Virus record (IMG/VR): IMGVR_UViG_3300046683_000098
Span: 1 to 25,919 of that record
Reading direction: 5' to 3' (one strand)
Source of the DNA: a virus
DNA length: 25,919 nucleotides
The position numbers and the translations under genes are program-made. Shown piece after piece: positions 1 to 25,919 of this stretch. The notes below the pieces were generated by a model that was given only the letters and a program-made list of their open reading frames with translations, searched no databases and had not been told where the DNA came from. The first letter of the stretch is position 1, and the number at the start of each line of letters is the position of its first letter.

Positions 1-20
1 CTGCACGGAGAGCTGCACAG

Positions 21-665
21 ATGACAGCGGCCGCGAAAAGGCGGCGCGCGGCCGCGCCGCCGGCGGCGCAGCCGAAGCGCTCGAGCCACTCGGCCGAGGC
101 TGTGGCGGCCGAGTGGCTGCCGCTGAGCAAGCTCAAGCTGTGGGCGAGCAACCCACGCAACAACGACGGCGAGCCTGTCGAGCGCGTCTTCGCGTCGATC
201 ATCGAGTTCGGATGGGGCGCTGCCATCGTCGCGCGCCGCGCGAACGGCGAAGTGATCGCCGGTCACACGCGCTACAAGGCCGCGCAGACGCTGATCGCGA
301 CGTACGGCACGGCCAAGCCAAAGGAGCGCGCGAAGTGGCACGCGGACGCTGTGCGCGTCGCGACGCGCAAGGAAGCTCCGACGCGTCTACTCGACATCAG
401 CGAGCGCAAAGCGCATCTACTCGCACTCACTGACAACCGCTCGAACGAGCTCACGCCGTGGAGCGACATGCTCGGCTCCGTGCTGAGCGAGTTCAGCCTC
501 GACGAAACCGCGCTCGCAGGCTGGGATCAAGACGACATCGACAAGTTCGCGACGGCCGTGCTCAACAATGACGACGACAACGAAGGCCATGGCAGCGGCG
601 AAGGCGACAGCGGCACGCCGGCACACAGGTGTCCGGCGTGCGGCCATGAGTTCAGCGATGCGTGA
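21..665 (+). CDS. ParB/sulfiredoxin-fold DNA-binding protein
   Basis: A 214-residue protein with a basic, Ala/Arg-rich N-terminus (about 1-28) followed by a ParB-like domain (about 30-140). The ParB signature is NPR at 44-46 and the EVIAGHTRYKAA stretch at 77-88, then a downstream TDNR motif. The acidic, Asn/Asp/Gly-rich tail ends in a CPxCGH knuckle (Cys204, Cys207, His209) that may bind zinc. Phage ParB-domain proteins of this kind often lie just upstream of the terminase. Some are nucleases or DNA-binding proteins. A small-terminase-like role is possible but is only inference from position. ATG 21 has a GGAG ten bases upstream. The frame is open to the window edge, so an earlier start outside cannot be excluded. 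It ends six bases before the terminase. Confidence 0.8.
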   Translation: MTAAAKRRRAAAPPAAQPKRSSHSAEAVAAEWLPLSKLKLWASNPRNNDGEPVERVFASIIEFGWGAAIVARRANGEVIAGHTRYKAAQTLIATYGTAKPKERAKWHADAVRVATRKEAPTRLLDISERKAHLLALTDNRSNELTPWSDMLGSVLSEFSLDETALAGWDQDDIDKFATAVLNNDDDNEGHGSGEGDSGTPAHRCPACGHEFSDA

Positions 666-671
666 CGCAGT

Positions 672-2138
672 GTGGCCGCGAGTAAGCACAGCCTTGCAGC
701 ACTGATCGCGGAGCGCGAGCGTCGCGAGCAGCGCAAGGCGCAGCGGCCAGGCAGCTTGTACGAGTACGTGAAGGCCGCTTGGCCGCTCGTCGTGCCGAAC
801 GCTCCATTTGTGGAGAACTGGCACATAGGCGCGATCTGCGAGCATCTCGAGGCGCAATCGCGCGGCGAGCTGCCTCGGCTCGTGATCAACGTGCCTCCTG
901 GCTCGAGCAAGAGCACGACTGTGTGCGTCATGTGGCCGACGTGGGAATGGACGTGGAAGCCTGGCACGCAATGGCAGTTCGGCGCGTACGCGGACACGCT
1001 CGCTGTGCGCGACTCGCTGCGCTGCCGGCTCCTCGTGGAGACGCCGTGGTATCAGGACCTGTGGGGCGATGTTTGGCGTCCGCAGCGCGGCCGCTGGCTC
1101 GTGGACTGGCTGCAGAACAATAAAGGCGGCATCCGGCAAGCGATCAGCGTCGGCGGCATCGCGACAGGGTTTCACGCGCACCGCCAAGTCGTGGACGATC
1201 CGACGAAGCCGACCGATGCGCACAGCGCAACGATGCTGGCGAAGGCGGAGATGTGGTGGTTCGAGACGATGGCCAGCCGCGTGCTGCCTGGCAACAACAC
1301 GCGCACGATCATCATGCAGCGCATCCATGACATGGACTTAGCCGGCAAGGCGGCCGAGCAGGACTATGCCGTGCTCGCGATCCCAATGACGTACGAGGCG
1401 AAGGCTCGGCGGCCGCCGACGCCGATCGGCTGGGAAGATCCGCGCAGCAAGGACGGCGAGCTGCTGTGCGCGCAGCGCTGGAGTGCCGCGGAAGTCGCGC
1501 GGCGCAAGCGTGAGTTTGGTCCGGACGGCTGGGCTGCGCAGGATCAGCAGGATCCAGTGCCTGCCGGCGGCGCGATCTATCAGGAAGCCTGGATGCACAA
1601 CGTCTACCACGTGCAGCCGGAGCTGTACGGACATCAGGTGATCATCAGTCTCGACTGCGCGTTCAAGGACCACGAGACGTCGAGCTACGTGGCCGCGCAA
1701 GTGTGGAGCTACAAGCCTCCAAACTTCTACCTGCTGGACGAGATCCGCGAGCATCTCGACTTCCTCGGCACAGTCGCTGCTGCGCGGACGCTGTACGCGC
1801 GCTGGCCGATGTCCTCCGCGATCATCATCGAGGACAAGGCCAACGGCCCAGCCGTGATCGAAGTGCTCAAGCGCGAGATCAGCGGAGTCGTGCCAGTGAC
1901 TCCAGACGGCTCGAAAGTCGCGCGCGCGTACGCGACGCAACCCGTGTTCGCGAGCGGCTGCATCTGGCTGCCGGACGTGTCGCTGTGTCCGTGGATCCTC
2001 GACTGGATCCTCGAGCACAAGCGCTTTCCCAAAGGCAAAGCGAACGATCGCGTCGACGCGCAGACGCAGGCGATCCGGTTCTTTCTCGCCGGCGGCGCGG
2101 CCGAGTACCTCGCTGCGCTCGAGCAGGCTCAGATGTAG
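672..2138 (+). CDS. terL: Terminase large subunit
   Basis: The 488-residue ATPase/nuclease packages phage DNA into the prohead through the portal. The N-terminal ATPase domain has a Walker-A-like PPGSSKST at 75-82 and a Walker B strand ending in Asp175-Asp176. The C-terminal RNase-H-like nuclease domain shows the expected acidic residues: Asp328 in LDCAFKD, Glu387-Asp388 in IIIEDKANGPA, and Asp459/Asp462 in NDRVDA. Length fits the family. The start is GTG 672, the first usable start after the ParB-like gene stop, with no obvious Shine-Dalgarno. Function is secure from motifs and from the adjoining portal gene. Confidence 0.95.
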   Translation: MAASKHSLAALIAERERREQRKAQRPGSLYEYVKAAWPLVVPNAPFVENWHIGAICEHLEAQSRGELPRLVINVPPGSSKSTTVCVMWPTWEWTWKPGTQWQFGAYADTLAVRDSLRCRLLVETPWYQDLWGDVWRPQRGRWLVDWLQNNKGGIRQAISVGGIATGFHAHRQVVDDPTKPTDAHSATMLAKAEMWWFETMASRVLPGNNTRTIIMQRIHDMDLAGKAAEQDYAVLAIPMTYEAKARRPPTPIGWEDPRSKDGELLCAQRWSAAEVARRKREFGPDGWAAQDQQDPVPAGGAIYQEAWMHNVYHVQPELYGHQVIISLDCAFKDHETSSYVAAQVWSYKPPNFYLLDEIREHLDFLGTVAAARTLYARWPMSSAIIIEDKANGPAVIEVLKREISGVVPVTPDGSKVARAYATQPVFASGCIWLPDVSLCPWILDWILEHKRFPKGKANDRVDAQTQAIRFFLAGGAAEYLAALEQAQM

Positions 2139-2171
2139 GCGGTTATCTCCTGTCCTCGAGGTGGCCGTGTC

Positions 2172-2199
2172 TGGACAGCCGAACGGCTCGGCGGATACA
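2172..2199 (+). promoter_or_regulatory. Predicted leaderless promoter of the portal gene
   Basis: TGGACA (2172-2177) and GATACA (2194-2199) are separated by 16 bp, and the hexamer lies 7 bp before the portal ATG at 2207. The RNA would start at or one base before the start codon. No Shine-Dalgarno is present in this 68-bp gap after the terminase stop. The same geometry recurs before the DUF2213 and gp25-like genes. This is inference from sequence only. Confidence 0.5.
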
Positions 2200-2206
2200 G
2201 ACGCAC

Positions 2207-3688
2207 ATGACGATCGCCGATCGCGTAGTTGAGCTCGTAGTCGATCGCTTGGATGCCTGGCAGAACGCGATGAGCGGCCTCGGCACGCTGCGCGACAAAC
2301 AGACGTCGATGGCCGCTGTCTCGACTCCGCAGCTGCCGGATACAGAGCTCGAGGCGATGTACAACGACGACGATCTCGTCGCGCGCATCGTCGATCAGCT
2401 GCCTCGCGATGCCGTGCGCTCGAGCTTCGGCATCAAGCTGCGCGAGGAGGACAGCGACAAAGCGACGACGACATCGCGCGAGATCGTCGCGGCCGTGAAG
2501 GCCGTGGACGGCCTGCCGAAGCTTAGCCAGGCTTGGATATGGGCGCGCTTGTACGGCGGCGGCTGCGTGTTCATGGGAGCCGACGACGGCCAGGAGCTGT
2601 ACAAGCCGCTGCGGCTCGAGAGTGTCAAGAAACTCAAGTTTCTGAACGTGCTGCGTCGCACGCAGCTGCAGATCGACAGGCATTACGACGACGTGCAGGC
2701 TCCGAAGTTCGGAGAGCCGGAGACGTACAAGCTGCTGCAAGTCTCGAGCGCGCAGAGCGCGGAGAGCACGCGCACGCACACGCGCAGCTCGAGCGGCGAG
2801 ATCGTGATCCACGAGAGCCGGCTGCTCATGTTCACAGGCGTGCAGGCCGCGCGGCCGGAGTCGATCAATAGCACGATGTGGCCGGACTCCATGCTGCAGC
2901 GGCTCAAGCCTGTGATGCAGGCGAGTAACTCGAGCTGGCTCAGCGTCTCGCACTTGATGACAGACGCGAGCCAAGGAGTGCTCAAGCTCGCGAACCTGAT
3001 GCAGATGCTCTCGACTGGCGGCGAGATGCTGCTGCGCAAGCGCATGCAGATGATGGACATGGCACGCAGCGTGTGCCGCTCGATCCTGATCGACGCGGAC
3101 AAGGAGAGCTTCGAACGTGTGGCCACGAGCTTCACAGGCCTGCCGGAAGTGCTTGATCGGCAGATGATGCGCGTCTCCGCGGCCGGCAAGATGCCGACGA
3201 CGATCCTGTTCCAGCGCTCTCCGGCCGGCATGAACGCGACAGGCGAGAGCGACACTCGCAGCTGGTATGATCAAGTCGCGGCCGAGCGGCTCGAGCATTT
3301 GCAGCCAAATCTCGAGCAGCTCGTCCGCGTGCTGATGGCCACGAGCGACGGACCTACTCAAGGCCAAGTGCTCGACTTCGAAGTTACGTGGCCGGCGCTG
3401 TGGCAGCCATCGGACAAGGAAAAGGCCGAGACGTTCAAGGCCGTTTCCGACGCGCTCGTCGCGCTGTGCAACGCGCAAGTCACGCTGCCGGAGGAAGCAG
3501 CGCTCAAGCTCGCGCACGAAGGCTACTTTGCAGAGCTCGACGTCGACGCGCGCGAGCAGGCGCTCGAGGTGCTGCGCGAGCGCATCGCGAACCCTCCGGA
3601 CGAGCCGGATCCGAACGATCCGAACGATCCGAACGATGATCCGAACGCTCCGCAGCCGGACGACGGCGAGCCAGGAGCGCAGCCGTGA
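2207..3688 (+). CDS. Portal protein (DUF1073-like)
   Basis: The 493-residue protein forms the dodecameric head vertex through which DNA enters and on which the neck is built. It resembles the DUF1073 portal family, including the diagnostic MNATGESDTRSWYD stretch followed by a helix rich in Gln/Glu/Leu in the C-terminal third. The open frame extends upstream to 1703 inside the terminase gene, but ATG 2207 gives a family-like N-terminus and sits after a promoter-like element. The C-terminus is low complexity: the 9-bp unit GATCCGAAC occurs three times in tandem (3608-3634) and once more at 3638-3646, encoding repeated DPN. It overlaps the next gene by four bases (GTGA). Confidence 0.9.
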   Translation: MTIADRVVELVVDRLDAWQNAMSGLGTLRDKQTSMAAVSTPQLPDTELEAMYNDDDLVARIVDQLPRDAVRSSFGIKLREEDSDKATTTSREIVAAVKAVDGLPKLSQAWIWARLYGGGCVFMGADDGQELYKPLRLESVKKLKFLNVLRRTQLQIDRHYDDVQAPKFGEPETYKLLQVSSAQSAESTRTHTRSSSGEIVIHESRLLMFTGVQAARPESINSTMWPDSMLQRLKPVMQASNSSWLSVSHLMTDASQGVLKLANLMQMLSTGGEMLLRKRMQMMDMARSVCRSILIDADKESFERVATSFTGLPEVLDRQMMRVSAAGKMPTTILFQRSPAGMNATGESDTRSWYDQVAAERLEHLQPNLEQLVRVLMATSDGPTQGQVLDFEVTWPALWQPSDKEKAETFKAVSDALVALCNAQVTLPEEAALKLAHEGYFAELDVDAREQALEVLRERIANPPDEPDPNDPNDPNDDPNAPQPDDGEPGAQP

Positions 3689-3993
3689 AAAGCATTGCGA
3701 GCTATACCCTCGAGGCCGGCGGCCAGTGCCTGATCTACATGCCGGCCGGCGCGCAGACGCTGGCCGTCGGAGCCGAGACGCTGGCCGTCGGCCGAGGCGA
3801 GCTCCGCACAGCGCCGTGCGTGTACGCGTTAGTTGAGGCCGATGCGCTGCTCGAGCCGCGGAAGTTTCTCGTGCTGCCGACGTGGACAGCGCTGATCGCG
3901 GATGATGTGTCCGTAGCGCACTACATCGGCCGCATCGAGATCGGAGCGCAGATCTTCCACGTGTTCGATCAGCAGCGCGGCGCAGCGCTGTGA
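3685..3993 (+). CDS. Small DUF7352-like phage protein
   Basis: A 102-residue protein of unknown function. It resembles the small phage family labelled DUF7352: an early MPAGAQTLAV element, a middle PCVYALVE strand, a KFLVLPT strand, then HYIGRIEIG and a closing FHVFD. This pattern suggests a compact beta-rich fold. An internal repeat, TLAVGAE then TLAVGRG, lies around residues 25-38. The start is GTG 3685, overlapping the portal stop, and the gene overlaps the MuF gene by four bases, so it is translated with the head genes. It has no signal peptide or membrane segment. Confidence 0.75.
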   Translation: MKSIASYTLEAGGQCLIYMPAGAQTLAVGAETLAVGRGELRTAPCVYALVEADALLEPRKFLVLPTWTALIADDVSVAHYIGRIEIGAQIFHVFDQQRGAAL

Positions 3994-6401
3994 GCCTGCG
4001 CGCGGCACTCCGGCATCGCGCGCAGATGTCGCAGGCCTTCGGCTTGCCGAAACCGCGCATCGCGCGCGCTGTGCGCATCCGGCCGGCCAGATACGCGCAC
4101 GCGGCACAGCTCGCGTACATCCGCGCGCTGCTCGACGTCGTGGCCACGATCCGCGCTGCGCTCGAGCGGCACATCGTGCCAGCACTGCCAGCACTCGTCG
4201 CAGCGCACGCAGCCACGAGGCCGCAGCCGAGCGTGTTCGACGCGCGCGGCCAGCGCATCGCGATTGTGGGTGCTCCGCGCGCAGGCAAGACGACGCTCGC
4301 GCTCGAGCTCGGCAAGCAGCTCGGCATGTCCGTGCAGAGCTCCGACGACTTGATACCGCTCGGCTGGAGCGAGGCCAGCAGCGAGCTCGCGGATCGCATC
4401 GCAGCCGCGGACAGCGGCATATTTGAAGGCGTCGCTGTGATCCGCGCGCTGCGCAAGCTGCTCGAGCGCAGCCGCGACAAGCCTGTCGATCATCTGCTCG
4501 TGCTGCACATGCCTCACGAGCGGCTCACGAGCGGCCAAGCGGCCATGGCGGCCGGCGTGCGCACTGTCCTGCAGGCCACGCTGCCGACGCTGATCGCGCG
4601 CGGCGTGGAGGTGTACCACGACGCGGATCAGCTGCGCGCAGCGCTGCCAGCGCGGCTCGATGCCGAGGATGATGATCCCACAGTCGAGCTGTTCGATCGC
4701 GTGCGCGCGGACGTCGAGAGTGATGTGCCGAGCGGCCGCATCTCGCTGCTCGCGCAGCAGAACGCGCTGCGCGTCGACGAACACGTAGCCGGAGAGCTCA
4801 AAGCGCAGATCAAGCAGGTTGTGGCCATCGATCTGCACGCTCCGGACACAGGCGTGCCGCAGCACGTGCGCAACTTCGTCGCGCAGCAGATCACGCTCGT
4901 GAAAGGCCTCACGGAGAAAACGCTCGCGGACACGCACAGCGTCGTGCTCGAGGGTATCCGGCAAGGCCTGCGCGCGGAGGAGATCGCGAAGCAGCTGCGC
5001 GAGCAAGTCGGCCTGAGCAAAACGCGCGCAACGATCATCGCGAACGATCAAGTCGGCAAGCTGCACGGAGAGCTCACGCGGCTGCGTCAAACCTCGCTTG
5101 GGATCAAGCGCTACCGCTGGGCCACGAGCCGCGACGAGCTCGTGCGGCCAGGACACAGAGCGCTCGAAGGCACTACGCAGTCATGGGACGAGCCTCCAGT
5201 CGTCAATGCACGCACAGGCAAGCGCGCGCATCCAGGCATGGACACGCACTTTTACCCGTGCCGCTGCTCGGCCATTCCGATCATCGACGACTTGCTCGAG
5301 GAAGCCGGACTCAACACTGTGCCGCCGCCAGCGCCGCCGCCGGCCAACACGAACGAGCCAGCGAACACGAACGCGAAGCCGAAGCGCGCGCGAGCCAAGC
5401 CTAAGCCTGCTGCGCTGCCTCCGGAGCACACTCCAGAGCACTGGATACCGCACTACGCCAAGGAGTACGGCGCTGCGGCTCCACAAGTTGCGTGGGGCCG
5501 AGCGATGTCCGAGCGCGGCGGCGCGCTCGCGCTCGACGACTTCTGGGAAGGCGCGGACGCGCTGCGCAAGAGTGGCATCGAGTACCAAGATCCGCGCACA
5601 GCGACGTACGTGCGCGAGCTGATCGCGGAGCGCAACCCGCGGACGATCCGTGAGCTGCTCGATGCGATGGCCGCGGATCCGGACATCTCGGACAACCGTC
5701 GCGCGATTGCCGGCGAGCTGCGCGTCGCAGCGCAGCTCGTGAGCCATCAGCGCGCACTGAAAGGCTCGACAGCGCGCATCAAACTGAGCCGCGAGATCTC
5801 CAAGAGCCGCGGCGCGCGCAGGACTGCCGAGGAGCTCAGCGCAGCGCGCAGCCGCGCAAAGCGTTTCTACGAGACAATGACGCACAAGGACGTGCGGCAG
5901 CCTGTCGACTACCACTGGCACGCAAACAGCGCTCCGCGCGCGAGCCAGAATCAACCGCCGGCAGCCGATCGCACGGACGGCCGGATCAACTTCGGAGTGG
6001 GCCACAAGTGGAAAGATCCGAAGCTGATCGAGGACACGCTCCACGAGTGGGGCCACAGCCTCGAGTCGCTGAACGGCTCGCGGCTCGCAGCCGCTGTCGA
6101 CTTCCTCGACGCGCGCACAGTGGGCGAGGCAGCCGTCGAGCTGCGGAGCGTGCCAGGCCTCGAGAAACACGGCTACGGCGCGGAGGAGATCACGAAGCCT
6201 GACAAGCTATTCCATGCGTATGTAGGCAAAGTCTACAAGAGCCGCGACAAGGACTGGCTCAACTACAGCGGCCGCTTCGCGACGGAGGTGACGTCGATGG
6301 GAGTCCAGCACATGCACGACGTCACGACGCTCCACAGCGCAGTCGTCTCGCAGGATCCGGACTTCCTCGACTTCATCCTCGGCCAGCTCGCGAACCGCTG
6401 A
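3990..6401 (+). CDS. MuF head-morphogenesis protein with inserted P-loop kinase-like domain and C-terminal HExxH peptidase-like domain
   Basis: This 803-residue protein is about twice the usual size for a Mu gpF/SPP1 gp7 relative. Residues 1-85 and about 226-435 are the minor head protein, ending in the typical MuF block WATSRDELVRPGH (from 376), then WDEPP, HPG and CRCSAIP. Between these lies a P-loop domain (about 87-216): strand RIAIVG, Walker A GAPRAGKT (94-101), SSDD at 117-120, and FEGVAV near 145-150, like small nucleotide kinases. After a Pro/Asn/Lys linker (443-478) is a C-terminal region with HEWGH at 685-689 and TEVTSMG (Glu766), a zinc metallopeptidase-like pair. MuF proteins with C-terminal enzymatic or toxin domains are known. 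The roles of both extra domains here are inferred. The start is GTG 3990, overlapping the previous stop; the gene converges with a minus-strand gene one base away. Confidence 0.85.
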   Translation: MSLRAALRHRAQMSQAFGLPKPRIARAVRIRPARYAHAAQLAYIRALLDVVATIRAALERHIVPALPALVAAHAATRPQPSVFDARGQRIAIVGAPRAGKTTLALELGKQLGMSVQSSDDLIPLGWSEASSELADRIAAADSGIFEGVAVIRALRKLLERSRDKPVDHLLVLHMPHERLTSGQAAMAAGVRTVLQATLPTLIARGVEVYHDADQLRAALPARLDAEDDDPTVELFDRVRADVESDVPSGRISLLAQQNALRVDEHVAGELKAQIKQVVAIDLHAPDTGVPQHVRNFVAQQITLVKGLTEKTLADTHSVVLEGIRQGLRAEEIAKQLREQVGLSKTRATIIANDQVGKLHGELTRLRQTSLGIKRYRWATSRDELVRPGHRALEGTTQSWDEPPVVNARTGKRAHPGMDTHFYPCRCSAIPIIDDLLEEAGLNTVPPPAPPPANTNEPANTNAKPKRARAKPKPAALPPEHTPEHWIPHYAKEYGAAAPQVAWGRAMSERGGALALDDFWEGADALRKSGIEYQDPRTATYVRELIAERNPRTIRELLDAMAADPDISDNRRAIAGELRVAAQLVSHQRALKGSTARIKLSREISKSRGARRTAEELSAARSRAKRFYETMTHKDVRQPVDYHWHANSAPRASQNQPPAADRTDGRINFGVGHKWKDPKLIEDTLHEWGHSLESLNGSRLAAAVDFLDARTVGEAAVELRSVPGLEKHGYGAEEITKPDKLFHAYVGKVYKSRDKDWLNYSGRFATEVTSMGVQHMHDVTTLHSAVVSQDPDFLDFILGQLANR

Positions 6402-6402
6402 A

Positions 6403-6714
6403 TCAGTACACTGCGTCCGGATCGTGCTCGTGATCGACAGGCAGCGGAGGCAGCGTCGGAGCGCTTTCGAGCGTCACTGGCTGGCCGCGCTTGCTCAGCG
6501 AGTAGGCCCAGCCTGCGCACCAAGCATGGACGTGATACGGGTTGTGCGTGTCGAGCTGCTCGCTGCCGCTCGGCTCCGGCCGGACGCTCACAGGCCGCGC
6601 ACGGCCGAACGCAAGCAGCGCGAGCTCGCTGCGGAGCTTGCGCGCGAGCGCGCCGTCGCCGTCGACAAGGCCGCCGAGCTGCACGCGTGTGCCATCGCTA
6701 AATCGCCACTCCAC
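6403..6714 (-). CDS. Accessory phage protein, unknown function
   Basis: A 103-residue protein of unknown function read leftward, converging on the MuF gene with one base between stops. It opens WRFSDGTRVQLGG, has a middle segment with LDTHNPYHVHAW, and closes PTLPPLPVDHEHDPDAVY. That layout resembles small uncharacterised phage proteins, which supports a real gene, as does codon use like that of the structural genes. The start is GTG 6714. A -10-like TACACT preceded by TG lies exactly six bases upstream, so a leaderless transcript is likely. It is the leftmost gene of the mixed-strand island. Confidence 0.65.
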   Translation of the reverse strand: MEWRFSDGTRVQLGGLVDGDGALARKLRSELALLAFGRARPVSVRPEPSGSEQLDTHNPYHVHAWCAGWAYSLSKRGQPVTLESAPTLPPLPVDHEHDPDAVY

Positions 6715-6720
6715 GGCGCA

Positions 6721-6726
6721 AGTGTA
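6721..6726 (-). promoter_or_regulatory. Predicted -10 element, leaderless, for the gene starting at 6714
   Basis: Read on the minus strand, TACACT (with an extended-type TG one base before it) is followed by TGCGCC and then the GTG start. The six-base gap would put the first transcribed base on the start codon. No clear -35 box and no Shine-Dalgarno are visible. The next minus-strand gene in the island has the same arrangement. Confidence 0.4.
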
Positions 6727-6800
6727 GCAGGTCCTCGGCCATCACGTGCGCGATCGGGCCAAGTGCTCGCGACTATTGCGTGACGCGAGATCCGTGTGTA

Positions 6801-6818
6801 GCGTCTGCGCTATAGCGC
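6801..6818. promoter_or_regulatory. Palindromic -10-like element upstream of the gene at 6833
   Basis: GCGTCTGC is followed by CTATAGCGC. The inner 12 bp, GCGCTATAGCGC (6807-6818), are a perfect palindrome, so a TATAGC hexamer reads on both strands. It would start plus-strand RNA about ten bases before ATG 6833 and could also serve the minus-strand gene at 6714 with a longer leader. The first 14 bases match 8024-8037 with one difference. Promoter activity is inferred. Confidence 0.35.
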
Positions 6819-6832
6819 GTGTGGGAGGGTAT

Positions 6833-7057
6833 ATGGAGAAATGTACGGACGCCGAGCGGCTCGAGCTCGAGGCGATCTGCCGTCGCTTGGCACTCGAACT
6901 CATGGCCTCGCTCACTGGCGCGCAGCGGCGCAAGATCGGCTTCGCGCTGTTTCTGTACGACTTCGGCGCGGACGGCAACCTCGCATACATGTCGAACGGC
7001 AATCGCGAGGACATGGTCAAGATGCTGCACGAGTTCCTAGGCAAGACGAGCGACTGA
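6833..7057 (+). CDS. Small accessory phage protein, unknown function
   Basis: A 74-residue protein. The conserved-looking core GFALFLYDFGADGNLAYMSN, followed by an amphipathic helix with KMLHEFL, resembles small phage proteins of unknown function found in many phages of Gram-negative hosts. The open frame extends upstream to 6746, but ATG 6833 has a strong purine-rich ribosome site (GGGAGGG, 6823-6829) and a -10-like element before it. Translation therefore probably begins there with a short leader, unlike its minus-strand neighbours. No membrane segment or metal site is seen. Confidence 0.75.
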   Translation: MEKCTDAERLELEAICRRLALELMASLTGAQRRKIGFALFLYDFGADGNLAYMSNGNREDMVKMLHEFLGKTSD

Positions 7058-7063
7058 CGGCGA

Positions 7064-7324
7064 CTAGCGCCGCGGAAGCCTTGCGACGACGACGCGCAGC
7101 GCGTGCTCGAGCGCGTCCGGAGCCTCCGCGCTGCTGCGCTCCGCGAGCGTGGTACGTCGCAGCGTGAGGCCTCGGCCGCGAGCGTCGATGCTGTCCGCGA
7201 ACCGGAGCACTTCCGCGCAGTGGACGCAGATCGCCCACGCTCCAGCGAGCGGCCGACGGCTGGAGTCGTCGACGCAGTGGAAGTCCTGCAGCCACTCGCC
7301 ACAGGCCGGGCAACGTGCGTGCAT
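7064..7324 (-). CDS. Small zinc-ribbon protein
   Basis: An 86-residue protein with four paired cysteines, CPAC at 5-8 and CVHC at 33-36, which fits a zinc ribbon. The second pair is followed by AEVLRF, a pattern seen in small phage proteins with a metal-binding N-terminus. The C-terminal half is Arg/Ala-rich and helical. Its molecular role is unknown. It lies 27 bases downstream of the larger minus-strand gene and converges with the gene ending at 7057. ATG 7324 has TATCCT six bases upstream and no Shine-Dalgarno, so it may be made from its own leaderless message, although read-through from the 8023 promoter is also possible. Confidence 0.65.
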   Translation of the reverse strand: MHARCPACGEWLQDFHCVDDSSRRPLAGAWAICVHCAEVLRFADSIDARGRGLTLRRTTLAERSSAEAPDALEHALRVVVARLPRR

Positions 7325-7330
7325 GCCGCA

Positions 7331-7336
7331 AGGATA
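7331..7336 (-). promoter_or_regulatory. Predicted -10 element, leaderless, for the gene starting at 7324
   Basis: On the minus strand TATCCT is followed by TGCGGC and then ATG. The gap is six bases, and the spacer differs by one base from the TGCGCC before the gene at 6714. No clear -35 box is visible. The element lies between the stop of the upstream gene and this start. Confidence 0.4.
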
Positions 7337-7351
7337 GCTTGGGACGGCCGG

Positions 7352-8023
7352 CTAGTGCGCTGCCGCGCGATTCTCGAGATGTGCACACGTATCGTCGATC
7401 ACGTCGAGCAGCTCGCGCAGCTCCGCGCGCGCGCATGTCAGGCCGTGGATGGCCGCTCCGATCGCTCCGAGCGGCTTGCCGGCACACAGCTGCGCGACGT
7501 CGCGCTCGAGCTGGAGCGAGATCGCGTCGAAGGCCTCGCGGCTCAAGCCAGCCTTGAGCACTTCGCGCTCGGCTTCCGTGTAGCCGCGTGCCGCGTGAAG
7601 GCCGAGCGCTCGCGCGAGCCGCTCGCTCTCCGCATGTTCGAGCACGAGCTCTCCGGCTAGCCTGCCGTCCTCGCGGTACAGCGCGACGAGCTCGCTGCTC
7701 GAGCTCGATGCCAGCACGTCGAGCCGCGTGATCGATGTGCGCTGCCGTCGCTGATTCAGGCCTGGGTAGCTGCGCACGCGCGGCAGCGGCTCGATCATCC
7801 GCCGGATGCAGCCGAGCAGGCAGCGTACGACATAGGCCGGATCGAGATCGCGCACTGCCACGAGCGCATCCGGATGCTCGCGATCGCGATCGTGCACGAG
7901 CAGGACAACGTCCAGCGCGTCGCGGCCGAGGATGTCCGCGAGTTGGCCGATGAGTGGAGCGATGCGATCGCGCACGCGTGCCACAGCCTGCAGCACTCTA
8001 CTAGATTGCGTCTCGGCTTCCAT
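7352..8023 (-). CDS. Accessory phage protein, unknown function
   Basis: A 223-residue protein of unknown function. The N-terminal part has two helices and a hydrophobic strand, DVVLLVHDRD, then a segment with RDLDPAYVVRCLLGCIRRM. A Ser-rich piece (LASSSSSEL) leads to a long Glu/Arg/Ala/Leu-rich helical C-terminal half. The minus-strand reading has the codon habits of the structural genes (CTC-GAG, GCG, CGC, GAC), while the overlapping plus-strand frame gives an Arg-rich, non-protein-like product. It is divergent from the gene at 8050, with only 26 bases between the two ATGs. That gap holds one palindromic promoter-like element. No enzyme motif is recognised. Confidence 0.65.
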   Translation of the reverse strand: MEAETQSSRVLQAVARVRDRIAPLIGQLADILGRDALDVVLLVHDRDREHPDALVAVRDLDPAYVVRCLLGCIRRMIEPLPRVRSYPGLNQRRQRTSITRLDVLASSSSSELVALYREDGRLAGELVLEHAESERLARALGLHAARGYTEAEREVLKAGLSREAFDAISLQLERDVAQLCAGKPLGAIGAAIHGLTCARAELRELLDVIDDTCAHLENRAAAH

Positions 8024-8031
8024 GCGTCTGC

Positions 8032-8041
8032 ACTATATAGT
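8032..8041. promoter_or_regulatory. Symmetric bidirectional -10 palindrome between divergent leaderless genes
   Basis: ACTATATAGT is a perfect 10-bp palindrome. The minus-strand ATG at 8023 lies 8 bases to its left and the plus-strand ATG at 8050 lies 8 bases to its right. TATAGT reads identically toward each gene, and neither start has room for a Shine-Dalgarno in a transcript initiated there. One element could thus start two leaderless RNAs in opposite directions. No convincing -35 is seen on either side. Confidence 0.5.
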
Positions 8042-8049
8042 CCGCGGCT

Positions 8050-8589
8050 ATGCCTGACTACAACCCACAAGACACAGTCTCGCTCGCGGAGCTCGAACGG
8101 TTGATCGGCGTAGACAGAGTGCGGAGTCTGCACGAGCGGATCCAGACAGCGCGATGGTCGGCCAAGTGTGAGCAGCTGCTGCATCGGATGCGCGAGATTG
8201 TCGACGCGCTGCTCGCGCTCGAGCCGACGACGATGGAGAGCCGGCCGAGTTGGTTTGCGCTGCAAGAGGAGTTCACGTCCGTATCCGCGCGACTCAACGC
8301 GCTGCACGCGCCGGAGCCGCTCGAGCCGGAGTGCGAGCTCGAGCCGCACTGCGAGCTCGAGCAGGTTTGCCGATGGTGCTGCAAGCCGTACGACGCGCAT
8401 CTGTCCGAGCGCGCGCCAGGAGCGCCGCAGCCGCGCATGCCGTGCCTCGGCCTCAAGTCGTCATACCTCGCGAGAGACTGCGCGCAGCACGCGCCGCCGC
8501 GGAGCGTCGAGCCAGAGGAGCGCTGCATCGCGTGCGCGCTCACGGACGGCGGCGTGTGCCCCGATCACGCAGCCGAGCGCAGCTCGTGA
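8050..8589 (+). CDS. Cys-rich accessory protein, unknown function
   Basis: A 179-residue protein. The N-terminal half is helical (SLAELERLIGVDRVRSL, then a leucine-rich helix to about 60). The C-terminal half is rich in possible metal ligands: Cys107, Cys110, Cys111, His117, Cys132, Cys144, His147, Cys159, Cys162, Cys170 and His173, which suggests one or two zinc sites. An 18-bp unit beginning CTCGAGCCG is repeated at 8320-8337 and 8338-8355, with half of a third copy, giving tandem LEPxCE. It starts 8 bases after the symmetric promoter-like palindrome and ends 116 bases before the DUF2213 gene. The family is not recognised, so any function would be a guess. Confidence 0.65.
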   Translation: MPDYNPQDTVSLAELERLIGVDRVRSLHERIQTARWSAKCEQLLHRMREIVDALLALEPTTMESRPSWFALQEEFTSVSARLNALHAPEPLEPECELEPHCELEQVCRWCCKPYDAHLSERAPGAPQPRMPCLGLKSSYLARDCAQHAPPRSVEPEERCIACALTDGGVCPDHAAERSS

Positions 8590-8670
8590 CGCCTTTTGCG
8601 GCTCACTCGCTCGTGCGACGCTGAGCGTGTAGGCGATCCACTGCGCTGCGCGCACAGGACAGGGCCACGC

Positions 8671-8698
8671 TTGACACGCTTCGGCCTCCGTTGATAGC
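8671..8698 (+). promoter_or_regulatory. Predicted leaderless promoter of the DUF2213 gene
   Basis: A perfect TTGACA (8671-8676), a 16-bp spacer, GATAGC (8693-8698) and 7 bp lead to GTG 8706. It lies in the 116-bp gap after the accessory island, where the head operon resumes. The geometry matches the elements before the portal and gp25-like genes. It also decides the start: GTG 8706 rather than the in-frame TTG at 8691, which lies inside the promoter. Confidence 0.55.
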
Positions 8699-8705
8699 GG
8701 TCCTC

Positions 8706-9884
8706 GTGTCACTCGCGTCACTCGTCGCTCGCTTCGACGCTGCGCGTCTCGGCCAGACAAGCCGCACCCCACAAGGGTTTCTGCGCGCTCCGGCACGATT
8801 GACGCGCACTGGAGTGCTTACGTATCGACGCGCAGACGGCACGGTAGTGCGCGAGCTGCGTCGTCCTGAGCAAGTGTTTCGACCTGACTCGCTCGCGAGC
8901 TTGGCCGACGCTCCGCTCACGGATCTGCATCCCAAAGTGATGGTCAATCCGGCCAACGCGCGCGAGCTCGGACACGGACACGTGAGCCAGTCCACTGTGC
9001 GCGCAGACGGCCGTTTCGTCGCTGGCGAAGTGATCGTCACGGACGCTGGCATGATCGGCGCTATCGAAGGCGGCAAGCGCCGCGAGATCTCGGCCGGCTA
9101 CAACTGTAAGCTCGTGGTAGGCGCAGGCGTCTGGAACGGCGAGCACTACGACGCCGAGCAAACGGACATCGTCTACAACCACGTCGGCATCGGCCCAGCA
9201 AATTGGGGCCGAGCTGGCAGCGACGTCGCGCTTCGGCTCGACGGCGCGGCCGAGGAGCTGCCGACGACTGAAACTGCTTGGCTCACGGACGCGTCCGACG
9301 CTCCGGAGCTCGAGCCTGAACTGAAGCCAAGAGGGAAAGTCATGGAGCTCGTCACGATCCGCATCGATGCCATCGACGTGCAAGTGCCGCAAGCAGCGGC
9401 GCAGCTGATCAACCGAGCGCTCGAGCAGCGCGACGCTGCCATCGCTTCGGCCAAGTCCGAAGCGACAGGCCACAAGTCGCGGCTCGACGCGCTGCAAGGC
9501 GAGCTCGACGGCACGAAAGTGAAGCTCACGGAAGCTGCGGATCCGAATCGCTTCGACTCCGCTGTCACGGAGCGCATCGCGCTGCTCGAGCGCGCGCGCG
9601 GAGTGCTCGGCGCCGAAGCCAAGCTCGACGGCAAGAGCGCGCGCGAGATCAAGGAGCTTGTGATCAAGCATCTGGACTCGAGCGCGGACTTTGCCGGCAA
9701 GTCGGACGAGTACGTGCAAGGTCGCTTCGACGCGGCCGGCGTGCCGGACGGCAACCCGCTCGACGACGCGCGTCGGCAGCTGCACACGCGCGGAGACGGC
9801 GGCAACCCGCCGGCTAACCCGCCAAAGTTCGCGACGCCGCCATGGCGCAAACCACTGTCCGCGACGCGCTCGTCCTCGAGCTAG
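8706..9884 (+). CDS. DUF2213 protein, likely prohead protease/scaffold-type
   Basis: A 392-residue protein. The N-terminal 200 residues match the DUF2213 pattern: RFDAARLGQTSRTPQGFL, then ARLTRTGVLTYRRADG, then LTDLHPKVMVNP, GHVS, and REISAGYNCKL. DUF2213 proteins lie before the capsid genes of many myophages and are thought to act in prohead maturation or as scaffolds. After an acidic, Pro-rich joint (about 195-215) the C-terminal half is a charged helical region with a coiled-coil look (QLINRALEQRDAAIASAKSE), as expected for an internal scaffold. GTG 8706 is chosen because the product then begins just before the conserved RFDA block. It is followed by the cement and capsid genes, which supports the head-assembly role. 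The catalytic residues are not identified. Confidence 0.85.
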   Translation: MSLASLVARFDAARLGQTSRTPQGFLRAPARLTRTGVLTYRRADGTVVRELRRPEQVFRPDSLASLADAPLTDLHPKVMVNPANARELGHGHVSQSTVRADGRFVAGEVIVTDAGMIGAIEGGKRREISAGYNCKLVVGAGVWNGEHYDAEQTDIVYNHVGIGPANWGRAGSDVALRLDGAAEELPTTETAWLTDASDAPELEPELKPRGKVMELVTIRIDAIDVQVPQAAAQLINRALEQRDAAIASAKSEATGHKSRLDALQGELDGTKVKLTEAADPNRFDSAVTERIALLERARGVLGAEAKLDGKSAREIKELVIKHLDSSADFAGKSDEYVQGRFDAAGVPDGNPLDDARRQLHTRGDGGNPPANPPKFATPPWRKPLSATRSSSS

Positions 9885-9958
9885 TCGCTGTCCACACATC
9901 GCGCGCGCCGCGGAACTTCGCGTCGCAACCACTCGAAGCCTAGGGAGAACAGCCAGCC

Positions 9959-10453
9959 ATGCAGACAGCGTACGATCTCGACTACCCAGTAGGCGTCGAG
10001 GGCCAGAAGATCGAAGGCTTTCCGTCGAGCATCATCTCAGCACTCGCGGAGGCTGGGATAGTCGTCGTCGGCAAGATCATGACGATGGATCTGACGTCCG
10101 GACACAACGACAAGTCCGCGAAGGCTCCGACGACGGCCGCGATGATCACAGGCGCTGGCGCGCTCGGCGTCTCGATGTGGGATCCGTCGTATCCGGAGCC
10201 TCCGTACGCTCAGTACGCGGCATTCCCGATCATGCGCAAAGGCCGGATCCTGCTCGCGAGCGAGACAGTGCTCGCGAAAGGCGTGCATCCCTTTGTGCGC
10301 TTCGCGGCTGGAGCCGGCACAGTGCTCGGCTCGATTCGCAACGACGTGGACACAGTCTCTTCGGCCGACACGGCCGTCGCATGTCCATGGCTCACGACGA
10401 TCACTCCGTGCACGTCGATCGGCGGCCTGTGCGTCGTGGAAATCAACCTCTGA
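9959..10453 (+). CDS. Capsid cement/decoration protein (Gp24-like)
   Basis: The 164-residue protein probably binds the outside of the capsid lattice and stabilises it. It resembles the structural cement (Gp24/DUF2190-like) family. It has an N-terminal strand-rich part, a central GALGVSMWDPSY segment, and the typical FPIMRKGRILLASETVLAKGVHPFVRF stretch described here by its ends only: FPIMRKGRI then GVHPFVRF, near 100-130. A Cys pair lies near the C-terminus. ATG 9959 has AGGGAG upstream at a workable distance, and the gene directly precedes the major capsid gene. The 74-base gap before it has no other recognised element. Confidence 0.8.
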   Translation: MQTAYDLDYPVGVEGQKIEGFPSSIISALAEAGIVVVGKIMTMDLTSGHNDKSAKAPTTAAMITGAGALGVSMWDPSYPEPPYAQYAAFPIMRKGRILLASETVLAKGVHPFVRFAAGAGTVLGSIRNDVDTVSSADTAVACPWLTTITPCTSIGGLCVVEINL

Positions 10454-10458
10454 TCAGT

Positions 10459-10478
10459 CTGCGCTGAGCGAGGCGCAG
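10459..10478 (+). other. Intergenic hairpin between cement and capsid genes
   Basis: CTGCGC (10459-10464) and GCGCAG (10473-10478) can pair into a 6-bp stem with an 8-base loop. It lies just after the cement stop and 64 bases before the capsid ATG. There is no following T-tract, so it is not a standard terminator. It could stabilise or partly separate the capsid message, or be incidental in GC-rich DNA. Confidence 0.25.
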
Positions 10479-10542
10479 CCGCGGAGCGGCATGCGCGCAG
10501 AGCGGCGCTGGAACCTCTCAACGCGGACAGGAGACACGAAGC

Positions 10543-11616
10543 ATGTACGACGATCTGCAAACACTGGATCCACTGAATGGGCGCCGCATCGCAGAGCTGT
10601 GCGAGCAGATCGGCTCGCGGCTCGACAGCCAGCAGCTCTCGCAAGTGATGCTTGCGATGGCCAACACGCGCGCGGATCTGTTTGGCATCGAGCGACTCGA
10701 TGCCAACGAGACAGCGCTGTTCGGCCGGCAGCTCGAGTACATCAGCGCGCGCATCCGCGAGACGAAGCGGCCTGAGCTCAAGTGGCGGCAGTTCGTGCCA
10801 GTCACGAGCGAAGTGCCGGCCGGCGCGGAGACGTGGACTTACTACATGTGGGATGCGGCCGGCATGGCCGACATCGTTGCCAACTACGGAGACGACATCC
10901 GTCGCGTCGGCGTCACTGCGAAGAAGTTCACGCAGGACATCGCATCGTGGGCACTCGGCTACGATTGGAGCGTGCTCGACATCGAGCGCGCGACGTTCGG
11001 CGGCATCAACTACCGCAATCGCAAGAGCGATCAGGTTCGCAAAGGCTTCGAGCTGCGCTTCGAAGCGATGGCCGCGCTCGGCTACACAGGCGCGAACATC
11101 CGCGGCCTGCTCAACAACGTGAACGTGCCTGTGATCAGCGCGGCCGTCGTCGGCGGCTCGGCCGTCTGGGGCTCCAGCGGCAAGTCTGCGAACGACGTGC
11201 TCAACGACTTGCTCGCGATGGAGGACTCGATCCTCACGACGACCAAAGGCGTCGAGACTCCGGACACGCTGCTCTTGAGCTTGGCCAAGTTCCGCTACAT
11301 CCAGAACACTGCGCTGTTCGTCGGCGCAGGCTCGGACGAGAAAGTCACGATCCTCAAGGCCTTCCTCGAGCGCTCGCAGAACGTCACAGGCGTCGACTGG
11401 TGGCATCCGCTCGCGCTCGCGAACGCTGGCGGCACTGGGCCTCGCGCGTGCATGTACAAGCGCGATCCTGAGCACGTTCACTTCGAGATGCCGCTCGCTC
11501 CGCGCGAGCTGCCTGCACAGGTCAAGAACTTGGCACTCGACGTCAACTCGTGGTGCCGCGCTGGCGGCGTCGTGTACGAGTATCCGCTGTCCGCTGTCTA
11601 CATGGACGGCATCTAA
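10543..11616 (+). CDS. Major capsid protein (DUF2184)
   Basis: The 357-residue HK97-fold shell protein. The DUF2184 signature is clear: PELKWRQFVPVTSEVPAGAE at about 78-97, then TWTYYMWDAAGMADIVANYGDD (given here as landmarks at 97-118), and near the C-terminus RELPAQVKNLALDV followed by GGVVYEYPLSAVYMDGI, the usual closing block. The short N-terminus before the conserved region shows no long scaffold, which fits the separate DUF2213 gene upstream. ATG 10543 has AGGAG about 12 bases upstream. As the most abundant protein it is expected to be strongly expressed, but no dedicated promoter is visible before it. Confidence 0.93.
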   Translation: MYDDLQTLDPLNGRRIAELCEQIGSRLDSQQLSQVMLAMANTRADLFGIERLDANETALFGRQLEYISARIRETKRPELKWRQFVPVTSEVPAGAETWTYYMWDAAGMADIVANYGDDIRRVGVTAKKFTQDIASWALGYDWSVLDIERATFGGINYRNRKSDQVRKGFELRFEAMAALGYTGANIRGLLNNVNVPVISAAVVGGSAVWGSSGKSANDVLNDLLAMEDSILTTTKGVETPDTLLLSLAKFRYIQNTALFVGAGSDEKVTILKAFLERSQNVTGVDWWHPLALANAGGTGPRACMYKRDPEHVHFEMPLAPRELPAQVKNLALDVNSWCRAGGVVYEYPLSAVYMDGI

Positions 11617-11622
11617 GCAGCA

Positions 11623-11675
11623 GCACGCTCACAAGACACGGCACGCTGACAAGACACGGCACGCTCAAGAGACAC
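11623..11675. repeat. Three tandem 18-bp repeats after the capsid gene
   Basis: The unit GCACGCTCACAAGACACG (11623-11640) is repeated with one change at 11641-11658, and a diverged third copy follows at 11659-11675. The array fills the gap between the capsid stop and the Shine-Dalgarno of the next gene. No strong hairpin or promoter is seen in it. Confidence 0.8.
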
Positions 11676-11690
11676 AACCCAAGGACAACC

Positions 11691-12260
11691 ATGCGCTACC
11701 TCAACCCGCTGCGGCTTCTGACTGCTTTTACAGTCGCTTTCGTGCTCACGCTCGCTGCCGGCATGCCGGCCGATACCGCGAGCGCGCAGCGTGAGCGTGT
11801 GCTGATGGCGCATCATGGAGATCTGCTGATGGCCAACCTACACACAGTCAAGAACACGAGCGCGCGGCTCGTGCACATCAACATCGGCACGGAAGTGATC
11901 TCGATCGCTCCACTCAAGGAGATCACGATCCAGCCGGAGCAGCTCGAGGCCGTCGGCCAAGCGCTCGACGGCCCGCTCAAGGCGTTCGTGGCAAGCGGAG
12001 ATCTCGTGATCGACGGCAAGCCGCTCGCTCCGCCAGTGGACATCGAGCCGCAGCGTGCGGCCATACAGCGCGCTGATGCGCGCTCTGCTGCTGATCCGCG
12101 GCTGAGCGCGCCGCCAGTCGAACCGCTGCGACAAGGCTCGGACAGCGACAGCGACACAGATCCGGCTCCAGCGCAGAGCAGTGCCAGCGCGCAGAGCGCT
12201 GCGAGCTCGCAGGAGCCGGCCGCACAACCCTCCGGCAGTAGCAGCAGCAAGCGTCGCTGA
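11691..12260 (+). CDS. Small virion-module protein with possible signal peptide
   Basis: A protein of 189 residues from ATG 11691, with AAGGA five bases before it. From this start it has a good signal-peptide shape: Arg2/Arg8, a hydrophobic run at 9-24, and a TASA-QRE site at 32/33. A second start, ATG 11829, has GGAG eight bases upstream and would give a cytoplasmic 143-residue product beginning MANLHTVKNTSARLVHINIG. That form looks like small phage proteins found after the capsid gene. Both frames are the same, so dual starts are possible. The C-terminal third is Ser/Ala/Asp-rich and probably disordered, with a SDSDSDTD run. Function is unknown; by position it may be a head accessory protein. 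Confidence 0.7.
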   Translation: MRYLNPLRLLTAFTVAFVLTLAAGMPADTASAQRERVLMAHHGDLLMANLHTVKNTSARLVHINIGTEVISIAPLKEITIQPEQLEAVGQALDGPLKAFVASGDLVIDGKPLAPPVDIEPQRAAIQRADARSAADPRLSAPPVEPLRQGSDSDSDTDPAPAQSSASAQSAASSQEPAAQPSGSSSSKRR

Positions 12261-12265
12261 GCTCG

Positions 12266-12586
12266 ATGGCCGACGCGCTCACAGCAGCCGTGTACACGAG
12301 CTCGGTTGACGAGCTCGTGTCCGAGTTTCCCGAGTTCGCGCGCTGTCCGGCAGCGCTGATCGCGGCGAAGCTCGCGGATGCGGAGCGCTTGACGGCCGTC
12401 GACTACGAGCCGATCACGCGGCCAGTGCGCGTGAAGTACCTAGCGTGCGAGCTGCTCGCGCTGTCTCCGGCGGCAGAGTTCGCGCGGCTCGATCCCAGCA
12501 AAGAACGCGACGGCGCTTGCAGTCTCTACGAGCGCCGTCGTCTCGAGATTGATAGAGCCAACAGCTTTCCGATCGTCGTGCTGTGA
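12266..12586 (+). CDS. Head-completion / head-tail adaptor protein (DUF4054)
   Basis: The 106-residue helical protein matches DUF4054: an early FPEFARCPAALIAAKLADAE block near 20-40, a middle helix KYLACELLALSP, and a final DPSKERDGACSLYERRRLEIDR-type segment near the C-terminus. DUF4054 proteins form the adaptor ring beneath the portal. The gene begins five bases after the previous stop and overlaps the next gene at GTGATG. Its place between the capsid and neck genes agrees with a connector role. No strong Shine-Dalgarno is seen. Confidence 0.85.
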   Translation: MADALTAAVYTSSVDELVSEFPEFARCPAALIAAKLADAERLTAVDYEPITRPVRVKYLACELLALSPAAEFARLDPSKERDGACSLYERRRLEIDRANSFPIVVL

Positions 12587-13068
12587 TGCCAGTCGAGGAC
12601 AAAGATCACGGATGGAGCGAGCTTGCCAAGCGCGTCGAAGCGCTGAGCGGCGACGAGCACGTCCTCGTGGGAGTCCTCGGCTTGAAGGCTGCGCAGCCGC
12701 ACGGAAACGGCGTCACGAACCTCGACGTCGCGGCCTGGAACGAGTTCGGCACGCGTAACTCCGATGGAACCGAGCACATTCCGGCTCGAAGTTTCATCCG
12801 CGCGACAGTCGACATCCATCAGGATCAGCTGCTGCGGATGAGCGCGAAGCTCGGCAAAGGCGTGATCAGCGGAGCGTTCGCGGCCGGCCAAGCGCTCGAG
12901 CTGCTCGGAGAGCACGCTGTCGGCCTGATGATCCAGCGCATCAATGCGCACATTCCGCCGCCGAACGCAGCGAGCACGATCAAGCGCAAAGGCTCGAGCA
13001 CGCCGCTCATCGCGCACACAGGCCAGCTCAAGAGCAGTCTGAGCTACAAGCTCGGAGGCGTCGCTTGA
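12586..13068 (+). CDS. Neck/tail-completion protein (HK97 gp10-like)
   Basis: A 160-residue protein. Landmarks are AAWNEFGT near 49-56, HIPARSFIR near 65-73, and the C-terminal PPPNAASTIKRKGSSTPLI then HTGQLKSSLSYK. This set is typical of HK97 gp10-like and related minor virion proteins that join head to tail. The start is placed at ATG 12586, which overlaps the DUF4054 stop; GTG 12583 one codon earlier is an alternative. It overlaps the next gene by one base and should be translated by coupling. Confidence 0.8.
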   Translation: MPVEDKDHGWSELAKRVEALSGDEHVLVGVLGLKAAQPHGNGVTNLDVAAWNEFGTRNSDGTEHIPARSFIRATVDIHQDQLLRMSAKLGKGVISGAFAAGQALELLGEHAVGLMIQRINAHIPPPNAASTIKRKGSSTPLIAHTGQLKSSLSYKLGGVA

Positions 13069-13622
13069 TGGACTGGCAGGCGTTCGAGATAGGTATCCGG
13101 CAGTGGTTCGCGTACGCGAGCGGCATCTCGTACGACGACATCGTGATGGAAGGCGCTCCGGAAGGCATGATCGGCCGGCCGTGCGCGTTTCTGAGCGTGC
13201 TCGCGAACGCGACAGGCACAGGCAGCGACGAGCAGCGGCTCGCGTCGCAAGGCGCTGGCAAGGACGCGCTCGTGCATCTCACAGGCAATCGCAGGCTCAC
13301 GCTGCACTGCAAAGTCCGCACGCGCTCGCACGCGCCGGACGAGCGCGCGCTTGTGTACCTCGAGCGCGTGCGCGACGCGATGGAACTGCCGAGCACGCAG
13401 CAGACGTTTGCGCGGATCGGCGTCGGCTTCGTGCAGACAGACGCGCTCGTGACGCTCGGCCGCGTGTTCGACAAGCGGCAGGAGTCCGAAGCGTCGATGG
13501 ACATCCTGCTCACAGCCTGCCTGGATAAGGCGACGAGCGAGACTGTCGGCACGATCGAGCAAGTCCGCATCAGCGGCACAGTGAATGGGACGATCACGAC
13601 TCCATCGCGAGTCATTCCGTAG
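13068..13622 (+). CDS. Neck/tail terminator protein (gp12-like)
   Basis: The 184-residue protein resembles the phage neck terminator gp12-like (LIC_12616-type) family. It begins with a helix and WFAYASGI, then the conserved RPCAFLSVLA strand, a strand pair LTLHCKVRTRSH, and late strands ending VRISGTVNGTI. These proteins cap the tail tube and sheath at the neck. The start is ATG 13068, sharing its A with the upstream TGA; TTG 13065 is less likely. It is followed after nine bases by the sheath gene, as usual in this module. Confidence 0.8.
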   Translation: MDWQAFEIGIRQWFAYASGISYDDIVMEGAPEGMIGRPCAFLSVLANATGTGSDEQRLASQGAGKDALVHLTGNRRLTLHCKVRTRSHAPDERALVYLERVRDAMELPSTQQTFARIGVGFVQTDALVTLGRVFDKRQESEASMDILLTACLDKATSETVGTIEQVRISGTVNGTITTPSRVIP

Positions 13623-13631
13623 GGAGCGATC

Positions 13632-14948
13632 ATGGGCGCGGAAACAGAAGTCATTGAACACACGTTCACAGTGGCCGATGCCACAGTGAGCCGCTTCGGC
13701 TTCGGCATCGCGCTGATCGCCGGCTATCACAACTACTGGGCCGATCTCGTCAAGACGTTCGAGAACGCGGACGACATGACTGTCAGTCCGTACAACATGC
13801 CGACGAATCACTCGATCTACCGCCGAGCGGTGAAGCTCAAAGGCCAGACGCCGTCGCCGCCGAACTTCAAAGTCGGCAAGCTGATCGGCGCGATCATGCA
13901 GGCTGTGGAGCTCGTGCCAGGCTCGCCGGCCGCTGGAGATGTCTACAGCCTGAGCGTCGACGGCGTGGCCGTGAGCGTGACGGCAGACGGCACGCCGACG
14001 CTCGCGGAGATCTGCACTGCGCTCACCACTGCCATCAGCGCGCTCACGGACGTGACGGCCGTGGACGGCACGACGAAAGTCACTGTCAACGCAGACACGG
14101 CCGGCGTAGTGCACAGCATCGAGTCGCTGAGCGCGAACCTGACTCTCAAGGACGTGACTGCGCTGCCGAGTCCCACACCGGCGACGGACTTGGCTGCGAT
14201 CCGAGGCTTCGACGGCGACTGGTACGCGCTGCAGCTGGCCAACGGCGGCGCGCTGAGCATCCTCGATGCCGCAGCCTGGGCCGAAACCCAGCAAGTGCTG
14301 TACATCGCGGACACGAGCGACAGCGGCGTGCCTACGAGCGCTGTGACAACGGACATCGGCAGCGCGATCAAGACAGCCGGCTACCATCGCACAGGCGTGA
14401 TGTACCACGAGAAAACAGTCACGCAGGCTCCGGCCGCAGCGTGGTCCGGCGTGATGCTGCCGAAGCTGCCAGGTCCTGCGACGTTCGCGAACAAAGGCCT
14501 TGCAGGCGTGGACGTGTCTCCGCTGAGCGCGGATCAGCGCGGCACGCTCAGAACGAAGCTCGCGAACTATTACGTCGCGATGAAAGGCCTAGGCTTCACG
14601 CTGCACGGCACGGCCGGCAGTGGCCGGCGCTTCGATCTGACTGTGCTGCTCGACTGGTTTGACGTCGGCGTCACGGATCGCGTGCTGCTGATGCTGCGCA
14701 ACAACGACTCTGTGCCGTACACGAACAAAGGCATCGAGCTCGCGCGCAGCCAAGTCGAAGGCCAGATCCTCGAAGGCATCGCGCTCGGCCTGATCGACGG
14801 CGAGCAGTCGTATTTCGCGACGGCTCCCAAAGTCACGGCCGTCAATCCGATCGACAAGGGAAACCGCGTACTCGGAGACATCACGTATTCCTACGTGACG
14901 TCCGGCAGCATCGAGAAAGTCCGCATCAAAGGCACTGTCCACGTCTGA
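13632..14948 (+). CDS. Tail sheath protein (DUF3383)
   Basis: The 438-residue contractile sheath subunit. It matches DUF3383: an early strand FGIALIAGYH near 24-33, a YTN-type stretch NKGLAGVDVSPLSADQRG in the middle, then LANYYVAMKG, RFDLTVLLDWFDV and IEKVRIKGTVHV at the C-terminus. Residues about 95-185 form a Thr/Val/Ala-rich beta domain that would face outward. The presence of a sheath fixes the virion as myovirus-like. ATG 13632 has GGGAG seven bases upstream. The tube gene follows after 38 bases. Confidence 0.93.
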   Translation: MGAETEVIEHTFTVADATVSRFGFGIALIAGYHNYWADLVKTFENADDMTVSPYNMPTNHSIYRRAVKLKGQTPSPPNFKVGKLIGAIMQAVELVPGSPAAGDVYSLSVDGVAVSVTADGTPTLAEICTALTTAISALTDVTAVDGTTKVTVNADTAGVVHSIESLSANLTLKDVTALPSPTPATDLAAIRGFDGDWYALQLANGGALSILDAAAWAETQQVLYIADTSDSGVPTSAVTTDIGSAIKTAGYHRTGVMYHEKTVTQAPAAAWSGVMLPKLPGPATFANKGLAGVDVSPLSADQRGTLRTKLANYYVAMKGLGFTLHGTAGSGRRFDLTVLLDWFDVGVTDRVLLMLRNNDSVPYTNKGIELARSQVEGQILEGIALGLIDGEQSYFATAPKVTAVNPIDKGNRVLGDITYSYVTSGSIEKVRIKGTVHV

Positions 14949-14986
14949 AGATCTGAGCGGCGCGCTGAGCGCAGGAGCGTTACCCG

Positions 14987-15424
14987 ATGGGATTCAAGAC
15001 TTGGAACATCAACGAGATCGCGAGCAGCCTCTCCGGCGTGCCGCTCGATGCTGGCGGCTATGCCGAGGACGAAGTGTTCGGCGTCGAGTGGTCGGAGGAG
15101 TGGTACACGAAGTATACAGGCTGCGACAGCGAGGTGACTCGCGTCCGCACGAACAACTTCGGCTGCATCGCGACGCATCGCTACGCGCAGACGTCCGACA
15201 TGAACGATCGCATGAGCGCGATCCTGGCCGCGGACTTGGCGCTGCCGAACGGCGGCGGCGCTGGCGTGTACAGTCTCAAGGACACGGAAGGCCGCACTGT
15301 GCTGATGGCCGAGCGCGCTTGGATCATCGGTCCTCCGGCGCTCAAGTTCGGCAAGAACGTCCAGGTATACGAGTGGAAGATCGACATCCACAACGCGCGC
15401 GGTAGCTTCTTCGGAGGCCGCTGA
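14987..15424 (+). CDS. Tail tube protein (DUF3277-like)
   Basis: The 145-residue inner-tube subunit has the features of DUF3277/KPP10 ORF10-type tube proteins: TWNINEIASSLSGVPL near the start, RTNNFGCIATHRYAQTS around 52-68, LKDTEGRTVLMAERAWI, and a C-terminal strand YEWKIDIHNARGSF. The ribosome site AGGAG (14973-14977) sits directly after a very short hairpin-capable GCGCTGAGCGC (14962-14972), so folding could affect access to it. It overlaps the chaperone start by one base. Confidence 0.9.
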   Translation: MGFKTWNINEIASSLSGVPLDAGGYAEDEVFGVEWSEEWYTKYTGCDSEVTRVRTNNFGCIATHRYAQTSDMNDRMSAILAADLALPNGGGAGVYSLKDTEGRTVLMAERAWIIGPPALKFGKNVQVYEWKIDIHNARGSFFGGR

Positions 15425-16002
15425 TGGGACTGCTGCCGCCACAGGCTCCGGCAGCGCGCGCGCCGCGCGCTGCGGAGGAGCGCGTGATCGGCGACTTCAC
15501 GTACCGTGTGACTTTGCTCGGCGCGAAGGCAGGCGTCGCGATGGCCGTGCGGCTCGCGAAGCTGCTCACGCCGAGCGCGGCCAACGGCGTCGAAGGCCTC
15601 GTAGGCTCGCGCTCGGACGGCCTCGGCTCGTTCGCAGTGGGCATAGGCGAGTGCCTGCGCGAGCTCGCAGCGCGCATCACGCCGGCCGAGCTCGCGCAGC
15701 TGCAGGCCGAGCTCGCGCAGTGGACGACAGTGATCATCGACGCGGAGCGCGAGCCGCAGCTAAACCAGATCTACGATGAGCACTTCGCCGGTCACTACGA
15801 CTGGATGATGGAGTGGTTTGCGTTCGCGCTGGAGGCAAACTTTCGCAGTTTTTTCGCTGGATCGGCCGGCGCAGGCGTCGTGGCGCAGGTCGTGAAACTC
15901 GCTGGCCTGATGGAACAGCTCGCCCCACAGTCCGCATCCCAGCCAGCATCGAATGGGACATCCACAGAGTCGCCACAAGCGGGCGCTACAGCGACGGCCT
16001 AG
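15424..16002 (+). CDS. Tail assembly chaperone, short form
   Basis: A 192-residue protein read in a single frame to the TAG at 16000-16002. The N-terminal region GDFTYRVTLLGAKAGVAMAVRLAKLL and the acidic helical middle (LAQLQAELAQW) resemble myophage tail chaperones, which bind the tape measure during tail assembly and are absent from the virion. The last 50 residues after FRSFF are Ser/Ala/Gln-rich and may be little more than the normal-frame tail. The gene lies between tube and tape measure, where phages encode a frameshifted chaperone pair. ATG 15424 shares a base with the tube stop. Confidence 0.85.
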   Translation: MGLLPPQAPAARAPRAAEERVIGDFTYRVTLLGAKAGVAMAVRLAKLLTPSAANGVEGLVGSRSDGLGSFAVGIGECLRELAARITPAELAQLQAELAQWTTVIIDAEREPQLNQIYDEHFAGHYDWMMEWFAFALEANFRSFFAGSAGAGVVAQVVKLAGLMEQLAPQSASQPASNGTSTESPQAGATATA

Positions 16003-16118
16003 ACGCGATCGCGCACGTCTGGACGTTCGACGATCTCTGCGACGCGCACGAGGTGCTCGACATGTACGAAGAGCTTGACGAGCTCGCAGCGCAGCAGCAG
16101 CCGAGGACGCAGCTATGA
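15424..16118 (+). CDS. Tail assembly chaperone, -1 frameshift product
   Basis: A -1 shift at T-TTT-TTC (15849-15855) joins the first 144 residues to the overlapping frame, giving a product of 231 residues. The added 87 residues begin RWIGRR and end in WTFDDLCDAHEVLDMYEELDEL, a short acidic helical domain like the second chaperone part in other myophages. The extension frame has no useful start of its own. It stops at 16116-16118, overlapping the tape-measure ATG by four bases, the same coupling seen throughout the operon. The long-to-short ratio matters in lambda-type systems. The shift itself is inferred, not measured. Confidence 0.75.
15849..15855 (+). promoter_or_regulatory. Slippery heptamer for programmed -1 frameshift
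   Basis: TTTTTTC is in the correct phase, T-TTT-TTC, after an AGT codon. Both tRNAs can re-pair after slipping back one base. Eight bases downstream, GGCCGGCG (15864-15871) can pair with CGCTGGCC (15900-15907), with one G-U pair, as a possible stimulatory stem with a long loop. The stem is a weaker inference than the heptamer. Confidence 0.7.
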
Positions 16119-18082
16119 GCGCGACGGTGCTGCGCGAGCTCGTCGCAAAGCTCGGCTTTCAAGTCGACGATACTGGCTTCAAGCGTGCCAGCGCTGGCGT
16201 GGACAGCCTCAAGCGCAGCGTGAGCGATGTCGATGCGAAGCTGCGCGACGCGCGCGGCCGTTTTCAGCAGACAGGCGCAGCGGCTGGCGGCGTAGCCGGC
16301 CGGATGCGCGACGCGGCAGGCCGCATGCGCGAGGCCAACGGCCGCTTTGTGCTCGGACAAGGCAAAGGCGGCGGAGCCATCAAAGGCGCGACGAGCGACG
16401 TGATCGGCCTGTCGAATGCCGTCGGCAGCCTGCAAGGCAGCCTGATGCGGCTCGGCGTGAGCTTCGGCCTCGGAGCGCTGCTCAAGCAGATGACAACGCT
16501 CGCGAGCAACGCGAACGAAACCGACAACGTGCTCGAGCAGACTTTCGGGGCCAAAGGCGCAGCCGACGTCAAGAACTGGGCCGACGTCACAAGCAAGGAG
16601 ATCGGCCGCTCGCGCTACACGCTGCGCGACTACACAGGCCAGCTCGGCGCGATGCTCGAGCCGATGCTCGGCAGCGCGAGCAAGGCTCAAGAGATGAGCA
16701 CGTCGCTCAGCAAGCTCAGCGTGGATCTCGCGAGTTTTTTCAACACTGCGGATGATGATGCGCTGCTCGCGCTCAAGAGCGGGCTAGCCGGCGAGACTGA
16801 GCCGCTGCGTCGCTACGGCATCGTGCTGCTCGACGCGACGCTGCAGGAGTACGCGCACTCGAAGGGTATACACACGAAGCTCACGGCCATGACGAACGCG
16901 CAGAAAGTCGAGCTGCGCTACCAATACATCATGGCTCACACGACGAAAGCGCAAGGCGACGCTGCGCGCACAGCGGACGGCTTCGCGAACTCGAGCCGCG
17001 CGCTCAAGGACAATCTAAAGGATCTCGGCACGTCGATCGGTCAGAAGCTGCTGCCAGTGGCCGGCGCGCTGATCAAGTGGGCGAACCTCGGCATCGAGGC
17101 ATTCCGCGAGCTCGCGCGCAAGAGCAACATCGCGGAAGGCGCGCTCATCGCAGTGGCCGCGGCCATCGCGGCCATGAACGCAGCGGCCATCGCGGACATG
17201 CTGCCAGCGCTTACTGCGATGCTGCTGCTCGCAGCGGCCATCGACGAAGTGATCACGACAATGAACGGCGGCCAGAGCTTGATCCGCGACTGGATCGACG
17301 GCTGGAAAGGCGTCGGCGCGACAGACGAGCTCGTTCGCAACCTCAAGGAGAGCCTAAAGGATCTAGACGGCAACATGCCGGACATGGTGACGAGCTGGAA
17401 CCTGCTCGAGGACAGCATCGATGATGTCGGCTACGCAGTGCAGCAGCTGATCGGCGAGTTCGAGCGGCTGCTCAAGATGCCGATCGCGGCTCCGCTGCAG
17501 TGGATGGACAAGCTCGATCAGAAGATCTGGAGCATGCCAGGCCTCAAGCAAGTGCACGAGCGGCTGGAGGAGAACGACAAGAAATACCTGCAGGAGCACG
17601 GCGTCGCGAACCCGCTGGCCGGCGGCCGCAAATGGTACGGCGACGACACGCCGACAGCTGTCGCGAACTACCGCGGATCGGAGGCTTCGGCCACGACGAG
17701 CCTACAAGGCAAGATCGAGATGCGACGCGCGCGCAAAGGCCGCGCGTACGTCGAGGAGCAAGCGGCACGGCACGAGCGCGTGCGGCAGCGTCGAGTCAAG
17801 GAGAACGAAGCTCAGAGCTCGCGCAGCAAGACGCAGGACATCCAAGATGCCGGCATGTCGATGCCAGCGGCCGAGCCTGCTGTGTCCGTTGAGCCTCCGC
17901 TGAGCCTGGCCGCTCCAGCGAGCTCGGCTCCGGCCGTGACGAACAACATTTCGAACGTCACGATCAACAATGGCGACATCAACATGTCGACTGACAGCAG
18001 CATGAGCGACGCGCGACGCGGAGCGCAGGCCGCGCAGGCCGAGCGTCGTCGCACGGCCGACTCGCTCAAGCGGGGCGGATGA
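16115..18082 (+). CDS. Tail tape measure protein
   Basis: The 655-residue protein sets tail length and lies in the tube lumen. Residues 1-90 are charged and helical with Arg/Gly-rich repeats. The conserved tape-measure block runs about 195-240, with LSKLSVDLASFFN and GLAGETEPLRRYGIVLLD. A hydrophobic region at about 341-377 (Ala/Leu/Met-rich) may insert into the host membrane. The rest to 570 is helical, and the C-terminus is Pro/Ala-rich with a VTNNISNVTINNGDINMS beta stretch. The size suggests a fairly short tail. ATG 16115 overlaps the chaperone extension stop. The heptamer T-TTT-TTC occurs again at 16735-16741 within the SFFN codons. Confidence 0.92.
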   Translation: MSATVLRELVAKLGFQVDDTGFKRASAGVDSLKRSVSDVDAKLRDARGRFQQTGAAAGGVAGRMRDAAGRMREANGRFVLGQGKGGGAIKGATSDVIGLSNAVGSLQGSLMRLGVSFGLGALLKQMTTLASNANETDNVLEQTFGAKGAADVKNWADVTSKEIGRSRYTLRDYTGQLGAMLEPMLGSASKAQEMSTSLSKLSVDLASFFNTADDDALLALKSGLAGETEPLRRYGIVLLDATLQEYAHSKGIHTKLTAMTNAQKVELRYQYIMAHTTKAQGDAARTADGFANSSRALKDNLKDLGTSIGQKLLPVAGALIKWANLGIEAFRELARKSNIAEGALIAVAAAIAAMNAAAIADMLPALTAMLLLAAAIDEVITTMNGGQSLIRDWIDGWKGVGATDELVRNLKESLKDLDGNMPDMVTSWNLLEDSIDDVGYAVQQLIGEFERLLKMPIAAPLQWMDKLDQKIWSMPGLKQVHERLEENDKKYLQEHGVANPLAGGRKWYGDDTPTAVANYRGSEASATTSLQGKIEMRRARKGRAYVEEQAARHERVRQRRVKENEAQSSRSKTQDIQDAGMSMPAAEPAVSVEPPLSLAAPASSAPAVTNNISNVTINNGDINMSTDSSMSDARRGAQAAQAERRRTADSLKRGG

Positions 18083-18936
18083 TGGCAGCGCACGAAGTCA
18101 CGCACGTGGAGATCGCGAGCATCTGGATCGACGTGAGCCTGCGCGAGCAGCACAACCTCGCTGCGGAGGTGACGCGGCATCCTGTCGAGGACGGCGTCGA
18201 CATCACAGATCACGTGCGCGAGCAGCCGGAGCAGCTGCAGATCGAAGGCCTCGTCACGAATCAGCCGATCGAGCTGCCGCGCTCGCACATGAGCGGAGTG
18301 ACAGCGGACGCCAAGGCGAGCCTGCAGCTCCGTGGCCGCGAGACTGCGCAGATCGAGCGCATGAGCATCGCTGGCGCGCTCGGCACGACGATCGAAGGCG
18401 AGCCGACGCTCGGCGTACTCGGCCTGCTGCCTGGCGCAGATCAGGCGACAACGCTCCTGCGCACTGTCGGTGCGGACGTGCGCAGCAAGCGCAAGCTCGC
18501 GATGGTGACTCCGAAGCTCGCTCGCGGCTCGGACACGCTTCGGCACGCGACTGGGCTGCAGTTCTCCGCGGAGTTCGATCGCGTGCGCGCTGTCGAGAGC
18601 GCGCTGCGCGCAGCGTTCAAAGCGCGCAGGCCAGTGCAGATCGTGACAGGCCTGCGCGTGTACGAGTCCATGGTGCTGACGGATCTCACGATCAACCGAG
18701 ACGCGAGCTCGCACGGCGCGCTTCGCTTCGGAGCGACAGCGGAGTCGATCCGCGTCGTCAAGAGCTCGAGCGGCCTTGTCGGCGTGCCGGATCCGCTCAA
18801 CGTGCGCGCGAAGCCTGCCGTCGACACAGGCAATCAGAACACAGCGCCAGTCCAGGCCGACGAGATACCGAAGGAACAGATCACGACGGCCAAGCAGCTG
18901 CTCGAAGGATTCAAGCGCGCTGTGGGGCTCCAGTGA
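18079..18936 (+). CDS. Dit-like baseplate / distal tail protein
   Basis: A 285-residue protein. The N-terminal HPVEDGVDITDHV block (34-46), followed by LQIEGLVTNQPIEL, is typical of Dit-like proteins in myophage baseplates, and the later IVTGLRVYESMVLTDLTINRD block (from about 188) matches the second half of that domain. Residues between them form an insertion with a hydrophobic loop. The C-terminal 50 residues are polar. Dit-like proteins form the ring around the tube end and bind the hub. The gene overlaps the tape measure stop at ATGATG and the next start by four bases. Confidence 0.75.
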   Translation: MMAAHEVTHVEIASIWIDVSLREQHNLAAEVTRHPVEDGVDITDHVREQPEQLQIEGLVTNQPIELPRSHMSGVTADAKASLQLRGRETAQIERMSIAGALGTTIEGEPTLGVLGLLPGADQATTLLRTVGADVRSKRKLAMVTPKLARGSDTLRHATGLQFSAEFDRVRAVESALRAAFKARRPVQIVTGLRVYESMVLTDLTINRDASSHGALRFGATAESIRVVKSSSGLVGVPDPLNVRAKPAVDTGNQNTAPVQADEIPKEQITTAKQLLEGFKRAVGLQ

Positions 18937-19256
18937 GCGCGCTTCGCATCGTCACGCAGCCGGCTCCGGACTCGACGCAGCGCGTCGAGCTGTCCGGCAG
19001 CGTGTACACGCTGCGGATCTACTGGAGCCAGCGCGCGCAGTGCTGGCACATGGACATGTCCGACGCGGACGCGCTGCCGATCGTGATGGGTGTGCGGCTC
19101 GTGACGCTGTTTCCGCTGCTGTACCGCTATCGGCACTTGGCCGTGCCTCCTGGCGAGCTGTTTGTGTTCGACAGACGCGGCCTGGCCGGCAAGCCGACGC
19201 TTGAGGAGATGGGTGATCGGTACCGCTTGTACTACGTCGACGAAAGCGGCTTCTGA
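18933..19256 (+). CDS. Baseplate plug protein
   Basis: A 107-residue protein. It fits the phage baseplate plug family: SGSVYTLRIYWSQRAQCWHMDMSD, named here by its end motifs YTLRIYW and WHMDMSD (about 24-42), then LPIVMGVRLVT, PPGELFVFD and DRYRLYYVD. In Pam3-type baseplates a small beta-rich protein of this kind sits between hub and central spike. GTG 18933 overlaps the Dit-like stop, and the hub gene starts on this gene's stop codon. The order Dit-like, plug, hub supports the call. Confidence 0.75.
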   Translation: MSALRIVTQPAPDSTQRVELSGSVYTLRIYWSQRAQCWHMDMSDADALPIVMGVRLVTLFPLLYRYRHLAVPPGELFVFDRRGLAGKPTLEEMGDRYRLYYVDESGF

Positions 19257-20113
19257 TGGTTGCCACGATCTACAAGCTGCCAGACGCAGTCGATCTGTTC
19301 GATCGCAGCTATCGGCTGCAAGTCGAGGACTTGCTGATCACGGAGCTGCACGTCACGCTCAGCGTCAAGCGCTCGCTCAGCGCGAAAGTGGCCAACTCTG
19401 CCGAGGTGACGATCTACAATCTGAGCGTCGAGCATCGAAAGAAGCTGCAGGCGCTGCAGAACGTGTTTGTAAGCCTCGAAGCCGGCTTCGACGGCCACAA
19501 CAGTCTGATATTCCGCGGCGACTTGCGCGAGGCGTGGAGCCATCGCGAAGGCGTCGACTGGATCACGGAAGTCTCGAGCGCGAGTGCCGTCGTGAAGCGC
19601 AAGAAAGCGCGCGTCAATACGGCCTTCCCAGCCGGCACGAGCGTTGCCACTGTGATCGAGCACTGCGCGAAGGCCATGCAGATCGGGATGGGAAACGTCT
19701 CCAAGCAGGCACTGCGCGCGAAGCTGTGGAACGTCTCGCCGCCAGCGTTCGTGACTGGCTACGTCGCGAGCGGCGACGCTGTGAGCCAGCTCGATCGCGT
19801 GTGCCGCAGCTGCGGCCTTGAGTGGAGCGTGCAGGACAATCAGCTGCAGCTGCTCGAGCGCGGCAAAGCGCTGCAGGAGGATGGGATCGTACTCGCTCCT
19901 GGCAGCGGCCTGCTCGAGTCTCCGGAGCTCGGCAAAGGCGGCGTAGTGCGCTGCAAAGCGCTCATGATTCCAGGCCTGTACCCAGGCCGTCGCGTCGAGC
20001 TTCGCACGCAGCACGTGCGCGGTGTATACAGGATCGAGACGACGCACCACAAAGGCGGCTTTGACGCCGGCGATGACTGGGGCGCAGAACTCGAACTATC
20101 GGTGCTGAAATGA
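19256..20113 (+). CDS. Baseplate hub protein (gp27-like)
   Basis: A 285-residue protein predicted to be the trimeric hub that joins tube to spike. The N-terminal half has VEDLLITELHVTLSVKRS and SAEVTIYNLS, a common opening of hub proteins. The middle has LIFRGDLREA, and the C-terminal half CRSCGLEWSVQDNQLQLL, SGLLESPE, IPGLYPGRRVELR and a final GVYRIETTHHKGGFDAGDDW. These features fit the gp27/gp44-type fold seen in short-tailed myophages. ATG 19256 shares a base with the plug stop. It is not followed directly by the spike; two accessory genes intervene. Confidence 0.8.
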   Translation: MVATIYKLPDAVDLFDRSYRLQVEDLLITELHVTLSVKRSLSAKVANSAEVTIYNLSVEHRKKLQALQNVFVSLEAGFDGHNSLIFRGDLREAWSHREGVDWITEVSSASAVVKRKKARVNTAFPAGTSVATVIEHCAKAMQIGMGNVSKQALRAKLWNVSPPAFVTGYVASGDAVSQLDRVCRSCGLEWSVQDNQLQLLERGKALQEDGIVLAPGSGLLESPELGKGGVVRCKALMIPGLYPGRRVELRTQHVRGVYRIETTHHKGGFDAGDDWGAELELSVLK

Positions 20114-20751
20114 CAAACAAGCTCACGGCCGAGGACTTCGCAGCCGAGCGCAAGGACGTCGCGGACTTCAAGCAGTTTGACGGCATGGACTCGTCCACTC
20201 GACGCTGTCCGTGCGGCGCAGTGTTCACTTGGAGCGGCCACGATCCGCAGCTCGACGTCTGGATGGCTCAGCATCGGCCGCACTTGACTGATGCGCACAG
20301 CGCGACGGTAGGCGTCGGCCACGCTGGCAACTCGCAGTCCACGGCCGTCTATGCCGGCGGAGGCGGAGGCGCAGGCGGCGACTCTTATGGGAGTGGCCGT
20401 GGAGGGAACGGCGGCGGCGGAGGCAGTGTCCATTTCCTCGGTACGCCGAACGAACACGGCGGCGGCGGAGGCGGCGGCATCGGCATGCCGCGATTCGTCG
20501 CGGTTGAGTCAAGCGGGCCAGCGCCGGAGCTGTTTCCAGGCGCGGACGCCGACACAGCCGACGTGCTGCGTTACTTCGCGTACGAGCATCTGCCGCCGCA
20601 TCTGCAGGACGTGTCCGCTCCGTTCGCGCTCGTCGCGCGCGATATCGTCGCGAAGCTGCCGCCGTGCCGCGAGCGCACGAAGGCGCTCGACAGGCTGCTC
20701 GAGGCAAAGGACTGCGCTGTTCGCGCGAAGCTCCACGGAGCCGGCCGATGA
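20110..20751 (+). CDS. Three-part accessory protein with C-terminal Acb2/Tad1-like hairpin
   Basis: A 213-residue protein in three parts. Residues 30-60 hold a possible metal site: Cys33, Cys35, then His55 and His58. Residues 81-126 are Gly-rich (two Gly-rich runs around SVHFLGTPNEH), a flexible linker. Residues 150-208 are a helical hairpin with LRYFAYEHLPPHLQDVSAPF and RERTKALDRLLEAKDCAVRA. I recognise this hairpin as like the phage family (DUF7681-type) that includes the Acb2/Tad1 signalling-molecule sponges. Family membership is moderately sure. Sponge activity is not shown, because many relatives are uncharacterised. The gene is coupled to the hub by an ATGA overlap and to the next gene likewise, so it is expressed late with tail genes. 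Confidence 0.65.
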   Translation: MTNKLTAEDFAAERKDVADFKQFDGMDSSTRRCPCGAVFTWSGHDPQLDVWMAQHRPHLTDAHSATVGVGHAGNSQSTAVYAGGGGGAGGDSYGSGRGGNGGGGGSVHFLGTPNEHGGGGGGGIGMPRFVAVESSGPAPELFPGADADTADVLRYFAYEHLPPHLQDVSAPFALVARDIVAKLPPCRERTKALDRLLEAKDCAVRAKLHGAGR

Positions 20752-21176
20752 GCGAGCGCGGCCAGGACGGCAAGGACGGCGCTGTGATCCTGCCGCTCGA
20801 GGTTGTGCTGCCGCGCTGGCGCTGCCACAAGGTTGTCGAGGCTGCGAAGATCGCGGCTGTGAACCCGCGGCATCCTGGCCCAGACGATGATCTCGTCAAC
20901 GACAAGGAACTCACGGAGTGGTACCGGCTGCACGGAGGCGCTGTGCTCGAGCTCGCGGACACTGGCGAGCCTCCGCTGCACATGCTGGTTTCGTACGCGT
21001 ACTACGTGAAGCACAAGCCGGAGGCTGGCGGCTACTGGGTTCGCTACGAAGGCGGCTACGAGTCGTTTTCTCCGGCGAAGGCCTTCGAGGACGGCTACAC
21101 GCGGATCGGCGACAAGCAGACTGTCACAGCGGCCGACGTCGGCTCGCTCGCGGACGTGCTCAAGCCGGAGCCATGA
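20748..21176 (+). CDS. Accessory phage protein with CHKVVEA and GYWVRYEGGY motifs
   Basis: A 142-residue protein of unknown function. Early WRCHKVVEAAKI is a motif seen in many small phage proteins. The late block AYYVKHKPEAGGYWVRY, then GYESFSPAKAFEDGYTRI, is a second common phage motif. Both occur, alone or together, in early and late phage regions without known activity. The open frame reaches back to 20664, but ATG 20748 overlaps the previous stop (ATGA). It also overlaps the spike gene by four bases. Its place between hub and spike is unusual and it is probably cargo, not a baseplate part. Confidence 0.75.
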   Translation: MSERGQDGKDGAVILPLEVVLPRWRCHKVVEAAKIAAVNPRHPGPDDDLVNDKELTEWYRLHGGAVLELADTGEPPLHMLVSYAYYVKHKPEAGGYWVRYEGGYESFSPAKAFEDGYTRIGDKQTVTAADVGSLADVLKPEP

Positions 21177-21841
21177 GCGGCGCGACTCCAGAGTGGACTG
21201 AGCTCCTGCAGCTCGCTGTCGAGGCGAAGCTGTTCGAGCTACACACGTCCATGCCTGGCCAAGTCGTGGCAGTGCACAGCGACGCAAAGAGCAAGCGGCA
21301 GTTTGTCGACGTGCGGCCGAGCCTCCGGCGCTGCCTCGAGGCCGAGCCGTCGAGCGCGGCTCCGTTCCTCGAGGAGGAGCTGCCAGTGCTGCCGCGCGTG
21401 CCTGTCGGCTACCCACAAGGCGGCGGCTGGTTTGTGTGCTGGCCGCTCAAGCCAGGAGACTTTGTCACGCTCGTGTTCGCGGAGCGCTCGATCGATCGCT
21501 GGATCGCGACTGCGCGCAAGTCGCGGCAAGCAGCCGTGAGCACAGGCGACGTCGGCACGCACACGCTGGATGGAGCGATCGCGCTGCCAATGGGCCCGGC
21601 TCCGAGCGCGGAGCTCCTGCAGCACGTCGACGCGGCCAAGCTCGTGCTCGGCCATGCGACAGGCACGCCGATGCTGTCGTTTGCCGAGGACGGCACTGTG
21701 ACGCTCACTGGTAGCCTCGTGGTGAGTGGCGAAGTCACGGCCGGAGCCAGCGGCGCGCCTGGCGCAGTGCCTGTCCATCTCACGACGCACAAGCACGGTA
21801 CCGCGATGGGTCCGAGCGGCGCGCCGCTGCCGGAGCCGTAG
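21173..21841 (+). CDS. Baseplate spike protein (gp138/gp45-like)
   Basis: The 222-residue central spike pierces the host outer membrane. The N-terminal part has a helix with LQLAVEAKLFELHTSMPGQV followed by an OB-type barrel (FVDVRPSL, VGYPQGGGWFVCWPLKPGDFVTLVF described by landmarks near 78-102). The C-terminal part is a beta-helix-like region (MLSFAEDGTVTLTG, SLVVSGEVTAG). It ends in THKHGTAMGPSGAPLP with an HxH at His206/His208, the motif that holds an iron ion at the tip of P2 gpV and phi92 gp138 spikes. The open frame starts at 20918, but ATG 21173 overlaps the previous stop and gives the family-like start. Confidence 0.85.
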   Translation: MSGATPEWTELLQLAVEAKLFELHTSMPGQVVAVHSDAKSKRQFVDVRPSLRRCLEAEPSSAAPFLEEELPVLPRVPVGYPQGGGWFVCWPLKPGDFVTLVFAERSIDRWIATARKSRQAAVSTGDVGTHTLDGAIALPMGPAPSAELLQHVDAAKLVLGHATGTPMLSFAEDGTVTLTGSLVVSGEVTAGASGAPGAVPVHLTTHKHGTAMGPSGAPLPEP

Positions 21842-21849
21842 GCCGGCCG

Positions 21850-22290
21850 ATGCCAGTCAATAAGCCAGGCCTCAAGACCGATCTGCAGACGATCGCGAGC
21901 GGCTCAGGCTCGAGCGTCCACGACGCGGCGCAAGCCTGGGCCGACGCGCTGCAGGCATACGCGTCGGCCGTCGTGCCGGCCTCGGCCAGCGTCGCGACTG
22001 CGACGAGCGCGCTCGCGAGCGCGCTCGAGTCGGCCTTCGCGGAGCTGTCGAGCGCGTCGGACATCGAGGCTGCGCTCGCGGCCTGGGCCGGCGCTGTAGG
22101 CTTGGGAATGGCTCCAGCGTTCACGGCCACGCCGCCGCCGGACGCAGTCGGCCTCGCTGCGCTGTTTGATGCGGCCTATCCGGCGACGCACGCCGCTGCC
22201 GCCACTCGGATGAGCGGCGCGCTGGACACGTGGTTTCGCACAGGCACAGGTACGCCGTCGGCCGGCGGCTCGCCTGTGCAGTGGTCGTAG
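21850..22290 (+). CDS. Baseplate-region protein, unknown function
   Basis: A 146-residue Ala/Ser-rich protein. It begins MPVNKPGLKTDLQTI, has a helical middle (AAQAWADALQAYASAVVP, ALASALESAFAEL) and a C-terminal helix before WFRTGTGTPSAGG. Similar small Ala-rich proteins that start with MPVNKP sit between spike and gp25-like genes in related myophages, but their role is not known. It begins eight bases after the spike stop without a clear Shine-Dalgarno. After it comes a 50-base gap with the third leaderless promoter candidate. Confidence 0.75.
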   Translation: MPVNKPGLKTDLQTIASGSGSSVHDAAQAWADALQAYASAVVPASASVATATSALASALESAFAELSSASDIEAALAAWAGAVGLGMAPAFTATPPPDAVGLAALFDAAYPATHAAAATRMSGALDTWFRTGTGTPSAGGSPVQWS

Positions 22291-22305
22291 GCTAACGACA
22301 CACAC

Positions 22306-22333
22306 TTGCTCTTGGCGCGGCTCGGTTGATACA
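22306..22333 (+). promoter_or_regulatory. Predicted leaderless promoter of the gp25-like gene
   Basis: TTGCTC (22306-22311), a 16-bp spacer and GATACA (22328-22333) precede GTG 22341 by 7 bp. Spacer and start distances are identical to those before the portal and DUF2213 genes. It occupies a 50-base gap in an otherwise overlapping baseplate operon. The upstream in-frame TTG 22326 overlaps the hexamer and is less likely as a start. Confidence 0.5.
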
Positions 22334-22340
22334 GGCCACT

Positions 22341-22721
22341 GTGTCCGACCTAGCGCTCGATGCTGCCGGCGATCTGCTCATCGAGCACGGAGACGCAGTG
22401 CTCGCGACTGGCGCGCTCGCAGTCGCGCAGGACTGGCAGCGCAGGCTCGGCCTGTTTCGCGGCGAGTGGTCGCTCGATCGACGCGTCGGCATCGACTATC
22501 AGAATTTGATCTTCGACGGCAGGCCGAGCCAGGCGCTGCTGCGGCACGTGTTCGAGACAGTGACGCGCGACACGGCCGGCGTGAAGTCGCTTGATCGGCT
22601 GAGTTTCGAGTTCGAGCGCGGCAGCCGCACGCTCGACGTCACTGCCGACGTGACGATCGACAGCGGCGAGAGCGTCGCGCTCGAGTTCCACAACGTGCTG
22701 TTTCCGGAGGCCGACGCTTGA
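22341..22721 (+). CDS. Baseplate wedge protein (gp25-like / Mu gp46-like)
   Basis: A 126-residue protein. It starts VSDLALDAAGDLLIEHGDAVLA, a usual opening of Mu gp46/DUF2634-type proteins, has GIDYQNLIFDGRP in the middle, and ends with strands LDVTADVTI and VALEFHNVLFP. These proteins share the gp25 lysozyme-like fold and start sheath polymerisation from the baseplate wedge. GTG 22341 gives the expected short N-terminus. It overlaps the baseplate J gene at TTGA, the usual gp25-J order. Confidence 0.82.
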   Translation: MSDLALDAAGDLLIEHGDAVLATGALAVAQDWQRRLGLFRGEWSLDRRVGIDYQNLIFDGRPSQALLRHVFETVTRDTAGVKSLDRLSFEFERGSRTLDVTADVTIDSGESVALEFHNVLFPEADA

Positions 22722-23908
22722 CGACGTACGGCCTCACAGCCGCGGGTTTCGTGGCCAAGCCTGTCGAGGCGATCATCGCGGACATGCAGGCCGCGCAGGC
22801 CTCGACGATCGACAGCTCGATCAACACGTCCGCGACTGGCGTGATCGCGAACCTCAATGCGAGCGTGGCTCAGCAGCTCGCGCAGTGCTGGGAACTCGCG
22901 CAGGAAGTGTACGACTCGCACGATCCGAACAGCGCGGAGGGTGTGGCAGCCGATCACAACGGAGCGCTGTCCGGAGTGACGCGCGAGGACCGCGCTAAGA
23001 GCGTCGTGACGCTGCGGCTCTCGCTCGATGCCGGCACGACTGTGATCGCAGGCTCCGTTGTGAGCCAGGATGGCCAGCCGAGCGTGCGGTTCGTGACGCT
23101 CGCAGACGCGGCCGTCGTCGCGGCTGGAGACGTGTCCGTGCAGGCCGAGGCCGAGGAGTACGGCGCGATCGCGGCCGGCGTGCACACGCTCACTGTGATC
23201 GAGTCTCCGAGCTCCGGCTGGACTGCAGTCACGAACGACGCGGAGGCTACGGCCGGCCGCGACGTCGAGCAGGACGAGCCTTACAGGCTCCGGCGCGTGC
23301 TCGAGATTGCATCGCAAGGCGGCTCGACAGTGGACGGCGTGGTAGCCGACGTCCGCAAGCTCGACGGCGTGATCAGCGTCGGCAGCATCGAGAACGAGGA
23401 CGACATCGAAGTCGACGGCGTGCCTGCGCACAGCTTCGAGATCATCGTCCGCGCTGATGGAGCCACGGATCAAGAGATCGCGGACTGCATCCTCAAGAAT
23501 AAGCCAGGCGGCATCCGCGCGTTCGGCTCGACTGTCGTCACAGCCACGGACTCCGAAGGCGTCGAGCACAGCGTAGGCTTCACGCACGCAAGCCTCGTGC
23601 GCATCAACGTGAACTATCACGGCACGTTCGGCTCGAGCTACGCAGCCAACGGCGTGCGCGACGCGATCGAAGCCGAAGCGCTCGATCCGGAGAGTCCGAT
23701 GTACCTCGACATCGGCACGCCTGTGTACCTCGCGCGCGTGCTCGCGGCAGGCCTCACAGCGCAAGGCGTCGTCAATCTAACGCTCGACGTCGCGAAGCAT
23801 CCGACTGTGCCGCTCGACGCTGTGCCGCTCGCTGTCGATGCCGTGATCGCGATCACAGGCCGGCAGATCGCGTACTTCGATCACACGCTGTCATGGGTGC
23901 AGTCGTGA
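22718..23908 (+). CDS. Baseplate J protein
   Basis: The 396-residue baseplate wedge protein. The typical J features are present: the N-terminal TAAGFVAKPVEAIIADM, then an assembly region with NSAEGVAADHNGALSGVTR (about 72-90), a barrel with GTTVIAGSVVSQDG, GRDVEQDEPYRLRR, then GSTVDGVVADVRKLDGV. The conserved late motif PGGIRAFGS lies near 267-275. J-like proteins form the outer wedge that controls sheath contraction. The start is TTG 22718, overlapping the upstream stop; the protein begins TTYGLT, as relatives do. It ends with a 4-base GTGA overlap with the next gene if that starts at 23905. Confidence 0.92.
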   Translation: MTTYGLTAAGFVAKPVEAIIADMQAAQASTIDSSINTSATGVIANLNASVAQQLAQCWELAQEVYDSHDPNSAEGVAADHNGALSGVTREDRAKSVVTLRLSLDAGTTVIAGSVVSQDGQPSVRFVTLADAAVVAAGDVSVQAEAEEYGAIAAGVHTLTVIESPSSGWTAVTNDAEATAGRDVEQDEPYRLRRVLEIASQGGSTVDGVVADVRKLDGVISVGSIENEDDIEVDGVPAHSFEIIVRADGATDQEIADCILKNKPGGIRAFGSTVVTATDSEGVEHSVGFTHASLVRINVNYHGTFGSSYAANGVRDAIEAEALDPESPMYLDIGTPVYLARVLAAGLTAQGVVNLTLDVAKHPTVPLDAVPLAVDAVIAITGRQIAYFDHTLSWVQS

Positions 23909-24486
23909 CGCTGCCAACCATACAGCGCAACGCGGAGCACGTCGCGCAAGGCCTCGAGCTGCTGATCTACGACGTGCGCAAGCCGAAGCTGAGCGCGCTC
24001 GCAGCGAGCTACCTCGGCCAAGTGCAGGAGCTCGAGGATGCGCTGTGGTTTCTGTACCTCCACACGATGATCCGCGACGCGTTCGGCCAAGCGCTCGACA
24101 GGCTCGGAGCGCTCGTCACGCAGCCGCGTGAAAACCGCACGGACGACGTGTACCGCACGTGGATCCTCGCGCGCGCGCTCGTGCTGCGCTCGAGCGGCCG
24201 CATTCCAGAGCTGCTCGCGATCGCGCGCATGGTGCTGCCTGACACTGTGCAAGTGCAGATCGTCGAGGAGTATCCAGCCGGCATGACGATCACGCTCGAT
24301 GGCGTTGTCGACGCGCAGCTCGGCAGCGCTGTCGCTGCGCTGCTGCACAAGGCCATTGCGCGCGGAGTCCGCACGCTCGTGCGCTGGCAGACAGTGGCCA
24401 CTCCGTTCCGCTTCGCAGCGGCTGGAGTGCCGGAGATGGACTCTGCAAACGGCTACGGAGCTGGCGGGTATGCCTCGCAGCTGTGA
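23905..24486 (+). CDS. Baseplate / tail-tip protein after J (gp48-like position)
   Basis: A 193-residue protein. The segment LGQVQELEDALWFLYLHTMIRDAFGQALDRLGALV (landmarks LEDALW and LDRLG, about 38-70) and the following NRTDDVYRTWILARALVLRSSGRIPELL resemble the DUF2612-like or gp48-type proteins that follow J and link wedge to fibres. The C-terminal part has VEEYPAGMTITLDG and ends in Gly-rich GYGAGGYAS. GTG 23905 is preferred over ATG 23893 because it reproduces the four-base overlap used across this operon. The exact family is uncertain. Confidence 0.75.
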   Translation: MTLPTIQRNAEHVAQGLELLIYDVRKPKLSALAASYLGQVQELEDALWFLYLHTMIRDAFGQALDRLGALVTQPRENRTDDVYRTWILARALVLRSSGRIPELLAIARMVLPDTVQVQIVEEYPAGMTITLDGVVDAQLGSAVAALLHKAIARGVRTLVRWQTVATPFRFAAAGVPEMDSANGYGAGGYASQL

Positions 24487-24495
24487 GATCAGACC

Positions 24496-25182
24496 ATGAC
24501 AAGACCTAGCACGATGCTCGAGTGGGCCACGGAGTCGGACGTCGACTTTCCTGGCCGCGTCGAGCCGAACGCAGGCAAAAAAGCCGTCGGCTTCGACGAC
24601 GGCGAGGCTCCGGCCGCGAGCGAGCATAACTGGCTGTTTGGCCTCGCTGGCGACTGGGTACGCTACTTCGACGTCACGCTCACTGCGCTGCTCGCAGCGC
24701 TGAACGCGACGGAGCTCGTGCAGACGCAGATCAACGTCCTCGACTTCAAGCTGCTCGCTGGCGGCTGGGCCGTCGGCGCGATCAGCGGAGCTCCGGAGGC
24801 CGCAGCTGCAAACGACGAGATGGTCTACGCGTTCACGCTGCCGCACGGCGCGCAAGTCAACCGCGTGCACATCCAGCACACGCAGACGAACTCGACGCCG
24901 AACGAGTTCAATGTGTACGCGCGGCATAAGACAGACTGGCCTGCCATCGGATTTCCGACGCCGCCGGCGCTCGTGCTGCCGTCGCACGGCGCTGGCGAGA
25001 CGCGCGCGACTGTGATCGGGCCGAGCTCCATCGCTGTCAGTCCGACAGCGTACAGCGTCATGAACACGAGCTTTCTGATCGACAACTACAGCGACACGTA
25101 CGTCCTCGACTGCCTCGCAGGCGCGGCCGGCAATGCCGTGCTCGCGATCATGGTCGAGTGGTCCAAGCCGTCAGTGCTGTGA
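24496..25182 (+). CDS. Tail-fibre-type virion protein
   Basis: A 228-residue protein. The N-terminus, with MLEWATESDVDFPGRVEPN, KKAVGFDDGEAPAASEHNWLF and GDWVRYFDV, is the common attachment pattern of phage tail-fibre or tail-associated proteins. The C-terminal half is beta-rich with Thr/Ser/Asn residues and no enzyme motif, as expected for a fibre or appendage domain. It starts ten bases after the previous stop. The weak GAGA upstream is the only ribosome signal. It may form part of the fibre or connect it to the baseplate. Confidence 0.65.
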   Translation: MTRPSTMLEWATESDVDFPGRVEPNAGKKAVGFDDGEAPAASEHNWLFGLAGDWVRYFDVTLTALLAALNATELVQTQINVLDFKLLAGGWAVGAISGAPEAAAANDEMVYAFTLPHGAQVNRVHIQHTQTNSTPNEFNVYARHKTDWPAIGFPTPPALVLPSHGAGETRATVIGPSSIAVSPTAYSVMNTSFLIDNYSDTYVLDCLAGAAGNAVLAIMVEWSKPSVL

Positions 25183-25198
25183 GCACGGGATAAAAAGC

Positions 25199-25919
25199 AT
25201 GGCGCTCACACTCACATTCGATCAGCCTGATGCCGGCATCCCAGCCGGCGTCACGGATCGCGCGCGCACGGATCTTGTGACGACTGGCTTCGGAGAGTCC
25301 GAACGCGCGTACCTCGTGCTGATCACGATCGGAGGCGTGCCGGACGGCGCGACTGCGGATCTCGTGCTGCTGGACGAGCCTCCGAACGCGAACCCACTGC
25401 TCACGCAGCTCAGTCCCACGCTGTGGCGGCTCGAGTTCGACGCTGGAGCGTGGGGCCCATTCCGCTTTCGCAGCCGCGCGATCAGCAGCGGCAACGTGCT
25501 GGAGAGCGTGACGCGACGCTGCAGCGTGCGCAGTCCCAAGCTCGAGCTGCAGTACCCAGCGAACGCGGAGCGCGTCGATCCGAACGCGTCGAGCGTGGCC
25601 AGCGTGCAGTCTGTCGCGCTCACGGAGATGAATGAAGGCGGCACGAATCGGCCGCTCGCGGACTTCTACCGCGAGCTGATCGAGCGCGTCGAGTCTGCTG
25701 TCAGCGATGGCGGCATCCCTTCGCCGCCGCTGTTCGAGCAGCTGGCAGACGACAGCATCGAGCACATCGACGGCAACTATCGCGTCCGCGACGTGCTGCA
25801 GACGCTGATCAACGGAGCTGTGCAGCTCGAGGATCGGCGCCTGGACTTCGTGTACAAGCTCGACTGCCAGCAGGGTGACGACGTCACTGTCAAGCTGCTG
25901 AACTTGCGCGACACGATCC
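25199..25919 (+). CDS. Tail-fibre-region protein, 3' end outside the window
   Basis: An open frame with no stop before the window end, giving at least 240 residues. It begins MALTLTFDQPDAGIPAGVTD and continues with beta-type segments: AYLVLITIGG, ADLVLLDEPPN, LWRLEFDAGAWGPFRFR. A helical part follows (LADFYRELIERVESAV), and near the window end there is a VYKLDCQQGDDVTVKLL segment. The first 110 residues look like an immunoglobulin-like or beta-sandwich module. The family is not recognised. Position after the fibre-type gene suggests a virion surface protein. ATG 25199 follows an A-rich GATAAAAAGC. Confidence 0.65.
   Translation, partial: MALTLTFDQPDAGIPAGVTDRARTDLVTTGFGESERAYLVLITIGGVPDGATADLVLLDEPPNANPLLTQLSPTLWRLEFDAGAWGPFRFRSRAISSGNVLESVTRRCSVRSPKLELQYPANAERVDPNASSVASVQSVALTEMNEGGTNRPLADFYRELIERVESAVSDGGIPSPPLFEQLADDSIEHIDGNYRVRDVLQTLINGAVQLEDRRLDFVYKLDCQQGDDVTVKLLNLRDTI

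Follow-up and report, generated by a model that had tools for sequence, protein, structure and literature searches.

Two divergent genes in the accessory slot of a tailed phage

The window analyzed here is a complete IMG/VR record, IMGVR_UViG_3300046683_000098 (25,919 nt, or 25.9 kb; GC 66%), and represents a partial genome of a high-GC tailed phage. It carries a packaging, head, and tail module that encodes a terminase, a Mu-F-like protein, a DUF2213 head maturation protease, a major head protein, and a baseplate protein. The N-terminal part of the Mu-F-like protein (3990–6401) weakly resembles a P-loop kinase (AAA_18, slightly below the Pfam cut-off). Two genome scans detected no provirus that would point to a host. 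An accessory slot of five genes lies between the Mu-F-like gene and the DUF2213 protease gene, and two of them, a minus-strand ORF of 223 amino acids (7352–8023) and a plus-strand ORF of 179 amino acids with a Cys-rich C-terminal part (8050–8589), diverge from a gap of 26 bp.

The gap (8024–8049) is bordered by CAT at 8021–8023, the ATG of the minus-strand gene, and by ATG at 8050–8052 on the plus strand, and it reads GCGTCTGC-ACTATATAGT-CCGCGGCT, that is, 8 nt, a perfect 10-bp palindrome (8032–8041), and another 8 nt. A sequence-only reading of the window had described this arrangement, together with an identical TATAGT hexamer on each strand at an equal distance from the start codon. On re-reading the sequence we found the first description exact, and each hexamer does lie 8 nt before its ATG. 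The mirror symmetry is confined to the 10-bp core; the flanks are unlike each other, as are the -35 regions. An in-frame TAG of each ORF falls within the palindrome (8038–8040 and the mirror position), so neither ORF is able to begin farther upstream.

Positions 1–25919 contain 117 perfect 10-bp palindromes, compared to some 40 that base composition by itself would predict, and nearly all of them are GC-rich. ACTATATAGT is the sole AT-rich member of this set and occurs once in the contig, even when up to two mismatches are allowed. At the composition of the contig, an AT-rich 10-bp palindrome is roughly 100 times rarer than palindromes overall. When the 26-mer was shuffled with its composition preserved, a centered 10-bp palindrome appeared in 0.11% of shuffles, and a -10 hexamer with five of six matches, equidistant on the two strands, in 0.0045%; both percentages are post hoc, the site having been chosen by eye.

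Coding potential of the divergent genes

Judged by their sequences, both ORFs are probably coding. Residues 106–145 of the plus-strand product (window positions 8365–8484) share 60% identity with an ORF (4989–5342) in L108, a 53.6-kb contig that also encodes the DUF2213 gene of a member (L059) of the family to which this phage belongs (about 50 contigs with a DUF2213 protein at least 42% identical, collected by alignment-based searches). Because this homologue of the Cys-rich domain is conserved in frame, it supports the plus frame; coding bias within the first 17 codons makes ATG 8050 a better candidate than TTG 8101, the start codon that comes next. The small Cys-containing domain, CRWCxKxYDAH...GAPQPRMPCxGL, is common to unlinked genes of two family members (the window and L108) and has no Pfam match.

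The minus ORF ranks first of the six frames over almost its full length, with a codon score of 0.15 bits/codon versus 0.2–0.5 for the structural genes. None of the collections searched held a convincing homologue, and searches by family, structure, and plasmid gave no convincing match that would suggest a function. Neither divergent product matches a DNA-binding family, and their single-sequence folds were of low confidence, too poor for a fold search. The next gene on the minus strand (7064–7324) is Zn-ribbon-like and has a homologue in L008, in the same slot and on the same strand, and the minus-strand gene at 6403–6714 has a homologue in L097. Codon bias and the conserved gene downstream indirectly support the minus frame, which is probably, although not certainly, translated.

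The symmetry could in principle be a coincidence: the minus ORF would then be an antisense artifact of high GC content, and the palindrome would have no shared role. At a GC content of 66%, long ORFs frequently arise by chance (antisense ORFs reach 454 and 783 amino acids in length), and the lack of a homologue, the abundance of 10-bp palindromes in the contig, and the post hoc selection of the site all fit such an account. Set against it are the near-continuous first rank of the minus frame, the neighboring gene with a homologue on the same strand, and the rarity of AT-rich palindromes. A search for the same strict geometry across IMG/VR also counts against it, as all 5 contigs returned lack a pair of long ORFs. 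On balance we regard coincidence as quite improbable. The 5 contigs were rejected as related cases: they are unrelated, lower in GC, and their ORFs span just 2–49 amino acids.

Candidate promoter elements

TATAGT occurs twice in the contig, both strands counted, and both copies lie in this gap, as the candidate -10 element of the plus gene (8036–8041) and of the minus gene (8037–8032, minus strand). The two hexamers overlap by 2 bp, each has -11A and -7T on its own strand, and they are the only hexamers in the gap region that combine these bases. Overlapping -10 elements on both strands, each with -11A and -7T, are the feature by which bidirectional promoters have been recognized (PMC10268837), and the gap possesses it. 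The -35 regions are poor. A weak candidate for the minus gene, TAGTCA (8055–8060, minus strand; 4/6 matches, spacing 17), lies within the plus gene, and a very weak one for the plus gene, TCGGCT (8013–8018, plus strand; 3/6, spacing 17), was read from the sequence within the minus gene.

The usual distance from a -10 element to the start site is 5–8 nt. Discriminators of this length predict start sites at 8047–8050 on the plus strand and 8026–8023 on the minus strand, with leaders of 0–3 nt and a separation of about 23 bp, or 27 bp should each mRNA begin with the A of its ATG. Each strand has G at the predicted -18; the T at -18 that is typical, though not required, of the commonest 18-bp arrangement is therefore absent.

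These elements are also compatible with a promoter that fires in one direction, most likely toward the minus gene, with the plus gene translated from read-through RNA and the second TATAGT a by-product of the symmetry of the -10 element. The read-through would come from an upstream plus-strand promoter, for instance before 6833, or from a late operon. The minus gene has the better -35 (4/6 vs 3/6), and the minus-side promoter is the only sigma70-like match across 6–12 kb; the plus gene is co-oriented with the structural genes; and in relatives L013–L015, L036, and L037 a slot promoter with a -35 element points to the minus gene only. However, the plus gene has no Shine–Dalgarno (SD) sequence, so that a long mRNA would yield little of its protein, and TATAGT is equally placed on the plus side. 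We consider a one-directional promoter unlikely.

Leaderless-type starts in the slot and at the head protease gene

No SD sequence precedes the start at 8023 (minus) or 8050 (plus), whereas AGGAG, GGAGG, or GGAG is found at many of the contig's other genes. A TANNNT hexamer lies 6–8 nt ahead of the start in four of the five slot genes and in 0 of 26 other gene starts, compared with a control rate of 1.2% over all ATG, GTG, and TTG codons of the contig. The four comprise the divergent pair (TATAGT-N8-ATG, starts 8023 and 8050) and two minus-strand genes, starting at 6714 (TACACT-N6-GTG) and at 7324 (TATCCT-N6-ATG, the Zn-ribbon-like gene), all without an SD. The starts at 6714 and 7324 have similar surroundings, with GCTANNCTTGCGNC ahead of the start codon. 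The fifth gene, starting at 6833 on the plus strand, has a good SD instead, with a TATAGC element farther upstream: the region 6801–6833 holds a related element, GCGTCTGCGCTATAGC, followed by the SD and the ATG, and 13 of its first 14 bases match 8024–8037. GCGTCTGCGCTATAGC is part of a 12-bp palindrome, GCGCTATAGCGC.

Zheng et al. (2011, PMC3160421) described a class of leaderless genes that lack an SD and have TANNNT some 12 nt ahead of the start codon. The divergent pair resembles this class in having TANNNT near the start codon without an SD in a high-GC genome, and the genes at 6714 and 7324 match the published 12 nt. In the pair, by contrast, the first T of TATAGT precedes each ATG by 14 nt, and a single palindrome is common to the two genes. 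Of the earlier proposal that both genes are leaderless, the absence of SD sequences, the placing of the -10-like hexamers for leaders of 0–3 nt, and the recurrence of leaderless-type starts in the slot and family all held up; a strict absence of leaders gives way to predicted leaders of possibly up to 3 nt on both mRNAs.

Starts of this type recur at the head protease gene, where the window has TTGACA (8671–8676), GATAGC (8693–8698), and GTG (8706–8708) on the plus strand. We compared this region in 33 distinct family sequences (the window plus L007/L030, L008, L013, and L031–L072), and the geometry is kept: TTGAC[A/G/C] stands 34, 35, or 36 nt before the GTG of the DUF2213 gene, TA is found at -11/-10 in 23 of the 33, and no SD was seen upstream of the GTG in any of them. 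In many family sequences an earlier start is impossible because the TGA within TTGACA is an in-frame stop. The spacing fits a promoter whose start site would coincide with the start codon. Since it is kept in all 33 sequences, leaderless-type starts appear to be a family habit at the head operon, and with this conserved GTG, leaderless translation could be tested on a structural operon. A family-wide search found no TANNNT peak before starts in general, and we therefore restrict the TANNNT claim to the slot and the protease gene.

The slot in related phages

Relatives carry other minus-strand genes in the interval that precedes the protease gene. TTGACG-N18-TATAGC is found on the minus strand in five of these arrangements (L013/L033, L014, L015/L034, L036, and L037), in several of which an SD and start codon follow. 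Both cores, GCTATAGC in the relatives and ACTATATAGT in the window, are palindromic, and related palindromic TATA cores thus occupy the -10 position ahead of minus-strand slot genes. No relative was found with both divergent genes or with the palindrome itself, and a start codon at an equal short distance on either side, between long ORFs, is absent from all of them. In L066, the slot before the head protease gene holds a HicA/HicB-like toxin–antitoxin pair (4155–4795, minus strand), whose start codon adjoins ATTATAAT.

Perfect dyad symmetry is also what a dimeric regulator of one or both genes would impose, in which case the palindrome would be chiefly an operator, its symmetry reflecting a protein dimer rather than the polymerase. 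The related palindromic core GCGCTATAGCGC ahead of 6833 and the HicA/HicB-like pair of the L066 slot, which belongs to a class with known autoregulation, are consistent with an operator. Yet operators are typically longer than this 10-bp AT-rich palindrome, searches linked neither product to a DNA-binding family, and the similar core in relatives sits at the -10 position behind TTGACG. Operator and promoter functions are compatible rather than exclusive; an operator as the chief role is improbable, and an operator-only function is disfavored by the -10 placement of the relatives' core.

A possible compact bidirectional promoter

We favor, at about an even chance, the view that the gap is a weak, compact, bidirectional sigma70-type core with overlapping -10 elements that yields two mRNAs with 0–3 nt leaders. 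RNA polymerase would dock on the palindrome in either orientation, with TATAGT as the -10 element each way, and transcription would proceed from about 8047–8050 on the plus strand and 8026–8023 on the minus strand. Leaders of 0–3 nt would make both mRNAs leaderless or nearly so, with ribosomes starting at a 5′-terminal AUG. From sequence features we infer that both strands are transcribed, that transcription starts at these positions, and that the minus frame is translated. The rare exact symmetry, the unique TATAGT pair, the absence of SD sequences, the TANNNT hexamers of the slot, the TATA cores of relatives, the family's GTG start, and the coding signals count in favor of this promoter. Counting against it are the poor -35 regions, a predicted start-site separation of about 23 bp that misses the modal 18 (27 bp would exceed the 7–25 bp range), the lack of the element or of both genes in any relative, the absence of a family-wide TANNNT peak, and a minus ORF without a homologue. 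A stricter version, in which the palindromic -10 is the only promoter of both genes, the mRNAs are strictly leaderless, and polymerase orientation sets the ratio of two accessory proteins, is possible but on the doubtful side.

Bidirectional promoters with symmetric -10 elements are known in bacteria (Warman et al.; PMC10268837, PMC12825309) and are defined by opposite-strand start sites 7–25 bp apart, with a mode of 18 bp (PMC10268837). The window shares with them one -10 region readable both ways, weak -35 elements, and a predicted separation, about 23 bp, that falls within the range. It departs from them in that this separation is not the modal one, the T at -18 is missing, and both predicted products are leaderless coding mRNAs. 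Because both -35 regions are poor, low basal activity is expected in both directions. The two genes had been proposed to be expressed in competition, and this we do not uphold: shared DNA alone is insufficient, and competition is negligible at the basal activity of published bidirectional promoters (PMC12825309). In E. coli, all five bidirectional promoters studied were too weak basally for polymerases to compete, and competition appeared only after one direction had been strongly increased (PMC12825309). Strong mutual exclusion is thus probably not to be expected unless an activator acts.

A divergent leaderless pair of phage genes is not unprecedented, given that the cI and cro mRNAs of PY54 both start at the AUG, as mapped by RACE (PMC4488713). 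Both systems involve divergent phage genes, with AUG-initial mRNAs mapped in PY54 and predicted in the window. In PY54, however, each gene has its own promoter and an operator lies between the repressor genes, whereas the window has a shared 10-bp core and no recognizable repressor. We found no report in the open-access literature of one -10 element shared by two leaderless genes; each half of the design is known, and the combination is unusually compact. If our reading is correct, the locus would be a near-minimal divergent transcription unit, its start codons 26 bp apart around a single 10-bp core and its mRNAs free of leaders, and would offer a clean test bed for polymerase orientation alone setting the ratio of two proteins.

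Follow-up and report, generated by a model that had tools for sequence, protein, structure and literature searches.

Between the baseplate hub and spike genes of a contractile-tail phage lies an open reading frame whose product ends in a helical hairpin. The locus raises the question of whether this hairpin is related to Acb2 and Tad1, the small sponges of the anti-CBASS and anti-Thoeris systems, and what such a protein would do in a baseplate operon. The window (the whole stretch of 25,919 nt that was analyzed) is, judged from its gene content, a fragment of a contractile-tail phage. Its genes are ordered as ParB-like, TerL, portal, head genes, major capsid, sheath, tape measure, hub, two inserted-looking genes, spike, wedge genes, and fiber. 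The ParB-like gene (21-665) stands immediately before the large terminase gene. The first-pass annotation, made from the letters of the window, had described a single gene between hub and spike. Both flanking genes were recovered by their family matches (Table 1), but two genes lie between them, the second of which is called the partner gene here.

Table 1. Features of the hub-to-spike interval in window coordinates
Feature	Position	Strand	Evidence and remarks
Baseplate hub	19256..20113	+	phrog_196, E 2.8e-60; ATGA overlap with the hairpin gene
Gene of the 213-aa hairpin protein, ATG start	20110..20751	+	Open reading frame; metal-site-like N-terminus, Gly-rich linker, C-terminal F hairpin
Metal-site-like segment, C33-x-C35-G ... 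H44 ... H55-x-x-H58	20206..20283	+	Sequence only
Gly-rich linker, residues 79-126, 25/48 Gly	20344..20487	+	Sequence
F hairpin, residues 146-211	20545..20742	+	Short N-terminal helix and two long antiparallel helices (predicted)
Partner gene, 142 aa, SWSP domain	20748..21176	+	phrog_11049, E 4e-23
Baseplate spike-type protein	21173..21841	+	PF18352, E 7.2e-14; ATGA overlap with the partner gene

The C-terminal hairpin and its family

The C-terminal hairpin is a real and well conserved domain. It was the only part of the 213-aa protein with family matches, namely to phrog_1761 (E 2.4e-24) and phrog_5120 (E 1.2e-16). Residues 1 to 140 matched no family, the N-terminal 77 residues had no relatives among phages by tblastn, and scans of the window protein with Pfam, NCBIfam, and PADLOC returned nothing. 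The single window hairpin, searched against PDB sequences, gave chance matches only. The first-pass annotation had located the hairpin at residues 150 to 208, behind a metal-site-like segment and a Gly-rich linker, and all three parts were confirmed, the hairpin with limits of 146 and 211.

By tblastn, 288 phage records matched the hairpin, and the confirmed hairpin stretches numbered 424 in viral contigs and 190 in species genomes. This family, here called F, occurs in phages of Vibrio, Erwinia, Acinetobacter, Gordonia, and others and also in genomes from many phyla, and its members are annotated as "hypothetical protein." The window hairpin is at best about 60% identical to the family. Across 198 F proteins, L16, S24, L51, E53, and K55 were invariant, and F11, H15, E43, D56, V59, and R60 were nearly so.

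The typical F protein stands alone and is 62 to 70 aa long, as exemplified in Acinetobacter phage ZZ1. The fused form is rarer, yet F hairpins also follow other N-terminal parts that are unrelated to one another (CxxCxGxG-type, P-loop-like, and a segment without a family); the fusion in the window is thus uncommon but not unique. In the Ochrobactrum phage vB_OspP_OH (L294, 765-1133), the hairpin lies behind a CxxCxGxG zinc-type motif, and the protein is annotated as anti-TRAP. In four large phages of the Erwinia/Dickeya type (L087, L090, L098, and L103, at about 4700-5200), it is fused behind the P-loop-like segment ILGDVGSGKSAAYCRI. In Mesorhizobium waimense (L318, about 4800-5190), the small segment GKFYTTRTGGVVGPVRAG...DLVEE, which had no Pfam match, precedes the hairpin.

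Relationship to the Acb2/Tad1 hairpins

Membership in PF24729 (Acb2_Tad1_hairpin) was defined as a match above the curated cut-off of 27 bits. The positive control, T4 Vs.4, matched at 71.5 bits, and neither the window protein nor its hairpin matched. Among 35 F members, three showed PF24729 matches below the cut-off (best E 0.042), and PF24729 was the sole Pfam family hit by more than one of the 35. By the curated PF24729 test, F is not Acb2/Tad1.

The first-pass annotation had proposed a profile comparison with the hairpin family. This comparison gave no match to PF24729 itself, but F aligned with two uncharacterized PF24729-type families, labeled in this analysis as branches M ("FTYHPP") and K ("HPSTFxYLxPT"). 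PF24729 recovered 20 of 20 M members, and K was assigned to it through one protein (L105, 42 bits). With the K profile built without L287, an F sequence, hhalign gave a P value of 3.1e-7 for F against the M and K branches (probability 93%, 35 columns), whereas 60 column-shuffled control profiles never went under 8e-3. In addition, the joint HMM of these branches was searched in a database made of 22,925 ORFs and the reversed form of each. It recovered 46 F proteins at an E value of ≤0.1, the sole further ORF at this level being T4 Vs.4, a weak match, and none of the reversed decoys fell below E 2. These profile similarities go beyond chance and probably place F in an Acb2/Tad1 hairpin superfamily that is wider than PF24729. 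The window hairpin itself was not among the joint HMM matches in the 22,925-ORF search, so its link to PF24729 runs through the F family. F also gave no alignment with a profile of Acb2 and Vs.4 only, which indicates that the link passes through intermediate branches as well. The F profile also gave chance matches, at E 3e-4 to 5e-4, to a designed helical protein and to the sheath of the P1 tail, so no single score is decisive, and the agreement of methods is what counts. P1 Gp22 was considered as a structural link but set aside, since this protein is the tail sheath and scored like the designed one.

The AlphaFold2 model of the hairpin (pLDDT 93.8) contains helices at residues 2-11, 18-37, and 42-67. 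This short helix followed by two long antiparallel helices is the topology described for Acb2 in reviews (PMC12043709, PMC10419184). In a Foldseek search of predicted viral structures, F-type and unnamed proteins came first. The first matches with a named domain were Acb2/Tad1 hairpin proteins (ranks 9-11, probability 0.94-0.99), and the matches after the F-type and unnamed proteins were mainly named "Acb2/Tad1 hairpin domain-containing." Against the PDB (Foldseek, VIA), the matches listed for the hairpin were all generic helical bundles (Z of 7.1 at most) and included no chain of Acb2, a result that speaks neither for nor against the relationship. Altogether, the profiles, the predicted fold, and the operon neighbors described below indicate that F is probably a remote relative of PF24729 and the Acb2/Tad1 hairpins. 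The family assignment made in the first-pass annotation therefore holds as remote homology, which the decoy controls also favor, and not as membership in the curated family.

We compared the pocket positions in the joint alignment. The basic residue of helix 1 (K26 in Acb2, which we take to be a pocket residue; K23 in T4; Arg in M and K) corresponds to the invariant Ser24 of F. At the position of Y8 in T4 Acb2, in which the Y8A variant is binding deficient (PMC12657230), the window hairpin has Y13, and 195 of 198 F proteins have an aromatic residue. At the position of T68, where the T68M change weakens T4 Acb2 (PMC12657230), the window hairpin has Asp49; most F proteins have Arg, as do all sampled K proteins. 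Hence, of the ligand-pocket residues, whose presence had been suggested as a check on the sponge assignment, the aromatic at Y8 was kept, but the other two of the three positions anchored in the literature or in conservation differ in the window hairpin. The F pocket is altered rather than simply retained and probably takes a different ligand, or none. With Ser in place of the basic residue and T68 replaced, any F ligand probably differs from that of Acb2.

The same replacements, together with the preserved helix-core positions, would suit a true relative that no longer binds nucleotides and now serves as an oligomerization or protein-interaction module, for example one that multimerizes the metal-site-like segment. 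The occurrence of F behind several unrelated N-terminal parts is consistent with such a module. However, F is mostly a complete stand-alone protein, and its near-invariant polar set (H15, S24, E43, E53, K55, D56, and R60) exceeds the needs of a mere zipper. We consider this loss of binding a possible but rather doubtful explanation.

Operon neighbors, the partner gene, and the baseplate locus

The chief new line of evidence is the association of F with known sponges in genomes. When the immediate neighbors of 209 F genes were clustered, Tad2 was the largest family, with 8 loci, 6 of them independent, and the proteins tested from it proved to belong to PF11195. After dereplication, 8 of the 12 known-sponge genes in F loci were located within 300 nt on the same strand (6 of 10 for Tad2 and 2 of 2 for the PF24729 type). 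Under uniform placement, a null that ignores the general clustering of small accessory genes, possible regardless of function, 0.86 sponge genes were expected within 300 nt of F, and 8 were reached in none of 100,000 simulations. The window itself showed no Tad2 domain. In two loci (L105, 4113-4574, and L046, 387-829), the F gene is directly followed by a PF24729-type hairpin gene, and two related hairpins thus share one operon.

Convergence of short amphipathic hairpins, with a function of F unrelated to that of Acb2 and Tad1, would account for a short, helical profile with low-E chance matches to designed proteins and a tail sheath and for the failure of F to match the Acb2-only profile. This explanation is improbable, since the decoy and shuffle controls, the fold neighbors, and the physical linkage to known sponges agree independently.

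The partner gene encodes a domain with the motif GGYxVxYExGYxSxSP, labeled SWSP in this analysis, and the domain (phrog_11049) had no Pfam match. Apart from the window, SWSP was seen in L336, L207, L334, L383, L386, L387, L390, and L421. Five of the checked proteins join it to Tad2 (PF11195), namely those of L336, L207, L334, Klebsiella phage SopranoGao, and a Punavirus; L101 is a sixth such fusion by its resemblance to L334. In Caulobacter phage Jess A, SWSP is fused to Acb2 (PF24729, 62 bits). The SWSP-Tad2 fusion stands immediately before an Acb2 gene in L207 and L210 and adjoins an F gene in L336, L334, and L101, thereby indicating that F can take the place of Acb2 beside the partner. The tie of SWSP to sponges is not universal, with a sponge fused or within 40 nt in 4 of 46 dereplicated viral clusters that carry the domain. 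Fused to two unrelated sponge folds, the domain provides a second handle for finding such genes.

The top PDB row for the partner model (pLDDT 80) was the phage L decoration protein Dec (6e3c), which aligned over 83 residues with Z 7.0, rmsd 3.0, and 26% identity (next PDB row, 5.2). Dec was also the only PDB sequence match of the partner protein, a weak one (E 0.12). The model suggests that the SWSP domain is akin to a capsid decoration domain. In contrast to Dec, partner-type genes are scattered over many genome positions.

In three phages with related hubs, the hub and spike genes directly adjoin, and the hairpin and partner genes therefore look like an insertion between them. Three ATGA overlaps connect the interval, between hub and hairpin gene (20110-20113), hairpin gene and partner (20748-20751), and partner and spike (21173-21176), and no promoter-like site was found at 18900-22400 of the window. 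Because the four genes are coupled by these overlaps and lack a promoter-like site nearby, expression of the hairpin and partner genes is probably late. No close relatives of the window phage were found among viral contigs when sought through the hub. Between the spike and wedge genes, the window also contains a 146-aa Ala-rich protein without a family match (21850-22290).

An accessory baseplate protein, whose Gly-rich stretch would serve the tail tip as a flexible or a packing element, would fit the ATGA-coupled place between hub and spike as well as the absence of a separate promoter-like site, but it is quite improbable given the direct hub-spike junctions of the related phages and the positions of other F genes (beside the portal, between capsid and neck genes, in the lysis region, and near RNA ligase or nucleotide-metabolism genes), which argue that F is no fixed tail component. 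The first-pass annotation had also envisaged a late-expressed or virion-linked protein; late expression stands as a reading of the overlaps and the missing promoter-like site, but the varied positions of F genes argue against a fixed virion role.

Proposed role and comparison with known systems

We propose, with a probability of roughly 0.5, that F is an uncharacterized distant branch of the Acb2/Tad1 hairpin superfamily and a putative counter-defense sponge, carried here in a late two-gene cargo. The hairpin would be a divergent member of the superfamily that holds Acb2, Vs.4, and the C-terminal part of Tad1, and its two long helices would hold the protomers together in a multimer. At the protomer interfaces, the multimer would bind a small immune signal of the nucleotide type and so sequester it during infection, as Acb2 and Tad1 do. 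Acb2 itself is a homo-hexamer, and the Acb2 and Tad1 sponges bind cyclic oligonucleotides or gcADPR. The hairpin and SWSP genes would together form a counter-defense cargo between hub and spike, co-translated with both and hence presumably late. Such timing would suit defenses that are triggered by late proteins; Thoeris is reported to sense the major head protein (PMC12043709). A bolder form of the proposal appears highly improbable to us. In it, F and its Dec-like partner would be putative sponges, either delivered with the virion or acting late, that dampen nucleotide alarms, and F would take up a signal that Acb2 does not bind.

The family matters for its size, with hundreds of members spread over phages and the genomes of many bacterial phyla, and for its recurrent position next to Tad2 and Acb2-type genes. 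Should its hairpins bind nucleotide signals, a common "hypothetical protein" would turn out to be a counter-defense family, and its altered pocket would point to new signals and perhaps to new defense systems. Given its recurrent place near known sponges, F may be a new kind of phage weapon against bacterial alarm molecules.

Compared with the anti-CBASS sponge Acb2 (T4 Vs.4), F is likewise a small phage protein with the same helix topology, an aromatic residue at the Y8 position, and overlapping families of neighbor genes. It differs in being PF24729 negative, in having Ser for Lys/Arg in helix 1, and in lacking Thr at the T68 position. The window protein differs further in that its hairpin is fused behind a long N-terminal region and encoded in a baseplate operon. 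The closest profile relatives of F are the M and K branches. K shares with F the Arg at the T68 position and an LRKL motif, and in two loci the gene immediately following F belongs to K; however, the Ser in helix 1 and the KDC in helix 2 of F are replaced in both branches by an invariant Arg and an MW motif, respectively. The anti-Thoeris sponge Tad1 resembles the window protein in that a two-helix hairpin at the C-terminus follows an N-terminal part. In Tad1, this part is a beta-sheet domain; in the window protein, the metal-site-like segment and Gly-rich linker stand there, neither with a family match. Tad2, the anti-Thoeris and anti-CBASS sponge, has a fold different from that of the F hairpin and is tied to it as a recurrent neighbor of F genes and as a fusion partner of the SWSP domain.
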